Below, piece by piece: positions 1 through 64,000 of a DNA stretch of 64,000 nt (position 1 is its first letter; each line of letters begins with the position of its first letter). The position numbers and the translations under genes are program-made. The stretch is from Actinoplanes octamycinicus. Lineage in GTDB: Bacteria > Actinomycetota > Actinomycetes > Mycobacteriales > Micromonosporaceae. The notes beneath the pieces are model-generated. The model ran no database searches and had not been told where the DNA came from. It saw only the letters and a list, made by a program, of their open reading frames with translations. The stretch covers positions 8,723,501 through 8,787,500 of the forward strand of contig NZ_JACHNB010000001.1 of the NCBI RefSeq assembly GCF_014205225.1, read 5' to 3'.

Positions 1-407
1 AGCAGGTAGACGTCGATGCTGTCGACCCGGGCCTGCCCGCTGGAGGTCCGGGTGAGCCGCCGCCGGCAGCCCACCTCGGTGATCGTGGAGAGCGGCACCA
101 CCCGCAGCGACGAGGTCATCGAGCCGGCCGGGCCGTCGCCCGGGGCCACGTCCTCGCCGTGCCAGAGCACCAGGCGGCTGCCGTCGCAGACGACGACCTC
201 CTGCCAGACGCCGTTCACCTCGTTGACGAAACGCTCCAGGGTGAAACAGAGCACCGAGGCGCCGCGGAGCACGCCGAACAGCGCCTCCAGGGCGACCTCG
301 GGGTCCCGCAGGTAGGCGCGGGCCGCCGAGTCCAGGTCCGGATAGGGCGACCAGTCCGGGAACACCGCCGGCATCTCGTTGCTGCCGCCGAACGGCGGAG
401 AACTCAT
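1..407 (-). CDS. Hypothetical protein, C-terminus cut by window edge
   Basis: About 135 codons are visible from the ATG at 407; the gene continues past base 1. An AAGGAG ribosome-binding site lies just upstream. The product is soluble with no signal peptide. Its N-terminus (MSSPPFGGSNEMP) is Pro/Gly-rich, followed by a mixed alpha/beta region containing a QEVVVCDG stretch and a LVLWHGEDV stretch. No family was recognised. It is the third gene of a same-strand run after the site-2 protease and TrmI, 63 bp from TrmI. In actinobacteria this position lies between trmI and the proteasome/ARC genes, so it is probably a conserved gene of that neighbourhood; this is inference, because the following genes are outside the window. 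Confidence 0.75.
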   Translation of the reverse strand, partial: MSSPPFGGSNEMPAVFPDWSPYPDLDSAARAYLRDPEVALEALFGVLRGASVLCFTLERFVNEVNGVWQEVVVCDGSRLVLWHGEDVAPGDGPAGSMTSSLRVVPLSTITEVGCRRRLTRTSSGQARVDSIDVYL

Positions 408-470
408 CGCGCCCACTCCTTGTCCTCCTATCGACGCCCTACCGGAAACTACCGGACTCGACGGTCCCGG

Positions 471-2596
<2,126 letters not shown>

Positions 2597-2603
2597 TCGC
2601 TTG

Positions 2604-2609
2604 ATGCTA
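2604..2609 (-). promoter_or_regulatory. Leaderless -10 box of the M50 protease gene
   Basis: On the minus strand TAGCAT is followed by 7 nt and then the ATG at 2596, so transcription should begin at or next to the start codon. No Shine-Dalgarno sequence is present. Confidence 0.6.
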
Positions 2610-2644
2610 CGGACCAACCGGATTCCTTGCGGATCTCGAGCAGC

Positions 2645-2836
2645 CGTCGTGATCCACAGCAAGCGATGTCCGCGCCGCACCCCACGCGGCCCGTCGTGAT
2701 CCACTCGGCAGGCGGTGTCCCGCAGCACACCGCACCCCCACGCGGCCCGTCGTGATCCACACGGCAGGTGGTGTCCCGCGCCGCACCCCACCCCCACGCG
2801 GCGCGTCGTGATCCACACGGCAGGCGGTGTCGCGCG
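2645..2836. repeat. 56-bp tandem repeat in the divergent promoter region
   Basis: Four copies of a unit beginning CGTCGTGATCCAC start at 2645, 2692, 2748 and 2804. Spacing is 47, 56 and 56 bp, and the last copy is partial. Each full unit also contains GGCAGGNGGTGTCNCGC and a C-rich CCCCACGCGG run. The array fills most of the 274 bp between the divergent M50 protease and RecB-like nuclease genes, upstream of both -10 boxes. A related GATCCACA word occurs at about 41640 and 50258. It could be a minisatellite or a multi-copy protein-binding site. Confidence 0.85.
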
Positions 2837-2857
2837 GAATTCGTCGTACCCCTGCCC

Positions 2858-2863
2858 TAGCCT
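2858..2863 (+). promoter_or_regulatory. Leaderless -10 box of the RecB-like nuclease gene
   Basis: TAGCCT is followed by 7 nt and then ATG at 2871, with no Shine-Dalgarno sequence, as expected for a leaderless transcript. Confidence 0.6.
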
Positions 2864-2870
2864 GGCTGGC

Positions 2871-4298
2871 ATGACGGCACAGACGGCGCTCCCTCCCCCA
2901 CAGCCCCGCCCCGGCGGTCCGGCCTCGCCCGCGACGTCCGCCGGGCGTCCGGGCCTGGCCGACCGGCCGACCGGGCCGTCGCTGTCACCGTCGCGCGCGG
3001 CCGACTTCAAGACCTGCCCGCTGCTGTTCCGCTTCCGCACCATCGACAAGCTGCCCGAGCAGCCCTCCGCCGACCAGGTCCGCGGCACCCTGGTGCACGC
3101 GGTCCTGGAGCGCCTGTTCGACCTGCCCGCCGCCGAGCGCACCCCGGAGGCGGCCGCCGCCCTGGTCACCCCGGAGTGGGAGCGCCTGGTCAGCCACGAG
3201 CCCGAGCTGGCCACCCTGTTCGCCGCCGACTCCGGGCCGCGCTCCCCCGTCACTTCCGGTCCGCTCGCCCCCAGCTCCACCCTTTCCGGTACGCATTCAG
3301 CACCCACCTCGCTCCCCGGGGCAATTCCCGCTTCCGCCGCGGCGGCTTCCGTCCCGCTCCCGGCCGACGCGCCTTCCGCCGCCCCACCCAGCGACGCCAC
3401 CCCTGCCGCAGCACCGTCCACCGCGGTCCCCGGCGCAACGCTGCCCAGCGCGACCTCTGCCGTGACGCCTTCCACCGCCACGCCACCCAGCGACGCCTCC
3501 AGCGCGACCCCTGCCGTGACGCCCTCCACCCCCACGCCACCCAGCGACGGCTCGGACGCGGCGGTGCCCGGTGCCGGGTCGCCGGGCGCCACGGGTGTGG
3601 GACACGCCACTGAGTTCGTCCGGGATCCGGCGGCGGTGGCCGCGGAGGCCGACGCGATGGGCCAGATCGCTCTGATCGACGCCCCGGCCGGCGCCGCCGA
3701 GGCGGCCCGGCTGGCCGCGTTCCTGGGCAGCGCCCGCGACCTACTCACCGGCTATTTCGCGGTGGAGGACCCGCAGCGCCTGGAGCCCGCCGAGCGGGAG
3801 ACCCTGATCTCCACGATGATCGACGACGAGCTGCTGATCCGCGGTTACATCGACCGCCTCGACGTCTCCCCGGCCGGCGACCTGCGCGTCGTCGACTACA
3901 AGACCGGCGGCGCCCCGCGCGAGGCCTTCGAGGGCCGCGCCCTGTTTCAGCTCAAGTTCTACGCCCTGGTCCTCTGGCGCACCCGGGGCGTCGTCCCCCG
4001 GGTGCTGCGCCTGCTCTACCTGAAGGACGCCGAGGTCCTCGACTACAGCCCGGAGGCCGCCGAGCTGGAGCGTTTCGAGCGCACCCTGGTGGCCCTCTCC
4101 CAGGCCGTCGAGCGAGCCCGCCGCGACCGGGACTTCCGCCCAAAGCCGAGCCGCCTCTGCGGCTGGTGCAACCACCAGGCCCTCTGCCCGGAGTTCGGCG
4201 GCACCCCACCCCCGTTCCCGGAGTCCCCCACCGCCGGCCTCCCCACCGACTCCGAGCCCGACCGCCTCACCACCCACCCGGGCGACGCCGTTGCCTGA
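2871..4298 (+). CDS. RecB-family PD-(D/E)XK nuclease with Fe-S cysteines and a large low-complexity insert
   Basis: A 475-residue nuclease of the RecB/Cas4-like (Rv2119-type) family. The nuclease core is C-terminal, with DYKTGG at 342-347 holding the catalytic Asp and Lys. Cys49 (KTCPLLF) plus Cys430, Cys433 and Cys439 (C-x2-C-x5-C) form the split four-cysteine pattern of AddB/Cas4 Fe-S nucleases. Residues about 118-243 are an Ala/Pro/Ser/Thr-rich insert that splits the conserved fold. It contains two 54-bp direct repeats (3446-3499 and 3500-3553, 18 residues each). Typical relatives lack this segment and are near 280-300 residues. The ATG at 2871 fits the leaderless promoter. A role in DNA repair is likely but unproven. 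Confidence 0.9.
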   Translation: MTAQTALPPPQPRPGGPASPATSAGRPGLADRPTGPSLSPSRAADFKTCPLLFRFRTIDKLPEQPSADQVRGTLVHAVLERLFDLPAAERTPEAAAALVTPEWERLVSHEPELATLFAADSGPRSPVTSGPLAPSSTLSGTHSAPTSLPGAIPASAAAASVPLPADAPSAAPPSDATPAAAPSTAVPGATLPSATSAVTPSTATPPSDASSATPAVTPSTPTPPSDGSDAAVPGAGSPGATGVGHATEFVRDPAAVAAEADAMGQIALIDAPAGAAEAARLAAFLGSARDLLTGYFAVEDPQRLEPAERETLISTMIDDELLIRGYIDRLDVSPAGDLRVVDYKTGGAPREAFEGRALFQLKFYALVLWRTRGVVPRVLRLLYLKDAEVLDYSPEAAELERFERTLVALSQAVERARRDRDFRPKPSRLCGWCNHQALCPEFGGTPPPFPESPTAGLPTDSEPDRLTTHPGDAVA

Positions 4299-4390
4299 CC
4301 TCCCGCCCCCGGCCGCCCACCCCCGGCCCGCCGCCCGCACCCCACCGGACGCCCACACCCGGCCCGCCACCCCCACCCCATCGGCCGCTC

Positions 4391-4733
4391 ACCACTCCGG
4401 ACCCGCCGCCACCGCACCGCGCGCCCACCACTCCCGGCCCGCCGCCACCCCACCGCCCGACCACCACTCCCGGCCCGCCGCCACCGCACCGCGCGCCCAC
4501 CACTCCCGGCCCGCCGCCACCGCACCGCGCGCCCACCACTCCCGGCCCGCCGCCACCGCACCGCCCGACCACCACTCCCGGCCCGCCGCCACCGCACCGC
4601 CCGACCACCACTCCCGGCCCGCCGCCACCGCACCGCCCGACCACCACTCCCGGCCCGCCGCCACCGCACCGCCCGACCACCACTCCCGGCCCGCCGCCAC
4701 CCCACCGCCCGACCACCACTCCCGGCCCGCCGG
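4391..4733. repeat. 36-bp minisatellite, nine full copies plus a partial
   Basis: Units starting ACCACTCCCGGCCC begin at 4391 and recur every 36 bp to 4715. The last copy breaks off near 4733. Variants differ at a few positions only (GCGCGCC versus CCCGACC at the unit end). Because 36 is a multiple of three, every frame is open and gives Pro/His/Arg- or Gly-rich peptides. None has a convincing start or a family match, so I treat the array as noncoding. It fills the space between the nuclease stop codon (4298) and the response regulator start (4938). Confidence 0.9.
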
Positions 4734-4937
4734 CGATACCGCACCGGCCGAGCGCCGCTCCTCCTCCGCGGGGCGCGTCTTGCCAGTAGCTTCTTTCCGG
4801 CTGCACGTGGTCGCGGCGCATGGTCACTTCCGAGGTTCCACGCGGGCACCGGCTACCTTCGCCGTTTCCGGTTCTCGGCCGTGTCCGCCGGATCCGACAA
4901 ATCGGGCTTGGCCCGGGGCTGCGCTGCGAGGAGGAGG

Positions 4938-5984
4938 ATGCGGGGCGTGGTGAGACCGATTCGGTTGCTGCTGGCGGACGCTTCGGCGTTGCAGCGTGCC
5001 GGGCTGCGGGCGGTGCTCGGTGAGGCCGGCGTCCACGGCAGGCCCGGCCGCACGGGGGCCTCAGGGGTCACCGGCTCGTCGATGGAGGCCGGCTCCCCGA
5101 CGCAGGCCAGCTTCTCTACGCAGGCCGGCTCTTCGACGCGCGCCGGCTCCCCGACGCAGGCCGGATCCTCGACACAGGCCGGCTCCCCGACACAGGCCGG
5201 ATCCTCGACACAGGCCGGCTCCCCGACGCACGCCGGCTCCCCGACACAGGCCGGATCCTCGACACAGGCCGGATCCTCGACGCACGCCGGCTCCCCGACA
5301 CAGGCCGGATCCTCGACACAGGCCGGCTCTCCGACGCACGCCGGCTCCCCAACGCAGGCCGGCTCCTCGACGGAGGTGGAGACCGGTGGGTTCTCCGAGC
5401 TGGTGATCGCCGGCGAGACCGGGGACGGCGGGGAGGCTGTCGCCCTGGCGCGGCGCTTGCTGCCCGATGTGCTGGTCACGGATGCGGCGCTGCCCAGGAT
5501 GGACGGCGCCGAGGTGGCCCGGGCGGTTGTCGCGGCGCGGTTGCCGGTGCGGGTGCTGGTCCTCACCGCGCACGACAGCGACCAGCAGCTGATCGAGATG
5601 ATCGGCGCGGGTGCGACCGGCTACCTGTGCAAGGACGCCCCGCCGGAGGAACTCGTCGCCGCGATCCGGGCCGTAGCGGCCGGCGGCGCCGTGATCAGCC
5701 CGCAGGTGCTGGCCCGGGCACTCCCCAGGTTCGCCGCGGCGCTCTCCACCCCGGACGACACCGCCGTCACCGCCGACCTGCGCGCCCTGACCGGCCGCGA
5801 ACGCGAAGTGCTCCTCCACGTAGCCCGCGGCCACACCAACGCCGAGATCGCCGAGGCCCTCCAGGTCAGCGAGACCACCGTCAAAACCCACGTGGGTCAC
5901 ATGCTGGCCAAGCTCCGCCTCCGAGACCGCACCCAGGCGGTGGTTCTGGCCTACGAGATCGGCCTGGTCAAACCCGGCACCTGA
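4938..5984 (+). CDS. NarL/LuxR-type response regulator with a 16-fold hexapeptide repeat inside its receiver domain
   Basis: A 348-residue protein. The receiver begins with IRLLLADASALQRAGLR (about 7-23), is interrupted at about 27-150, and resumes with LVIAGETGDGG, the phosphoacceptor segment VLVTDAALPRMDG, the conserved Thr (VLVLTAHDS) and Lys (YLCKDAP). The C-terminus is a LuxR-type HTH (LTGREREVLLHVARGHTNAEIAE...). The insert is 16 tandem six-residue units of type AGSPTQ/AGSSTQ (residues 51-146). The usual acidic pair after beta-1 is reduced to one Asp (ADAS rather than ADDH), so phosphorylation may be altered. No kinase gene is adjacent. ATG 4938 has GAGG 6 nt upstream; GTG 4947 or 4950 are alternatives with better spacing to GGAGG. 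Confidence 0.85.
   Translation: MRGVVRPIRLLLADASALQRAGLRAVLGEAGVHGRPGRTGASGVTGSSMEAGSPTQASFSTQAGSSTRAGSPTQAGSSTQAGSPTQAGSSTQAGSPTHAGSPTQAGSSTQAGSSTHAGSPTQAGSSTQAGSPTHAGSPTQAGSSTEVETGGFSELVIAGETGDGGEAVALARRLLPDVLVTDAALPRMDGAEVARAVVAARLPVRVLVLTAHDSDQQLIEMIGAGATGYLCKDAPPEELVAAIRAVAAGGAVISPQVLARALPRFAAALSTPDDTAVTADLRALTGREREVLLHVARGHTNAEIAEALQVSETTVKTHVGHMLAKLRLRDRTQAVVLAYEIGLVKPGT
5088..5375 (+). repeat. In-frame 18-bp coding minisatellite (16 copies)
   Basis: Exactly 288 bp made of sixteen 18-bp units, alternating mainly between a GGCTCCCCGAC form (AGSPTQ) and a GGATCCTCGAC or GGCTCCTCGAC form (AGSSTQ). This gives a secondary 36-bp periodicity. It lies wholly inside the response regulator gene, and copy-number change would always keep the frame. 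Confidence 0.95.
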
Positions 5985-6896
5985 CACCGGAGCAGCCAGC
6001 CGCACAAGCGGTCGAACGTCACCCACGACAACGCCGCCGACCAGCCCGAGCACGCCACCTCAAAAGGCGCCCCGCTCACGGACGAAGACAATGCCGCAGA
6101 CCAGCCCGAGCACGCCACCTCAAAGGCGCCCGGCTCACGGACGGATCGGCAGACCGCGGAAGCCAGGCGGCGACCTTGAAGTACCGGGCCTCCGGTGGGC
6201 AGCGACCAACGAACCGGGCCATCCCGAGCAGCGGCCAGCGAACCGAACCGGATCCCGTGGCAGTGGCAACGAAGCGGGCGGCATGCGGCTGCCCCGAACG
6301 CACCAGGCGGCACGGACGGCACGGACGGCACTGGTGGAACTGAGCTGCCTACGAGCAGCGCCGGACATATCGGCCGACAAAGAGCGGCGCTGGAGGTACC
6401 GAGCGAAGCACAGGGATGCCGGACTCGCCAGGCAGCACGCGGGGCGTGCCGAGTACATCGGGCGGCGGCGAGTGTGGCTGGGGACGGCCAGACGAGGGGA
6501 AGACGCCGAACGGGCGGAACGGCAAAAGCGTGCCGGATACAGCGGCGGCAGGCGGGGCGGGGACGGGCGGACGCGAGGAAGGCGCGGAACGAGCGGGGAA
6601 AGGGACGGCCGAGGCGTGCCGGATACGGCGGCGGTGGGCGCGGCTGGGGACGACAGACGAGGGGAGGCGCCGAACGGCCGGGACAGGGACGGCAAAAGCG
6701 TGCCGGATACAGCGGCGGCAGGCGGGGCGGGGACGGGCGGACGCGGGGAAGGCGCGGAACGAGCGGGGACCGGGACGGCAAAGGCATGCCGGATACGGCG
6801 GCGGTGGGCGGGCCTGGGGACGGCCAGGCGCGGGGAAGGCGCCGAACGGGCGGGACAGGGACGGGAAGAGGTGGCGGGCGGCGGGGATCGGGGACA
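5985..6896. repeat. 912-bp intergenic repeat region (60-bp direct repeat, then about 85-bp tandem repeat)
   Basis: Two nearly identical 60-bp units lie at about 6027-6143 and share ACCAGCCCGAGCACGCCACC. From about 6445 to 6880 an 84-86-bp unit recurs, with TGCCGGATAC at 6531, 6617, 6701 and 6787. Alternate units are more alike, giving a roughly 170-bp higher-order period. Long frames are open on both strands, but all encode Arg/Gly/Ala- or Pro/Arg/Cys-rich peptides without a ribosome site or family motif. I see no gene here. The regulator gene and the DUF4097 gene converge on it. Confidence 0.8.
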
Positions 6897-7712
6897 TCAG
6901 GCGGCGATTCGGTCGGTGGCTCGGTGGATGCGGATGTTGCCGCTGGCGCTGCGGACCTTGAGGTCGAGGCCGGGGCCGCCGGCGGGTGGGGTGGGTGCGC
7001 CCGAGGAGGCCAGGTCGGTGGTGGTGTGGCCGCCCACGGTGTTCAGGTCCAGCCAGACGCCGGTGCCCGGGGCCACGCCGACCGTGATGTCGCCGGAGGC
7101 GGTGCGGATCCGGGCCTTGCCCTGGCTCAGCGAACCGACCGCGATGCTGCCACTGGCGGTGCCGGCGGTCAGCGAGCCGCCGGCCGAGGCCAGCTCGATG
7201 TCGCCGCTCGCCGTACTGGCGGTGACGTCACCGGTGACGTCACCGATGCTGATCCGGCCGGAGGCGGTCTTCAACGAGGCGGAGCCGCCGACCCGGCCGA
7301 CGGACAGGTTGCCGCTCGCGCCGTTCATCCGCAGGTCGCCGGAGAGGTCGGCGATGTGGCCGTCGGCGGAGGCCAGCCGCAGCTGCACGTCGCGGTAACC
7401 GCCGGTGGCCCGCACGTCGGCGGCGGCGCTCTCCCCGGTCAGGGTGCTGCCGGCCGGGACCTGGACGGTGATCCGCAGGGCCGGGGTGCGGCGCCAGCGC
7501 CAGCGCTCCCCGTGCGGGGCGGTGACCAGCAGGGTGTCGCCGTCCAGGACGACCCGGGTGTTCTCGGCGGCCTGCTGGGCGGCCGGACTGTCGGCGAACG
7601 GGACCACCTCGACCCGGATCGTCTCGTTGTGCCCGGCGTCGATCTCCACGCTGCCCGCCATGGCCCGCAGCGCGACGGTGACCGGGTGGCCATGTTCGAA
7701 CTCGTAAATCAT
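6897..7712 (-). CDS. DUF4097-type beta-strand repeat protein
   Basis: A 271-residue soluble protein without signal peptide or membrane segment. From about residue 95 it is built of short repeats of type TASGDI, SASGNI and KTASGRI, the DUF4097 / adhesin-like right-handed beta-helix signature. The N-terminal 90 residues (FEHGHPVTVALRAM...) form a separate beta-rich part. ATG 7712 is preceded by an ideal GGAGGAAAGTC site; the frame is open further upstream but codon use there is poor. It follows the RHH/HicB-like gene on the same strand after 343 bp. In actinobacteria such proteins are often paired with a small HicB-like regulator; their function is not established. Confidence 0.88.
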   Translation of the reverse strand: MIYEFEHGHPVTVALRAMAGSVEIDAGHNETIRVEVVPFADSPAAQQAAENTRVVLDGDTLLVTAPHGERWRWRRTPALRITVQVPAGSTLTGESAAADVRATGGYRDVQLRLASADGHIADLSGDLRMNGASGNLSVGRVGGSASLKTASGRISIGDVTGDVTASTASGDIELASAGGSLTAGTASGSIAVGSLSQGKARIRTASGDITVGVAPGTGVWLDLNTVGGHTTTDLASSGAPTPPAGGPGLDLKVRSASGNIRIHRATDRIAA

Positions 7713-8055
7713 GACTTTCCTCCAAAACAACGACAACGGAGCGACGACAAGCGCGCCGGATCGGAAATGTCCGGAACCGGCCACGCCGCTGGAGGCAGAA
7801 ACACCAGCAGAAACGGACGCCACGGAAACGCGCACGCGGAACGGAAACCAGCAGGCCGGTGAAGTGGGACGCGCGGAATCGGAGGCGGCGCGAGACGGAA
7901 CCGGCAGGTAAATCGGGTGAAAGCCGAACCATCGACGGCGTGAAGCGGGAACCGGCAGGTGGATGGAGTAGCGGCAGGGCTCGCAGCGGCGCGGAAGGGG
8001 AAGTGCGGGAACCGGAAGCAAACGGAAGCGGCAACGGGGGCCGCGCGGCAGCCGA
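7713..8055. other. Intergenic region with degenerate direct repeats
   Basis: No gene is supported in these 343 bp. The motif GAACCGGCAGGT and close variants occur near 7850, 7900, 7950 and 8010 in purine-rich sequence. The last stretch before 7712 contains the ribosome-binding site of the DUF4097 gene. Confidence 0.5.
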
Positions 8056-8553
8056 TCAGGCCTGGAAATAGCCCGTGACGCGCTTCGCGGACACGGCGCC
8101 GCCGAATGACGGCGGTGGACCGACCGGGCGCGGAGTGATCGCCGTCGCGACGGCGCGCACCAGCCAGGCGTTCACCGAGATGCCCTCCACCGCGGCGGTC
8201 TGCTCGACCTGCGCCTTCAACCCTTCCGGCATCCGCAACGTCAGCCGGGCCAGGTCTCCCCCGTCCACCGCGGCGACCGGCGCCGGCGCCTCCACCGGCG
8301 GCTCCGCGGCGGCGAACTGGTTGACCACCAGCTCAGCGTCCCGCCCCCGCAACCGCACCTCGACGGTGGCGTCATGGAGCCGGGTGGTGATCTCCGCGGC
8401 GGCGTCGGACAACGCTTCGAGCAGCGCCAGCCGCGCGGACGGTTCCAGTGAGGTGCTCAGCAGCTCCGCGGCGCGGGCGGTCTCCGGACCGCCCGGCGCG
8501 GCCAGGGCCGCGAGATCGGAGCGCAACCCTTCGAGGTACGGCGTCAGGTCCAT
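8056..8553 (-). CDS. Ribbon-helix-helix / HicB-like regulatory protein
   Basis: A 165-residue protein. The C-terminal part (about 108-145: LARLTLRMPEGLKAQVEQ then VEGISVNAWLVRAV) has the beta strand plus two helices of HicB/Arc-type ribbon-helix-helix DNA-binding proteins. The N-terminal 100 residues form a helical region rich in Leu/Ala/Glu. It lies upstream of the DUF4097 gene on the same strand, and the pair is probably one functional unit. Three TGACGTCA-like sites sit directly before the start codon, suggesting that it represses its own promoter. No HicA-type toxin gene is nearby, so toxin-antitoxin function is not supported. Confidence 0.8.
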   Translation of the reverse strand: MDLTPYLEGLRSDLAALAAPGGPETARAAELLSTSLEPSARLALLEALSDAAAEITTRLHDATVEVRLRGRDAELVVNQFAAAEPPVEAPAPVAAVDGGDLARLTLRMPEGLKAQVEQTAAVEGISVNAWLVRAVATAITPRPVGPPPSFGGAVSAKRVTGYFQA

Positions 8554-8563
8554 GCCTCCACTA

Positions 8564-8604
8564 TGACGTCAAGAATGACGTCACGCAACCCCAGAGTGAT
8601 GTCA
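8564..8604 (-). promoter_or_regulatory. Triple TGACGTCA operator upstream of the RHH gene
   Basis: Perfect palindromes TGACGTCA lie at 8564-8571 and 8576-8583, 12 bp apart, with TGATGTCA at 8597-8604, 21 bp further. They start 10 bp upstream of the ATG at 8553. Spacings near one and two helical turns fit cooperative binding of RHH dimers on one face of the DNA. Confidence 0.55.
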
Positions 8605-8612
8605 TGTCGCCG

Positions 8613-8726
8613 TCACCCGAAGAACCCGAAGGGGAAGAGTCCCGTTCCCGCAGCGCATCGGAGCAAGAGCACACCGGCCAACCAGGCCCCGGAGCAGAAG
8701 AAGGTGGCCCAGAGAAGGTAGGCCAT
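8613..8726 (-). CDS. Possible 37-residue membrane peptide
   Basis: From ATG 8726 the frame reads MAYLLWATFFCSGAWLAG followed by VLLLRC and ends FPFGFFG. This is one strongly hydrophobic helix with a charged break. It lies between the HAD and RHH genes on the same strand. There is no clear ribosome site, and third positions are only moderately GC-rich. A GTG about 27 nt upstream is an alternative start. It may be a genuine small membrane protein or a chance frame. Confidence 0.28.
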   Translation of the reverse strand: MAYLLWATFFCSGAWLAGVLLLRCAAGTGLFPFGFFG

Positions 8727-8835
8727 GGCACGGCAGCGCCAGCGTCGTGACACGACAGGCTGCGGATTTACGAGGGAACGCGCCGCAGGCCCGAGGCGGG
8801 ACGACGCCGTCAGGCCGACGCCGGAAGGGAGCGGC

Positions 8836-9483
8836 TCACGCCGTACCGAAAACTCCCAAAGCGGCCAGAAAGCCCAGATCAACCCCAGCCAGAGAAGACC
8901 GCAGGTGGATGCCGTCAGTTGACGGCAGAGTGACGTCAGACGGCACCGCGAGCACCACCGCCCCCGCCGCCACCGCGCTCGCCACCCCACTGGGCGAGTC
9001 CTCGATCGCCACGCACCCGCCGATCGGCACGCCGAGCAGCCCGGCCGCGGTCAGATAGGGCTCCGGGTCGGGTTTCGGCCGAGCCACCTCGTCGCCGCAG
9101 ACGAGGACGTCGAAATTCTCCGCGCCGAGCGTTTTCAGCGCGACCTCGGCGAGCCGCCGCTCGGTGGAGGTGACCAGCGCGGTCGGCACGCCGGCCGCGC
9201 GCACCTCGTGCAGCAGCTCACGGGCGCCGGGACGCCAGGTCAGGCCGTCGGCGAACAGCTCGGCGACCCGGTCGGTGAGCCAGTCGACGTCGGCCTGGTA
9301 GGGCCGGTCGGGCTGGTCCAGGTCCGCCCGGAAGATCGCCATGCTGACCGGCATGCTGGTGCCGACCATGGCCAGCCGGGCCCGGGTGGACAGCTGCCCG
9401 CCGGCCAGGACGGCGAGGTCCTCCAGCGCGACGCCCCAGAGTTTCTCGCTGTCGACCAGCGTGCCGTCCATGTCGAAGAGCAC
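8836..9483 (-). CDS. HAD-superfamily hydrolase (phosphatase / beta-phosphoglucomutase-like)
   Basis: About 215 residues with the four HAD motifs in order: DMDGT (nucleophile Asp, motif I), LVTST (motif II), the Lys in RPKPDPEPY (motif III) and IEDSPSG (motif IV). The helical cap lies at about 15-85. It probably dephosphorylates a small metabolite; specificity cannot be read from the sequence. The GTG at 9483 begins unusually close to motif I. The frame is open for about ten more codons (a PPAAVLFDMDG context) with a GGGGAG site before a CTG, so the true start may be slightly upstream. It follows the metallopeptidase gene on the same strand. Confidence 0.88.
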   Translation of the reverse strand: MLFDMDGTLVDSEKLWGVALEDLAVLAGGQLSTRARLAMVGTSMPVSMAIFRADLDQPDRPYQADVDWLTDRVAELFADGLTWRPGARELLHEVRAAGVPTALVTSTERRLAEVALKTLGAENFDVLVCGDEVARPKPDPEPYLTAAGLLGVPIGGCVAIEDSPSGVASAVAAGAVVLAVPSDVTLPSTDGIHLRSSLAGVDLGFLAALGVFGTA

Positions 9484-9581
9484 CGCGGCGGGTGGTGTCG
9501 CGCTCAGCTGGATCTCCCCGGGTCAACGTCGGCCGAACGCCCATTCTGCGTCGCCGCCCCGGCCCGCGCCGACCCGATGTC

Positions 9582-10283
9582 TCACAGGTCACAGGACTTC
9601 AGCGAGTCCCGGTACCCGTTGGCGAACGCGTTGATCCGCATCTGCGGCGAGCCGTGCGACCCCTCGGCGAACCACGGCTGGCCGGGCGCGTCACCGACCG
9701 ACTCCAGGCCCTGGGCCAGCTCGTCGGTGTCGCCCTTGTCCAGCCGCAGCTGCCGGTTGCGGGCCTGGTCGCCGATGAAGGCGCCGGCCATGCAGTCGGC
9801 CTGCAGCTCCTGCTGGATGGTGAACTCCTTCTGGATGCCGAGCCGCGCCTGGATGCCGTGCGCGTACTCGTGCCCGAGCAGGTAGTACAGGAACGCGTCG
9901 CCGATCTGCCGGAAGACCCCGAAGGCCCAGTTCACGTCGTACGCGATGAAGTCGCCGCGGGAGCAGTAGGCGGCGTTGTTCAGCGGCAGCGGGTCACCGC
10001 CGCAGGCCACCTCGCCCTCCTGCTCGTACGGGATCAGCTGGCGCACCGGCGAGAACTGGTTGCCGGCCCGGTCGAACACCTGCGCCCAGTACTCCTCGGC
10101 GACCTGCTGGGCCGACGTGATGTCCCGGGCGAACTCCTCCGGCGTGTCGGTGCCGTCCAGCTCCTCGGAGGTGGTGGCGCGCGGGGTGGCCCTCGTGGTG
10201 ACCGGGTCGTCGTCGGCGGGAGGCAGCGCGCCGCAGCCGACGAGCAGCAGCAACACCAGGACTGCGGCGATCCGAGCGGACAT
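9582..10283 (-). CDS. Neutral zinc metallopeptidase family lipoprotein (YpfJ-like)
   Basis: A 233-residue exported protein. The signal peptide MSARIAAVLVLLLLVGC ends in a lipobox (LVGC, Cys17). The catalytic motif is GHEYAHGIQ near residue 142, followed by the helix LQADCMAGAF with a likely third ligand. This arrangement is typical of the neutral zinc metallopeptidase family (PF04228-type). It is expected on the outer face of the membrane; substrates are unknown. An AGGAGG site sits 5 nt before the ATG. The upstream region is shared with the divergent ABC exporter. Confidence 0.9.
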   Translation of the reverse strand: MSARIAAVLVLLLLVGCGALPPADDDPVTTRATPRATTSEELDGTDTPEEFARDITSAQQVAEEYWAQVFDRAGNQFSPVRQLIPYEQEGEVACGGDPLPLNNAAYCSRGDFIAYDVNWAFGVFRQIGDAFLYYLLGHEYAHGIQARLGIQKEFTIQQELQADCMAGAFIGDQARNRQLRLDKGDTDELAQGLESVGDAPGQPWFAEGSHGSPQMRINAFANGYRDSLKSCDL

Positions 10284-10412
10284 GCGTCCTCCTGCGAGCC
10301 GGGTACTCCACCGTAGACGCGGTTCCCCTCCACGGCCGTCGGCAAAACGTCACGAAGTCCGTCGATCGGGTGCCGGTGGCCGTACCGAAAAGGGATCGAA
10401 AAAGGTCCTAGC

Positions 10413-10432
10413 ACTCAGGGGCAACCCTGAGT
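10413..10432. promoter_or_regulatory. Inverted repeat ACTCAGGG-GCAA-CCCTGAGT
   Basis: Perfect 8-bp arms around a 4-bp centre lie in the 294-bp region between the divergent metallopeptidase and ABC exporter genes, 145 bp before the exporter start. It is a plausible operator for an exporter regulator or a short hairpin. The rest of the region shows no gene. Confidence 0.45.
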
Positions 10433-10577
10433 CCGCCTAAGTGGCCTCCCCCAGCGAAATCTCAGCGTCGGGCTACTCCACGCGATGGACGCCCGGCGCC
10501 CGATCCGCCGGGAGACTGAGCGGGCCGGTCGGGGCAACCACGCCCCGGCCGGACCATGACTCAGGGGGAGAACGACG

Positions 10578-11345
10578 GTGACTGCGACGAATGCCGGCGG
10601 GCCGGTGGCGGCGCGCGCGGACGAGATCTGGAAGGTCTACGGCAGCGGCGAGGCGCGGGTGACCGCGTTGCGCGGGGTGACCGCCGAGTTCGGCCGGGCG
10701 CGGTTCACGGCGATCATGGGGCCGTCCGGCAGCGGCAAGTCGACGCTCATGCACTGCCTCGCCGGGCTGGACACGGTGGACAAGGGCACCGTGCACGTCG
10801 GCGGCACCGAGATCAGCAAGCTCGGCGACAAGGCGCTGACCCGGCTGCGCCGGGACCGGATCGGCTTCATCTTCCAGCAGTTCAACCTGCTGCCGACGCT
10901 GAGCGCCGCGGAGAACATCAAGCTGCCGCTGGACATCGCCGGCCGCAAGGCCGACCCGCAGTGGTGGGACACCGTGATCGACACGGTGGGCCTGCGGGAC
11001 CGGCTCGGGCACCGGCCCAGCCAGCTCTCCGGCGGCCAGCAGCAGCGGGTGGCCTGCGCCCGGGCCCTGGTCGGCCGCCCGGACGTGATCTTCGCGGACG
11101 AGCCGACCGGCAACCTGGACTCCCGGTCCGGCGCCGAGGTGCTGGGCTTCCTGCGTTCCTCGGTCCGCGAGCACGGCCAGACCATCGTGATGGTGACCCA
11201 CGACCCGGTCGCCGCCAGCTACGCCGACCGGGTGGTCTTCCTGGCCGACGGCAGCATCGTCGACGAGCTGCTCGAGCCGACCGCGGAGACCGTGCTGGAC
11301 ACCATGAAGCGCCTGGACAAGCACGGCGACCCGGTGATGCTCTGA
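10578..11345 (+). CDS. ABC transporter ATP-binding protein (MacB/LolD type)
   Basis: A 255-residue ATPase of an FtsX-type ABC system. Walker A is GPSGSGKST, the signature is LSGGQQQR, Walker B is VIFADEPTG followed by NLDSRSG, and the switch His is in MVTHDP. This is the subgroup that pairs with FtsX-like permeases to export peptides or drugs or to drive extracytoplasmic proteins. The start is GTG 10578 behind GGGGGAG. The stop overlaps the permease start by one base (TGATG), so translation is coupled. Confidence 0.93.
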
Positions 11346-13891
11346 TGCTGCGCGCCACACTGAAGAGCCTGCTCGCCCGCAAGCTGCGGCTGATCCTCTC
11401 CGGACTGGCCGTGGTGCTGGGCGTGATGTTCGTGTCCGGTTCCTTCGTGGTCACCGACACGCTCAACCGCACCTTCGACTCGATCTTCGCGGACGCGTTC
11501 TCCGGGACCGACGTGTCGGTCAGCGCGAAACCCAAGGTCGCGGTCAGCGAGATGGACGGCGAGGAGGTCGCGACGCCGTTCCCGGCGGCGACCGTCGACA
11601 AGATCAAAAATCTTCCCGGGGTACGGTCGGCAACCGGCCGTGTCGACGCCGACGGCGCCCGGGTGATCGGCAGCGACGGCAAGGTGCTCACCTCGCAAGG
11701 CCCGCCGCGTCTCGGTGGCAACTGGACCGGCGCCGACGACCCGATGGAGCTGCGCGAGGGCCGCGGCCCGACCGCGGACAACGAGATCGCGGTCAACGCG
11801 AACACCGCGAAGCTCGCCGGGTACCGGATCGGCGACCAGGTGCCGGTGCTCACCCTGGCGCCGAAGAAGACGTTCACCCTGGTCGGCATCTGGGGCTACG
11901 ACGGCGGCCGGGACAGCATCGGCGGCGTCCAGGAGGTGGCCTTCACCACCCCGGTGGCGCAGAAGCTGATGCTGAACTCGCCGGGCTCGTTCTCCTCGGT
12001 CGTGGTGCAGGCCGCCGACGGGATCAGCCCGGAGGCGCTGCGCGACCGGGTGGCCGCCGCGCTCGGCGCGGACTACCAGGTCAAGACCGGCAAGCAGCTG
12101 GCCGACGAGAGCTCGTCGAGCATCAAGGAGGGGCTGAGCTTCTTCAACCAGATCCTGCTCGGCTTCGCCGGGGTGGCGCTGTTCGTCGGGATCTTCCTGA
12201 TCCTCAACACCTTCTCGATCATCGTGGCGCAGCGGACCAAGGAGCTGGCCCTGCTGCGCGCGATGGGCGCCAGCCGCCGCCAGGTGATCGGCTCGGTGCT
12301 GGTCGAGGCGGTGGCGATCGGCCTGGTCGCGGCGGTGCTCGGCCTGGCCGCCGGGGTCGGCGCGGGCGGCGGGCTGGCCGCCCTGTTCGGCTCGTTCGCC
12401 GACGTCGACCTGGCCCCGATCGGGGTGCCACCGGCCGCGATCATCAGCGCGTTCGTGGTCGGCCTGGTGGTCACTGTGGTGGCCGCGGTGCTGCCCGCGC
12501 TGCGCGCCTCGCGGATCGCCCCGATCGCCGCGATGCAGGAGGTGAGCATCCCGGACCGGCCGCTCACCAAGCTCAGCGTCTCCGGCGGCCTGGTCCTGTC
12601 GGCCGGCGCGGCCGCGCTCGGGGTGGGCCTGTTCGCCGACGCCGGCGACGCCACGCTGTGGCTGATCCTCGGCGGCGTGCTGGTCTCGTTCATCGGCGTC
12701 GCGCTGCTCACCCCGCTGATCAGCAAGCCGGTGATCGGCCTGCTCGGGCGGCTGTTCTCCTGGTCGCTGCCGGGCCGGCTGGGCCGGCTCAACTCGGGCC
12801 GCAACCCGCGCCGGACGGCGATCACCGCGGCCGCTCTGATGATCGGCATCGCCCTGGTCACCGGCGTCACGGTGATCATGGACTCGGCGAAGAGCAGCCT
12901 CAAGGCGGAGGCCAGCTCGATCCTCAAGGCCGAGATCATGATCAGCGGGGACCAGAACGGGCCGCGGCCGCCGACCTACGACCCGGCGGTGATCGAGAGG
13001 ACCAAGGCGATCCCCGGGGTACGCGCGGCGGCCGGGTTCTACCAGGACCTGGTCATGGCCGACGGCAAGCGGGAGTACGCCAGCGCCACCGACGACTTCC
13101 AGGGGTTGACCGAGGCGTACCGGACCACCGGCTCGGCCGCGGCGCTGACCGGGCTCGGCCCGGACCAGATCGCCATCGGGCAGGCCAACGCCGACGAGCA
13201 CGGCTGGACGACCGGTTCCCGGGTGACCATCCAGGCGTCACGCGGGGAGCCGCACACGTACACGATCGTGGCGGTCTACCCGGATGACGCGCTGCCCGGC
13301 AACCTGTTCCTGCCGTCGCAGGCGATCAAGGACTTCGGCATCTCGCAGCCGATCTTCGGCTTCGTCCGGCTCGACGACGGGGTCGCCGTCTCGGCCGTGC
13401 TGCCGCAGGTCAAGGCGCTGCTGGCGGACAGTCCCGAGGTGGCCGCGACCGACTCGGCGACCTTCGTGAACGACCAGGCCGCACAGTTCGACCAGATCAT
13501 CACGATGATCCAGATCCTGCTCGGGCTGGCCATCCTGATCGCGGTCCTCGGCGTGGTCAACACCCTGGCCCTGTCGGTCCTGGAACGCACCCGCGAGCTG
13601 GGCCTGCTGCGCGCGGTCGGCCTGGGCCGGGCGCAGACCATGCGGATGATCACCGTGGAGGCGGTGGTGATCTCGGTGTTCGGCGCGCTGCTCGGCGTCG
13701 CGGTCGGCGCCGGGATGGGCGCCGCGGTGACCCGGGCGCTCAAGGACGACGGGATCACCCAGATCGTGCTGCCCTGGGACCGGATGGCCACCTACCTGGT
13801 GCTGGCCGCGATCGTCGGTGTGGTGGCGGCGGTGGTCCCGGCGATCCGGGCCGCGCGGCTCAACGTGCTGGGCGCGATCGCGCACGACTGA
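11345..13891 (+). CDS. FtsX-like permease of an ABC exporter
   Basis: An 848-residue membrane protein with two FtsX modules. A TM helix near residue 20 leads into an extracytoplasmic MacB-PCD-like domain (about 45-245). A three-helix block (about 265-390) is then followed by a linker helix pair, a second periplasmic-like domain and a final three-helix block near the C-terminus (QILLGLAILIAVLGV onward). The segments QRTKELALLRAMGASRRQV and LERTRELGLLRAVGLGRAQ are the coupling-helix repeats of this family. It works with the preceding ATPase and overlaps it by 1 nt. The substrate cannot be inferred. A strong hairpin terminator follows. Confidence 0.93.
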   Translation: MLRATLKSLLARKLRLILSGLAVVLGVMFVSGSFVVTDTLNRTFDSIFADAFSGTDVSVSAKPKVAVSEMDGEEVATPFPAATVDKIKNLPGVRSATGRVDADGARVIGSDGKVLTSQGPPRLGGNWTGADDPMELREGRGPTADNEIAVNANTAKLAGYRIGDQVPVLTLAPKKTFTLVGIWGYDGGRDSIGGVQEVAFTTPVAQKLMLNSPGSFSSVVVQAADGISPEALRDRVAAALGADYQVKTGKQLADESSSSIKEGLSFFNQILLGFAGVALFVGIFLILNTFSIIVAQRTKELALLRAMGASRRQVIGSVLVEAVAIGLVAAVLGLAAGVGAGGGLAALFGSFADVDLAPIGVPPAAIISAFVVGLVVTVVAAVLPALRASRIAPIAAMQEVSIPDRPLTKLSVSGGLVLSAGAAALGVGLFADAGDATLWLILGGVLVSFIGVALLTPLISKPVIGLLGRLFSWSLPGRLGRLNSGRNPRRTAITAAALMIGIALVTGVTVIMDSAKSSLKAEASSILKAEIMISGDQNGPRPPTYDPAVIERTKAIPGVRAAAGFYQDLVMADGKREYASATDDFQGLTEAYRTTGSAAALTGLGPDQIAIGQANADEHGWTTGSRVTIQASRGEPHTYTIVAVYPDDALPGNLFLPSQAIKDFGISQPIFGFVRLDDGVAVSAVLPQVKALLADSPEVAATDSATFVNDQAAQFDQIITMIQILLGLAILIAVLGVVNTLALSVLERTRELGLLRAVGLGRAQTMRMITVEAVVISVFGALLGVAVGAGMGAAVTRALKDDGITQIVLPWDRMATYLVLAAIVGVVAAVVPAIRAARLNVLGAIAHD

Positions 13892-13896
13892 GAACA

Positions 13897-13934
13897 GCGG
13901 GGGCGGGCCGGCAGCATCGCCGGCCCGCCCCCGC
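13897..13934. terminator. Bidirectional terminator
   Basis: A perfect 16-bp GC stem (13897-13912 with 13919-13934) and a 6-nt loop sit between the convergent permease and SRPBCC genes, with no U-tract, as is usual in this GC range. Confidence 0.8.
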
Positions 13935-13938
13935 GCGG

Positions 13939-14379
13939 TCAGGCCAGGATCTTGTCGAGCTTGGTGAAGCTGCTGCCCCAGCCCTCCCGGGCGCCGGTCT
14001 CCATCGCGGCCGGGAACGGGCTCTGGGTCAGCACCAGCCTGGTGCGCCCGCCGTCCTCGTCGTGGAACTCGATCCGCATCACCAGCTTGTCGGCGCCGAA
14101 GTCCGGGATGTGGCTGACGTCCTCCTCGCCGACCAGCAGCTCGTTCTCCACCACCTCGACGAACGTCGCGTTCACCGGCGAGCTCATCGACGGGTCGGCG
14201 TCGTTGACCATGGTGAGCTTCTGGCTGCCGCCCGGGCGCGGGTCGATGTCGATCGAGTCGCGGGGCACCGACCAGCCCACCGGGCCGAACCAGGCGGCCA
14301 GCTGATCCGGGTCGACGAAGGCGCGGTAGACCAGGTCACGGGGGGCGTCGAAGATCCGGGTGATGACGAGCTCGGTCAT
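13939..14379 (-). CDS. SRPBCC / AHSA1-type domain protein
   Basis: A 146-residue START-like hydrophobic-cavity protein of the activator-of-Hsp90 homology family. It begins with the family pattern ITRIFDAPRDLVYRAFVDP, then LAAWFGP, and ends with the C-terminal helix GWGSSFTKLDKIL. Such proteins bind a small hydrophobic ligand. They are very often encoded with an ArsR repressor, as here: its ATG overlaps the ArsR stop codon (ATGA), so the two are translationally coupled. Confidence 0.9.
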   Translation of the reverse strand: MTELVITRIFDAPRDLVYRAFVDPDQLAAWFGPVGWSVPRDSIDIDPRPGGSQKLTMVNDADPSMSSPVNATFVEVVENELLVGEEDVSHIPDFGADKLVMRIEFHDEDGGRTRLVLTQSPFPAAMETGAREGWGSSFTKLDKILA

Positions 14380-14705
14380 GACTTCTCCTCCTGCAGGCGC
14401 TTGAGATGGGCGTCCAGGCGCGAAAAATTGTCGTCCCAGAACCGGCGGTACCGCTCCATCCACGCGGTCGCCTCGCGCAGCGGCCCGGCCTCCAGCCGGC
14501 TGGAGCGCCACTGGGCGGAGCGGCTGCGCGAGATCAGGCCGGCGTTCTCCAGCACCTTCAGGTGCCGGGAGATCGCCGGGAGGCTGATGTCGAACGGCTC
14601 GGCGAGCTCGGTCACGGTCGCCTCGCCCTCGGCGAGCCGGGCCAGGATGGCGCGACGCGTCGGATCGGCCAGGGCCGCGAAGATCACGCTGAGCCGGTCG
14701 GTCAT
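14376..14705 (-). CDS. ArsR-family winged-helix repressor
   Basis: A 109-residue regulator. The DNA-binding core is LADPTRRAILARLAEGE, then VTELAEPFDISLPAISRHLKVLENAGLI. There is no cysteine-rich metal site, so it is probably of the metal-independent type found with SRPBCC partners. A large palindrome touches the start codon and overlaps its GGGAGG ribosome site, which suggests tight autoregulation of the ArsR-SRPBCC operon. Confidence 0.92.
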   Translation of the reverse strand: MTDRLSVIFAALADPTRRAILARLAEGEATVTELAEPFDISLPAISRHLKVLENAGLISRSRSAQWRSSRLEAGPLREATAWMERYRRFWDDNFSRLDAHLKRLQEEKS

Positions 14706-14737
14706 TTAACCCTCCCGTTAATTAACGGAGCGGTTAA
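14706..14737 (-). promoter_or_regulatory. Two-tier palindromic operator of the ArsR operon
   Basis: The core CCGTTAATTAACGG (14715-14728) is a perfect 14-bp palindrome. It is flanked symmetrically by TTAACC and GGTTAA, giving a 32-bp dyad directly abutting the ArsR ATG. It is strikingly AT-rich for this genome and includes the GGGAGG ribosome site, so a bound repressor would block both promoter and leader. Confidence 0.7.
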
Positions 14738-14763
14738 GACCATAGCCGCACCCGGGGCGGGCG

Positions 14764-15318
14764 TCAAACCTTGGACGGGATGCGGCGGTGCAGCTCCGCG
14801 AGCAGGACTTCCGGACCCGGCGACATCAGGCCGACATCCACGACGTACGATGTCTCGCCGCCCCGCCGGCGCATCCGCGGCGCCAGCCCCGGCCCGTCCA
14901 GCACCCGCGCGTAGTCCTCGCCGACCGGCGTCACCACCAGCTCGGTGAACGGCCCCCACCCGTGCAGCGCCACCGAGGCGATCCCGGACCACGGCAGATG
15001 CACCGCCTTGCGTCCGGTCGCGGCGAAGTCGATGCCGTGCACCGAGGTGTGCAGCCAGCCCAGCCGCCGGTACAGCACCAGCAGCACCAGGGCCGCCACG
15101 ATCACCGGCACGATCAGCGCCACCTCGGCGTAGACCACGATGTCGGCGGCGCCCGGCCGGGCCCCGAAGACCACCGCGAGCAGCAGATAGGCGCCGAGCA
15201 GCACGGTCCAGACCGCGGCCACCACCCAGAGCACGGTCACGTAGAACATGGCGCGCGGCTGCATGAAGCTGACGGTGTCATCGGCCGGCCCGAGCACCTG
15301 ATCCACGTGACTGGTCAT
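14764..15318 (-). CDS. Membrane protein with PH-like C-terminal domain
   Basis: A 184-residue protein with two TM helices (about 24-50 and 60-84, YVTVLWVVAAVWTVLLGAYL and VALIVPVIVAALVLLVLY), followed by a cytosolic beta-rich region resembling bacterial PH domains (from about 92: LHTSVHGIDF). ATG 15318 lacks a clear ribosome site; the frame extends upstream, but the N-terminal part would be atypical. It is a single-gene unit divergent from the PAC2 gene. Function unknown. Confidence 0.75.
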   Translation of the reverse strand: MTSHVDQVLGPADDTVSFMQPRAMFYVTVLWVVAAVWTVLLGAYLLLAVVFGARPGAADIVVYAEVALIVPVIVAALVLLVLYRRLGWLHTSVHGIDFAATGRKAVHLPWSGIASVALHGWGPFTELVVTPVGEDYARVLDGPGLAPRMRRRGGETSYVVDVGLMSPGPEVLLAELHRRIPSKV

Positions 15319-15486
15319 AGCCGGAATTATCCGAGCGACCGGTGGCGCGGTCCGGGAATCGGCGGATATGCCTGAGGTATCTATCCGGAATATGTGAATC
15401 TGACAGAAACGAGACGTTCGGCCGAGGCGGTTCCCCGCTCGGCGAATCTCCGGCGCGGCCCCCGAGTGGGTTCCGCAGGCCGCACG

Positions 15487-15492
15487 TAGGCT
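15487..15492 (+). promoter_or_regulatory. Leaderless -10 box of the PAC2 gene
   Basis: TAGGCT is followed by 7 nt (GTGTCTC) and ATG at 15500; there is no ribosome-binding site. Confidence 0.65.
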
Positions 15493-15499
15493 GTGTCTC

Positions 15500-16369
15500 A
15501 TGACTGAGTTCGACGGCCTTCCGCTGCTCCGCTCCCCCGTGGCCATCGCCGCCTTCGAGGGCTGGAACGATGCTGCGGACGCTTCCACCGCGGCCGTGGA
15601 ACACCTCGAGCAGGTCTGGGAAGCTCGCGAGGTCACCAGCATCGACCCCGAGGACTTCTACGACTTCCAGGTGAGCCGGCCCACCATCACGATGGCCGAG
15701 GGCGAGACCCGCAAGATCGAGTGGCCGACCACCCGGTTCACCGTGGCCAGCCCGCCCGGCAGCGACCGGGACGTGGTGCTGATCCGCGGCATCGAGCCGA
15801 GCATGCGCTGGCGCACCTTCTGCGAGTCGGTCCTGGAGATCTGCCACAGCCTCGAGGTCAACCGGATCGTGCTGCTCGGCGCGCTGCTGGCCGACGTGCC
15901 GTACACCCGGCCCCTGCCGATCAGCGGCAGCGCCTCGGACCGCGACATCGCCGAGAAGTACAACGTCGTCCCGACCCGCTACGACGGCCCCACCGGCATC
16001 GTCGGCGTGCTCCAGGAGGCCGCCACCCGGGCCGAGCTGGACGCCCTGTCGTTCTGGGTGCACGTCCCGCACTACGCCAACAACCCGCCCTGCCCGAAAG
16101 CGACGCTCGCCCTGCTCAGCCGGATCGAGGACGTGCTCGACCTGCCGGTGCCGATGGCCGACCTGGCCGAGCAGGCCGACGAGTGGGAGAAGCGGGTCCG
16201 GGTCGCCGCCGAGCAGGACTCCGAGCTCGGTGACTACGTGCGGGAGCTGGAGGAGCGGGTCGGCGACGCCGGCATCCAGCCGCTGACCGGCGACGAGATC
16301 GCCAGCGAGTTCGAGAAGTACCTGCGGCGCCGGGGCGGCTCGGCCGGCCCGACCGCCGGATCCTGGTAA
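15500..16369 (+). CDS. PAC2-family protein (proteasome assembly chaperone-like)
   Basis: A 289-residue cytosolic protein of the PAC2 family. It begins with the conserved AAFEGWNDAADAS stretch, has VLIRGIEPSMRW near 95 and the core VNRIVLLGALLADVPYTRP near 120. The C-terminal 40 residues are acidic and helical. In actinobacteria PAC2 proteins (Rv2125-like) are encoded near the proteasome and mshC genes. A role in proteasome assembly is suggested by homology to eukaryotic PAC2 but has not been shown in bacteria as far as I know. It is a monocistronic leaderless gene ended by a strong hairpin. Confidence 0.92.
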   Translation: MTEFDGLPLLRSPVAIAAFEGWNDAADASTAAVEHLEQVWEAREVTSIDPEDFYDFQVSRPTITMAEGETRKIEWPTTRFTVASPPGSDRDVVLIRGIEPSMRWRTFCESVLEICHSLEVNRIVLLGALLADVPYTRPLPISGSASDRDIAEKYNVVPTRYDGPTGIVGVLQEAATRAELDALSFWVHVPHYANNPPCPKATLALLSRIEDVLDLPVPMADLAEQADEWEKRVRVAAEQDSELGDYVRELEERVGDAGIQPLTGDEIASEFEKYLRRRGGSAGPTAGSW

Positions 16370-16378
16370 TCGACCGGG

Positions 16379-16405
16379 GCGCGGCGCCCTCCGCCGGCGC
16401 CGCGC
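16379..16405 (+). terminator. Terminator of the PAC2 gene
   Basis: A perfect 10-bp stem GCGCGGCGCC/GGCGCCGCGC with a 7-nt loop, 10 bp after the stop codon. Confidence 0.75.
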
Positions 16406-16858
16406 GCTCCGCTCACCTGCTGTATGGCACGTAGCCGCCCCGAGGCCACCGACCGGCCGGTCTGACGTCGCCTTGACCTGCGGTCTTATCCTTTCCGCGG
16501 CACCCGGACGCGTTGCCGTCAGAAGTCGTCAGATTCCTTCGCGCAGATCGGCACGCCCGCGACGGCGTCAAAGTCCGGCAAAATCCGGGGTGTTCGACGA
16601 TTCCGCGTCCGATAAGCGCGGAAAAGTAGCCATTTCCCAAGCCGGTCCTGAGTGCCGTTCCCCCGTCCACCCACCAGCCATCACCCCTTGCCGGACGTGG
16701 CATAAGTGCTGGTCGGCGCGCCCTCCACGACGATTTCGTAGCGACCGGCGTGAATGAATGGGCGCCTATCAGCTATAAGGCTGTCGGGGGTCTAGCGGTC
16801 AGATGACACCCGCCCCCATACTGAACGCAGGTTAGGCAGGGGGCCACACATACGAAAA
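16406..16858. other. Intergenic region without a gene
   Basis: Third-position bias is absent and all frames are short. The stretch 16750-16845 is less GC-rich than its surroundings and should carry the promoter of the structured leader that follows. Candidate -10-like words are CATACT (about 16817) and TTAGGC (about 16832). Confidence 0.4.
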
Positions 16859-16984
16859 GGCGACACCCAGTTACCGCTGGGTGCCGCCCAAGGCCTCTTG
16901 TCCTCGCGCGGAGGGAGGGACCGTTCAATGCCATCTTTCTGCACCTCCCCTCGGCGTGCAAGCCCCGGGAAGGGAGGGAGTGCG
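16859..16984 (+). promoter_or_regulatory. Structured leader with mutually exclusive pairing around the ribosome site
   Basis: A stable hairpin lies at 16859-16888 (GGCG and CACCCAG pairing with CTGGGTG and CGCC, loop TTACCG). Downstream, GGAGGGAGGGA (16910-16920) and the ribosome site GGGAGGGAG (16972-16980) can each pair with the single CCTCCCC at 16944-16950. Pairing with the first frees the ribosome site; pairing with the second hides it. This is the layout of a translational switch. It matches no riboswitch class I recognise. Confidence 0.45.
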
Positions 16985-17398
16985 TTGCCGGTCTTCTATC
17001 GGGGGCCGCGGGCGGTGATCACCCACAGCGTCGTCGAGGTGCCACGCCCAGCCCTGCGCCGTTTCAACGTGTCCGAGCTGGTGGATGTCCACATCGTCCG
17101 GCACGACCCCGGCCCGGCCGAGGTCGGGCAGCGGGTGATCGGAGTGTCCGCGCTGGTGGCGGCCATGGTCGCGGTGCCGGTGATCGGTCCGGTGTCGGTG
17201 GTTCTGACCGCCGTGGTGCTCAGCGGGCTGGCCCTCTACGCCGTGGTCTGCCTGCGCGGGCAGGCCGGCCGGCGGTGGTGGCAGGTCCGGGCCGGCTACC
17301 GCGGCGAGGTGGTGGAGATCTTCGCATCCCGGAATCAGGGTGAGTTCGAGGGCTTTTGCCGCGGTCTGGTCCGCTCGCTGGAGTACCGCGGGCAGTGA
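16985..17398 (+). CDS. DUF6232-like membrane protein
   Basis: A 137-residue protein beginning with a pattern typical of the DUF6232 group (VFYRGPRAVITHSVVEV), then VSELVDVHIVRHDP. Two TM segments follow (about 52-90: VSALVAAMVAVPVIGPVS, VLTAVVLSGLALYAVVCL), then a cytosolic tail with YRGEVVEIFAS. TTG 16985 is the best start because GGGAGG lies 7 nt upstream and conserved sequence begins there; ATG 16928 would add a Ser/Arg-rich stretch with poor codon bias. Function unknown. It follows the structured leader and ends in a 12-bp hairpin. Confidence 0.7.
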   Translation: MPVFYRGPRAVITHSVVEVPRPALRRFNVSELVDVHIVRHDPGPAEVGQRVIGVSALVAAMVAVPVIGPVSVVLTAVVLSGLALYAVVCLRGQAGRRWWQVRAGYRGEVVEIFASRNQGEFEGFCRGLVRSLEYRGQ

Positions 17399-17406
17399 GG
17401 TCCGAA

Positions 17407-17436
17407 CGGAGCCGCATGCGAGGACATGCGGCTCCG
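17407..17436 (+). terminator. Terminator of the DUF6232-like gene
   Basis: Perfect 12-bp arms CGGAGCCGCATG/CATGCGGCTCCG around a 6-nt loop, 8 bp after the stop. Confidence 0.85.
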
Positions 17437-17556
17437 TGTGACGTCTGACGAGAGTCCGCTGCGACCAGGGATTTCGCCCGGCCGGACCCGCTCGGTGTCC
17501 GAAATGTCCTAGCGAGTATTCTGTGGGGCGCTAGAAGCGACAGCGCTTTCTGCTGC

Positions 17557-18558
17557 ATGGCAGGTGGATCCGATTTGCCCGGAGAGCAAGATTCGTTCCA
17601 GGCCGGGGCTTCCGACGGGATGGGAGCGGGCGCGGGCGAGATGGAGTCGGTGCGCGAGGAGTTGCCGGCCGTCGCCAGGCGGCGAGTCCGGCTTGCCCTG
17701 CGAGCCGCCCGGGACCACGCCGGGCTGAGCCAGGCCGAGGTGGCCCAGCGGCTCGGCTGGTCGCTCTCCAAGCTGCAGCGCATCGAGCTCGGCGAGGTCA
17801 CCGTCACGCCGACCGACCTGCGCGCGGCCCTCACGCTCTACGGCGTCACCGACGAGCGACGCCTGGCGGCGCTGATCGACGACACCCGGGCCGCCCGCCG
17901 CGAGCGCTACTGGACCGCCCAGGAGCACCGGGAGCACCTCCCGCCCGGTTTGCTGCAGATGATGCAGTTCGAGCTGCGGGCCACCGTGATCCGGGAGTAC
18001 CAGATCGCCCTGATGCCGGGCGTCCTGCAGACCCCGGCGCTGGCCGAGGCGCACCTCGGCTGGTTCGACGAGAGCCTCACCGACGATCAGCGGCGGGTCC
18101 GGCACGAGGTCCGGCTGCGGCGCCGGCACGCGGTGATCGAGCAGGAGAACTCCCCGGAGTACCGCGTGCTGCTCGACGAGTCCATCCTGTGGCGCGCGGT
18201 CGGCGGCCGGCTCACCGCGGCCGAGCAGTTCGACGACCTGGCGCACACCGCGCAACGCCCCAACGTGCAGGTGCGCATCCTGCCGATGGACGTCGGCACG
18301 ATGATGAGCGCCTCCGGCGCGTTCGTGGTCCTGGACCTCAGCGACGACCCGCAGGACGCGGTGCTCTACCAGGAGGGCTACATCTGGGACCAGCTGGTGC
18401 AGGACCTCGACCAGGTCACCTACCGCCGGGCCATCTTCGAGCGCTTCTGGGGCAAGGCGCTCGACGAGGAGGCCAGCCAGGCCCTGATTCTGGCCCGCGC
18501 CTATGACCTGCGCGCGAGGATCGCAAGAGCAGCCTCCGCGCTTGATGAGGACAGTTGA
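17557..18558 (+). CDS. XRE-family regulator with DUF5753 domain (WhiJ-like)
   Basis: A 333-residue protein. The helix-turn-helix is at about 45-95 (ARDHAGLSQAEVAQRLGWSLSK then LQRIELGEVTVTP). From about 140 onward it is the DUF5753 domain, with YQIALMPGVLQTP, LLDESILWR and QVRILPMDVG. With a small DUF397 gene next door this is the WhiJ/DUF397 pair that is widespread in Streptomyces and relatives and linked to control of development. The partner is thought to modulate the regulator. A TATTCT -10-like hexamer at 17517-17522 may be its promoter. The first 30 residues are Gly/Ala-rich, and a later start is possible. Confidence 0.93.
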   Translation: MAGGSDLPGEQDSFQAGASDGMGAGAGEMESVREELPAVARRRVRLALRAARDHAGLSQAEVAQRLGWSLSKLQRIELGEVTVTPTDLRAALTLYGVTDERRLAALIDDTRAARRERYWTAQEHREHLPPGLLQMMQFELRATVIREYQIALMPGVLQTPALAEAHLGWFDESLTDDQRRVRHEVRLRRRHAVIEQENSPEYRVLLDESILWRAVGGRLTAAEQFDDLAHTAQRPNVQVRILPMDVGTMMSASGAFVVLDLSDDPQDAVLYQEGYIWDQLVQDLDQVTYRRAIFERFWGKALDEEASQALILARAYDLRARIARAASALDEDS

Positions 18559-18575
18559 ACCTAGGAGAGGGAGAA

Positions 18576-18770
18576 ATGGCCGAGACCACCATCAAGTGGG
18601 AGCGCAGCACGTTCTGCGCGGCCGGGTCGTGTGTGGAAGTGGCGGCGATCGGTTCCGACATCGCGGTGCGGGACAGCAAGAATCTCGATCAGCCGCATCT
18701 GACGTTCTCCCGCACGGATTGGAACACCTTCCTGGACCGGGTCGCCGCGGGTGCGGCGCTGCCCGCCTGA
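18576..18770 (+). CDS. DUF397-domain protein
   Basis: A 64-residue protein with the full DUF397 pattern: a W near the start (TIKWERSTFCAAG), C/VEVA, VAVRDSK-like (IAVRDSKNLDQP), LTFSRTDWNTFL. ATG 18576 is behind AGGAGAGGGAG. It starts 17 bp after the WhiJ-like regulator and is surely cotranscribed. Family knowledge: such proteins act with the neighbouring XRE/DUF5753 regulator, in a relationship sometimes compared with toxin-antitoxin pairs. Confidence 0.93.
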   Translation: MAETTIKWERSTFCAAGSCVEVAAIGSDIAVRDSKNLDQPHLTFSRTDWNTFLDRVAAGAALPA

Positions 18771-18785
18771 TTCTTCGAGCATCAC

Positions 18786-18824
18786 CGACAAGCCGGTCAC
18801 CCTCGGTGGGTGACCGGCTTGTCG
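18786..18824 (+). terminator. Strong terminator of the XRE/DUF397 operon
   Basis: A perfect 17-bp stem (18786-18802 with 18808-18824) and a 5-nt loop, 15 bp after the DUF397 stop. Confidence 0.9.
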
Positions 18825-18877
18825 TGTCCGATTCGTCCCGCGTGTCGCGCGTGCGACGACACCACGTCTCCGCCATC

Positions 18878-18889
18878 CTAGGAACCTAG
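18878..18889. promoter_or_regulatory. CTAGG-AA-CCTAG inverted repeat
   Basis: A 12-bp dyad in the 300-bp gap before the GntR gene, just downstream of the preceding terminator. A CCTAGG word also overlaps the DUF397 ribosome site at about 18560. It is a plausible operator. Confidence 0.35.
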
Positions 18890-19046
18890 TAGTCAGCATG
18901 TCACCGCTGCCGCCCGCCGGCGCGGTGAGCCACACCGGCCACACCGGACGGGCCGCCGCCGCGAACGGCGCCCGTGCCGGAAACCGTCGCACCGCGAGCG
19001 ACCGGCCGGCAGGGAACCGCCGCGCCGCGAGCGACGGTTCTTCGGA

Positions 19047-19077
19047 GGTGACCGCCGCACCGCGAGCGGCGGTCACC
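19047..19077 (+). promoter_or_regulatory. Hairpin/operator before the GntR gene
   Basis: Perfect 10-bp arms GGTGACCGCC/GGCGGTCACC with an 11-nt centre, ending 44 bp before the start. The upstream sequence contains three copies of ACCGYCGCRCCGCGAGCG at about 18983, 19016 and 19051. A 74-codon frame from ATG 18898 covers this stretch and its stop overlaps the GntR start (TGATG), but it is Ala/Arg-rich and doubtful. Confidence 0.4.
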
Positions 19078-19121
19078 GGGCCGCCGCGCCGTGCCGCGGT
19101 GGCTGCTGAAGGGGGTCTGTG

Positions 19122-19913
19122 ATGTCGATCAATCCGGGTGCTGCCGAGTTCCCGCACCGGCAGATCGCGGCTCAACTGCGCGACCGCGTCCGCCGCGGCG
19201 ACTGGCAGCCGGGCGAGCGCCTGCCGTCCATCCCGGCCATCGCCGAGACGTTCGGGGTGGCCAAGCAGACGGTGCAACGCGCCGTCGACCAGCTGCGGGT
19301 GGAGGGCGTGCTGATCACCAAGCCCGGCTCCGGCACGTACGTCCGCGGCACCCGCCGCCGCCTCAACCGCCTGTCCCGCGGCCGCTACGGCGCCCACCGC
19401 GGCTACCACGCCGACCTGGCGGCCCGCTATCGCCAGCAGCTGGTGGGCGTCAGCCGGGAGGCCGCGCCGCCCGAGGTGGCCGACGCCTTCGGGGTCCGCG
19501 ACGGCACCGAGTTGCTGGTCCGGCGGCATCTGGTGCGTACCGACGACGCCACCGTGGAGGTCGGCGCGTCCTGGTTCCGGGTCACCGACGCCAGCGGCAC
19601 CACCCTGGAGCGCCCGGAGGCGTTCGGCCGGCCGCTCTACCAGGAGGCGGAGGAGGTGCTCGGCCGCCGCTACACCTCGGCGACCGACACGATCACCGCC
19701 CGCCAGCCGAGCCGCGAGGAGGCGGAGATCCTGCAGATCCGCCCGGACACCCCGGTGCTGCACCTGCTGCACGTCGCCTTCGACGAGACCCGCAAGCCGA
19801 TCGAGGTCGCCCAGGCCACCTGGCCCGGCCCGATGACCACGCTGACCGAGGAGTACCGGATCCCGGCGCCCTCGCCCGACCCCGACCCGGATCCCGGCCT
19901 GGCGCTCGCCTGA
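19122..19913 (+). CDS. GntR-family regulator, HutC/UTRA type
   Basis: A 263-residue repressor. The winged helix is at about 10-75 (QIAAQLRDRVRRGDWQPGERLPS then TFGVAKQTVQRAVDQL, KPGSGTYVRG). The UTRA effector-binding domain runs from about 105 to 245, with DGTELLVRRHLVR and TARQPSREEAEIL. The C-terminus is a Pro/Asp run. ATG 19122 is preceded by AGGGGG; GTG 19119 is an alternative. The target genes are unknown; it could regulate itself through the dyads upstream. Confidence 0.9.
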   Translation: MSINPGAAEFPHRQIAAQLRDRVRRGDWQPGERLPSIPAIAETFGVAKQTVQRAVDQLRVEGVLITKPGSGTYVRGTRRRLNRLSRGRYGAHRGYHADLAARYRQQLVGVSREAAPPEVADAFGVRDGTELLVRRHLVRTDDATVEVGASWFRVTDASGTTLERPEAFGRPLYQEAEEVLGRRYTSATDTITARQPSREEAEILQIRPDTPVLHLLHVAFDETRKPIEVAQATWPGPMTTLTEEYRIPAPSPDPDPDPGLALA

Positions 19914-19966
19914 CCGATCGGCCGAACCCCTACTTTGGAGGGGTGCGGCGGCATCCCGGCCGCACC

Positions 19967-19972
19967 TAGGCT
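19967..19972 (+). promoter_or_regulatory. Leaderless -10 box of the histidine kinase gene
   Basis: TAGGCT is followed by 6 nt and ATG at 19979, with no ribosome site. Confidence 0.6.
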
Positions 19973-19978
19973 CGCGGC

Positions 19979-21136
19979 ATGTTCTTCCTGCTGCTGGTGC
20001 CCGATCCCGGGAGCGCCCGGGCCGCCGCCCGGGACCGGCTCGCCGACGTCCTGATGATCACCGGGGCGCTGTTCTACGGATTGACCATGATGATGCTCGG
20101 CGACGCGCGCCGGCCGGGCGCGGCGATCCCCTGGCAGCTGGACGCGGCGATCGGCGTGGCCGGCGCCGGGGCGCTGCTGGTGCGGCGGCGCTGGCCGTTC
20201 GCGCTGGTGGTGACCCTGCTGCCGCTCGGGGCGATCTCGGTGACGGCGACCGGGGCGATCCTGATGGCGCTGTTCAGCGCGGCGATCCGGCTGCGCCCAC
20301 CGGTGCTGCTGGCGCTCGGCGCGGTCAACGTGCTCACCGGCGGCGTCTACTACCTGCTCCATCAGCAGCCGGCCTTCGCGGTCTGGGTGGACTTCCTGGT
20401 CCGGTTCCTGGTCACCGCGGCGGCGCTGGGCTGGGGGCAGTTCGTGCAGGCCTACCGGCGGCTCACCACCTCGCTGCGGGAGCACGCCGCCCGGCTGGAG
20501 GCCGAGCAGCATCTGCGGGAGGAGCAGGCGAAGCTGTCCGAGCGGGCCCGGATCGCCCGGGAGATGCACGACGTGCTGGCCCACCGGATGTCGCTGATCA
20601 GCCTGCACGCGGGCGCGCTCGAGGTCCGGGCCACGCTGCGGCCGGAGGAGCTGAGCACGGCAGCCGGCGCGATCCGGACCAGCGCGCACGAGGCCCTGGA
20701 GGAGTTGCGCGCGGTGGTCGGGGTGCCGCGGGGGCGCCCCGAGCCGCCGCAGCCCGGCCTCGCCGACGTGGACGACCTGGTGGCGAGCGTGCGGGCGGCC
20801 GGGATGGTGGTCGGGTTCGACAGCGTGGTGCCGAGCGACGGCCCGCCGGTGGTGCTCGGCCGGACCGCCTACCGGATCGTCCAGGAGGGGCTCACCAACG
20901 CCCGCCGGCACGGTTCGGAGCCGAGGGCCGCGGTGCGCATGGAGGGCGGCGCCGGCCAGGGCCTGCGCATCACGATCAGCAACCCCATCTCCGGTACGAC
21001 CGGAGCCCCCTCCCCCAGCGGCGGCCTCGGCCTGGTCGGCATCGGCGAGCGGGTGGCCCTGGCCGGCGGCGCCTTCCGGTACGGTCCCCGCAACGGCACG
21101 TTCGAACTGGAGGCGGAGCTGCCATGGCCGGCATGA
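19979..21136 (+). CDS. NarL-type sensor histidine kinase
   Basis: A 385-residue membrane kinase with about five hydrophobic segments in residues 20-150. The HisKA_3 dimerisation domain follows, with phospho-acceptor His197 in AREMHDVLAHRM. The HATPase part has an N box (YRIVQEGLTNARRHG) and a G box (GGLGLVGIGERVALAGG). There is no separate sensor domain, so it probably senses something in the membrane. It overlaps the next regulator gene by 13 bp and forms a standard two-component pair with it. Confidence 0.93.
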   Translation: MFFLLLVPDPGSARAAARDRLADVLMITGALFYGLTMMMLGDARRPGAAIPWQLDAAIGVAGAGALLVRRRWPFALVVTLLPLGAISVTATGAILMALFSAAIRLRPPVLLALGAVNVLTGGVYYLLHQQPAFAVWVDFLVRFLVTAAALGWGQFVQAYRRLTTSLREHAARLEAEQHLREEQAKLSERARIAREMHDVLAHRMSLISLHAGALEVRATLRPEELSTAAGAIRTSAHEALEELRAVVGVPRGRPEPPQPGLADVDDLVASVRAAGMVVGFDSVVPSDGPPVVLGRTAYRIVQEGLTNARRHGSEPRAAVRMEGGAGQGLRITISNPISGTTGAPSPSGGLGLVGIGERVALAGGAFRYGPRNGTFELEAELPWPA

Positions 21137-21897
21137 CCCCGGACCGGGACGACCCGGTCGCGCCGTCGCCGGCGGCCACGGACCCCGGTGAGGCGGACGG
21201 GGTGGAGTCGGGTGGGGTGGGCGTCGAACGGCCGATCCGGCTGGCGATCGTGGACGACGACGCGCTGGTGCGGGCCGGGTTGCGGATCCTGGTCGGCGGG
21301 TCGCCGGAGATCGAGGTGGTGGCCGAGGCGGGCGACGGGGACGAGGCGATCCGGGTGGCCGACGCGCACTGGCCGGACGTGATGCTGATGGACGTCCGGA
21401 TGCCCCGGGTGGACGGGCTGGTCGCCACCCGGCGGATCCGGGAGCGGGCGAACGCGCCGCAGGTGATCGTGCTGACCACGTTCGACGCGGACGAGTACGT
21501 GCTGGAGGCGCTGCGCGGCGGGGCCAGCGGGTTCCTGCTCAAGGACACGCCGCCGCTGGAGATCCTGGCGGCGGTGCGGACGGTCGCCGCCGGCAAGGCG
21601 ATCCTGTCCCCCTCCGCGGTCCGGCGGCTGATCGACCACGTCGCCGACCCGGCCGCCGGCACCCGCCGGGCCCGGGCCCGCACCCGGCTGGCCGCGTTGA
21701 CCGAGCGGGAGACCGAGGTGGCGGTGCTGGTCGGGCGCGGCTGTTCGAACGCGGAGATCGCCACCGAGCTGCGCATGGGCGTCGCGACGGTGAAGGGCCA
21801 CGTCTCCCGGCTGCTCACCAAGCTCGACCTGAACAACCGGGTCCAGATCGCCCTGCTGGTCCACGACGCGGAGTTGCTGGGGAGCGAGGTCGCCTGA
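21124..21897 (+). CDS. NarL/LuxR-type response regulator
   Basis: A 257-residue partner of the preceding kinase. After a 35-residue Pro/Asp/Gly-rich leader, the receiver has all key residues: VDDDALVRAGLR, phosphoacceptor Asp in VMLMDVRMP, Thr in IVLTTFD, Lys in FLLKDTPP. The C-terminal LuxR HTH is LTERETEVAVLVGRG then NAEIATELRMGVATVKGHV. ATG 21124 has GGAG 5 nt upstream; ATG 21133, overlapping the kinase stop, is an alternative. Confidence 0.93.
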   Translation: MAGMTPDRDDPVAPSPAATDPGEADGVESGGVGVERPIRLAIVDDDALVRAGLRILVGGSPEIEVVAEAGDGDEAIRVADAHWPDVMLMDVRMPRVDGLVATRRIRERANAPQVIVLTTFDADEYVLEALRGGASGFLLKDTPPLEILAAVRTVAAGKAILSPSAVRRLIDHVADPAAGTRRARARTRLAALTERETEVAVLVGRGCSNAEIATELRMGVATVKGHVSRLLTKLDLNNRVQIALLVHDAELLGSEVA

Positions 21898-21936
21898 CCC
21901 GCCGGCCCCGCCGGAGTCGTGCGGTGCAGGCGTGGA

Positions 21937-22509
21937 CTACGGGTGCAGGTACTGGTGGACGGCGGCGGTGGTGCGGGGCTCGTCACCGGTGGCCAGCAGG
22001 TCGATCAGGGCGCCTCGGAGGATGGCGAGCAGGGCGGTGCGGCGGGCCAGGGCCTCCGGGGTGTCCCGCTCCGCGGCCGGCTGCGCGGCGGCCAGCACGT
22101 CGAGCCAATCGGCGACGGTGTCGGCGGCGAAGCGGGACCATGGACCCTCGGGGTCGACCAGCGAGTGGGCGTAGGCCTCCAGCCACATGATCAGCAGCGG
22201 CCGGTGGGCCGGGTCGCTCAGCCAGGCCCAGACCCGGTCGCCGGCGGCGGTGAGGCCGCCGGCCGGCGGGGACTGCTCGCGGAGCTGGCGCAGGAGTGCG
22301 AGCTCGTCCTGGCGGGCGCGGGCCAGCAGGGCACGGACCAGGCCGTCCTTGCTGCCGAACAGGAACAGCAGCACCCGCGGACTGGACCCGATCTCGGCGG
22401 CGAGCGGGCGCAGCGACAGGTCGGTGAGGCCGTGGCGGCGGACGTAGCCGTAGGCGAGTTCGAGGAGTTCGGTCCGGCGTGCCGAGGGCGCTGTCGTGGT
22501 GTCGGCCAT
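21937..22509 (-). CDS. TetR-family repressor
   Basis: A 190-residue regulator. The N-terminal HTH is ELLELAYGYVRRHGLTDLSL then RPLAAEIGSSPRVLLFLFGSKDGLVR. The C-terminal part is an all-helical ligand domain. It is divergent from the GNAT gene, with a clear palindromic operator in between, so it probably represses both. The ligand is unknown. Confidence 0.92.
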   Translation of the reverse strand: MADTTTAPSARRTELLELAYGYVRRHGLTDLSLRPLAAEIGSSPRVLLFLFGSKDGLVRALLARARQDELALLRQLREQSPPAGGLTAAGDRVWAWLSDPAHRPLLIMWLEAYAHSLVDPEGPWSRFAADTVADWLDVLAAAQPAAERDTPEALARRTALLAILRGALIDLLATGDEPRTTAAVHQYLHP

Positions 22510-22523
22510 CGGGCTAGTATCCG

Positions 22524-22543
22524 ACTGAAACGAGTGTTTCAGT
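22524..22543. promoter_or_regulatory. TetR operator ACTGAAAC-GAGT-GTTTCAGT
   Basis: Perfect 8-bp arms with a 4-bp centre, 14 bp from the TetR start and 15 bp from the GNAT start. The GAAAC-N4-GTTTC core is common for TetR-type sites. Confidence 0.75.
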
Positions 22544-22558
22544 GGTGGAGGTGGCGAG

Positions 22559-23077
22559 ATGGATGTGACGATCAGGCGATTGGACCGGCCCGGCGACCTC
22601 GGCTGGGTGATCCAGGCGCACGGCGAGCTGTACGCGGCGGAGTACGGGTGGGACACCAGCTTCGAGGGGCTGGTCGCGCGGATCATGGCGGACTTCGCGG
22701 CCGGGCACGATCCGGAGCGGGAGGCCGGGTGGATCGCGGAGAGGGACGGGCGGCGGGTCGGCTGCGTGCTCTGCGTCGCGGGGGACGAGCCGGGGACGGC
22801 GGTGCTGCGGGTGCTGCTGGTGCACCCGGACGCCCGGGGGCTGCGGCTGGGCGGGCGACTGGTCGACACCTGCCTGGAGTTCGCGATGGCCTCCGGGTAT
22901 GAGCGGATGCGCCTCTGGACGACGGATCCGCTGGTCGCGGCCCGGCACCTCTACCTGCGGCGCGGCTTCCGGCTGATCAAGGAGGAGCCGCTGCACACCT
23001 TCGGCGCGGACCTGGTCGGCCAGACCTACCTGCGCGAGCTCGCCCCGGCCGGCCTCGCCCCGGTCGCCTGCCTCTGA
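22559..23077 (+). CDS. GNAT-family N-acetyltransferase
   Basis: A 172-residue single-domain acetyltransferase. The acetyl-CoA site is VLLVHPDARGLRLGGRLVDT (about 82-101, motif A), followed by MRLWTTDPLVAARHLYLRRGF (motif B). This branch is often fused to or paired with a transcriptional regulator; here the partner is the divergent TetR gene. The substrate is unknown. GGAGG lies upstream of the ATG. The last residues are Ala/Pro-rich. Confidence 0.92.
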   Translation: MDVTIRRLDRPGDLGWVIQAHGELYAAEYGWDTSFEGLVARIMADFAAGHDPEREAGWIAERDGRRVGCVLCVAGDEPGTAVLRVLLVHPDARGLRLGGRLVDTCLEFAMASGYERMRLWTTDPLVAARHLYLRRGFRLIKEEPLHTFGADLVGQTYLRELAPAGLAPVACL

Positions 23078-23090
23078 CCCGCCTCCGGGG

Positions 23091-23420
23091 TCACGCGACC
23101 TCGACGGCCACCGCGGTCAGGCCCGGGGCGGAGCGGGTGGTGTGGGACTCGCCGGCTGCCCAGCGAACCGCGTCGCCGGCGATGACGTCGTGCCAGGGGC
23201 CGTCGCCGGAGCGGACCTGACCGGCCCCCTCGGTGATCAGCAGCGTCTGGTCACGCAGCGCGGGATGGTCGCCGATCTCGCCGCCCGGCGCCACGCGCAG
23301 CACGGTCATCGCGACGCTCCCGGTCCGGAGCAGCGCCTGGGCCGTGAGCCCGACACTGCCATGGTGGCTGATCTGCCGGAGCGTCTCCGGCTCGGGACGG
23401 ACGATCTCCATGACCGGCAT
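23091..23420 (-). CDS. Cupin-domain protein
   Basis: A 109-residue single-domain cupin. The two cupin motifs appear as VAPGGEIGDHPALRDQTLLITEG and DAVRWAAGESHTTR. The first lacks the usual full HxH set (only one His), so metal binding is uncertain. It may bind a small ligand or act as an auxiliary protein. ATG 23420 is used here; ATG 23411 with GGAG 11 nt upstream is equally possible. Confidence 0.8.
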   Translation of the reverse strand: MPVMEIVRPEPETLRQISHHGSVGLTAQALLRTGSVAMTVLRVAPGGEIGDHPALRDQTLLITEGAGQVRSGDGPWHDVIAGDAVRWAAGESHTTRSAPGLTAVAVEVA

Positions 23421-23487
23421 TCTCCACGACCCTGGAATCCGGGCCCGGCGAAGGCCCGGGGCGGGAGCCAAGGGCCCGGGAACGGCT

Positions 23488-23522
23488 CAGACCCGAGGAG
23501 CCGGGTAGGCGCCTCGGGTCTG
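23488..23522 (-). terminator. Terminator of the small secreted protein gene
   Basis: An 11-bp stem CAGACCCGAGG/CCTCGGGTCTG with a 13-nt loop, located between the secreted-protein stop and the cupin gene. A second GGGCCC-rich hairpin lies at about 23440-23480. Confidence 0.65.
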
Positions 23523-23569
23523 GGGCGTTGCTGGATCAACGCGGGAAGCGTGATCCTGGGAGGGCTAAC

Positions 23570-23884
23570 TCACCAGCCGAGGCCGCCGCCGGTGAACGGA
23601 CCGACGTTCACGTTGAACAGGCCGAGCTGGCTGACCCGCGAGTTGGAGACGGTGTTGCCGATGCCGTCCCAGCCGTCGTCGTAGCCGCGGTCACGGACCA
23701 CGATGACGTCGGGCTCGTCGTCATCGTAGGCGTAGGCGTGGCCGTGGCTGTAGGTGTGCACGGCCGCGGCCGAGCCGTGGTTCTTCTTGCAGTGGGTGCC
23801 GGCCGCCGAGGCGGGGGCGGCCAGCGCGAGGCTCGCGCCGGTAGCCAGGAACAGACCGGCGAGGTACAGAGCCGGACGACGCAT
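23570..23884 (-). CDS. Small secreted protein of unknown function
   Basis: A 104-residue exported protein. The signal peptide (MRRPALYLAGLFLATGASLA, then an ASA-type cleavage site) is followed by a His/Tyr/Asp-rich mature part of about 75 residues with HTYSHGHAYAYDDDEPD. It ends in a Gly/Phe/Asn-rich stretch (QLGLFNVNVGPFTGG) that resembles short cell-surface proteins such as chaplins only superficially. The His/Asp cluster could bind metal. AAGGAACC precedes the ATG. The upstream region holds an AT-rich dyad. Confidence 0.85.
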   Translation of the reverse strand: MRRPALYLAGLFLATGASLALAAPASAAGTHCKKNHGSAAAVHTYSHGHAYAYDDDEPDVIVVRDRGYDDGWDGIGNTVSNSRVSQLGLFNVNVGPFTGGGLGW

Positions 23885-23940
23885 GATGGTTCCTTTCGGA
23901 CGTTGGTTTGACCTCCGAAAGCATGTCGCGGTGGGACCCG

Positions 23941-23982
23941 TAATGCACGTATTTCAGGCAAATAACAGCGCAACGTGCATTA
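23941..23982 (-). promoter_or_regulatory. TAATGCACGT dyad with interleaved direct repeats
   Basis: Arms TAATGCACGT (23941-23950) and ACGTGCATTA (23973-23982) are perfect, with centres 32 bp apart (three helical turns). TATTTCAGGCAAAT and TATTTCGGCAAAT follow each arm as direct repeats. The block lies 56 bp upstream of the secreted protein start and is AT-rich against the genome, so it is a likely control region. The rest of 23983-24187 shows nothing else. Confidence 0.55.
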
Positions 23983-24187
23983 TTTCGGCAAATGGTCACG
24001 AAGGTCGGCTAACCGGGACTAGGGTCAGCGCGGGGTCGTGTTTTCCCGCGCGCAAAGAGTCCGACCGAAATCGCCCGCACCGACCCGAATAATTGCTGGT
24101 CAAAGCCCCGAAGCGGGAATTGCGCCGGAGAAAGCCGGGCGGTGCGGACCCGGCACGGCCAACGACTCGCCGAACATCCGGAACAGC

Positions 24188-24221
24188 GAACGGCCCGCCC
24201 GGGAAGCCGGGCGGGCCGTTC
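24188..24221 (-). terminator. Terminator of mshC
   Basis: A perfect 15-bp stem (24188-24202 with 24207-24221) and GAAG loop, 25 bp after the mshC stop. Confidence 0.88.
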
Positions 24222-24246
24222 ACCGGAAACGGCCGGACGAAAGCGC

Positions 24247-25485
24247 CTAGAGACGCACCCCGAGCAACGCGTCCACCGTCCGCGCCATCAGTTCCGGCGC
24301 CGCGGCGTCGTCACCGGCCCCGGACAGCGCCGCATCCGCCCACGCGTCCACCACCGCCAGGGCCGCCGGGGCGTCGAGGTCGGTGGTGAGCGCCTCGCGT
24401 ACCGCGGCCAGCAACCCCGCGCCGGACGGACCGGACGGCGCGGCCGCCGCCTCCCGCCAGCGGGCCAGGCGCTGCTCCCCCGCCTTGCGCACCTCGTCGG
24501 TCCACTCCCGGTCGGCCCGGTAGTGCCCGGCGAGCAGACCGAGCCGGATCGCCATCGGGTCCACCCCGTCGGCGCGCAGCCGGGAGACGAAGACCAGGTT
24601 GCCCTTCGACTTCGACATCTTCTCGCCGTCCAGCCCGATCATGCCGGCGTGCACGTAGTGCGAGGCGAACGGCGCCGCGCCGGTGAGCACCTCGGCGTGC
24701 GCCGCGGAGCACTCGTGGTGCGGGTAGAGCAGGTCGTTGCCGCCGCCCTGCACGTCGATCGTGTCGCCGAGCAGGCCCAGCGCGATCGTCGCGCACTCGA
24801 TGTGCCAGCCGGGCCGGCCGGGTCCGAGGTCGCCGCCGTCCCACGCCGGCTCGCCCTCCCGGGCGCCGCGCCAGAGCAGCGGGTCGAGCGGGTCCCGCTT
24901 GCCCGCCCGGTCCGGGTCGCCGCCGCGCTCGGCGGAGAGGACGGTCATCTCCTCGCGGCTCAGGTTCGACTCGTAGCCCCAGTCGGGAGCGGCGGTGATG
25001 TCGAAGTACACATCGCCGGTGCCGTCCTCCAGCCGGTACGCCGCGCCCTTGGCGACCAGGTCGCGGACGTGCCCGGCGATCGCCGGGATGGACTCCACCG
25101 CGCCGACGTAGTGCGCCGGCGGGATGATCCGCAGCGCCTCCATGTCCTCGCGGAACAGCGCGGTCTCGCGCATCGCCAGGACCACCCAGTCCTCGCCGTC
25201 GCGCTCGGCGCGCTCCAGCAGCGGGTCGTCGATGTCGGTCACGTTCTGCACATAGGCCACCGGGTGGCCGGCGTCCCGCCACAGCCGGTTGACCAGGTCG
25301 AAGGCGATCATCGTGGCGGCATGGCCGAGGTGGGTGGCGTCGTACGGCGTGATGCCGCACACGTACATCGACGCGGTCTCGCCGGGAGTGACCGGATGCG
25401 CCGACCGGCGCGCCGAGTCGAACAGCTTCAGCGTGGGGGCGTCCCCCGGCAGAGTCGGCACGTCATGCCCGGTCCAAGCGTCCAT
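24247..25485 (-). CDS. mshC: Mycothiol ligase MshC (L-cysteine:GlcN-Ins ligase)
   Basis: A 412-residue cytosolic enzyme joining cysteine to GlcN-inositol using ATP, the third step of mycothiol synthesis. It is a cysteinyl-tRNA synthetase relative without the anticodon domain. Motifs visible: zinc-site region [17 protein letters not shown] (HIGH-like), [29 protein letters not shown] and KMSKSKGN. Length and motifs match Rv2130c, separating it from CysS. It has its own leaderless promoter and a strong terminator, so it is monocistronic. Neighbours DUF3090 and the SCO1664-type gene keep the mycobacterial order. Confidence 0.96.
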
Positions 25486-25491
25486 GAGCGG

Positions 25492-25497
25492 AGCCTA
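25492..25497 (-). promoter_or_regulatory. Leaderless -10 box of mshC
   Basis: On the minus strand TAGGCT is followed by 6 nt and ATG at 25485. Confidence 0.65.
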
Positions 25498-25540
25498 TCC
25501 AGCCCCCGGTCAGCGACGCCGCAGGGCGTGACCTAAACCT

Positions 25541-26356
25541 CTAGATCGGCGGCCAGGGAATAGCCGGCCAGTCGGTCGGCGGTTTCGGGAACCGGCCGGC
25601 ACGCAGCAACCGTTTCACCCGGAGGCCGAGGTGCTGCACCTCGGAGACGGTCAGATGCTCCTCCAGCGCCGCACCGAGCGACCCGGACAGCTCGGCGCCG
25701 AGCCGGGTGAGGACCGCGGTCGCCTCGTCGAAGAGCGGTTGCCCGGTCCAGCCCCAGAGGACCGTGCGCAATTTGTTCTCCACGTGGAAGCTGACGCCGT
25801 GGTCGACGCCGTGGACCGCGCCGGAGGACGGGTAGAGCACGTGGCCGCCCTTGCGGTCGGCATTGTTGATCACCGCGTCGAAGACCGCGAGCCGGGCCAG
25901 GCGCGGGTCGTCGGCGTGCGCCAGGGCGTAGGCGTCACCGTCGTCGTCGCGGGCCGCGGCCACCGGGAACCAGCCCTGCGGCACGTCGTAGGCCGGGACG
26001 AAGCCGATCAGCCCCTCGGCCGCCTCCGGCTCGTCGATCCACAGCTGCAGCGCGCCCGGCCCGAGCGGCCCGTCCCGCAGGATGGTCGGCGGGACCAGGC
26101 CCCAGCCGGTCGCCCGGGACACCAGGTAGGCGGAGACCTCGCGGCCGGCCAGCGTGCCGTCCGGGAAGTCCCAGAGCGGGCGCTCGCCGCGCACCGGCTT
26201 GTAGACACAGCGGCGGGTCACCCCGGCCAGGCTGATCTCGGCGCGCAGCGTGGTGTTCGAGGCGTCGACCAGGCGACCCTCGATCTCGATCCGGCCGCGC
26301 CCCAGCAGCTCGAGGGCGTCGGCCTCGGCGAGCACCTCGGTCGGCTCGGCTGTCAC
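25541..26356 (-). CDS. SCO1664-family protein (PI3/4-kinase-like fold)
   Basis: A 271-residue protein. Kinase-like features: a Lys in CVYKPVRGERPLWDFP (ATP site), DEPEAAEGLIGFVPA, a catalytic-loop-like FDAVINNADRKGGH and VHGVDHGVSFH (DFG-like position). It belongs to the conserved actinobacterial family next to DUF3090 (Rv2133c-like); activity is not known. The start is GTG 26356, overlapping the DUF3090 stop by 4 nt (GTGA); upstream residues in frame are Pro/Arg-rich and antisense-like. Confidence 0.9.
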   Translation of the reverse strand: MTAEPTEVLAEADALELLGRGRIEIEGRLVDASNTTLRAEISLAGVTRRCVYKPVRGERPLWDFPDGTLAGREVSAYLVSRATGWGLVPPTILRDGPLGPGALQLWIDEPEAAEGLIGFVPAYDVPQGWFPVAAARDDDGDAYALAHADDPRLARLAVFDAVINNADRKGGHVLYPSSGAVHGVDHGVSFHVENKLRTVLWGWTGQPLFDEATAVLTRLGAELSGSLGAALEEHLTVSEVQHLGLRVKRLLRAGRFPKPPTDWPAIPWPPI

Positions 26357-26955
26357 CGGTGATAACCGTTGTGCCGGGGACAGAGGTGGCCGGACGGGTC
26401 GAGCGGCTGGCCGCAGAGCGGGCACGGCGGCCGGCCGGCGGCCACCACCCGGCGGGCCCGGTCGATGAACGCGCGGGTCGCCTCCGGGGTCAGCCGGACC
26501 CGGAGCCGGTCCAGGTCGTCGTCCGGCTCCTCGTCGTCGTCCTCGTCGTCGGCGGGGTCGTCCTCGTCGTCGTCGGCGAGCGGGTCGCCGGTCAGCTCGA
26601 CCTCGGGCTCACCGGCCTCGATCGCCTCGATCACCACGGTGGCGGTGTCCACGTCGAAGGCCAGGCCCAGCGTGCCGACCCGGAACTCCTCGTCGACCGG
26701 GGAGTCCAGCGGCTCGTTGTCGTGCACGGCCAGCAGCGGGGTCTCCGGCAGCGTGACCCCGAACCGCTTGTTCGCCTCCAGCAGCAGCTCTTCCAGCTTC
26801 TCGGCGAGCAGCGACACCTGGACCTTCTCCAGAGCGACGCTGATCACCCGGCCGCCACCGCGTGCCTGGAGGTAGAACGTCCGGTCCCCGGGCTCGCCCA
26901 CCGTCCCGGCGACGAACCGCTCCGGCGGCTCGAAGGCATGCACTTGGTGGGTCAT
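26353..26955 (-). CDS. DUF3090-family protein with C-terminal zinc ribbon
   Basis: A 200-residue protein beginning HQVHAFEPPERFVAGTVGEP, typical of DUF3090 (Rv2134c-like). A highly acidic segment (about 130-148, many Asp/Glu) precedes a C-terminal zinc-ribbon-like CPLCGQPLDPSGHLCPRH. Function unknown. It is encoded with and overlaps the SCO1664-type gene. Its own leaderless -10 box shows that this pair can be transcribed separately from the phosphatase and oxidoreductase upstream. Confidence 0.92.
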   Translation of the reverse strand: MTHQVHAFEPPERFVAGTVGEPGDRTFYLQARGGGRVISVALEKVQVSLLAEKLEELLLEANKRFGVTLPETPLLAVHDNEPLDSPVDEEFRVGTLGLAFDVDTATVVIEAIEAGEPEVELTGDPLADDDEDDPADDEDDDEEPDDDLDRLRVRLTPEATRAFIDRARRVVAAGRPPCPLCGQPLDPSGHLCPRHNGYHR

Positions 26956-26961
26956 ACCGCA

Positions 26962-26967
26962 ACCCTA
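26962..26967 (-). promoter_or_regulatory. Leaderless -10 box of the DUF3090 operon
   Basis: On the minus strand TAGGGT is followed by 6 nt and ATG at 26955. Confidence 0.6.
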
Positions 26968-27063
26968 TCCATCCCGCGCCGCAACCGCGCGGCCCGCGGA
27001 CCCGGGTTCGCCGAGGGCGCAATAGGGCACACGCTGCGACTATGGCCCGATCACGGAGGGTCG

Positions 27064-27756
27064 TCAGACGCCGCCTCCGGCGCCTCCGCCGACGGCCGCG
27101 TCGCTCTGCTCGGCCGACCTTTCCCCATCGGATTTCTTCGGTACGAGCGACGCCAGCTCACCGGTGTCGTTGACCCGGACCAGGAACGGGCGGGTCGGCG
27201 TGTACCGGATCACGGTGATCGATGCCGGATCGGCCACGATCCGCTGGAACTGGTCGAGGTGCAGTCCCATCGCGTCGGCCACGATGGCCTTGATCACATC
27301 ACCGTGGCTGCACGCCAGCCAGACCGCCTCCGGGCCGTGCTCGCTGGTCACCCGGTCGTCCCAGGCCCGGATGCTGGCGATGGCCCGCGCCGACATCCCG
27401 GCCATCGACTCGCCGGCAGGGAAGGTGACCGCGCTCGGGTGCTGCTGCACCACCGGCCAGAGCGGCTCCTTGGCCAGCTCCTTGAGCGGGCGGCCCTCCC
27501 AGTCGCCGTAGCCGCACTCGGTCAGGCCCTCGTCGACCACCGGCGTGACGCCGGGCAGGGCCAGCTCGACGGTCTGCCGGCAGCGGATCAGCGGGCTGGA
27601 CACCACCGCGGCCAGGGGCAGGCCGAGCAGCCGCCCGGCGACCCGGGCGGCCTGGGCGCGCCCGGTCTCGTCGAGCTCCACCGGGCGCCGCCCGGCCAGC
27701 TCGCCGGTGGCGTTCGCGGTGGTCCGGCCGTGCCGCAGGAGCAGGACGGTGGCCAC
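27064..27756 (-). CDS. Histidine phosphatase family protein
   Basis: A 230-residue phosphatase of the cofactor-independent phosphoglycerate-mutase-like (MSMEG_4193 / Rv2135c-like) group. The phospho-His is in LLLRHGRTTANATG at the N-terminus. Then come SSPLIRCRQTVE, the acid ECGYGDWEG and the second catalytic His in ACSHGDVIK. The Gly/Ala C-terminus is poorly conserved. The start is GTG 27756, overlapping the LLM gene stop by 1 nt. The true substrate is unknown. Confidence 0.92.
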   Translation of the reverse strand: MATVLLLRHGRTTANATGELAGRRPVELDETGRAQAARVAGRLLGLPLAAVVSSPLIRCRQTVELALPGVTPVVDEGLTECGYGDWEGRPLKELAKEPLWPVVQQHPSAVTFPAGESMAGMSARAIASIRAWDDRVTSEHGPEAVWLACSHGDVIKAIVADAMGLHLDQFQRIVADPASITVIRYTPTRPFLVRVNDTGELASLVPKKSDGERSAEQSDAAVGGGAGGGV

Positions 27757-28808
27757 TAGCGGGCCACGCCGGCGTCTTCGTACGCCTCGGCCACCACGCG
27801 CAGCGTGTCGATGCCGGACTGCAGGTCGCCGACGTACGGGCTGATCGACAGGGTGCCGACGCCGGCCGCCGCGTACTCCCGGATCCGTTTGGTGATCTGC
27901 TTCTTGGTGCCGATGATCGAGGTGCGCTCGATGAACTCCTGCGGCACCGCCTCGGCCGCCTCGGCCACCTGCTTGTTCAGGTAGAGGTCCTGCACCTTGG
28001 CGGCTGCCTCGGCGTACCCCATCCGGACCGCGAGCTGGTTGTAGAAGTTCTGCTCGCGGCTGCCCATCCCGCCGATGTAGAGCGCCGCGTACCACCGGAC
28101 CACGTCGGCGCAGGCGGCGACGTCGTCGCCGACCACCACCGGGACACTGGGCGCGATGTCGAACCCGGCCAGCCCCTGGCCGTGCTTGGCCCGGCCGGCC
28201 GCGATGTGCCGCAGCTGGTCGTCGGCGGCGTCCGGGGCGAAGAAGATGGCCAGCCAGCCGTCCGCGATCTCGCCGGCCAGCTCCAGGTTCTTCGGCCCGA
28301 CCGCGGCCAGGTAGATCGGGATCTCGGTGCGCGGCGGGTGGAAGCCCAGCTTGATCGCCTTGCCGGCGCCGCCGGGCAGCGGCAGCTGGTAGTGCTCGCC
28401 GTCGTACTGCACCCGGTCGCGGCGCAGCGCCATCGTGACGATGTCGACGTACTCCCTGGTCCGGGCGAGCGGCTTGGCGAATTTCACGCCGTGCCAGCCC
28501 TCCGACACCTGCGGGCCGGAGACGCCCAGGCCGAGCCGGAACCGGCTGCCGGAGAGGGTGTCCAGGGTGGCCGCGGTCATCGCGGTCATCGCCGGGGTAC
28601 GGGCCGGGATCTGCAGCACCGCCGAGCCGATGTCGATCCGCTCCGTCTGGCCGGCGATCCAGGCCAGCATGCTGACCGTGTCCGAGCCGTACGCCTCGGC
28701 GGCCCAGACCACCGAGTATCCGAGCCGGTCGGCCTCCTGTGCCATGGCGAGATGATCGGCGGGTGTGCTCCACGCCGTCTGGTACCCGAGGCTGAGTCCG
28801 AGCCGCAT
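27756..28808 (-). CDS. LLM-class F420-dependent oxidoreductase
   Basis: A 350-residue TIM-barrel protein of the luciferase-like monooxygenase family. It begins RLGLSLGYQTAWSTPADHL and has SVVWAAEAYGSDTVSMLA, IDIGSAVLQIPARTPAM and RFRLGLGVSGPQVSEGWHG. These patterns fit coenzyme F420-binding members; the substrate is unknown. ATG 28808 follows AAGGG. A TAGGCT -10 box at 28850-28855 gives a leader of about 30 nt. It is the first gene of the operon continuing into the phosphatase. Confidence 0.92.
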   Translation of the reverse strand: MRLGLSLGYQTAWSTPADHLAMAQEADRLGYSVVWAAEAYGSDTVSMLAWIAGQTERIDIGSAVLQIPARTPAMTAMTAATLDTLSGSRFRLGLGVSGPQVSEGWHGVKFAKPLARTREYVDIVTMALRRDRVQYDGEHYQLPLPGGAGKAIKLGFHPPRTEIPIYLAAVGPKNLELAGEIADGWLAIFFAPDAADDQLRHIAAGRAKHGQGLAGFDIAPSVPVVVGDDVAACADVVRWYAALYIGGMGSREQNFYNQLAVRMGYAEAAAKVQDLYLNKQVAEAAEAVPQEFIERTSIIGTKKQITKRIREYAAAGVGTLSISPYVGDLQSGIDTLRVVAEAYEDAGVAR

Positions 28809-28937
28809 GCCTGCCCTTTCGACGACGGGATCATGGAGGTCCGCCCGCAAGCCTACTGACTGCAAGCCGTCAAGTTTCCGTCCGGTAACCGACGCACCGT
28901 GACGTGCTGGAGGATTTCTTTGCCGACGGATGCTGAA

Positions 28938-28943
28938 TAAGGT
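28938..28943 (+). promoter_or_regulatory. Leaderless -10 box of the aldo/keto reductase gene
   Basis: TAAGGT is followed by 6 nt and ATG at 28950. Confidence 0.55.
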
Positions 28944-28949
28944 TCACTC

Positions 28950-29945
28950 ATGCATCAGCGACCGCTCGGCCGAAGCGGGCTAGCGGTCTCGCGGCTCGCG
29001 CTCGGCACCATGACCTGGGGACGGGACACCGACCCCGACGACGCGGCCGAGCAGATGAAGCTCTTCCTGGAGGCCGGCGGCACCCTGCTGGACACCGCCG
29101 ACGTCTACGGCAACGGCGACGCCGAGGCGGTGATCGGCTCGCTGCTCGACCATCTGGTCCCGCGCGACGAGGTGGTGATCGCCACCAAGGCCGGGCTGAC
29201 CCCGCACGGCTGGCGTCCCCGGGACGGGTCCCGGGGCAACCTGCTGCGCTCGCTGGACGCGTCGCTGCGCCGGCTCGGCACCGACTACGTCGACCTGTGG
29301 CAGGTGCACGGCTACGACGGGCACACCCCGTTCGAGGAGACGCTGTCCGCCCTGGACCACGCGGTGAGCAGCGGCCGGGTCCGCTACGTCGGGGTGTCGA
29401 ACTTCGCCGCCTGGCAGACCACCCGGGCCGCCACCTGGCAGTCGGCCTACCCCACCCGGGCCCCGATCGTCGCCGCCCAGATGGAGTACTCGCTGGTCGA
29501 GCGCGGGATCGAGCGGGAGCTGCTGCCGGCCGCGGCGGCGCTCGGCTTCGGCGTGCTGGCCTGGTCGCCGCTCGGCCGCGGGGTGCTCACCGGCAAGTAC
29601 CGCAACGGCCGCCCGCTCGACTCGCGGGCCGCCTCCGAGCACTACGCGCCGTTCGTCCAGACCTATCTGGAGCCGCGCAGCTCCAGCATCGTCGAGGCGG
29701 TGGTCACCGCGGCCGGCGGGCTCGGCGTGTCGCCGCTGGAGGTGGCGCTGGCCTGGATCCGGGACCGGCCCGGGGTGGCCGCCCCGATCCTCGGCGCCCG
29801 CACCGCCGGCCAGTTGCAGGGCGCCCTGCGCAGCGAGGACCTGACGCTGCCGGCCGAGATCGCCCGCGCGCTGGACGACGTCTCGGCGATCGACGTCGGC
29901 TATCCGGAGCGCGAGGGCACCGGCGACCCGCACGGGTTCAGCTAG
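28950..29945 (+). CDS. Aldo/keto reductase
   Basis: A 331-residue NADPH-dependent oxidoreductase, TIM barrel. Catalytic features: the Asp/Tyr pair in LDTADVYGNGDAE, the Lys in VVIATKAGLTPHG and the His in DLWQVHGYDGHTP. Cofactor binding is in ILGARTAGQLQGAL near the C-terminus. It resembles the YghZ/potassium-channel-beta-like class; the substrate cannot be assigned. Only 3 bp separate it from the kinase gene that follows, so the three genes AKR-kinase-regulator probably form an operon. Confidence 0.92.
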   Translation: MHQRPLGRSGLAVSRLALGTMTWGRDTDPDDAAEQMKLFLEAGGTLLDTADVYGNGDAEAVIGSLLDHLVPRDEVVIATKAGLTPHGWRPRDGSRGNLLRSLDASLRRLGTDYVDLWQVHGYDGHTPFEETLSALDHAVSSGRVRYVGVSNFAAWQTTRAATWQSAYPTRAPIVAAQMEYSLVERGIERELLPAAAALGFGVLAWSPLGRGVLTGKYRNGRPLDSRAASEHYAPFVQTYLEPRSSSIVEAVVTAAGGLGVSPLEVALAWIRDRPGVAAPILGARTAGQLQGALRSEDLTLPAEIARALDDVSAIDVGYPEREGTGDPHGFS

Positions 29946-29948
29946 CCG

Positions 29949-31070
29949 ATGCTGCGCCCGCTGATCAGTGCCGCCACCTATCGGCGCGCGGTGTTCCTGC
30001 TGCTCGGCGCGGTGCTGGCGCTGCCCTACACGCTGGGCACCGGGCTGATCGTCCGGGCCGTCCTGGACGCCCCCGGGTCGCGGTTCGGCAACGTGCTGGT
30101 GGCGCTGGCCGCCGCGGTGATCGCGCTGATCCCGCCGTTCCTGGGCGGCACCCGGGAGCTGGAGATCGCGGCCGCCCGCTCGCTGCTCGACGTCGACCTG
30201 CCCGGCCACGACCGGGGCCACCGGATGGAGCGGGACACCCGGCTGCGGGCCGCGCTCTGGTTCGGGCTGCACCTGCTCACCGGGGTGGCGATCGGCGCGG
30301 TGCTGCTGGTCGTCGTGCCGGTCGGGGTTCTCGCCCTGGTCGGCGGCGAGTCGCTGACCCCGGGCAACGGCGGCTGGTGGTGGCTGCTCGCCGCGCCGCT
30401 GATCCTGGCCGGCGCGATCTACGCGATCGCCGGGCTGGGGTCGCTGGCCGCCACGATGGCCCCGGTGCTGCTCGGGCCGTCGCAGCGGGAACGGGAGCGG
30501 CTGCTGGCCGAGCGCAACCGGCTGGCCCGGGAGCTGCACGACTCGGTCGGGCACGCGCTGACCGCGATGACCCTGCAGGCCGGCGCGGCGCGGGCGGTGT
30601 TCGACAGCGACCCGGCGTTCGCGCTGCGGGCGCTGGCCGCGATCGAGGAGACCGGCCGGTCCGCGGCCGGCGAGCTGGACGCGGTGCTCGGCATCCTGCG
30701 CGACGAGGCCGCCGACCACCACGCCACGCCGACCCTGGCCGACCTGGACCGGCTGCTCACCGACCAGGTCGAGGCGGACCTGGCCGAGGTGGACGTGTCG
30801 CCGCGGGTGTCCCGGGAGGCGTACCGGATCGTGCAGGAGTCGCTCACCAACGCCGCCCGGCACGGAGCCGGGCCGGTCACCCTGCGGATCCGTCAGGAGG
30901 AGGACTTGTTGATCGAGGTGAGCAACCGGCGGGTCGCCGCGCCCCGGCGCCGCGCCGGCGGCGGGCACGGGATCGAGGGCATGCGGGAGCGCGTGCAGCT
31001 GCTCGGCGGGTCGCTGCGGGCCGGCCCGGACGGCGACGACTGGCGGCTCGTGGCAAGGCTCCCCCGATGA
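29949..31070 (+). CDS. NarL-type sensor histidine kinase
   Basis: A 373-residue membrane kinase with hydrophobic segments at about 14-32, 48-65, 100-126 and 140-172. HisKA_3 His197 is in LARELHDSVGHALTAM. The HATPase part has YRIVQESLTNAARHG and GGGHGIEGMRERVQLLGG. It is coupled to the following regulator by a 4-nt ATGA overlap. The signal is unknown. Confidence 0.92.
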   Translation: MLRPLISAATYRRAVFLLLGAVLALPYTLGTGLIVRAVLDAPGSRFGNVLVALAAAVIALIPPFLGGTRELEIAAARSLLDVDLPGHDRGHRMERDTRLRAALWFGLHLLTGVAIGAVLLVVVPVGVLALVGGESLTPGNGGWWWLLAAPLILAGAIYAIAGLGSLAATMAPVLLGPSQRERERLLAERNRLARELHDSVGHALTAMTLQAGAARAVFDSDPAFALRALAAIEETGRSAAGELDAVLGILRDEAADHHATPTLADLDRLLTDQVEADLAEVDVSPRVSREAYRIVQESLTNAARHGAGPVTLRIRQEEDLLIEVSNRRVAAPRRRAGGGHGIEGMRERVQLLGGSLRAGPDGDDWRLVARLPR

Positions 31071-31708
31071 TCAGCGTGCTGATCGTCGACGACGACGAAC
31101 TGGTCCGGGCCGGGCTGCGCGCGATCCTCGGCGCCCAGCCCGACCTCACCGTCGCCGGCGAGGTCGGGGACGGCAGCGAGGTGGTCCAGGCCGCGCTCCG
31201 CCTGCGGCCCGACGTCATTCTCATGGACGTACGCATGCCGCGCCTCGACGGGATTCAGGCCACCCGGCTGGTGCTGGCGAAGTTCCCGGCGGACGCCCCG
31301 AAGGTGCTGGTGGTGACCACCTTCGCCAACGACGAGTACGTCTACGAGGCGCTCCAGGCCGGGGCCAGCGGCTTCCTGCTCAAACGGGCCCGCCCGGAGC
31401 AGATCGTGGAGGCCGTCCGGGTGGTCGCCCGGGGTGACTCGCTGCTGTTCCCGGCCGCGATCAAGAACCTGGCCGCCGCCTACGCCAAGCCGGACGGGCA
31501 CCTGGACGGCGCCGGGCTGACCGCGCGGGAGGCCGAGGTGCTGGCCCTGATGGCGGACGGGCTGTCGAACGCGGAGATCGCCGAACGGCTCGTGCTCGGC
31601 GTCGAGACGATCAAGACGCATGTCGGGAACGTGCTGGGCAAACTCGGGGTGCGGGATCGTACGCAAGCGGTGGTCGTGGCCTACAAGTCCGGCTTCATCT
31701 CCCCCTGA
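31067..31708 (+). CDS. NarL/LuxR-type response regulator
   Basis: A 213-residue regulator with a complete receiver: VDDDELVRAGLR, Asp in VILMDVRMPRLDG, Thr in VLVVTTFAN and Lys in FLLKRARP. The C-terminal HTH is LTAREAEVLALMADGLSNAE then RLVLGVETIKTHV. It is the partner of the kinase just upstream. A weak 6-bp hairpin (31709-31728) follows the stop. Confidence 0.94.
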   Translation: MISVLIVDDDELVRAGLRAILGAQPDLTVAGEVGDGSEVVQAALRLRPDVILMDVRMPRLDGIQATRLVLAKFPADAPKVLVVTTFANDEYVYEALQAGASGFLLKRARPEQIVEAVRVVARGDSLLFPAAIKNLAAAYAKPDGHLDGAGLTAREAEVLALMADGLSNAEIAERLVLGVETIKTHVGNVLGKLGVRDRTQAVVVAYKSGFISP

Positions 31709-31771
31709 CGAGGGAGCCGGACCCCTCGCCGCGGGGATCCTTGCGCGGGTCGCGGCAGCGACCGTGGAGAC

Positions 31772-32830
31772 ATGACGAACACGGCACTGAAGGTGGCGGC
31801 CGGCTGGGCCGCCGGATCCGGCACGCTGGCGCTGAGCTGGGCGGTCAGCGGGCACGGGTTCCCGTTCGGGCCGGGCGACCCGCGCAACTCGTCCAGCCCG
31901 CTGCGCGCCCTGGACGCCGACGTGGGCGCGCCGCTGTTCGCCGGGGTGCTGATCCTCGCGGCTGTCGCCCTGCTCGCGATGGCCGGAACCGATCGGCCGA
32001 GCCGGTTCGCCCGGACCGCGCTGGCCGGCTACCTGTGGCTGGTCGTGGCGGCGCTGCTGTTCGTCGTGGTGGACGTGCGGGCGCTGACCTTCGCCGGGTA
32101 CCTGCCGATGATGATCGGCGGGTTCCCGTTCGGGTGGCCACCGGTCGACTACAGCGTGATCTTCACGTGGGCGCTGGCCAACGAGGTGAACGCGATCGTC
32201 GGCGGGGTGCTCGTCACCCGGGCGGTGGTGCGCTGGCTGCGGCGTACCCGCAACGCTTGTGAATCCTGTGGCCGGACCGCCGTGAGCGGCGGCTGGACCG
32301 AGCCGGAAGCGGCCCGGCGGTGGGGCAGGGTGGCGGCCTATGTCGCGGCGGTCATCCCGGCCCTGTACGCCGCCGTCCGGATCGCCTGGGGCCTGGGCAT
32401 CCCACTCGGCATCGACCCCGGCTTCCTCGCCGACATGCACCGCACCGGACTGGTCTGGGCGGGCGTCGGACTGGCGTCGTTCGCCCTGGTCGGCTCGGTG
32501 CTGACGATCGGCCTGACCCGGCCGTGGGGCGAGCGCCTCTTCGGCCGCCGGGTGCCGATCCGCCTCGCCACCATCCCGGCGAGCCTGGTCGCGATGGTCG
32601 TGATGTCCGCGTCGGTGTCACTGTTCACAGGGGACGGCTCGGAGAAGCTGTTCACCGGCGAGGACCGGGCCGCGGTGCTGCCGATGCTGCTCTGGCCGCT
32701 GTGGTCGGTCGCGCTCGGCCTCGCCGCCTACGGCTACCACCTGCGGCGGCGCCCGCCCTGCGAGGTTTGTGACCAGGGAGTCGATTCGGCCGCGGGGCTG
32801 GTGCCGGGCTCGCGGGCGGGAGCATATTAG
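31772..32830 (+). CDS. Multi-pass membrane protein of unknown function
   Basis: A 352-residue protein with about seven to eight TM helices (near 7-26, 50-68, 83-103, 130-150, 184-204, 225-246, 266-285 and 300-318). Two short Cys pairs, CESCGRT (about 166) and CEVCDQG (about 333), lie in cytosolic or exposed loops and could form a metal or redox site. No family was recognised. It follows the two-component regulator by 63 bp, so it may be a target of that system. Confidence 0.82.
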   Translation: MTNTALKVAAGWAAGSGTLALSWAVSGHGFPFGPGDPRNSSSPLRALDADVGAPLFAGVLILAAVALLAMAGTDRPSRFARTALAGYLWLVVAALLFVVVDVRALTFAGYLPMMIGGFPFGWPPVDYSVIFTWALANEVNAIVGGVLVTRAVVRWLRRTRNACESCGRTAVSGGWTEPEAARRWGRVAAYVAAVIPALYAAVRIAWGLGIPLGIDPGFLADMHRTGLVWAGVGLASFALVGSVLTIGLTRPWGERLFGRRVPIRLATIPASLVAMVVMSASVSLFTGDGSEKLFTGEDRAAVLPMLLWPLWSVALGLAAYGYHLRRRPPCEVCDQGVDSAAGLVPGSRAGAY

Positions 32831-32835
32831 ATCGC

Positions 32836-33027
32836 ATGGACTACGAATACGCGCCGCTGCGGTTGCCTTCGAATGTCGATCGTCTGACCGCGGCGGCGCA
32901 GCTCGCCATCCAGGCCGAGTTCTCCGGCTGGGAGCTGGCCAGGGTCCAGCTCTTCGCGGACGGCACCCGCAAGGTGATGCTCCGCCGCCGGCTCCAGCCC
33001 ACCCCGCAGCCCGGCCTGAGTTACTGA
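32836..33027 (+). CDS. DUF5703-family small protein
   Basis: A 63-residue soluble protein: MDYEYAPLRLPSNVDRL, then LAIQAEFSGWELARVQLF and DGTRKVMLRRR. This pattern is shared by a small actinobacterial family (DUF5703). Function unknown. It starts 5 bp after the membrane protein stop and ends at a strong terminator. Confidence 0.85.
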   Translation: MDYEYAPLRLPSNVDRLTAAAQLAIQAEFSGWELARVQLFADGTRKVMLRRRLQPTPQPGLSY

Positions 33028-33061
33028 GAAAGCCCGCCCGACCACAATCGGGCGGGCTTTC
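33028..33061 (+). terminator. Terminator of the DUF5703 gene
   Basis: A perfect 14-bp stem GAAAGCCCGCCCGA/TCGGGCGGGCTTTC with a 6-nt loop, immediately after the stop codon. Confidence 0.92.
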
Positions 33062-33116
33062 GGTGCCCTCGACAACGACTCACCGGGGCGCGATGCCGCC
33101 GAGCGGAGCGAGGCCA

Positions 33117-33788
33117 TCAAGCATGGTTGTGCCCGGCGTGGTCTTCCTCGTCGTCGGGGAGGAACGGGTGCTCGTCGAGCCTGCCCACCAGCTGGTCGCT
33201 CTCCACCGGGGCGAACGGGCCGGACCCGTCCGCGTCGTCGAAGGCCTCCAGGTCCAGCGGCTCCTCCACCTCGGTGACCGTGAGCAGGCCGTCGAGCGGC
33301 TCCAGCTCCGGCACGTCGAGCGACGCGAGCGAGCCGTCGCCGGCCTGGAGCAGCTCCAGCACCGCCTCGCCGACCGACTCGACCGGGCCGACCTCCTCGT
33401 CGTCCGGCACCGAGCTGCGGCGCGCGGTCTCGGCGACCCGCAGCAGGGCGGAGACGCTCGGCACCCGGTAGTCACGACGCTGCCGGACCGAGATCACCTG
33501 CGGGTACGCGTCGCCCGCCGCCCCGCTGTCGCCCGCCTCACCGGCGAGGAAGCGCTGGTCCGCCTCGTCCGGGTCGATCGACTCGACGTCCCACGGGGTG
33601 ACCTCGCCGTACGCGTCGAGAAGTTTCTCGTCGTAGGCGAACGACGCGTTGTTCAGGTCGACGTAGGCCTGCCAGACGTCGTCGTCGTCGATGCGCCCGG
33701 CCGCCGCCTTGACGGCCGCCAGGTGCGCCCGCGCCGCCTCCACGACCCGCTCCAGTGCGGCGTCGAGTTCAGCGTTCTGGTCGCTCAT
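33117..33788 (-). CDS. Acidic conserved hypothetical protein
   Basis: A 223-residue, strongly acidic soluble protein. The helical N-terminus (NAELDAALERVVEAARAHLAA) leads to DDDVWQAYVDLNNASFAYDE. The middle contains RRDYRVPSVSALLRVAE, and the C-terminal 90 residues are Asp/Glu-rich, ending HAGHNHA. No catalytic motif. The frame stays open over the whole M20 gene, but codon bias and the N-terminus support ATG 33788. It lies 23 bp after the M20 hydrolase gene and is likely cotranscribed. Confidence 0.82.
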   Translation of the reverse strand: MSDQNAELDAALERVVEAARAHLAAVKAAAGRIDDDDVWQAYVDLNNASFAYDEKLLDAYGEVTPWDVESIDPDEADQRFLAGEAGDSGAAGDAYPQVISVRQRRDYRVPSVSALLRVAETARRSSVPDDEEVGPVESVGEAVLELLQAGDGSLASLDVPELEPLDGLLTVTEVEEPLDLEAFDDADGSGPFAPVESDQLVGRLDEHPFLPDDEEDHAGHNHA

Positions 33789-33811
33789 CTTGTTTGGGGG
33801 TCCTTCCGGAA

Positions 33812-35119
33812 TCAGCTGTTTCGGAGCAATCGGTCGAGCACACGCACGCCGAACTTTAGCCCTTCCACCGGCACTCGCTCGTCGATGCCGTGGAACAGGG
33901 CGGCGAAGTTCAGGTCGGGCGGAAGTTGCAACGGGGCGAACCCGAAGCATCGGATGCCCAGGGTGCTGAACGCCTTGGCGTCCGTTCCCCCGGACATCAA
34001 GTAGGGCACGGTACGCGCACCCGGGTCCTCGGCACGCAGCGCCGCCCCCATCGCCTCCACCAGCGGCCCGCCGAACTCGGTCTCCACGGCCGGCTGCCGG
34101 TGCACGTGCTCGATCTCCACGTCCGGGCCGATCAGGTCGCGCAGCTCGGCCAGGAACGACTCGGCCTGCCCGGGCAGGGTCCGGCAGTCGATCGTGGCGG
34201 ACGCCTTCCCCGGGATCACATTGTCCTTGTACCCGGCCTCGAGGCGGGTCGGGTTCGCGGTGTTCCGGATGGTCGCGCCGATCAGGTTGGCGATCGGGCC
34301 CAGCTTGGCGATGGCCAGCTCCGGGTCGTCCGGGTTCAGGTCGATCCCGAGCGCCTCGCTGACCTGCTCCAGGAACGCCCGCACGGTCGGCGTGACGACC
34401 ACCGGGAAGCGGTGCCGGCCGACCGCCGAGACCGCCTCGGCCAGCGCGGTCACCGCGTTGTCGTCGTGGATGAACGAGCCGTGCCCGGGCCGCCCGTGCG
34501 CGTGCAGCCGCAGCCAGTCGAGCCCCTTCTCGGCGGTCTGCACCAGGTAGAGCCGCAGGTCGTCGTTGACCGTGTAGGAGTAGCCGCCGACCTCGCCGAT
34601 CGCCTCGGTGCAGCCTTCGAACAGGTCCGCGTGGTTCTGCACCAGCCACTGCGAGCCGTACTCCATCCCGGCTTCCTCGTCGGCGGTGTACGCCAGCACG
34701 ATGTCCCGGGGCGGGGTGTAGCCGGTCCGCTGCCACTCGCGCACCACGGCCAGCACCATGGCGTCGAAATCCTTCATGTCGACCGCGCCGCGGCCCCACA
34801 GGTAGCCGTCCTTGACCTCGCCGGAGAACGGGCCGACCGACCACTCGCTCGCGTCCGCGGGAACCACGTCGAGGTGGCCGTGGACCAGCAGGGCGCCGCG
34901 CGACCGGTCGGCGCCGGGGATCCGGGCGACCAGGTTGGCGCGCTTCGGGGCCGACTCCAGGAGGCGGGACTCGATGCCGGCGTCGGCGAGTTTCTCCGCG
35001 ACGTACTCGGCGGCGGCCCGCTCGCCCACGGTGGTCCGCGGGTCCCCGGTGTTGGTGGTGTCGATGCGCAGCAGATCCTGGCAGAGGCCGGTGACCTCGT
35101 CCACGGCGGTGGTGTTCAT
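33812..35119 (-). CDS. M20/M28-type metallohydrolase
   Basis: A 435-residue di-zinc peptidase or deacylase (Rv2141c-like). Metal ligands appear in LLVHGHLDVVPA, GRGAVDMKDFDAM and YTADEEAGMEYGSQW, with a later His in FHGIDERVPVEG. The lid/dimerisation domain is at about 185-300, with GRPGHGSFIHDDNAV. The substrate is unknown (dipeptide or N-acyl amino acid). This gene is conserved near the mshC region in actinobacteria. Confidence 0.93.
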   Translation of the reverse strand: MNTTAVDEVTGLCQDLLRIDTTNTGDPRTTVGERAAAEYVAEKLADAGIESRLLESAPKRANLVARIPGADRSRGALLVHGHLDVVPADASEWSVGPFSGEVKDGYLWGRGAVDMKDFDAMVLAVVREWQRTGYTPPRDIVLAYTADEEAGMEYGSQWLVQNHADLFEGCTEAIGEVGGYSYTVNDDLRLYLVQTAEKGLDWLRLHAHGRPGHGSFIHDDNAVTALAEAVSAVGRHRFPVVVTPTVRAFLEQVSEALGIDLNPDDPELAIAKLGPIANLIGATIRNTANPTRLEAGYKDNVIPGKASATIDCRTLPGQAESFLAELRDLIGPDVEIEHVHRQPAVETEFGGPLVEAMGAALRAEDPGARTVPYLMSGGTDAKAFSTLGIRCFGFAPLQLPPDLNFAALFHGIDERVPVEGLKFGVRVLDRLLRNS

Positions 35120-35176
35120 CCGCCCTTCTTACCAGCAAGGTTTGCTGGGCGGGCCGCGGCGGGTAACCGCGGGCCC

Positions 35177-35734
35177 ATGGCTGACGTGAATCTTCCCCCT
35201 CTACCGCCGGTGGGTGGCACCATCTCCGGGCGGAGCGTCGTCGATGTCCTGAACCAGCAGCACCGGGTGATCCTCGACCTGGCCTCCGGTGACATCTCGG
35301 ATAAGTCGCATTCTGTGCTGATCGCCACCCTCTCCCGGCATCTCTCCGCTGAGGAGCAGTACCTCTACCCGGCGATCCGCGAAGCGGTCCCGGACGGCGA
35401 CCGGATCGCCGACCGCGAGCTGGCCGAGGACCGCGCGCTGCTGGAGCTGATGCGGGACGACACCGCTCGGGACGAGCTGACCCGGGCCATCCACCGCCAC
35501 GTCGAGGCCGACGAGACCGAGCTGTTCCCCCTGCTGGAGCAGATGGTCCCGGCCGATGACATGATCCGGCTGGGCAACCGGGTGGAGACCGCCGAGGAGG
35601 CCGCCCCGACCCGCCCGCACCCGCACACCCCGGCCACCCCGCCGTGGAACAAGGTGGTCGACCCGCTGCTCGGCGCGATCGACAAGCTGCGCGACGTGGC
35701 CACCGGCCGGACCACATATACGCGCGATCTGTAA
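35177..35734 (+). CDS. Hemerythrin-type HHE domain protein
   Basis: A 185-residue protein. Iron-ligand residues of the four-helix HHE fold: NQQHRVILDL (His), LSRHLSAEEQYLYP (His, Glu), AIHRHVEADETELFP (His, Glu). It is expected to hold a di-iron site and to sense or carry oxygen or NO. The C-terminal 40 residues are Pro/His-rich and lead to a short helix. It is divergent from the M20 gene with only 57 bp between starts. Confidence 0.9.
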   Translation: MADVNLPPLPPVGGTISGRSVVDVLNQQHRVILDLASGDISDKSHSVLIATLSRHLSAEEQYLYPAIREAVPDGDRIADRELAEDRALLELMRDDTARDELTRAIHRHVEADETELFPLLEQMVPADDMIRLGNRVETAEEAAPTRPHPHTPATPPWNKVVDPLLGAIDKLRDVATGRTTYTRDL

Positions 35735-35746
35735 ACTGGCGTTTAC
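35731..35746. promoter_or_regulatory. GTAAAC-TGGC-GTTTAC inverted repeat
   Basis: Perfect 6-bp arms overlap the hemerythrin stop codon. The next 115 bp are AT-rich for this genome and form the LysR promoter region. It may be an operator or a small hairpin. Confidence 0.35.
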
Positions 35747-35850
35747 TTAGTTACCGTTTGGTAGAAAACGTCCCGCTACTTAACCTTCTTGTCACAAACT
35801 GACGATCTTTCCACGGCCCACAGGTCTAGCCTTCGATCCCTTTCTAGTCC

Positions 35851-35856
35851 TAACGT
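35851..35856 (+). promoter_or_regulatory. Leaderless -10 box of the LysR gene
   Basis: TAACGT is followed by 6 nt and ATG at 35863; there is no ribosome site. Confidence 0.5.
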
Positions 35857-35862
35857 CACGCT

Positions 35863-36813
35863 ATGAACCTGGAGCTGCGGCATCTGAAGGTGGTCTGCGC
35901 CATCGCGGAGACCGGCAGCGTCACCAAGGCCGCGTCACAACTCGGCCTGGCCCAACCCGCGCTCACCGCCCAACTGCAGCGGATCGAGCGGACGCTGGGC
36001 GGACCGCTGTTCGACCGGGACCGGCGCGGCGCCCGCCCCACCGCGCTCGGCGAGCTGGTGCTGTCCCGGGCCCGGGTGCTGCTGCCGGCGATGAAGGGTC
36101 TGCAGGACGAGGCGGCCCGGCTCGCGGCCGGCGGCAGCCAGCAGCTCAGCCGCTACCGGATGGGCGCGATCGGCGGCCCGGTCTTCGCCCACCTGCTGCA
36201 CCGGCTCTCCGCCGACCAGCCCGAGGCGCAGATCTCCACCTACGCGTCCTACTACGTCGACGAGCTGGCCACCATGGTGCTCAACGGCAAGCTGGACTTC
36301 GCCCAGGTCGGGGTCTGCGGCGACGCGCTGCCCTCGGCCGACTACGGCCTGGTCTGGGACACCATCGCGGTGGACGCGGTCTGCGTGCTGATGCGCGAGG
36401 ACCATCCGCAGGCCAAGGGCACCGAGGTCGACCTGGCCGAGATGGCCTCCGAGCAGTGGTCCGCGGCGGCCGGCGACGGCTGCTTCGAGACCTGCTTCGC
36501 GGCCGCCTGCGCCCGGTCCGGCTTCACCCCGCGCCGCGTCCTCGAGACCGACGCCCGGGCCTGCATCGACATGGTCGAGCTGGGCGTGGCGATCGGGCTG
36601 TGCCAGCCGACCTTCCGCCCACCGGCGGGCCTCACCACCCGCCCGCTCAAGGGGGCGCCGCTGCGCTGGCGGCTGCTGCTCGGCTGGCACCCGGAGTCAC
36701 CGGCCGCCCGGTTCGCGCCGAAGGTGCTGGAGCTGGCCCGCGAGGCGTACCAGGACGTCATCGCCCGCAACGAGGGCTATGTCGAATGGACCCGCGAGCA
36801 AGCAGCGGCGTGA
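35863..36813 (+). CDS. LysR-family transcriptional regulator
   Basis: A 316-residue regulator. The winged HTH is at 1-60 (LRHLKVVCAIAETGSVTKAA then LGLAQPALTAQLQRIE). The LysR substrate-binding domain runs from about 90 to 300 and contains several Cys residues (about six between 150 and 225), unusual for the family and possibly redox-related. Actinobacterial members of this branch are often orphan regulators. No obvious divergent target gene is present. Confidence 0.92.
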   Translation: MNLELRHLKVVCAIAETGSVTKAASQLGLAQPALTAQLQRIERTLGGPLFDRDRRGARPTALGELVLSRARVLLPAMKGLQDEAARLAAGGSQQLSRYRMGAIGGPVFAHLLHRLSADQPEAQISTYASYYVDELATMVLNGKLDFAQVGVCGDALPSADYGLVWDTIAVDAVCVLMREDHPQAKGTEVDLAEMASEQWSAAAGDGCFETCFAAACARSGFTPRRVLETDARACIDMVELGVAIGLCQPTFRPPAGLTTRPLKGAPLRWRLLLGWHPESPAARFAPKVLELAREAYQDVIARNEGYVEWTREQAAA

Positions 36814-36898
36814 CCGTCGCACCCTCCGGAAAATCAAGATCAAGTTCATCATTGACGCAGGTCCGCTCGGGTGCGGATCGCATGCTCCCGCGCGGGAC

Positions 36899-36945
36899 GG
36901 GCGGGCTGATCTGGCCGCTGCGCGTCCAGGGCGATCAGCCCGCCC
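36899..36945 (+). terminator. Hairpin after the LysR gene
   Basis: Perfect 13-bp arms GGGCGGGCTGATC/GATCAGCCCGCCC around a 21-nt loop, about 85 bp after the LysR stop. Confidence 0.65.
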
Positions 36946-36975
36946 TTCATTGCCCGTGGGTGGTCACGGAAAAGC

Positions 36976-37008
36976 AGAAGGGCACCGGACCGCGTCCGGT
37001 GCCCTTCT
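36976..37008 (-). terminator. Terminator of the ClpC-like gene
   Basis: A perfect 15-bp stem AGAAGGGCACCGGAC/GTCCGGTGCCCTTCT with a 3-nt loop, about 80 bp downstream of the ClpC-like stop. Confidence 0.85.
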
Positions 37009-37086
37009 CGAACTCGCTCAGCCCGTGACTTGGTCAGCGCATGCTCGTCCAGCGCACGCTCGTCCAGCCCTCGGCTCGCGCCATGC

Positions 37087-39696
<2,610 letters not shown>

Positions 39697-39837
39697 CAGT
39701 CTCTCTTCTCCTGGTACTTCCACCAGCGGCGACATCCGGCCTACCCGGGGTCGGGAGCCGCAAACGCCCGCCGCCGCTTGTTAGAAGCGCGTGAGGCGGT
39801 GCGGCGATTCCCGATTTCCGCGAAAAGTTGATACGGG

Positions 39838-39843
39838 TAGGCT
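39838..39843 (+). promoter_or_regulatory. Leaderless -10 box of the NYN/PIN-like gene
   Basis: TAGGCT is followed by 6 nt and ATG at 39850. It supports the long form of the protein. Confidence 0.6.
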
Positions 39844-39849
39844 CAACTT

Positions 39850-40806
39850 ATGTCCGCACCCCAGGAACCCGCCTCCGGCTCCCTGGCGCCGGTCTTCCGG
39901 GAACCCGCCTTCCCCGAACCCCCGCCCGTGTCTCCGGAGTCCCCGTTTCAGGGAGCCACATCACCCCTGCCCGTGTCCGGCGAACCGGAGTCTCCCCCGA
40001 CATCCGCACCCTCCCCGGATCCGGAATCCGCCACTCCCGGCCCAGCAGCCGCCCCCGCTTCCCGACCCGCCTCTTCCCGCGCCTCCTCCTCGCAAGCGGC
40101 TTCCTCGCGCGCGGGCTCTTCCCCCACGCCCGCCCGCGCCGCTTCCTCGGGTGCGGACCCCTCCCCCACGCCTTCCCGCGCCGCTTCTTCCTGCGCAGAC
40201 TCTCCCGCCACGTCCTCTCGCGCCGCTTCTTCCGGCGCAGACTCTCCCGCCACCTCTTCCCGCGCCGCTTCCTCTCCGGCAGACACTTCCCCCACGCCCT
40301 CCCGGGCAGGGTCCCCCGCCGCACGCCCCTCCTCGGCCGGCGGCTTTGACGCCCGCTCCTCCCGCGCCGGCTCGGAGGCTGCGTCCGAGCCGGAGGCGGC
40401 GCCCGCTCCGGAGCCGGTGTCCGGGGGCTCCCCGATCCCGCTGGTGATCGTCGACGGCGCGAACGTGGTCGGTTCCGTCCCGGACGGCTGGTGGCGCGAC
40501 CGCGCCGGCGCCGCCATCCGGCTCCGGGACAGCCTCGCGCCGCTCCCCACCACCGGCCTGCCGGGGCTCCCCGCGCCGATCGAGGTGGTCCTGGTGGTCG
40601 AGGGCAAAGCCCGGGACATCCCGCAGGCGCCGTCCGGCATCCGGATCGAACGTGCCTCCGGCTCGGGCGACGACAAAATCATCGACCTGGTCCGCGCCGA
40701 AGCGGCCAGCCGCCCCATCGTGGTGGTGACCGCCGACCGTGGCCTGCGCTCCCGGGCGATCGACCTCGGCGCCGAGATCCGCGGCCCGTCCTCGGTCCCC
40801 CGCTAG
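39850..40806 (+). CDS. NYN/PIN-like domain protein with long disordered N-terminal extension
   Basis: A 318-residue protein. Only the last about 125 residues look folded: PLVIVDGANVVGSVPDGWW (acidic active-site strand), VVLVVEGKARDIP, then GSGDDKIIDLVRAEA and VVTADRGLRSRAIDLGAEI. This is the PIN/NYN ribonuclease-like pattern with Asp residues in place. The first about 193 residues are almost only Ala, Ser, Pro, Thr, Arg and Glu, with repeats of types SSRAASSGADS and SPATSSRAASS. Typical relatives consist of the folded part alone. The leaderless promoter before ATG 39850 supports translation of the extension; internal GTGs near 40420 or 40443 would give the short form. Confidence 0.75.
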   Translation: MSAPQEPASGSLAPVFREPAFPEPPPVSPESPFQGATSPLPVSGEPESPPTSAPSPDPESATPGPAAAPASRPASSRASSSQAASSRAGSSPTPARAASSGADPSPTPSRAASSCADSPATSSRAASSGADSPATSSRAASSPADTSPTPSRAGSPAARPSSAGGFDARSSRAGSEAASEPEAAPAPEPVSGGSPIPLVIVDGANVVGSVPDGWWRDRAGAAIRLRDSLAPLPTTGLPGLPAPIEVVLVVEGKARDIPQAPSGIRIERASGSGDDKIIDLVRAEAASRPIVVVTADRGLRSRAIDLGAEIRGPSSVPR

Positions 40807-41640
40807 CCACACGACGCCGCAACCAGCGCCGACCGCCACTGCCGAGCCCACGCCACCTCGCGCCGACGCCAGCGTCCCTTCCGCGCCCAGCCCCGCTCGG
40901 TCCACACCCCTCGTCCAGCGCCGCACGGCCAACAACCCTCGCGCCCATACGCCGCACCCAGCACCGCTCGCTGCGCCACGCGTCCAGCGCCGCTCGCTCA
41001 GCGCCCCTCGCTCAACATCCCTCGCCCATGCCGCTCGTCCAACACCCCCCGGCGCCGCACCACTCTGTCCGGTCCGGCGGCCAGGCAGCGCCCTGGGGCA
41101 TTGGGGCCCCTGGGCAGCGCCGTGGCTCGGCGTCGGCGTCGCGCAAGGGTTGGCTACGGCGCGGGACGGGCCGGGACAGCACCCGTGCCCGAAGCCAGCG
41201 CCGCGGCCCGGCGTGGGTCGTCGGACCGGGGCGTGGCAGGCGCCGCGGCCCGAGGCAGCACCGTGACCGCCGGAAGCACCGTGGCCCGGCGTGGCTTGTC
41301 GCGCCAGGAAGCGGCAGGCGCCGTGGGCCGAGGCAGCGTGGCCAACGCAGCACCACGGCCGGCGTGGGGTTGGCGCGCGGGGACGGGACGGGCAGCCCCG
41401 GGCCGGCGTAGGCCAGCGCAGTGCCGCGGTAGAAGCAGTGCAGCGCCGCGGCCCAGGGCAGCGCCGCGGCCCAGGGCAGCGGCGTGGCCCGAAGGCAGCG
41501 GCGTGACCCGAGGGCAGCGGCGTGGCCAGAGGGGAGATTGTCGAGCGAGGCTGGGCGGCGTGAGGGGTGCGGCGCGGGGCTGCGGGGCAGGGTGGTCAGG
41601 CGTTCGGGTGGGGGTGGCGGCTGCCGGGAAGTCGGCATGA
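40807..41640. repeat. Low-complexity intergenic repeats
   Basis: These 830 bp contain many degenerate copies of short words such as CGCCGCTCGCTC (40920-41010) and CAGCGCCGCGGCCC or CGTGGCCCGGCGTGG (41190-41520), with local inverted copies. Frames are open on both strands but codon use is uninformative, and no ribosome site or family motif is present. I see no gene. A CATGATCCACAATGG word near 41637 resembles the GTGATCCAC repeats at 2.6-2.8 kb. Confidence 0.65.
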
Positions 41641-41776
41641 TCCACAATGGACGGGGTAAGAAACAGGGTGTCACCAGGGCGATCATTGGTGTCGATCGTC
41701 GGACTGGTGGTGCGTCTTTTGTGTCAGTGATGGGCAAAAGGGCGCGGCCCGGGCGGGCGGGTCCCGAGCTGGGCGT

Positions 41777-41782
41777 TAGGCT
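41777..41782 (+). promoter_or_regulatory. Probable -10 box of the four-gene FtsK/EccC-like cassette
   Basis: TAGGCT, as in the other promoters of this window, but here 37 nt before the GTG start. The leader would be about 30 nt and carry the AGGAGG ribosome site at 41806-41811. Confidence 0.5.
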
Positions 41783-41819
41783 GTGTCGCAAGTGGGTTGA
41801 GTTACAGGAGGCCGAACGG

Positions 41820-42080
41820 GTGGCCAGTGTCGCCGAGGTCAGAGCGGCTGTGGACGCCGCGCTCCAGCAGGTGAACGAGGGGCAGGCGGCGATACAGGCG
41901 GCTCGTGAGAAGCTCGGCGAGGCCCAGCAGAGCCTGGCCGCGGCGCTCGACGGCAGCGCGCACGACGCCGTGGACACGGCCAAGGCGTCGCTGTCGCAGG
42001 CCGATCAGCAGCTCGAGGAATGCCTGACCGCCACGCTGGTCGCGGTCGAGGCCGCCCAGACCTACACGGCGACGCTCTGA
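41820..42080 (+). CDS. Small helical-hairpin protein of the FtsK/EccC-like cassette
   Basis: An 86-residue protein predicted as two long helices: about 4-44 (VAEVRAAVDAALQQVNEGQA then AIQAAREKLGEAQQ) and 50-82, joined by a turn near DGSAHD. Size and helix-turn-helix hairpin form are like WXG100/ESX substrates, but no WXG motif is present. GTG 41820 follows AGGAGG by 8 nt. It is the first gene of four, 4 bp ahead of the next. A similar small-protein family (possibly DUF6244, from memory) is common in Micromonosporaceae. Confidence 0.75.
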   Translation: MASVAEVRAAVDAALQQVNEGQAAIQAAREKLGEAQQSLAAALDGSAHDAVDTAKASLSQADQQLEECLTATLVAVEAAQTYTATL

Positions 42081-42084
42081 CGCG

Positions 42085-42987
42085 ATGTCGCTGCTGCAGG
42101 AACTCGGCGCCCGGCTCCGGGCCGCCTCCGACGAGCTACCCGACGGTCTGGTCGTCGCCGCGCTGGAGAAACTGCGCAGCGCCACCGAGATCCTGAACTG
42201 GGTGCGCGAGGCGTCGGAGCACAAGATGGGCGTGCCCGAGCTCGGCAATGCCACCGAGCACGCGGAGCGCGCCGCCGCCGCGCTGCGTCTCGCGGAGGAC
42301 GCGATCGAGAGCTATCTGGCCGCGCTCGGGCTGGGCGGCGACCCGGGGCGCCCGCAGGGTCAGGACTGGCGCGCCGCGCTGCGACCGGACCCGGAGCCGG
42401 AGCGTCCCGCCGAGCCCGGCGGCCAGCCGCCGGTGGAGCGGCTCGGCCCGTGGTGGCAGGAGCGGGTCGCCCAGCTGACCGGCGAGCCCGTGCCCAAAGA
42501 TCAGAAGGAGTCCGGGCCGGACCGGGCGACCACCGCCGAGCTGCTGCGCCGGGTCGCCGCCGGGGTGCGGGCCGGGGACCGCGCCCGGCTCGGCCGGGAG
42601 CTGCACGCGGTGACCGCGTCGACCGGGCTCGGCCTGTCCGCGGTCACCCCGCCGGTGCTGCACCGGCTAGCCGGCGACCTGCTCGGGCACGAGCCCCGGC
42701 CGGAGGACGTGCCCCGGTTGCGGACCGCCGCCGAGAGCCGGGTCCGGGCGCTGCTGCCGGGCACCTCACCGGCCGTGCTGGAGACGCTGATCGACCGGAT
42801 CTGCCGGGTTCCGGCGCCGCAGCAGGGTCACCGGCCGGCCGGGCATCCGGCGGACAACGCGGTGACCGCGAGCGTGCTGACCGGGGTGTTGCTGGCCCGG
42901 CTGGGCCGGGACGCGGAGGCGCTCGACCCGGACGCGCCGGAGCCGGTCCGCCCGCCCCGCGCCGAGGCCGGTGAGCAGCGCCGATGA
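42085..42987 (+). CDS. Helical protein of unknown function, second gene of the FtsK/EccC-like cassette
   Basis: A 300-residue soluble protein. The N-terminal 85 residues are helical (LLQELGARLRAASDELP, NATEHAERAAAALRLAEDA) and resemble a helical-hairpin bundle. A Pro/Glu/Arg linker spans 90-150. A second helical part (about 150-280) contains RATTAELLRRVAAGVRAGD and TSPAVLETLIDRICRV. No catalytic motif, signal peptide or TM segment. Its location suggests a substrate, adaptor or chaperone for the ATPase encoded 39 bp downstream; this is inference. Confidence 0.8.
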   Translation: MSLLQELGARLRAASDELPDGLVVAALEKLRSATEILNWVREASEHKMGVPELGNATEHAERAAAALRLAEDAIESYLAALGLGGDPGRPQGQDWRAALRPDPEPERPAEPGGQPPVERLGPWWQERVAQLTGEPVPKDQKESGPDRATTAELLRRVAAGVRAGDRARLGRELHAVTASTGLGLSAVTPPVLHRLAGDLLGHEPRPEDVPRLRTAAESRVRALLPGTSPAVLETLIDRICRVPAPQQGHRPAGHPADNAVTASVLTGVLLARLGRDAEALDPDAPEPVRPPRAEAGEQRR

Positions 42988-43026
42988 TGCCACGGGGTTG
43001 GACAACTGCGACGATGCCGGCGGGTC

Positions 43027-45735
43027 ATGGCTGATTCCACCAAACAGCAGGTCATGGAGATCCGGGCCGGGCTGTCACACGCGCTCGGGGCCGCGGAGAC
43101 CGCTCTCGCCCGCGCCCAGCGGGAGGCGGACGCGGCGCTCGCGCGCCTCGACCGGATCACCGCGGCGGCCGGCAGCCGGCGGCGCAAGCTGGCCGAGGCG
43201 CGGGACAAGCGGCTGCGGTCGATCACCGAGTGGCACGACACCGAGCTGAGCGCGTTGTCCGGGGCGGCGGCCGGGGCCGCTGACCGGGCGGCGCCGGGCG
43301 CGGCCGGCGAGCCGTGGCACTCGTTCGAGGCGACGCCGTTGCCGCGGGCCGCGGAGCTGCGGGTCGGGCGGTTGCTGCTGCCCACCGCGCCGGGTCCGGC
43401 CGATCAGCCGGCCGAGCCGGGGCGGCCCTGGCAGTGGGACGCCTCGTCGGCCCCGCCGGAGTCGCCGGAGGTGCCGGCGCTGGTGGAGCTGCTCGACCAC
43501 GGGCACGTCGTGGTGCACGGCGACCGGAGACTCGGCGACGACGTGGTGGCCGGGCTGCTGCTGCGCGCGCTGGGCACCAGCGCGCCGGGCACCGTGCAGG
43601 TGATCGGCTACGACCCGGAGCACCTGGGGGGCGGGCTGGCCGGGTTCGCCGCGCTGGCCCCGGTCCGGGTGCTCACCTTCGTCCCGCCGAACGGGCTGGG
43701 CAGTCTCCTCGACGAGCTGGTCGAGCACGTCCGGCGGATCAACGAGACGGTCCTGGCCGGGGAGTTCTCGTCGCTGCGGGAGCTGCACGCGGCCACCAAG
43801 CGGCGGCCCGAGCCGTGGCGGGTGGCGGTGCTGCTCGGCGCCGGCGAGCTGAACCGGCACGAGCGCGTCCAGCTGGACCGGCTGCTGCGTACCGGCGCGG
43901 CCTGCGGCGTGCACCTGATCGTGCACGGGCTGGCCGTGGAGCCGGGTCCGGGGATCGAGTTCGTCACCGCGGCGCCCGGGGAGGAGGCGCGGATCGGCAG
44001 TGCCGGGGACCTTCCGGTCCGGCTGGATCCGGGCCCGCCGCCGGCGATCCTGACCGCCACCTGCCGGCAGATCGCCGAGGCGGTGGCCGCCGGCCCGGCC
44101 CCGGTGGCGCTGGACAGCCTGCTGCCGGATCCGGCGCAGGAGTGGCGGGAGAGTTCGGCGACCGGGTTGACCGCGCCGCTCGGCGACAGCCCGCAGGGCA
44201 CCCGGGTGCAGGTGACGCTCAGCGACTACCCGCCGCACGCGCTGATCGCCGGCCCGTCCGGCACCGGCAAGACCAACCTGATCTATGCCTGGATGGGCGC
44301 CCTGGCCGCCCGCTACTCCCCCGCCGAGCTGGCGTTCTACCTGCTCGACTTCAAGGAGGGGGTGTCCTTCGCCCGGTTCGCGCCGGGCCGCCGGGACCAG
44401 AGCTGGTTGCCGCACGTCCGGCTGGTCGGGGTGAACGTGAACACCGACCGGGAGTTCGGCCTGGCCCTGCTCCGGTTCCTCGGGGCCGAGCTGCGCCGCC
44501 GGGCGGACGCGGCGAAGCAGCACGAGGTGACCAACCTGGCCGAGCTGCGCGCCGAGGACCCGACCGGGGTGTGGCCGCGGATCGTCGCGGTGGTCGACGA
44601 GTTCCAGGTGCTGCTGGCCGGCCGGGACGCGGTCACCACCGAGGCCGTCGACCTGCTCGAGGACCTGGCCCGGCGGGGCCGGTCGCAGGGCATCCATCTG
44701 ATCCTGGCCAGCCAGGACATCTCCGGCATCGAGGCGCTGTGGGGCCGGCCGGCGCTGGTCGCCCAGTTCACCCTGCGGATCGCGCTGCCCCGGGCCCGCC
44801 GGGTGCTGGCCGAGCAGAACTCGGCGGCCGACTCGCTGCAGCGCTACCACGCGGTGGTCAACTCGGATTCCGGCGCGGCCGAGGCCAACCAGATCGTCCG
44901 GGTGCCGGCTGCCGGTGACCGGGAGCAGTGGAGCGCGTTGCAGCATCGGCTGTGGCGCAAGTTGCCGCCCGGCGAGCTGCCGCCCCGGCTGTTCGACGGT
45001 GACGTGCAGCCCAAGCTGGAGAACAGCCCGGACTTCCGGGCGCTGGTGGCGGAGGACTCGCCGGCCCCGGTGGCGCTGCTCGGCGAGACGATCGACGTGA
45101 TGTCCCGGTCGGCGCGGACCGTGCTGCGCCGCGCGCCGGGGCGCAACCTGGCGGTGCTCGGCACCCGGGTGGAGGAGGCGTGCGCGGTGCTGGCCACCGC
45201 CGGCCGGTCGCTCGCGGCGCAGTTCCAGCGGGACGGGGCGCGGTTCTCGATCGCCTGCTTCGATCAGGACGCCCAGTCGTACGCCGAAGCTCTGCACGCC
45301 CGGATCCCGGACTGCGGCTGGTACGACGCGTCGAACGTCGACTGGCTGCTGGAGGACGCCGCCGCCGAGTCGACCGCGGCCTGGCCCGCCGACCGCCCGC
45401 ATTTCCTCCTGCTCTACGCGGCGGACGCGCTGCCCGGCGGCAAGGCGGCGCTGGACCAGCTGCGGACGGTGCTGCGCCAGGGCCCGGAGCGGCGGCTGCA
45501 CGTGCTGGGCTGGTGGCGCGGGGCCGGGCTGCTGCGGGACACGCTCGGCGGGCAGGGTTCCCGGACCGACCCGATCGGCGCCTGGGTGGCGCTCGACGTG
45601 CACGGCAGCGAGCTGGCGCCGTACTATCCCGGGGCCGGCGCGCCGAACTGGTACCCGCGGCCGTGGCGGGCGCTGCATTTCGACCGCTCGGTGCACCGCG
45701 GCGCCGAGGTGATGATCCCCTACGGTGCCTCATGA
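43027..45735 (+). CDS. FtsK/SpoIIIE-domain ATPase with EccC-like triple-module layout
   Basis: A 902-residue soluble protein. An N-terminal coiled coil (about 8-80) precedes three RecA-like regions. Region 1 (about 150-300) has HGHVVVHGDRRLGDD at the P-loop position and VAVLLGAGELNRHE at the Walker B position. Region 2 (about 390-640) is a complete FtsK domain with GPSGTGKT at 409-416, LLDFKEGVSF, VVDEF near 522-526 and LILASQD. Region 3 (about 690-880) has GRNLAVLGTR at about 705 and FLLLYAADAL. Only the middle P-loop is intact. EccC motors of type VII secretion also carry serial FtsK-type modules, but with N-terminal TM helices that are absent here. The ATGA overlap with the next gene couples it to a membrane protein. 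Confidence 0.88.
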   Translation: MADSTKQQVMEIRAGLSHALGAAETALARAQREADAALARLDRITAAAGSRRRKLAEARDKRLRSITEWHDTELSALSGAAAGAADRAAPGAAGEPWHSFEATPLPRAAELRVGRLLLPTAPGPADQPAEPGRPWQWDASSAPPESPEVPALVELLDHGHVVVHGDRRLGDDVVAGLLLRALGTSAPGTVQVIGYDPEHLGGGLAGFAALAPVRVLTFVPPNGLGSLLDELVEHVRRINETVLAGEFSSLRELHAATKRRPEPWRVAVLLGAGELNRHERVQLDRLLRTGAACGVHLIVHGLAVEPGPGIEFVTAAPGEEARIGSAGDLPVRLDPGPPPAILTATCRQIAEAVAAGPAPVALDSLLPDPAQEWRESSATGLTAPLGDSPQGTRVQVTLSDYPPHALIAGPSGTGKTNLIYAWMGALAARYSPAELAFYLLDFKEGVSFARFAPGRRDQSWLPHVRLVGVNVNTDREFGLALLRFLGAELRRRADAAKQHEVTNLAELRAEDPTGVWPRIVAVVDEFQVLLAGRDAVTTEAVDLLEDLARRGRSQGIHLILASQDISGIEALWGRPALVAQFTLRIALPRARRVLAEQNSAADSLQRYHAVVNSDSGAAEANQIVRVPAAGDREQWSALQHRLWRKLPPGELPPRLFDGDVQPKLENSPDFRALVAEDSPAPVALLGETIDVMSRSARTVLRRAPGRNLAVLGTRVEEACAVLATAGRSLAAQFQRDGARFSIACFDQDAQSYAEALHARIPDCGWYDASNVDWLLEDAAAESTAAWPADRPHFLLLYAADALPGGKAALDQLRTVLRQGPERRLHVLGWWRGAGLLRDTLGGQGSRTDPIGAWVALDVHGSELAPYYPGAGAPNWYPRPWRALHFDRSVHRGAEVMIPYGAS

Positions 45736-46436
45736 GCGAACTGCAACCGGCCGACTTCGAGCGGGCCGACTACCGGACCGTCCTGCGCCGGCTGACCACG
45801 CTCGACCAGCGGGCCGCCGACCTGCGAGCCGAGGCGGTCGAGTGGCACGCCGAGCAGCGGGCGGCCGCCGACGAGCAGGTGGCGGCCGCCGAGGAGCAGG
45901 CCCGCGCGGCCCAGCGGGCGGTCCGCGCGGCGCAGCGTGACCTGGAGGAGGTCGACGCGCGGGCGGCCGGCCTGTGGGCGGAGTACGTGCACCGGGTCGG
46001 CCCGGTCGCCGAGCGGTTCGGCAAGCTGCCGCCGGCCAGCATCCCCCGGCAGCGGTCCGAGCTGGAGGCCGAGGACTACCTGGCCGAGGTGGAGAAAAAG
46101 GTGAAGTGGACGCCGCCGGCCCGGCCGATCACCTTCGGCGTCAAGGTGCTCTTCTGGATCTTCGGGCTGGCCGGGGGCATCGTCGGCGCCCTGCTGAACC
46201 AGGTGCTGCGGGACACCGGGGCGGTCTCCACCGGCGACTGGCACCAGGCGGCGCCGGTGGTGGCGCTGCTGGTGCTGCTGGCCTGCCCGGTGCTCGCCGT
46301 GGTCGGCGCGAAACTGGTGGCCGACCGGCGCAAGGTCGGCCTGGACACCGCGACCGTGGTCACCATCCTGGTGACCGGTCTGGTCACGGCGATGCTGCTG
46401 TTCACCGCCACGCAGTACGCGTCGGGCGGCCGCTAG
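45732..46436 (+). CDS. Coiled-coil membrane protein, fourth gene of the cassette
   Basis: A 234-residue protein. The first 90 residues are a charged coiled coil (LRRLTTLDQRAADLRAEA, QVAAAEEQARAAQRAVRAA). Three TM helices follow at about 137-162 (FGVKVLFWIFGLAGGIVGAL), 175-196 and 205-228. It overlaps the ATPase stop by 4 nt. It is an obvious candidate for the membrane anchor of the soluble ATPase through coiled-coil pairing, since both proteins carry one. Its stop codon shares the palindrome CTAG with the convergent small gene. Confidence 0.82.
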   Translation: MSELQPADFERADYRTVLRRLTTLDQRAADLRAEAVEWHAEQRAAADEQVAAAEEQARAAQRAVRAAQRDLEEVDARAAGLWAEYVHRVGPVAERFGKLPPASIPRQRSELEAEDYLAEVEKKVKWTPPARPITFGVKVLFWIFGLAGGIVGALLNQVLRDTGAVSTGDWHQAAPVVALLVLLACPVLAVVGAKLVADRRKVGLDTATVVTILVTGLVTAMLLFTATQYASGGR

Positions 46437-46618
46437 CGGGGTTTGGCCAGGCTGCGGCGGCGCTCGGCCTCCTCGACCAGGCCGGGCGGCACGTCCAGGT
46501 GGTCACCGGCGCCGTGCGCCTCGTCGTACTCCAGGTCGCCGCCGGATTCCCACTCGGGGCCGGCCTGCTCGCCCGGCGGGGCCAGGCGGGTGTCCGGCTC
46601 GTCGTTCGCGTCGGTCAT
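46433..46618 (-). CDS. Small acidic hypothetical protein
   Basis: A 61-residue soluble acidic protein (TDANDEPDTRLAPPGEQ, then HLDVPPGLVEEAERRR). Nearly all codons end in G or C, which supports a real gene. ATG 46618 is preceded by GAAGAC at close range. It is convergent with the cassette, both stops falling in CTAG (46433-46436), and divergent from the DUF72 gene. Function unknown. Confidence 0.6.
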   Translation of the reverse strand: MTDANDEPDTRLAPPGEQAGPEWESGGDLEYDEAHGAGDHLDVPPGLVEEAERRRSLAKPR

Positions 46619-46676
46619 GTCTTCGTTCTACCCCTGCCCCGGGCACAAAACCAGCGTTCCTGGGTATCCGGACAGA

Positions 46677-47417
46677 GTGCTGTGGATAGGAACGTCCGGA
46701 TGGCAGTACAAGGACTGGCGTGGTGGCCTCTACCCGGAGAAGCTGCCGCAGCGGCTCTGGCTGGAGCACTACGCGGGCCGGTACGCCACCGTCGAGGTGA
46801 ACAACGCGTTCTACCGGTTGCCCGAACGCACGACCTTCGAGCAGTGGCGGCAGCGTACCCCGGAGGGTTTCGTCGTGGCGGTGAAGATGAGCCGCTACCT
46901 GACCCACATCAAGCGGCTGCGCGAGCCGGCCGAGCCGGTGGCCCGGTTCCTGGACCGGGCGGCCGGGCTGGGCGACAAGCTCGGCCCGGTGCTGCTGCAG
47001 CTGCCGCCGAACCTTCGGGCTGACCTGGGCGCGCTGGACGAGACGCTGAGCCTGTTCCCCGGCGAGGTGCGGGTGGCGGTGGAGCCGCGGCATCCCAGCT
47101 GGTTCACGGCGGACTGCGAGAAGCTGCTGCGCCGCCACGGTGCGGCGCTGTGCTGGGCGGACCGGAAGGGCCGGCCGGTCACCCCGCTGTGGCGGACCGC
47201 CGATTTCGGCTATCTGCGGTTCCACGAGGGCGCTGCCCAGCCGTGGCCGCGTTACGGGCGGTCGGCGCTGCGGTCCTGGCTGGACCGGCTGGGCCCGGAC
47301 GGTTACGTCTACTTCAACAACGACCCGGGCGGGGCCGCGGTGATCGACGCGGACGCCTTCATCCGGCTGGCCGAACGCCGCGGGACGGCGGTCAGTCATC
47401 CCCCAGCAGTTCCATGA
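46677..47417 (+). CDS. DUF72-family protein (YecE-like)
   Basis: A 246-residue TIM-barrel-like protein. It begins LWIGTSGWQYKDWRGGLYPE and has YATVEVNNAFYRLP, FVVAVKMSRYLTHIKRL, LGPVLLQLPPN and YVYFNNDPGGAAV, all typical of DUF72. Activity is not established. The GTG start at 46677 places the conserved IGTSGW at the N-terminus. Its 3' end overlaps the convergent second DUF72 gene by 26 bp. Confidence 0.92.
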   Translation: MLWIGTSGWQYKDWRGGLYPEKLPQRLWLEHYAGRYATVEVNNAFYRLPERTTFEQWRQRTPEGFVVAVKMSRYLTHIKRLREPAEPVARFLDRAAGLGDKLGPVLLQLPPNLRADLGALDETLSLFPGEVRVAVEPRHPSWFTADCEKLLRRHGAALCWADRKGRPVTPLWRTADFGYLRFHEGAAQPWPRYGRSALRSWLDRLGPDGYVYFNNDPGGAAVIDADAFIRLAERRGTAVSHPPAVP

Positions 47418-48264
47418 AGGTTGAAGCATTCCGCTGCGCATAATCGGAGTAGCAATTGTTCATCAACACATGTGTGGTCTTGGCCTCATCGGCGAGCGTG
47501 CGCAGTTTCGGCACCCACTCTGCAAGTTCCTCGGTGGAATAGCGATAGAGGAACTTCTCGTGGATGTCGTGACTCGTCCACTTGTCGCTATGCCCGTGGA
47601 AACGCACCACTGCCAGATCGGCGGTCGCGGTCACCACCGGCGGCACCGACGACTTGTGCCCCTGCGGCATGTCGACCGCGACGAACGGCAGCCGGTGGTT
47701 GCGCAGGAAGTCGAGCGTCTCGTCCTGGTTGCCACCGTCGAACCAGGAGGCGTTGCGGAACTCGAAGACCGGCCGCAGCGGCTTGCACCGGGCGGCCACC
47801 TCCAGCAGGTACTCCTTGTTGGACTTGCGGATGCCGAACCAGGGCGGGAACTGGAAGAGCAGCGCCCCGAGCTTACCGGCCTCGGCGAGCGGGTCCAGCG
47901 CGGTCAGGAACCGGCTCCAGACCTCCTCGTACGTCTGCGGCGGCAGATCCTGCGGGTAGACGTTCTTCTTCGTGGTCTCCGGCCGCAGGTCCTTGTAGAG
48001 CGCGGACACCTTGGTCGGATGCCCGGTCAACAGGCTGAACGCCTTGATGTTGAAGGTGAAGTCGTCCGGCGTGCGCTGCGCCCACAACCTCGTGGTCTGC
48101 TCGTTGGGCGGGCCGTAGTAGGTGGCGTCCACCTCGACCAGCGGGAACTGCCGGGCGTAGTACGCCAGGCGTTTCTCCGGGTTGTCCGCGGTCGACGGGT
48201 ACCACCCCGACGCGATCAGCGTCTTGTCGGTCCAGCCACAGGTCCCGATCCGGATGTTCGCCAT
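47392..48264 (-). CDS. DUF72-family protein, second paralogue
   Basis: A 290-residue member with IRIGTCGWTDKTLIASGWYP, FPLVEVDATYYGPPNEQT, FTFNIKAFSLLTGHPTKV, LGALLFQFPPWFGI, VFEFRNASWF and HVLMNNCYSDYAQRNA. It is longer than and clearly different from the convergent 246-residue paralogue, so this is an old duplication or separate acquisition rather than a recent copy. Codon use at the 3' end is less GC-biased where the two genes overlap. Confidence 0.92.
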   Translation of the reverse strand: MANIRIGTCGWTDKTLIASGWYPSTADNPEKRLAYYARQFPLVEVDATYYGPPNEQTTRLWAQRTPDDFTFNIKAFSLLTGHPTKVSALYKDLRPETTKKNVYPQDLPPQTYEEVWSRFLTALDPLAEAGKLGALLFQFPPWFGIRKSNKEYLLEVAARCKPLRPVFEFRNASWFDGGNQDETLDFLRNHRLPFVAVDMPQGHKSSVPPVVTATADLAVVRFHGHSDKWTSHDIHEKFLYRYSTEELAEWVPKLRTLADEAKTTHVLMNNCYSDYAQRNASTFMELLGDD

Positions 48265-48315
48265 GGGTTACCGGTGCCCGCCACCGCCCGCACGGAAACG
48301 GGCACCGGAAACGGC

Positions 48316-48738
48316 TCAGCTCGCCCGGCGCTCCCGGACCTGCTTGCAGTTCACACACGTGGTGGCCGATGGGAACACCTCGAGCCGCTCCACCGGGATC
48401 GGGTTGGAGCACCCCTCACAGTTCCCGTACGTCCCGTCCTCGAGGCGCTGCATCGCGTACTCCGCCTGGGTGCGACGGTCGAGGAGGGTGCGCAGCAGCG
48501 ACCCGGCGGCGTCCCGCTCCGCCGTCTTGGACCCGCTGTCGGCCTGGTCGTCGCCGGCCGAGTCGCCGATCTCGACCAGCCGCAGCCGGTGGCTCTGGGC
48601 GACCGCCTCTTCATACTCCGCGTCGAGCTCCTCGAACCTGGTCCGCAGGAGCACCCGGATCTGCTCGAGCTCCTCGGTCGAGCGTCCCTTCGCCGCGCTG
48701 GCGCCCTTACCGGCTACAACAGCACCGTTGACGAGCAT
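48316..48738 (-). CDS. DksA/TraR-type zinc-finger protein
   Basis: A 140-residue protein. A helical coiled-coil region (about 25-100: LEQIRVLLRTRFEELDAEYE) precedes a C4 zinc finger CEGCSNPIP...CVNCKQ near the C-terminus. It resembles the RbpA/DksA-like actinobacterial TraR family, which can bind RNA polymerase. ATG 48738 has AGGGGG 5 nt upstream. The frame continues to GTG 48885, but that stretch has AT-rich third positions and contains a TATGCT -10-like box, so it is the promoter/leader. Confidence 0.88.
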   Translation of the reverse strand: MLVNGAVVAGKGASAAKGRSTEELEQIRVLLRTRFEELDAEYEEAVAQSHRLRLVEIGDSAGDDQADSGSKTAERDAAGSLLRTLLDRRTQAEYAMQRLEDGTYGNCEGCSNPIPVERLEVFPSATTCVNCKQVRERRAS

Positions 48739-48915
48739 GTAGTCCCCCTGCCCTTCCCTAAGCCCCAGCCGGTGGGCGACTGGCTCAGCCTGTGGAGCCG
48801 CCTGATACCCACCGCCGGGGGTCCCAAACCGGGGCCCCCGCGAAAAAGTAACCGGAGCATAACTGTCAGTGGTCAGTTCCGCCACGGACTCAGCGAGCGG
48901 TTCTTGTGCCGACGA

Positions 48916-49548
48916 TCACCCGATCGCTGTGACCAGGGCCGGATGCCGGGGATCATCGACCCGGACGACCACGTCGGCGAAGGTTTGCGGGGCCACCTCG
49001 TCCGCATACCGGGCGAAGGCGGGCAGCGTCCAGCGGTCCGCCGGCGCGGTCCGCCGGTCCAGCGCGGCGGCCGAGACCGCAAGGTGGACGGTGAAGTCGA
49101 AGGGCAGCCCGGAGCCCAGCAGCAGCGGGCCGCTGACCAGCACGATCGCGGTGTCCGGCAGGTCGCGGTAGGGCTCCCGGGCGGCCCGGTCCACGGTCGC
49201 GTCCCAGAGACGGGTGACGATCCGGCCGGAGCCGCCCGGGCCGGCCGGGTCGAGCACCTCGCGGATCAGGCCGGCCTCGTCGAACCAGCCGGCGTAGAAC
49301 GAGTCCGGATTGGTCCGCCCGAACTCCAGGCGCAGCGAGGCGGGCCGCAGGAAGTCCCTGGTGTCGATGCGGACCGCCGGGCGGCCGCGGACCCGCAGCG
49401 GGTCGATCAGGGCGTCCGCGAGCCGGGCCGGATCGGCCGCGTCGGCGCCGTCCACGGCCACCCGGACCCTACTGTCGGATTCCCGACCGACCAGCCGATC
49501 GGCGAGATCCTCGACGAGCACGGGGAACGAGACGGGGGTGGCGCGCAT
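48916..49548 (-). CDS. Uridine kinase-like protein with a lost P-loop
   Basis: A 210-residue protein of the uridine kinase-like P-loop family. The fold landmarks are present: RVRVAVDGADAADPARLAD at the P-loop position, IDTRDFLRPASLR, SFYAGWFDEAGL, IVLVSGPLLL and FDFTVHLAVSA. The Walker A lysine and GKS/T are missing: the loop reads GADAADPARL where active relatives have a GKT/S. It is therefore probably not an active kinase, or it uses another mechanism. It follows the winged-helix regulator by 3 bp and is cotranscribed with it. Confidence 0.8.
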   Translation of the reverse strand: MRATPVSFPVLVEDLADRLVGRESDSRVRVAVDGADAADPARLADALIDPLRVRGRPAVRIDTRDFLRPASLRLEFGRTNPDSFYAGWFDEAGLIREVLDPAGPGGSGRIVTRLWDATVDRAAREPYRDLPDTAIVLVSGPLLLGSGLPFDFTVHLAVSAAALDRRTAPADRWTLPAFARYADEVAPQTFADVVVRVDDPRHPALVTAIG

Positions 49549-49551
49549 GCC

Positions 49552-50106
49552 TCAATCGTGCGGCATGACCGTGATCCGGGCCTCGTCGGCCAGCCGATAG
49601 CCCACTCCGTAGACGGTGGTCACCGCGGGCACGCTGGCGCCCAGCTTGAGCCGCAGCCGCCGGACGTGCACGTCGACCGTGCGCTCCCCAGCCCGCTCGT
49701 AACCCCACACCCCGGCCAGCAGCTGGGCCCGGCTGAACACCCGGCGCGGCCGCTCGGCCAGGTAGAGCAGCAGGTCGAACTCGAGCCGGGTGAGCGGCAC
49801 CGGCTCGCCGTCCAGCAGCACCTGGCGGGAGCCGGTGAGCAGCCGCACCTCGGGACCACTGGGGATCGGCTCGGGATCCGGCTCGACCGGCGCCGCGGCC
49901 GACTCGACGGTCACCGTGCCGCGGCTGAGCTCGACCAGCTCACGGACGGCGGCCAGCAGCCGGTGCGCCTGTGGGGACACCGCGTCCCCGGTGAGCGGGA
50001 TGGCGAGCGTCACGGTCAGCGCCGGCTCGGGACGCCGGCTGGTCGAGCCACGGCCCGGACCCGCTGAACGACGATCGGCACGCGGCGACAATGCGCTGAC
50101 CGGCAT
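49552..50106 (-). CDS. Winged-helix regulator (OmpR/PhoB-type C-terminal domain, no receiver)
   Basis: A 184-residue protein. The DNA-binding domain is at about 85-175 ([59 protein letters not shown]). The N-terminal 80 residues have no receiver signature (no phosphoacceptor Asp segment), so it is an orphan regulator not controlled by simple phosphorylation. ATG 50106 lies after GGGGGATC. It forms a two-gene unit with the degenerate kinase-like gene. Confidence 0.88.
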
Positions 50107-50385
50107 TGATTGATCCCCCAAGAATTTGCAGCGGCAAGCGAATATGCTCGATCGCTGAGGAACTTCACGACCCCCCATGATCCCCATCGCCGTGAATACC
50201 TCACCGTAGGCAAAGCGGGCCTGATATTTCCGGTCGTCCGCTTTGCGGGTCAAGCCGCGATCCACAGTGTGAGAAAGATGTTCCATATTGTTCCCGGTAA
50301 CACGAATGCATTCCGGGAACGTTTTCTGTCAGCCGCATTAAGCATTGCCGAACGCCATGCGGCTGACCTGGGCCGGAGCACAGCG

Positions 50386-50416
50386 AAGGGGCGCCGCGAA
50401 ATCCGCGGCGCCCCTT
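50386..50416 (-). terminator. Terminator of secA2
   Basis: A 13-bp stem AAGGGGCGCCGCG/CGCGGCGCCCCTT with a 5-nt loop, 23 bp after the secA2 stop. The region 50107-50385 is the AT-richer promoter area of the winged-helix gene and contains no gene. Confidence 0.88.
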
Positions 50417-50438
50417 AGTCGTACAAACTCAGGTGAAA

Positions 50439-52730
50439 TCAGCCACCCGCGGTGAGCCGGCGGCCCACCGCGGCGATCAACCGGTCCAGCTCGGAGCCGA
50501 ACGGGTTGTCGTGCACCAGATAGGTCCAGGTCGCACTCGGCCGGACGATCTCCGCCCGGTCCGGCTGCCAGCCGTCGCTGAGGTCGACCTCCTCGAACGT
50601 CTCGATGGTCCGCTCCTCGACCTTGGTCAGCAGGTCCTGGAAGGCCGGCACCGCGGACCGGTGGAACTCGTCCAGCGGGTCCAGCTTGCCCAGCGCCCGC
50701 AGGTGCACGCCCTCCCGCACCTCGGACAGGTACGCCAGGTGGTCGGCCCAGAGCCGGTCCAGGTGGTAGAGCGCGATCGCCCGGGCCGAGTCGGAGAGCA
50801 CGTCCTCGTCGGTCTCCTTGGCCTTCTCCGACGACTTCTCCAGCAGCATGATCGCGGCCACCTCGGAGGTGAGCAGCCGCTCCCGGCGCTCGGCCAGCAG
50901 CAGCCGCTGCTGCTCGATCACCACGCTGTACCGCCAGGTGTTGCGGTGGATCTCGTGGTTGACGCCCTCGGCGACCCGCTGGGCGTGCTCGACCGCGTAG
51001 TCCACCTGCGGGTCGTGCACCACGCCGTCCATGTCCATCCGCGGCGAGGCCGGCAGGATGTCGCCGGCGTGCCGGGTGACCAGCTCGTCCTCCAGGCTGA
51101 CGAAGAACACCGAGGCGCCCGGGTCGCCCTGCCGGCCGGCCCGGCCACGCAGCTGGTCGTCGACCCGGCGGCTGTCGTGCCGGCCGGCGCCGATCACGTA
51201 GAGCCCGCCCAGCTCGACCACCCGGTCCCGGTCGGCCTCGTCGCTGCCGCCCAGCCGGATGTCGACACCGCGGCCGGCCATCTGGGTGGAGACGGTGACC
51301 GCGCCGATCGCGCCGGCCTCCGCGATGATCGCCGCCTCCTCGGCGTCGTTCTTCGCGTTCAGCACGTTGCACGGCACGCCGGCCTTGGCCAGCTGCGCGG
51401 CGAGCGTCTCGGAGGCCTGCACGTCCAGGGTCCCGATCAGCACCGGGCGACCCTTGTCGTGCGCGATCTTGATCTCCTCGACCAGCGCCTCGTCGCGGGT
51501 CTCGTGCGCCGAGTAGATCCGGTCCGGGTCGTCCTCGCGGATGTTCGGCGTGTTCGAGGGCACCACCGCGACCTCGAGCTTGAAGTACTCCCGGAGCTGC
51601 TCGCCGACGTGCACCGCGGTCGCGGTCATCCCGCAGACGGTGGCGTAGAGCGCGATGTACGCCTGCACCGTGATGGTGTTCAGCACCTCGCCCTCGGCGG
51701 TCGCGGACAGCCCCTCCTTGGCCTCCACGGCCGCCTGCAGGCCGTCCGGCCAGCGACGGCGCTGGGCCACCCGGCCGCGCATCTCGTCGATCAGCTCGAC
51801 GCCGCCGTTGCGGACGATGTAGTCCACGTCGCGGCGCAGCAGGGCGTGCGCGTGCAGCGCCACGTTCACCGCGGACAGGTGCTCGACCTGGTCGTCCGCG
51901 TACAGGTCGACGCCGCCGAGCTGCTCCTCGACGTTCTTCAGGCCGGCCTCGGTGAAGGCCACGCTGCGGCCGTCCTCGGCCACCTCGTAGTCCTTGCCCT
52001 TGCGCAGCGTCTTGACCAGCGCGGCGGCCTCGTGCACCGGGTCGCTCTCGGTCGACGTCGAACCGGCCAGCACCATCGGCACCCGGGCCTCGTCGATCAG
52101 GATCGAGTCGGCCTCGTCGACGATCGCGGTGGCCAGGTCGCGCTGCACCCGGTCGGCCACGTCGGTGACCAGCTGGTCGCGCAGGTAGTCGAAACCGGCC
52201 TCGGAGACCGACACGTAGGTGACGTCGGCGGCGTACGCCTCGCGCCGCTCCTCCGGGGTCATCGACTCGGTCACCGAGCCGACGGTCAGGCCGAGCAGCG
52301 TGTAGATCGGCTCCATCCACTCGGCGTCGCGCTTGGCCAGGTAGTCGTTGACGGTCAGCACGTGCACCGGGCCGTTGCCCAGGCGGGTGTGGCCGTACGC
52401 GGCGATCGTGGCGGTGAGCGTCTTGCCCTCACCGGTGGCCATCTCGGCGACCCGGCCGTCGAGCAGGGCCATCGCGCCGAGCAGCTGGACGTCGTACGGC
52501 CGCTGGCCGATCGCGCGGAACGCCGCCTCCCGGCCGATCGCGCAGATCTCGGTATAGTCGGAGGCCTCGCGGGCGGCGTCGGTCAGCGCCGCGTCGTCCA
52601 GCTCCTTCAGCGCCTCCTCGCGGGCCTCGATCGGCTCCAGGCGCTTCGACAGCGGGCCGAGGTCCACAGTCGTGCCCGGGCGCTGCAAAAACTTGCGGAA
52701 TCGGTTCTTGAATCGCTGCGACACACCCAT
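50439..52730 (-). CDS. secA2: Accessory preprotein translocase ATPase SecA2
   Basis: A 763-residue SecA ATPase, shorter than housekeeping SecA1 (usually above 900). Motifs: ATGEGKTLTATIAA (Walker A), VLTVNDYLAKRDAEWM, VDEADSILIDEARVP (DEAD-like), STQMAGRGVDIRLGG and QLRGRAGRQGDPG. The C-terminal zinc finger/SecB tail of SecA1 is absent. Actinobacterial SecA2 drives export of a small set of proteins together with the canonical SecYEG channel. ATG 52730 gives MGVSQRFKNRFRKFLQRPG, the usual N-terminus. It is divergent from the STAS-HATPase gene. Confidence 0.95.
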   Translation of the reverse strand: MGVSQRFKNRFRKFLQRPGTTVDLGPLSKRLEPIEAREEALKELDDAALTDAAREASDYTEICAIGREAAFRAIGQRPYDVQLLGAMALLDGRVAEMATGEGKTLTATIAAYGHTRLGNGPVHVLTVNDYLAKRDAEWMEPIYTLLGLTVGSVTESMTPEERREAYAADVTYVSVSEAGFDYLRDQLVTDVADRVQRDLATAIVDEADSILIDEARVPMVLAGSTSTESDPVHEAAALVKTLRKGKDYEVAEDGRSVAFTEAGLKNVEEQLGGVDLYADDQVEHLSAVNVALHAHALLRRDVDYIVRNGGVELIDEMRGRVAQRRRWPDGLQAAVEAKEGLSATAEGEVLNTITVQAYIALYATVCGMTATAVHVGEQLREYFKLEVAVVPSNTPNIREDDPDRIYSAHETRDEALVEEIKIAHDKGRPVLIGTLDVQASETLAAQLAKAGVPCNVLNAKNDAEEAAIIAEAGAIGAVTVSTQMAGRGVDIRLGGSDEADRDRVVELGGLYVIGAGRHDSRRVDDQLRGRAGRQGDPGASVFFVSLEDELVTRHAGDILPASPRMDMDGVVHDPQVDYAVEHAQRVAEGVNHEIHRNTWRYSVVIEQQRLLLAERRERLLTSEVAAIMLLEKSSEKAKETDEDVLSDSARAIALYHLDRLWADHLAYLSEVREGVHLRALGKLDPLDEFHRSAVPAFQDLLTKVEERTIETFEEVDLSDGWQPDRAEIVRPSATWTYLVHDNPFGSELDRLIAAVGRRLTAGG

Positions 52731-52879
52731 GGCGCGCAACGGTACTTTATTTCGCTGACGGCCATCGGCCGGACTCCCACGTGCCGCCCCCACGAGATTC
52801 CGCCCGGCCCGGTGGTTTGCCCCCCGGTGACGCCGGGCACCTGCTGTGACGACAGCCCACCGTCAGGGGAGGGGGACCG

Positions 52880-53617
52880 ATGCCCAGCCAGCTGGTCTGC
52901 CGGCCGGAACGGGACCTCCCGGTGGCGGTGCTGACCGTCAGCGGCACCCTGGACCGGCTCACCGGCGACGCACTCGGCGTCGCGGTCCGCCGTAGCCTGG
53001 CCGGACAACCGGTGAAACTGCTGCTCGACGTGACCCGATTAAGGGTGGCCGACCCGATCGCCTTCGGCACGTTCGGCTCAGTGGTCTGCCAGACCGCCGA
53101 GTTCCCGAACGTGCCGATCGTCGTCTGCGGCGCCGACCCGGGCACGTCCGCCGCGCTCGCCGCCACCCCGGACTGCGCCGGCGTCGAGATGGCGGTGGAC
53201 TGCGAGGCCGCCCTGGCCGAGGCGACCACCGAGCCGGCGCCGGACACCATCCGGGTCCGCCTGCGCCCGGTCCCGGAAGCCTGCCGCCAGGTCCGCAACC
53301 TGGTCGACCAGGCCTGCGCCCGCTGGCAGCGCACCGAGTTCGCCGCGACCGCCACGCTGATCGCCACCGAGCTGGTCGCCAACGTGGTCCGGCACGCCCA
53401 CACCACCATGGAGTTCACCCTGGCCGTCCGCGACGGCCGCCTCACCATGGCGGTCCGCGACGGCAGCCGCACCATGCCCCGCCAGCTCGACCCGGGCCTC
53501 ACCGACTCCGGCGGCCGCGGCCTCCGCCTGGTCCGCGAACTCTCCGCCGCCTGGGGCGTCCTCCCGATCACCGACGGCAAAATCGTCTGGACCCACCTGA
53601 TCCCCGCCCTGACCTGA
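52880..53617 (+). CDS. STAS-HATPase fusion protein (anti-sigma/regulatory kinase-like)
   Basis: A 245-residue protein. The N-terminal 115 residues have STAS (anti-sigma-factor antagonist) character: VAVLTVSGTLDRLTGD and VKLLLDVTRLRVADPIAFG, with no Ser at the usual phosphorylation turn. The C-terminal 130 residues are an RsbW-like HATPase domain, with TATLIATELVANVVRHAHT (N box) and SGGRGLRLVRELSAAWG (G box). Fusing antagonist-like and kinase-like parts on one chain is unusual and suggests self-contained partner switching. AGGGGAGGGGG precedes the ATG. No sigma factor gene is near. Confidence 0.88.
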   Translation: MPSQLVCRPERDLPVAVLTVSGTLDRLTGDALGVAVRRSLAGQPVKLLLDVTRLRVADPIAFGTFGSVVCQTAEFPNVPIVVCGADPGTSAALAATPDCAGVEMAVDCEAALAEATTEPAPDTIRVRLRPVPEACRQVRNLVDQACARWQRTEFAATATLIATELVANVVRHAHTTMEFTLAVRDGRLTMAVRDGSRTMPRQLDPGLTDSGGRGLRLVRELSAAWGVLPITDGKIVWTHLIPALT

Positions 53618-53912
53618 CCCCCGGCCTGACCTGCCCCCCGGCCTGACCTGGCCGCCTGCCTGACCTGATCCCCGCGAAACTCAACCGCCGCCACCGGGGA
53701 TCCGCCTGCACCCGCCGTTTCCCGCACGGCCGCCCCTCGCTGCCGCTTCGCTCAAAACCGCCAGCGCTGCCGCAACGTTCCTGGTCCACTCACGGCCGCC
53801 CCTCGCTGCCGCAACGATCCCTGGTCCGCTCACGGCCGCCCCTCGCTGCCGCAACGATCCCTTGTTCGCTCACGGCCGCCCCTCGCTGCCGCGATGTTGC
53901 CGGTTTGCTCAC
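53618..53912. repeat. Short tandem repeats downstream of the STAS-HATPase gene
   Basis: First, CCCGGCCTGACCTG-type units of about 20 bp repeat three to four times (53609-53670). Then CACGGCCGCCCCTCGCTGCCGC occurs at 53791, 53831 and 53871 with a 40-bp period, plus a diverged copy at 53725. No gene is supported in 53618-54123. Confidence 0.75.
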
Positions 53913-54123
53913 GGATGCCTTTTTTGTACGGCCTCGGGCCCGGACAGGCGCAGCTGCCCCTCCCGTGGCTGCCCGCGACCGCCGCCGGACACCGGACCGC
54001 CCGGCGACCGCCGGGCGGAGCAGGTGCGCACGGTCCCGAGTGACCCTCCACCGGCAGACTCCACCTCAGGTGACCACCGGCGCCATCACCCCCGATTACG
54101 CCGGGACCGGAACGCCCGAGGCA

Positions 54124-57100
54124 CTACTGGCGACGCGGCAGGCCGCTCGGGGCGCTGGCCGGGTCTTCCGGACCGTCCTCGGACGGCAGGGACGCCGGGC
54201 GGGCGGCCAGCGAAGGCGCTCCCCGGCCCGGGAGGCCGGAGGGTGCGTTCGATTCGTCCATCGGCGCACCGGACGACTCCGCGACCGGAGCGGCCGGGCT
54301 GTGCTGGCCCATGTCCGGCGGCTGCAGCCCGGAACGCACGATGCCCGGCCCGGGCGTGGGCGGGTTGTGCTGCCCCATGTCCGGCGCTTGCAGCCCGGAA
54401 CGAGGCGCAGCTGCCCCCGACGACGGCGGGTTGTGCTGCCCCATGTCGGGCGGCTGCAGCCCGGAACGCACGATGCCCGGCCCGGGCGTGGGCGGGTTGT
54501 GCTGCCCCATGTCCGGCGCCTGCAGCCCGGAACGAGGCGCCCCCGGACTCTGCTGCCCCATGTCCGGAGCCTGCAGTCCTGGCCGCGCCTGCCCCATGTC
54601 CGGAGCCTGCAGTCCCGACCCGGCCAGCCCGCTGCCCGGAGCCTGAAGTCCCGGCCCCGCCAGCCCGCTGCCCGGAGCCTGAAGTCCCGGCCCCGCCAGC
54701 CCGCTGCCCGCAGCCTGAAGTCCCGGCCCCGCCAGCCCGCTGCCCGCAGCCTGAAGTCCGGGCCGCGCCTGCCCCATGTCCGGAGCTTGCAGCCCCGGGC
54801 GCGCCTGGCCCATGTCCGGCGGCTGCAGGCCGGGATGGGCCGCCCCCGCCGGGACGGGAGCCAACGGCGGGTTCTGCTGCCCCGCAGCCGGCATCTGCCC
54901 GGTCATCACCGCCGCGGACGGCAGGAAGTCCCCACCGGCTCCACCCGGCCCCGCCGCAGCGCCTGGCGAGCCCGGATGGCCCATCGAGCCCGTTCCCTGG
55001 CCGCCGGCGACACCCGGCCCACCGGCCTGCCCGATCGGCATCGCCGGAGCACCCGGCTGCCCGGCCGGAGCGCCCTGTCCGCCCAGCTGCCCGGCCGACA
55101 TCCCGGCGCCGGGCTGCCCCATCGGAGAACCTTGCCCGCTCGGCGTTCCTGAAGCACCAGGCTGCCCCAACGGCGCCACCTGACCACCGGCCGAACCCAT
55201 CGGCGCGCCCGAAACGCCCGCCTGCCCCAACGGCGCGCCCGGGAGGCCCGCCTGCCCCAACGGCGCACCAGGGATACCCGGCTGGCCCATCGGCGCATTC
55301 GGAACGCCCGGCTGGCCCGTGGGGGTGCCTTGCGCACCCGGCTGGCCCATCGCAGCCATGTCCTGGGCGCCGGGCTGCGGCATCGGCGGCTGTCCCGCTC
55401 CCGGCGTCATCGGCTGACCGGGCGGCATCATCGGCGCTGGTCCACCGGCCATCGGCATACCGGCCGGACGTGCCGAGCGGGTGAACCGTGGCGCGTCCAG
55501 CGGACTGTTCTGCTGGCTGTAGCCGGACGCCGCGGCCGGCGCCCCGCCCCCGACAGGCTGCCCCATCGGAGCCGCCCACGGCGCCGGCGCCCCGTCACCC
55601 GGAGCCCCCTCAGCGGGAGCGCCCGCCATCAGCCCATCCGGCCCCCCGGGCATCAGCCCACCCGGAGCGCCCGCCGCCGATCCACCCGGAGAGCCTGACA
55701 TCGATCCGCCCGGAACGCCCGGCATCGGTCCGCCCGGAGCACCGGCCATTGACCCACCCGGAGTCCCCGCCAACGCCCCACCCGGAACGCCGGGCATCGA
55801 GCCACCCGGAGCGTCGGACATCGGTGCCGGTCCCGGCGAGGGAACCGCGTCGGCTCCCGGAGCCGGCCAAGCGGGGTTCGCCGGAGATTCGGTCGGTGCA
55901 GAGGTAGCCCACGGCGGCACACCCGAGACCGGACCGACCGCCTGCGCCGGACTCGCCAGCTCAGCCGGCGGCCACGGAAGCGCCCCAGTCCCCGCACCGC
56001 CGGCAGGCCCGCCCTGCTCCTGCACCCCCGCGAGCCCACCGAGTCCGCCCAACCCGCCAGGACCGCCAGGCCCACCGGTCCCGATGGAACCGGTAGACCC
56101 AGTGGGACCGCCGAGCCCGGCGGCACCGGCCAGCCCGGAAGGACCGCCCAGCCCACCGGGACCGGCATCCTCCGACGCCGCGGCAAGCCCGCCCAGCATG
56201 CCCATCCCCAACCGGCCGAGCGACCCGGCATCACTGGAAGCGTCATCAGACCCGGCCGAGCCGCCGCCCAGCCGGGCGCCACCCAACCCCATCGGCGCCT
56301 CAGCGCCGCCGGACACGGCTGCTCCCGGACCTTCCTCCGCCGGAGGCCAGGGCCGCAGCCCACCGGAGGCCGTCTCGGTCCGCTCAGCCGGCGGCCACGA
56401 TCGAACGGGAGCCGCACCGGCCTCCTCGGAAGCCGGCGGCCACGGCCGCAATCCCGCACCAGAACTGTCCCCGCCAGCCGCCCCGGAAGCCGAACCCACA
56501 CCGCCCTGCGGCGCCGATCCGGACGGCCCAGCCTCGGCACCACCCTCAGCGGGCGGCCAAGCCTTCAGCCCACCCCCGGACCCCAGCCCGGAAAGCCCCG
56601 ATCCCAGCCCTGCGGACAGCCCCGAACCGGACCCGGCCGACGGCCCGGAGCCCGGCCCGGCCGACGGCCCGGAGCCCGGCCCAGCCGACGGCCCCGAACT
56701 CAGCCCGGCCGACGGCCAGTCCCGCCCTTCGTCCGGCCGCCCGGAAGCATCGGGCGAGGCCGGCGCCGCATGCGCCCCCTCGCTCCGTTTCCCACTGCCC
56801 AGCCCGCCACCGGTGGCCACCGGCTCGTCCCCTGGCGGCCAGGCGCGCAGCTCACCGGCTTCCGTCCCCGACTCGCCGGAACTCCCGTGCCGCCCGGCCC
56901 GCGCCGTCAGCCCACCGGCTCCGGGCGCCCCGTTGACCCCGCCGCCGACCGGCGGAAAGCCCGGCCCAGCATTGTTCCCGGCGGCTGGGGCCGGCGCGGC
57001 GTTCGCCCGCGGCAACCCGCCCAGCCGGGACTCCGTCCACGACTCCCCCGCCACCCAGGGCCGCGTCCCGGTCGGCTCGGTGGCCCAGCTCGGCAACTCC

Positions 57101-57603
57101 GAGGAGAGCGGCCCCTTCTCCGGCTCGCTCTCTCGCGCCGCCCCACCGCCGCGAGCCTGCGAAGATCCGGGCGCGACGTGCGACAACCCCGGCCCCGGCC
57201 CGAGCGGATGATGTTCCGCCGCCGACCGCGCCGCCGCCCCCGGCAACGGACTGGTCAACGGGTCGCCGGCCCACGGCGGCGCGCCCCCGGTCGTACCCTC
57301 AATCGGTGATCCCGCGGGCGGACTGCCCGGACCTTCCCCCGGGCCCGGTGGCCAGGCGGATCCGATGCCGGGCGGCGCGAAAGCCGGTCGGGTCGCGGCG
57401 ATCAGCCCGGAGGCTTCGGCGAGGCCGGCGGCGGCGAGCACCTCGGCGGCCGCCTGACCGGAGCGGCAGGGCAGTTCCTCGCCGCAGACCGGGCAGTGGC
57501 TGAGGCCTTCGCGCGGGCCCTCGCCCCCGGCGTGCGCCTCGAGCATCTCCCGTGCGGTGCGCGCCAGCACGCTTTCCGGTTTGACGTAGTTCGTCGGTGC
57601 CAC
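54124..57603 (-). CDS. Very long Gly/Pro/Ala-rich repeat protein with N-terminal zinc-ribbon-like region
   Basis: A 1159-residue product. Only the first about 60 residues look conserved: APTNYVKPESVLARTAREML, then a CPVCGEELPC motif that could bind zinc. The remaining about 1090 residues are low complexity in blocks: LRPWPPAEE/RSWPPAE repeats, GLGGPSGLAG, a collagen-like GxPGG block (MPGVPGGSMSGSPGG), GQPGIPGAPLGQ units and a C-terminal block of GLQAPDMGQ units. There is no signal peptide or TM helix, so a cytosolic disordered scaffold is likely. GTG 57603 has GGAG 4 nt upstream and begins the conserved part; the frame continues to 57744. The opposite strand is also open but carries no family signal. 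Confidence 0.7.
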   Translation of the reverse strand: MAPTNYVKPESVLARTAREMLEAHAGGEGPREGLSHCPVCGEELPCRSGQAAAEVLAAAGLAEASGLIAATRPAFAPPGIGSAWPPGPGEGPGSPPAGSPIEGTTGGAPPWAGDPLTSPLPGAAARSAAEHHPLGPGPGLSHVAPGSSQARGGGAARESEPEKGPLSSELPSWATEPTGTRPWVAGESWTESRLGGLPRANAAPAPAAGNNAGPGFPPVGGGVNGAPGAGGLTARAGRHGSSGESGTEAGELRAWPPGDEPVATGGGLGSGKRSEGAHAAPASPDASGRPDEGRDWPSAGLSSGPSAGPGSGPSAGPGSGPSAGSGSGLSAGLGSGLSGLGSGGGLKAWPPAEGGAEAGPSGSAPQGGVGSASGAAGGDSSGAGLRPWPPASEEAGAAPVRSWPPAERTETASGGLRPWPPAEEGPGAAVSGGAEAPMGLGGARLGGGSAGSDDASSDAGSLGRLGMGMLGGLAAASEDAGPGGLGGPSGLAGAAGLGGPTGSTGSIGTGGPGGPGGLGGLGGLAGVQEQGGPAGGAGTGALPWPPAELASPAQAVGPVSGVPPWATSAPTESPANPAWPAPGADAVPSPGPAPMSDAPGGSMPGVPGGALAGTPGGSMAGAPGGPMPGVPGGSMSGSPGGSAAGAPGGLMPGGPDGLMAGAPAEGAPGDGAPAPWAAPMGQPVGGGAPAAASGYSQQNSPLDAPRFTRSARPAGMPMAGGPAPMMPPGQPMTPGAGQPPMPQPGAQDMAAMGQPGAQGTPTGQPGVPNAPMGQPGIPGAPLGQAGLPGAPLGQAGVSGAPMGSAGGQVAPLGQPGASGTPSGQGSPMGQPGAGMSAGQLGGQGAPAGQPGAPAMPIGQAGGPGVAGGQGTGSMGHPGSPGAAAGPGGAGGDFLPSAAVMTGQMPAAGQQNPPLAPVPAGAAHPGLQPPDMGQARPGLQAPDMGQARPGLQAAGSGLAGPGLQAAGSGLAGPGLQAPGSGLAGPGLQAPGSGLAGSGLQAPDMGQARPGLQAPDMGQQSPGAPRSGLQAPDMGQHNPPTPGPGIVRSGLQPPDMGQHNPPSSGAAAPRSGLQAPDMGQHNPPTPGPGIVRSGLQPPDMGQHSPAAPVAESSGAPMDESNAPSGLPGRGAPSLAARPASLPSEDGPEDPASAPSGLPRRQ

Positions 57604-57844
57604 TGGTCTCCGCCCCCTGTCCGCGCGAGATTTCGCACGACCCGTCGTCCAGTTCACCCCGCCGGGTACCCCTAAAGGGCGGGTTTCCGCAGATCGGTGG
57701 GTTGCCGGCGGGAATTGCCCGGTATCGGGCGCGGGCTGCGTCACCGGTTGGTAAGGAGAAGAAGATCAGGATTTCACGATTCACTCACGGTGCATGGCCG
57801 AGTTCTCTCCGTAACATTGAAGAACATCCAGGAGGTGATCCCCC

Positions 57845-58366
57845 ATGGACGACACCGAGCTGCACCGCGAGCGGATCCTCCGGCACGTCAGTCCGATCAT
57901 CACCGGCCGGTTCGTCGGCTACCAGGCGTCCTACACGCGGGAGGTGAGCGTCGGGAGACCCCTGGCGATCTTCGTCTTCCTCACCGCCGGGATCGCCCAG
58001 CTGGTCGCCTCGCTGCTCCGGATGAGACCGGCCCGGCGCAGCCTCAAGGATCTGCGCAAGGGCCCGGAGTTCCTGGTCACCCCGGTCCGGCTGCGCGACG
58101 ATCTGGGGCAGACCTACGAGATCGAGATGCACGGCCAGCTGCCGCAGTCGGCGCTGCACCGCGGCGACCTGGTGCAGGTGCGCACCGAGCCGCAGCGGGA
58201 CCGGACCCTGCCGGTCAGGCTGACCCAGGTGGTGAACCTGACCACCATGCAGCCGCTCACCCCGCGGATCCCGACCCGCTGGTCGCATCTGGGCCCGGCG
58301 ATGCTGCTCCAGGCCGCGGCGGGCCTGGTGGTGGCCGGGGTGGTGCTGGCCGCACTGCTGCGCTGA
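57845..58366 (+). CDS. Small membrane protein of unknown function
   Basis: A 173-residue protein with two hydrophobic segments, about 39-58 (RPLAIFVFLTAGIAQLVASL) and 150-172 (AMLLQAAAGLVVAGVVLAAL). Between them is a soluble beta-rich region with FLVTPVRLRDDLGQTYEIEM. No family was recognised. The ribosome-binding site AGGAGGTGATC (57830-57840) is an almost perfect match to the 16S 3' end, the strongest in the window, so high translation is expected. A TAACAT -10-like box is at 57812-57817. Confidence 0.78.
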   Translation: MDDTELHRERILRHVSPIITGRFVGYQASYTREVSVGRPLAIFVFLTAGIAQLVASLLRMRPARRSLKDLRKGPEFLVTPVRLRDDLGQTYEIEMHGQLPQSALHRGDLVQVRTEPQRDRTLPVRLTQVVNLTTMQPLTPRIPTRWSHLGPAMLLQAAAGLVVAGVVLAALLR

Positions 58367-58556
58367 GCCGGCGCGTAAAGATCGGGAGGAACGGGTACCG
58401 GGGCGTCCATGTTCGACGCACCGTTCGCCATCACCCGCCAATGCTGCCCCGTCGAGTCGAGAACAGGCATAGACAGCGGTAATCATGGGTCCGGGGGGAC
58501 CGCTGCGACGATGCCCGTTCCCCCTCCGCGCTGACAGCTGGCGAAGGTGGTGCCTG

Positions 58557-60032
58557 GTGGGCGAGAAGGTCGAACAGACACAGTTTTCCCGGGAGGACCG
58601 GAGCCGGTACCGGCAGAAGGTCCGCCGCAGTCTCGACGTGTTCGCGACGATGTTGCGCGAGTCGCGCTTCGAGTTCGAGCGGCCGATGACCGGCATGGAG
58701 ATCGAGCTCAACCTGATCGACGGCAATGCCGACCCGGCGATGTGCAACGCCGAGGTGCTCGGCGCGATCGCCGATCCGGACTTCCAGACCGAGCTCGGCC
58801 AGTTCAACATCGAGATCAACCTGCCGCCCCGGCGGCTGGCCGGTGACGACTACGCCGACCTGGAGAAAGGCCTGCGGGCCAGCCTGAACCACGCCGAGCA
58901 CAAGGCCCGGACGGTCGGCGTGCACATGGTCACCGTGGGCATCCTGCCGACCCTGCGCCGCGAGCACCTGACCGGCGCGGCGCTCTCCGCGAACCCCCGG
59001 TACGCGCTGCTCAACGAGCAGATCTTCGCGGCCCGCGGTGAGGACCTCGACATCCGCATCGACGGCGTGGACCGGCTCGCGGTCACCACCGACAGCATCG
59101 CGCCCGAGGCGGCCTGCACCAGCACCCAGTTCCACCTGCAGGTCAGCCCGGCGCAGTTCGCGGCGTACTGGAACGCCTCCCAGGTGATCTCCGGGATCCA
59201 GGTGGCGCTGGGCGCGAACTCGCCGCTGCTGTTCGGCCGGGAGCTGTGGCGGGAGACCCGGATCCCGCTGTTCGAGCAGGCCACCGACACCCGCTCGGAG
59301 GAGATCCGGGCGCAGGGCGTGCGGCCCCGGGTGTGGTTCGGCGAGCGCTGGATCACCAGCGTCTTCGACCTGTTCGAGGAGAACGTCCGCTACTTCCCGG
59401 CGCTGCTGCCGATCTGCGAGGACGACGACCCGGCGGACATGCTGGAGCGCGGCGACATCCCGCCGCTCAGCGAGCTGCGCCTGCACAACGGGACGATCTA
59501 CCGGTGGAACCGGCCGATCTACGCGGTGGTCAGCGGCCGCCCGCACCTGCGCGTGGAGAACCGCGTGATGCCGGCCGGCCCGACGGTCGCCGACACCATC
59601 GCGAACGCGGCGTTCTACTACGGCCTGGTCCGCAGCCTGGCCGAGGCGGACCGCCCGATCTGGACCCAGCTGAGCTTCCGCGCCGCCGAGGAGAACTTCC
59701 ACACCTGCGCCCGGCACGGCATCGACGCCAGCGTCTTCTGGCCCGGCGTCGGCACGGTGCCGGTCACCGAGCTGGTGCTGCGCCGCCTGCTGCCCCAGGC
59801 GGCCGACGGCCTCGACCAGTGGGGCGTCTCACCGGCCCAGCGGGACCGCCTGCTCGGCATCATCGAGCAGCGCTGCCTGCGCCAGCAGAACGGCGCCTCC
59901 TGGCAGGTCGACACCCTGCACGAGCTGGAGAAGAAGGGGATGGACCGGCAGCGCGCGCTGCACGAGATGATGCGCCGCTACCTCCCGCTGATGCACGAGA
60001 ACGTCCCGGTCCACGAATGGGAAGTTTCTTAA
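58557..60032 (+). CDS. Glutamate-cysteine ligase family (GCS2) enzyme
   Basis: A 491-residue enzyme of the GCS2 gamma-glutamylcysteine ligase family, which joins Glu to the amine of Cys or a similar acceptor using ATP. Motifs: RPMTGMEIELNLID near 45, the Glu-rich strand LGQFNIEINLPP near 88, CTSTQFHLQVSP, ALGANSPLLFGRELWRETRI and LRVENRVMPAGPTVADT. It is longer than YbdK-type carboxylate-amine ligases. Because this organism makes mycothiol, glutathione synthesis is not the obvious role; an EgtA-like step or another gamma-glutamyl product is possible. The start is GTG 58557 after AAGGTGG. Confidence 0.88.
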   Translation: MGEKVEQTQFSREDRSRYRQKVRRSLDVFATMLRESRFEFERPMTGMEIELNLIDGNADPAMCNAEVLGAIADPDFQTELGQFNIEINLPPRRLAGDDYADLEKGLRASLNHAEHKARTVGVHMVTVGILPTLRREHLTGAALSANPRYALLNEQIFAARGEDLDIRIDGVDRLAVTTDSIAPEAACTSTQFHLQVSPAQFAAYWNASQVISGIQVALGANSPLLFGRELWRETRIPLFEQATDTRSEEIRAQGVRPRVWFGERWITSVFDLFEENVRYFPALLPICEDDDPADMLERGDIPPLSELRLHNGTIYRWNRPIYAVVSGRPHLRVENRVMPAGPTVADTIANAAFYYGLVRSLAEADRPIWTQLSFRAAEENFHTCARHGIDASVFWPGVGTVPVTELVLRRLLPQAADGLDQWGVSPAQRDRLLGIIEQRCLRQQNGASWQVDTLHELEKKGMDRQRALHEMMRRYLPLMHENVPVHEWEVS

Positions 60033-60217
60033 AAGACCCACATTTTGTACGCCTGGGCGGCCTCCCGTGGCTCCACGCGGGCGATGCGCGGCTCGAGACC
60101 GCCCGGCGACCGCCGGGCGGGCTCCGCTGCTCACCGTCACCCCCACCCCGGAGCAGGACCAAGGCCGTCCCGTGCTTCCCGGGGGCGGCCGGGCCCCTCG
60201 TTCCGAGGCGGCCCCGC

Positions 60218-60601
60218 TCACCCCCGCGCGATCGCCACCGTCACGCCGCCGTACACCCGCTTGGGCAGCACCAGCTCCCCGCCCGCACCCGCCGCGAGCA
60301 GCGCCGCCGCCTCCGCCACACTCGGCGTCCCGACCGCCGCGGCCACCACGTCGCTGGGCGCTCCGGGGACCGGCTGTGCCGCGAGTTCCGCCGCCGTGAA
60401 GGCGACCAGCCGCCACCCCCGCTCCCGCGCGAGCTCCTGCACCCCCGGCTCGGCCGCCCGCCGGTCCAGGGTCGCCAGCACGGTCCCGTCCAGCACCTCG
60501 ACCCCGGCCTCGGCCAGCGCCCCCTGCACCGCCGTCGCCAGGTCACCCGCCGAGGTCCCGGCGCGGGCCCCGACCCCGACCGCAAGCACCCCGGCCACCA
60601 T
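60218..60601 (-). CDS. Cobalamin biosynthesis protein, CbiG C-terminal / CobE type
   Basis: A 127-residue single-domain protein matching the CbiG C-terminal domain: AVGVGARAGTSAGDLATAVQ, GTVLATLDRRAAEPGVQELA, LVAFTAAELAAQPVPGAP and TPSVAEAAALLAAG. In aerobic pathways (CobE) it is associated with corrin ring assembly. It overlaps the cobB stop by 1 nt (TGATG) and ends the cobO-cobB-cobE-like operon. The 185 bp after it (60033-60217) shows no gene. Confidence 0.88.
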   Translation of the reverse strand: MVAGVLAVGVGARAGTSAGDLATAVQGALAEAGVEVLDGTVLATLDRRAAEPGVQELARERGWRLVAFTAAELAAQPVPGAPSDVVAAAVGTPSVAEAAALLAAGAGGELVLPKRVYGGVTVAIARG

Positions 60602-61956
60602 CACGCCGCCGCCGCGCGCACCAGCCGCTCCGCCATCCCCCGCCGCCCCGCCCAGTGCAGATGCAGGTAGGACGCGTGCACCCCGGGACCCGCGAACCCC
60701 TCCGGATCCGCGCCCCGCCACGCCCACGCCGCTCCCCCGGCCGGCGACAGCAGCAGCCCGGACCGGGGATGCACGGTGGTCCGGTGGAACTCGTGCCCGG
60801 TCACCCGGGTGCCGGCCGCCGCGAGCGGGCTGTCGGTCAGCGCGACCGCGTCCCGGTAGCCCAGGGTCAGCGACGGGGTCATCGCCGCCTCCGCGTCCAG
60901 CACCCCGCACATCGGGGCGCCGTCCAGGGTGCGGCACAGCCAGAGCAGGCCGGCGCACTCGGCGGCGATCGGGCGGCCGGCCACGGCCAGCTCCCGGACC
61001 GCCTCGCGCAGCGGCTCGTTGGCGGACAGCTCGGCGGCGTACACCTCGGGGAAGCCGCCACCCACCACCAGCGCACGGGCGCCGGCCGGCAGGGTGGTGT
61101 CGCGCAGCGGGTCCACCACGGCCACCTCGGCGCCGGCGCCGGTCAGCAGCTCGGCGGTTTCCGCGTACGCGAAGGAGAATGCCGGACCACCGGCGAGCGC
61201 GACGACCGGGCGGCCCGCAACCGGGGTCTCCGCCTCCGGGGTCCACGGCGTCGCCGCCAGCGGCGGCGCCGATCGGGCCACCGCCGCCACCGCGTCCAGG
61301 TCGACCGCGCCGGCGATCAGCGTGGCCAGCGCGTCCACCGAGGCGAGCGCCTCGGCCCGGCGTTCCGCGGCGGGCACCAGCCCGAGGTGCCGGGACGGCG
61401 CGGACACCGCGTCGGCCCGGCGCAGCGCGCCCAGCACCGGGGTGCCGACCTCCTCGCAGGCGTCCCGCAGGATCTGCTCGTGCCGGTCGGAGCCGACCCG
61501 GTTCAGGATCACCCCGGCCAGCCGCACCGTCCCGAAGCTGCGGAACCCGTGCACCACCGCGGCGATCGACCGGCCCTGCGCGGCGGCGTCGACGACCAGG
61601 ATCACCGGTGCCTGCAGCAGCTCGGCGACCTGCGCGGTGGAGCCGGTCTCGCCGGCCCCGGTCCGCCCGTCGTAAAGGCCCATCACGCCCTCGACGATCG
61701 CCAGTTCGGCGCCTTGTGAGCCGTGTGCGAAGAGCGGCCCGATCAGCTGCTCGCCGACCAGCACCGGGTCCAGGTTGCGGCCCGGCCGGCCGGCGGCCAG
61801 CGCGTGATAGCCCGGGTCGATGTAGTCCGGGCCGACCTTGAACGGCGCCACCGGCAGCCCGCGCCGGGCGAACGCGGCCAGCAGCCCGGTGGCCACGGTG
61901 GTCTTGCCGTGCCCGGACGCCGGCGCGGCGATCACCACCCGGGGAATCGTCACCAT
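60601..61956 (-). CDS. cobB: Cobyrinate/hydrogenobyrinate a,c-diamide synthase CobB
   Basis: A 451-residue ATP- and glutamine-dependent amidase that converts the a and c carboxylates of the corrin ring to amides. N-terminal P-loop: APASGHGKTTVATGLL. Then KVGPDYIDPGYH and VEGVMGLYDG. The C-terminal glutaminase domain (from about 235) has GGGFPEVYA, the nucleophile Cys in AAECAGLLWL and the His in GHEFHRTTV. ATG 61956 overlaps the cobO stop by 7 nt. Confidence 0.95.
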   Translation of the reverse strand: MVTIPRVVIAAPASGHGKTTVATGLLAAFARRGLPVAPFKVGPDYIDPGYHALAAGRPGRNLDPVLVGEQLIGPLFAHGSQGAELAIVEGVMGLYDGRTGAGETGSTAQVAELLQAPVILVVDAAAQGRSIAAVVHGFRSFGTVRLAGVILNRVGSDRHEQILRDACEEVGTPVLGALRRADAVSAPSRHLGLVPAAERRAEALASVDALATLIAGAVDLDAVAAVARSAPPLAATPWTPEAETPVAGRPVVALAGGPAFSFAYAETAELLTGAGAEVAVVDPLRDTTLPAGARALVVGGGFPEVYAAELSANEPLREAVRELAVAGRPIAAECAGLLWLCRTLDGAPMCGVLDAEAAMTPSLTLGYRDAVALTDSPLAAAGTRVTGHEFHRTTVHPRSGLLLSPAGGAAWAWRGADPEGFAGPGVHASYLHLHWAGRRGMAERLVRAAAA

Positions 61957-62549
61957 TCGATGCCCTGCTGCCCCTTGCGCCCGGCGTCCATCGGGTGCTT
62001 GACCTTGGTCATCTCGGTGACCAGGTCGGCCGCCGCGATCAGGTCCGGGTGCGCGTCCCGCCCGGTGATCACCACGTGCTGGGTGCCCGGTCGCTCGGCG
62101 AGCGTCCCGATCACGTCCGCGACGTCCACCCAGCCCCACTTCATCGGGTAGGTGAACTCGTCCAGCACGTAGAACTTGTAGGTCTCGGCGGCCAGGTCCC
62201 GCTTGATCTGCGCCCACCCCTCGGCCGCCTCGGCGGCGTGGTCCCGCTCGGTCCCGGCGCGCTGGATCCAGGACCAGCCCTCACCCATCTTGTGCCAGGT
62301 GACCGGCGTCCCGTTGACCCCGTCCAGGGCTTTCAGCGCGGTCTCCTCGCCGACCTTCCACTTCTGCGACTTGACGAACTGGAACACCCCGATCGGCCAC
62401 CCCGCGCTCCACGCCCGCAACGCCATCCCGAACGCGGCCGTCGACTTCCCCTTCCCCGGCCCGGTGTGCACGGCGAACACCGCCTGCCGCCGCCGCTGCC
62501 GCGTCGTCAGCCCGTCGTCGGGCACGGTGGTCACTTTCCCTTGCGGCAT
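61950..62549 (-). CDS. cobO: Corrinoid adenosyltransferase CobO
   Basis: A 199-residue CobA/CobO-type ATP:corrinoid adenosyltransferase that attaches the upper adenosyl ligand. P-loop VHTGPGKGKSTAAFGMALRA near 30, VFQFVKSQKWKVGEE, AEGWAQIKRDLA, LDEFTYPMKWGWVDV and GRDAHPDLIAAADLVTEM. Order and overlaps with cobB match Rv2849c-Rv2848c. The upstream gap holds a 57-bp palindrome and a 20-bp direct repeat. No cobalamin riboswitch elements are visible there. Confidence 0.96.
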   Translation of the reverse strand: MPQGKVTTVPDDGLTTRQRRRQAVFAVHTGPGKGKSTAAFGMALRAWSAGWPIGVFQFVKSQKWKVGEETALKALDGVNGTPVTWHKMGEGWSWIQRAGTERDHAAEAAEGWAQIKRDLAAETYKFYVLDEFTYPMKWGWVDVADVIGTLAERPGTQHVVITGRDAHPDLIAAADLVTEMTKVKHPMDAGRKGQQGIEW

Positions 62550-62620
62550 CTGGTCGCTCTCCCCTGCACATCAAAGATCCATTTTCGGTACGCGGTCCGC
62601 ACCCGGCCGGCCGCGTCTCT

Positions 62621-62703
62621 CCGCGAGCACCGCCGTGCCCTCCCCGAGCCCTTGCCGTACCAAGCCCGGCCGCCCGTCCCCCTCCGCGAGCACCGCCGTG
62701 CCC
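62621..62703. repeat. 20-bp direct repeat upstream of cobO
   Basis: CCGCGAGCACCGCCGTGCCC occurs at 62621-62640 and 62684-62703 with a 63-bp period, each copy preceded by CTCT or CCT. It lies between cobO and the long palindrome. Confidence 0.7.
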
Positions 62704-62726
62704 GAGGCCCAGCCGCGGTCCCGCCC

Positions 62727-62783
62727 CCGGCTGGTTGTCATGGGTGTCTCCGGGGCCCGGAGACACCCATGACAACCAGCCGG
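62727..62783. terminator. 57-bp perfect palindrome between the chelatase and cobO genes
   Basis: Arms of 28 bp (62727-62754 and 62756-62782/83) are perfectly complementary around one central base (62755). The inner part reads GGTTGTCATGGGTGTCTCCGG. It lies 32 bp after the chelatase subunit stop (62815, minus strand) and 178 bp before cobO, so a terminator for the former is the simplest reading. It is far longer than the other hairpins here and has almost no loop. Confidence 0.7.
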
Positions 62784-62814
62784 ACAACCGCGACGCGCGT
62801 CCCGGACCGTCCGG

Positions 62815-64000
62815 TCAGGCGGCTCGGCGGTAGGCGCGGTCGGCAGAGGCCGGGGCGGGCGCCGGACGCGCGTGGCCGGTGGCGGCTTCCAGCTGGTCCA
62901 GCGGCATCACGTCGGCCCGGAGGGCGGCGGCGAGCTTGCCGGCCAGGCCCAGGCGGATCGGGCCGGACTCGCAGTCGACGACGACCGTGGCCACGCCGGA
63001 CAGGGCCGGGGCCAGCAGCAGCGGGTCCGGGCCGCTGGTGGCGCGGCCGTCGGTGACCACGATCAGCAGTGGGCGGCGCCGGGGGTCGCGGCGGCGTTCG
63101 GTGGCGATGGTGCGGGCGGCGGCGCGCAGGCCGGCGGCGAGCGGGGTCCGGCCACCGGTGCGCAGGGCGGCCAGCCGCATCACGCCGACCTCGTGGCTGG
63201 ACGTCGGCGGCAGCACCACCTCGGCGTCCGCGCCCCGGAAGGTGATCATCCCGATCCGGTCGCGGCGCTGGTAGGCGTCCCGCAGCAGGGACAACACCGC
63301 GGTCTTGACCAGCGTCATCCGCTTGCGGGCGGCCATCGAGCCGGACGCGTCGACGACGAAGAGCACCAGGTTCGCCTCGCGGCCGACGTGGATCGCCTCG
63401 CGCAGGTCCCGCGGCTCGACCCGGAACGCTCCTCGCGCCGACACGAGCTCACGGCCCCGCGCCACCTCCCCGGTCCCCGGGACAGCACGGTCGCCACGGA
63501 CAGTAGCTCGGCCGGCGTCCAGGGCGCCGCGGTGCAGGGCGGCTCGGAGGGTGGCGGGCAGGTGCGGGGCGCCGGCGAGTTTGCCGAGCGGCTTGCGGGC
63601 GCCGACGACCCGGCCGCGGCGGGCGTAGGCCGGGGAACGTTTGCCGGTGTGGCCGCCGTCGCCGCGCGCGGTGATCCGGAGCGTGCGCGGGCGGAAGGCG
63701 GCGCCGGCCTGGGCGGGCGCGGCGGCCTGGCCACCGCCGCGCGGCGCGTCACCCGCCGGCGGCGGGTCGGCGGGCGTGGACGGCGAGGTGTCGGCGGGCG
63801 TCGCGTCGGCCTGCGGACTGCCGCCCGGGCCACCGGGCGGAGGACCACCGGCCGGGCCACCGGGGCCGCCGTCGGGACCACCGTCCGGCCCGCGATCCGG
63901 GCCGCCGGGACCGCCGTCCGGGTCGTCGTCCGGGTGCCGGTCGTCCGGCCCCTCGCCCGCGGCGTCGTCCCGGGACTGACCGGCGAGGTCCTCCCGGGCC
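62815..64000 (-). CDS. Magnesium-chelatase-like subunit D (VWA domain), N-terminus beyond the window
   Basis: The visible 395 codons are the C-terminal part. An acidic Pro/Gly/Asp-rich linker (about 63770-64000) is followed by a basic stretch (GGHTGKRSPAYARRGRVVG) and a von Willebrand A domain from about 63400 down, with MIDAS motif VDASGSMAARKR, then TFRGADAEVVL, LRTGGRTPLAAGLRAA and VVTDGRATSGPDP. This is the ChlD/BchD-type architecture (AAA+, linker, VWA). In cobalamin clusters such proteins (Rv2850c-like) are assigned to metal insertion. The frame stays open through the right edge, so the apparent start GTG 63465 is internal. Confidence 0.9.
   Translation of the reverse strand, partial: AREDLAGQSRDDAAGEGPDDRHPDDDPDGGPGGPDRGPDGGPDGGPGGPAGGPPPGGPGGSPQADATPADTSPSTPADPPPAGDAPRGGGQAAAPAQAGAAFRPRTLRITARGDGGHTGKRSPAYARRGRVVGARKPLGKLAGAPHLPATLRAALHRGALDAGRATVRGDRAVPGTGEVARGRELVSARGAFRVEPRDLREAIHVGREANLVLFVVDASGSMAARKRMTLVKTAVLSLLRDAYQRRDRIGMITFRGADAEVVLPPTSSHEVGVMRLAALRTGGRTPLAAGLRAAARTIATERRRDPRRRPLLIVVTDGRATSGPDPLLLAPALSGVATVVVDCESGPIRLGLAGKLAAALRADVMPLDQLEAATGHARPAPAPASADRAYRRAA

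Follow-up and report, generated by a model that had tools for sequence, protein, structure and literature searches.

The 64,000-nucleotide stretch of Actinoplanes octamycinicus DNA analyzed here (hereafter, the window; GCF_014205225.1, NZ_JACHNB010000001.1, positions 8,723,501-8,787,500, forward strand) contains, at 8.77 Mb, a cassette of four co-directional genes, g1 to g4, that encode proteins of 86, 300, 902 and 234 amino acids, respectively (Table 1). The intergenic gaps are 4 nucleotides (g1/g2) and 39 nucleotides (g2/g3), and g3 and g4 overlap by 4 nucleotides; open reading frames, starts and spacing are all as given in the initial annotation of this locus, which also pointed to the TAGGCT hexamer ahead of g1, a possible -10 element that recurs exactly upstream of g1 in 22 of the 58 relatives, among 62, with readable upstream DNA. 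The g1 gene starts with a GTG codon preceded by AGGAGG, and the third-codon-position GC of the four genes is 0.91-0.97.

Table 1. Features of the four-gene cassette (window coordinates)
Feature	Positions	Strand	Basis and conservation
Possible -10 element TAGGCT	41777..41782	+	Sequence; exact hexamer in 22/58 relatives
g1 ribosome-binding site AGGAGG	41806..41811	+	Sequence
g1, 86 aa, predicted helical hairpin with LxG-like hinge L43-D44-G45	41820..42080	+	62 copies; one family with sister-cassette hairpins; shape inferred
g1 C-terminal Y-x-x-x-L, residues 82-86	42063..42077	+	62/62 copies
g2, 300 aa, hairpin at the N-terminus joined by a variable linker to a helical domain at the C-terminus	42085..42987	+	Alignment and model
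g2 N-terminal hairpin, residues 1-82; Y77 and G82 invariant	42085..42330	+	hhalign, alignment, model
g2 C-terminal helical domain, about residues 119-280	42439..42924	+	AlphaFold2
g3, 902 aa, EccC-like ATPase without TM helices	43027..45735	+	Searches, hydropathy, model, tree
g3 N-terminal single long helix, 2-88	43030..43290	+	Model
g3 degenerate RecA-like region, about 105-360, matching EccC stalk/DUF part	43339..44106	+	
g3 active FtsK-type module D1, 360-656	44104..44994	+	
g3 Walker A GPSGTGKT, 409-416	44251..44274	+	K415, T416 in 52/52
g3 Walker B, 519-526, ending DEF 524-526	44581..44604	+	D524, E525, F526 in 52/52
g3 degenerate RecA-like module D2, 705-860	45139..45606	+	Model; no GK[ST] at presumed P-loop
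g4, 234 aa, coiled coil and three TM helices	45732..46436	+	Hydropathy; 61/80 loci; 49/53 relatives
g4 three TM segments, peaks 137, 173, 209	46140..46412	+	Hydropathy scan

All four genes are found together in 61 of the 80 related loci that were fetched, so that the arrangement is more than a chance association. These loci carry 16 genus names, and the gene order, the conservation of which across genera had been proposed from the start as a test, is kept in all 16. Judging from these comparisons, the cassette appears to be a conserved chromosomal feature whose gene order is maintained across Micromonosporaceae. The possibility that the window's copy is cargo of a mobile element was rejected given this shared order and the genes of equal lengths that often precede the cassette across loci. 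Inside the four-gene cassette, no genes for toxins, immunity proteins, VWA proteins, kinases or Hsp70 were seen.

The ATPase

The evidence supports the identification of g3 as an EccC-like ATPase that lacks the transmembrane (TM) helices and a fourth ATPase module. EccC is the best whole-chain match in the Foldseek search, PDB sequence matches also favor EccC, and g3 shares with the EccC/EssC ATPases of T7SSa-T7SSj (PMC11217815) the stalk/DUF part and the order of modules. The differences are substantial: g3 comprises three modules (the degenerate RecA-like region, D1 and D2) compared with the four NTPase modules of the T7SSa-j ATPase, scores 90.4 bits against the EccCa profile with its cut-off of 509.15, and has no EccD nearby. 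No named family in PADLOC, NCBIfam or Pfam accommodates g3, with the EccC matches far under the cut-offs and the PADLOC matches confined to the shared ATPase module. A hydropathy scan reveals no TM peaks in g1, g2 or g3, and such peaks are missing in 64 of 67 relatives of g3 as well.

The assertion that only the middle of three RecA-like modules retains an intact P-loop holds: the Walker A and Walker B residues K415, T416, D524, E525 and F526 are invariant in all 52 aligned homologs (51 of the 65 listed relatives and the window's copy), and GK[ST] is absent from both outer regions at the P-loop-equivalent places, which were chosen by eye. The comparison of the outer regions with EccC modules is similarly favorable, the first region matching the stalk/DUF part and the second one being modeled as an alternating strand-helix module that falls inside the whole-chain structural matches to EccC/EssC.

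The fold and motifs of D1 are common to g3 and the FtsK/SpoIIIE DNA translocases, from which g3 differs in the lack of an N-terminal TM region and the presence of two additional degenerate modules. DNA translocation was the alternative put forward in the initial annotation. A membrane-tethered translocase of the FtsK type that would serve sporulation, the segregation of chromosomes or the uptake of DNA is the less likely reading and, in our assessment, improbable: the FtsK gamma domain is not among the ten Pfam families that match g3 at E <= 1, and both the structural and the sequence matches favor EccC. Furthermore, the genome already carries its own FtsK-type gene, and DNA translocation leaves the hairpin partners unexplained. 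In an unrooted tree of D1 (31 of the 32 intended rows), g3 groups with the stand-alone WXG100-EssC-like modules, apart from the EccC-type ATPases, on a 96/90 branch; the long rows in this tree are FtsK, Deinococcus, one EccC and Helicobacter, the latter of odd make-up.

The hairpin proteins and the membrane partner

The 62 copies of g1 form one family with the hairpins of the sister cassettes. As noted at the outset, the WXG motif is missing: among 52 aligned copies (of 55 non-redundant ones), position 43, which corresponds to the tryptophan, is occupied by L in 45, V in 6 and T in one, whereas position 45 is G in all 52. The YxxxD/E signal of type VII substrates was not detected either, all 62 g1 copies examined ending in Y-x-x-x-L. 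Differences at codon positions 1, 2 and 3 number 943, 680 and 2150 (59 pairwise comparisons, for 59 of the 62 copies), which fits purifying selection on g1. In size, inferred hairpin shape, glycine hinge and a conserved aromatic residue near the C-terminus, g1 resembles WXG100 proteins and the LXG-associated helical proteins (Laps), and certain Laps have been described to adopt the WXG100 fold although they lack the WXG motif (PMC3935865, PMC11217815); g1 differs from these proteins in the replaced tryptophan, in the terminal Y-x-x-x-L and in its score with the WXG100 family PF06013 (13.0 bits, below the curated cut-off of 27.3). PF06013 matches 5 of 14 members of the g1 family at E <= 1 (best, 0.013); ESAT-6 ranks first for g1 in the PDB sequence search (E 5.6e-4), and hhalign comparisons with Esx proteins were negative. 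DUF6244 is matched by 7 of the 14 members (best, 7.5e-5), and a follow-up in 12 genomes gave no match, nor did the control genomes. The exonuclease VII small subunit is also matched by 7 of 14, these two Pfam families being the ones most widely matched in the g1 family, but this identity was rejected because the match is weak and partial and no large subunit is encoded among the flanking genes scanned.

The N-terminal hairpin of g2 aligns with the separate hairpin of 81-87 amino acids from the sister cassettes (hhalign, E 1.4e-5, P 80), which supports, at the level of sequence profiles, a relationship between the g1 and g2 hairpins via these cassettes. Among the controls, reversed profiles gave probabilities below the true ones in 7 of 7 comparisons, and two sets of column-shuffled profiles reached unexplained scores of 128.3 and 127.6. 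Y77 and G82 are invariant across 45 g2 sequences (44 of 51 relatives and the window's copy). In the AlphaFold2 model, the helices of the hairpin span residues 20-45 and 50-80, and the C-terminal domain is predicted with pLDDT mostly above 90; the Foldseek search with g2 gave no match with E <= 0.001, the VIA rows lying mostly on the hairpin.

The three TM helices originally ascribed to g4 were recovered, and among g4 proteins of at least 200 amino acids, 49 of 53 have three TM peaks and 4 have two. The placement of the TM part on a separate chain thus holds for the window's group but is not universal: all four scanned coiled-coil partners of the sister family f15 lack a TM peak.

Relation to known systems and possible function

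The four genes do not represent a standard ESX locus, in agreement with the initial annotation. EccD was found just twice in this genome, at 3.50 Mb and at 1.44 Mb, in both cases megabases away from the cassette, and EccB, EccE, MycP and EsaB/YukD are not among the Pfam matches (E <= 1e-5) of 10 flanking genes. EccC-size ATPases adjoin both EccD loci, and one of these loci has a paralog (paralog III) at a distance of about 10 kb, which would be compatible with an accessory motor delivering g1 and g2 in trans to the genome's own ESX channels. The distance of the window's cassette from both loci and the housekeeping appearance (by eye) of the genes read between paralog III and its EccD locus make this very unlikely.

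The general kind of system is already in print. Stand-alone or mobile modules with WXG100-EssC/YueA-like ATPases appear in PMC3482391 (a table footnote), PMC11090510 (as a CoCoNuT extension) and PMC4978471, with three FtsK domains, of which the middle one alone is active, and a coiled coil without TM helices. The cassette shares with such modules the three FtsK-type domains with a single active one, a coiled coil at the N-terminus where TM helices would otherwise be, and the small hairpin partners. It differs from them in its chromosomal location and its constant gene order in Micromonosporaceae, in a hairpin that lacks the tryptophan, in the fusion of another hairpin to a helical domain and in the distinct coiled-coil protein with three TM helices; genes for toxin, immunity, VWA, kinase and Hsp70 proteins were not seen in it, and it has no bona fide WXG100 partner gene, g1 being under the cut-off. 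Given these precedents, the cassette is a variant rather than a new kind of system, and what is new is the Micromonosporaceae-conserved variant with a WXG-less hairpin that has an invariant glycine hinge and ends in Y-x-x-x-L, a fused second hairpin and a separate three-TM protein. The original notion of a split type VII motor is well supported for the ATPase, but its kind had been published, the membrane part is not universal and no EccD is near.

The explanation that we tentatively favor, with somewhat less than even confidence, is a minimal translocase, powered by ATP, that moves the g1/g2 hairpin pair. g3 would form a ring, like FtsK and EccC ATPases, and the coiled coils of g4 would bring it to the inside of the membrane and so stand in for the TM helices that g3 lacks. 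The hairpins of g1 and g2 could make up an Esx-like or PE/PPE-like pair, the Y-x-x-x-[LI] ends of which would bind to the degenerate D2, much as the C-terminal signals of Esx proteins contact EccC, and thereby switch D1 on; the ring would then thread the pair, or a cargo represented by the C-terminal domain of g2, into or across the membrane. In this view, the cassette is a branch of the stand-alone WXG100-EssC-like modules that is fixed in the chromosome. The more elaborate proposal, under which it is a further minimal type VII-like subtype, core to Micromonosporaceae, with a soluble EccC ring on a separate three-TM protein that exports or inserts a WXG-less Y-x-x-x-[LI] hairpin pair, and descends from mobile modules for toxin delivery through loss of the toxin, immunity and chaperone genes, is rather doubtful.

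A role other than secretion is a serious rival, given that the partner lacks a TM helix in four sister cassettes and that no channel gene was found. Under this reading, the EccC-like ring would belong to a cytosolic or membrane-attached protein-remodeling machine and would work on the hairpin pair within the cell, perhaps as a switch in stress or defense, with chaperones in some relatives; this is possible, if not the likeliest outcome. The sister cassettes are pertinent here. Hsp70 and a TPR protein are encoded in G035 (by Pfam), in G049 and G047 (by phmmer) and in G033 (Hsp70 recognized by eye), the cassette on a Rhodococcus plasmid encompasses Hsp70, DnaJ-TPR and GrpE, and a Caballeronia relative adjoins CARF, VWA, phosphatase and kinase genes, all of which is consistent with remodeling. 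The TM peaks of the partner in the window's group argue against this role, and the WXG100 or WXG100-like proteins and the nuclease/SUKH pair that adjoin related ATPases point to export. PMC4978471 lists a Helicobacter pylori 'WXG100 secretion system' with a DnaK homolog and an HNH nuclease, and this DnaK homolog matches the Hsp70 link of the sister cassettes. These Hsp70-bearing cassettes, among them the one that also has DnaJ-TPR and GrpE, hint at a loading of such motors by chaperones.

If the favored translocase is real, it bears on what a type VII motor minimally needs. Type VII systems have been described with a membrane-anchored ATPase, whereas here the anchor would reside on a separate chain and the hairpins are devoid of the WXG tryptophan; a cassette this conserved would allow one to ask directly what the minimal working motor is, and also to test if there is any protein export by the stand-alone WXG100-EssC modules, which have been little studied. 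The question is testable, as antibiotic producers among the Micromonosporaceae are studied in many laboratories.

With respect to the wider spread of g3, relatives covering 80% of its length were found in none of 177 plasmid and none of 142 phage records, and a scan of viral contigs retained 80 of 172 relatives, all of them partial, the best one spanning g3 residues 360-758.

A conserved four-gene cassette

The cassette encodes an 86-aa predicted hairpin (g1), a 300-aa protein with an N-terminal hairpin and a C-terminal helical domain (g2), a 902-aa EccC-like ATPase devoid of TM helices (g3) and a 234-aa coiled-coil protein with three predicted TM helices (g4). The Actinoplanes octamycinicus genome is a single contig of 10.28 Mb, and re-reading the two gaps and the one overlap in this locus upheld the arrangement in the initial annotation, namely four genes, all on the forward strand. 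The exact TAGGCT hexamer is found upstream of g1 in 22 of 58 relatives. The neighbors of the cassette include a Clp-type ATPase gene, and a DUF72 gene pair, a DksA/TraR-type zinc-finger gene and a SecA-type gene, whose product is short for a SecA, lie downstream of it.

Coordinates of the cassette genes and of other features, in the window unless a genome or locus is named
Feature	Location	Strand	Remarks
g1	41820-42080	+	GTG start, AGGAGG upstream
g2	42085-42987	+	4-nt gap after g1
g3	43027-45735	+	39-nt gap after g2
g4	45732-46436	+	4-nt overlap with g3
DUF72 gene pair	46590-48264	opposite strands	adjoins the cassette; ends overlap
SecA-type gene	50439-52730	opposite to cassette	763 aa; ~4 kb from the cassette
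Second-type locus L042, A. octamycinicus	G000:C1:717000-736000		440-aa membrane protein behind the DUF4126 gene
Paralogue III locus L043, A. octamycinicus	G000:C1:1423000-1442000		39% identical to window g3
Second-locus paralogue, genome G023	L050:7318-10101		Walker A lysine replaced by R
272-aa protein, Rhodococcus plasmid	L037:10713-11531		after the hairpin; no Pfam match
Helicobacter sp. plasmid cassette	L246:1438-10133		WXG100-like protein, WHH nuclease protein, SUKH protein, ATPase

The cassette is real and conserved. The lead in the initial annotation proved to be a good one. In its best segment, g3 is 95% identical to the Actinoplanes liguriensis sequence and 89% identical to that of A. 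regularis. The search for related loci matched at least 596 stretches, of which at least 580 are relatives, and among the best 80 of these, g1, g2, g3 and g4 occur together in 53 loci, the complete set is preceded by a DUF4126 gene in 8 more (Catellatospora, Longispora and others), g1-g2-g3 is present with g4 undetected in 2, and a second type consisting of DUF4126, a 440-aa membrane protein, g3 and g4 is found in 13; 4 loci are cut by a contig end. The record titles of the 61 four-gene loci among these 80 carry 16 genus names, all of which we take to belong to Micromonosporaceae. In the g4 proteins of at least 200 aa, three TM peaks are detected in 49 of 53 and two in the other 4. A g3 match at E 3.4e-272 or better is present in all 23 genomes of the same-genus sample; matches at E ≤ 1e-35 come from 2 of the 119 genomes in the phylum sample (A. 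octamycinicus and one of the same order), and with a relative from genome G035 as the query, 25 of the 81 genomes in the order sample, A. octamycinicus included, matched at E ≤ 1e-45. In Glycomyces terrestris, g1-g2-g3 are followed by an unassigned 240-aa gene where g4 would stand. In Micromonospora sp. BL4 (L085), the gene caller places one 1193-aa frame over g2 and g3, which reflects a gene fusion, an error in the sequence or the choice of start.

Second loci and sister cassettes

The cassette is modular and its partners change, because the DUF4126 loci either keep g1 and g2 or have the 440-aa membrane protein in their place; neither g1 nor g2 was found in the 13 second-type loci among the best 80. 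Judging from the Walker A substitution, the second-locus paralogue of G023 may lack ATPase activity. A. octamycinicus carries three g3-type genes, that of the window and copies 57% and 39% identical. The more distant copy (paralogue III) has a VirB4-like AAA_10 ATPase gene and an M23 peptidase gene nearby; it is accompanied by a 231-aa partner with three TM peaks, and a g1-type hairpin follows. The order of the ATPase, peptidase, g3-type and partner genes in L243 is similar.

Sister cassettes of family f15 (L237, L239, L240) encode a g1-type 86-aa hairpin and a second one of 81-87 aa, together with the ATPase and a coiled-coil protein; the short contig L031 shows just one hairpin. None of the four coiled-coil partners has a TM peak. 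Five further cassettes bring a TPR protein and Hsp70 together with a hairpin and the ATPase, and their coiled-coil protein has a single TM peak at its C-terminal end. Their Hsp70 was identified by Pfam in L044 (G035) and in plasmid L037 of Rhodococcus pseudokoreensis, by phmmer in L242 and L241 (a fragment), and by visual inspection in L045 (G033). The plasmid cassette adds a DnaJ domain on the TPR protein and GrpE; the TPR proteins of G035 and G033 had no Pfam match to DnaJ. The 272-aa plasmid protein, in which a helical N-terminal part and a distinct C-terminal domain are seen by eye, is perhaps an effector.

A third group consists of WXG100 cassettes. The Caballeronia member (L038; WXG100 at E 3.6e-7) comes with CARF, VWA, phosphatase and kinase genes, and that of Deinococcus (L039) encodes two WXG100-like proteins beside a tail-anchored coiled-coil protein. 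Two more are from Rhodococcus (L040) and genome G057 (L238), and in the Helicobacter sp. cassette (L246) a WXG100 match at E 4.6e-5 is accompanied by a WHH/colicin-DNase protein and a SUKH protein. Of the six WXG100-like proteins, that of Caballeronia alone exceeds 27.3 bits, the Pfam cut-off, and the scanned Helicobacter and Caballeronia stretches yielded no separate coiled-coil TM partner. The H. pylori pan-genome study (PMC4978471) lists a 'WXG100 secretion system' that comprises a DnaK homologue, an FtsK and an HNH nuclease. A 628-aa neighbor in L246 shows Hsp70/actin-like motifs by eye and no Pfam match.

The hairpins and their C-terminal ends

The C-terminus of g1 is Y-x-x-x-L in each of its 62 copies. 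Read by eye, the 11 hairpins of f15, Hsp70 and paralogue III cassettes with full sequences all end in [YF]-x-x-x-[LI], and 5 of the 6 WXG100-like proteins have a tyrosine 3 or 4 residues from the end. Esx C-terminal signals reportedly contact EccC/EssC ATPase domains (PMC11217815) and the type VII signal is YxxxD/E (PMC3935865), so the Y-x-x-x-[LI] signal of the cassette hairpins differs.

All 52 full-length non-redundant g1 copies keep G45; at position 43, the place of the WXG100 tryptophan in our hinge alignment, 45 have leucine, 6 valine and 1 threonine. An alignment of 14 g1-type hairpins spans 86 residues, is gapped at the N-terminus only and has G45 and A61 invariant; in g2, Y77 and G82 are invariant in 45 sequences. 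By hhalign, g1 matches the hairpins of f15 (E 3.1e-13), of paralogue III (E 2e-8) and, less strongly, of the Hsp70 cassettes (E 1.6e-4, P 51), and the second f15 hairpin matches the g2 N-terminus (E 1.4e-5, P 80), g1 (E 2.4e-4, P 44) and a wider g1 profile (E 2.6e-6, P 89). Given these links through the sister cassettes and the conserved residues, g1 and g2 resemble a pair in which one partner gained a domain, comparable, by analogy, to the way PPE or Esp proteins relate to their small partners. Compared directly, g1 and g2 match weakly (P 8.4 and 6.4), and g2 scores P 15.9 with the N-terminal helix of g3, so an effect of helix composition is possible. On a possible kinship of the hairpins with WXG100 proteins, a profile of the 14 hairpins ranked ESAT-6 first among 177635 PDB sequences (E 5.6e-4), followed by a dynactin coiled coil (5.8e-3); hhalign of the hairpins against WXG100 sets was negative, and their scores against Pfam WXG100 fall under the cut-off.

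The ATPase and the role of the cassette

The genes, their conservation and the g1 hairpin family are shown, and g3, as modelled and by match, is built like EccC. It would form a ring tethered by g4, with g1 pairing with g2, the Y-x-x-x-[LI] end docking on D2, the degenerate RecA-like module, and the cassette carrying out transport. A non-secretory role is a live alternative because a channel gene is lacking and the f15 partner has no TM segment; export is the putative function that we favor.

The cassette is a new variant of a known but little-studied kind, the stand-alone WXG100-EssC-like modules. No description of the Micromonosporaceae cassette was found in the literature searched, largely papers free of subscription, with Micromonospora as the only member genus searched. 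Actinobacteria are absent from the lineages listed in the stand-alone module report (PMC3482391); the 2024 study by Bell and coworkers (PMC11090510), citing Anantharaman 2012 for stand-alone copies, describes EssC homologues with three ATPase domains, the central one alone predicted active, and an N-terminal coiled coil in place of TM segments, adjoining two WXG100 proteins, one without the motif; and in the T7SSc-j survey (PMC11217815) every system has a membrane-bound ATPase of four NTPase domains.

In an unrooted 31-row tree of D1, the active module, from which a further A. octamycinicus protein (844 aa, no match) was excluded, the exact place of FtsK, Deinococcus, Helicobacter and one EccC row is unsure because these rows are long. 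The 13 g3-type ATPases (99/94) group with the five Hsp70-cassette ATPases (96/91), the five WXG100-cassette ATPases adjoin them without forming one clade (2 changes), and a 96/90 branch separates these 23 from one FtsK and seven EccC-type rows, the latter named by length and match.
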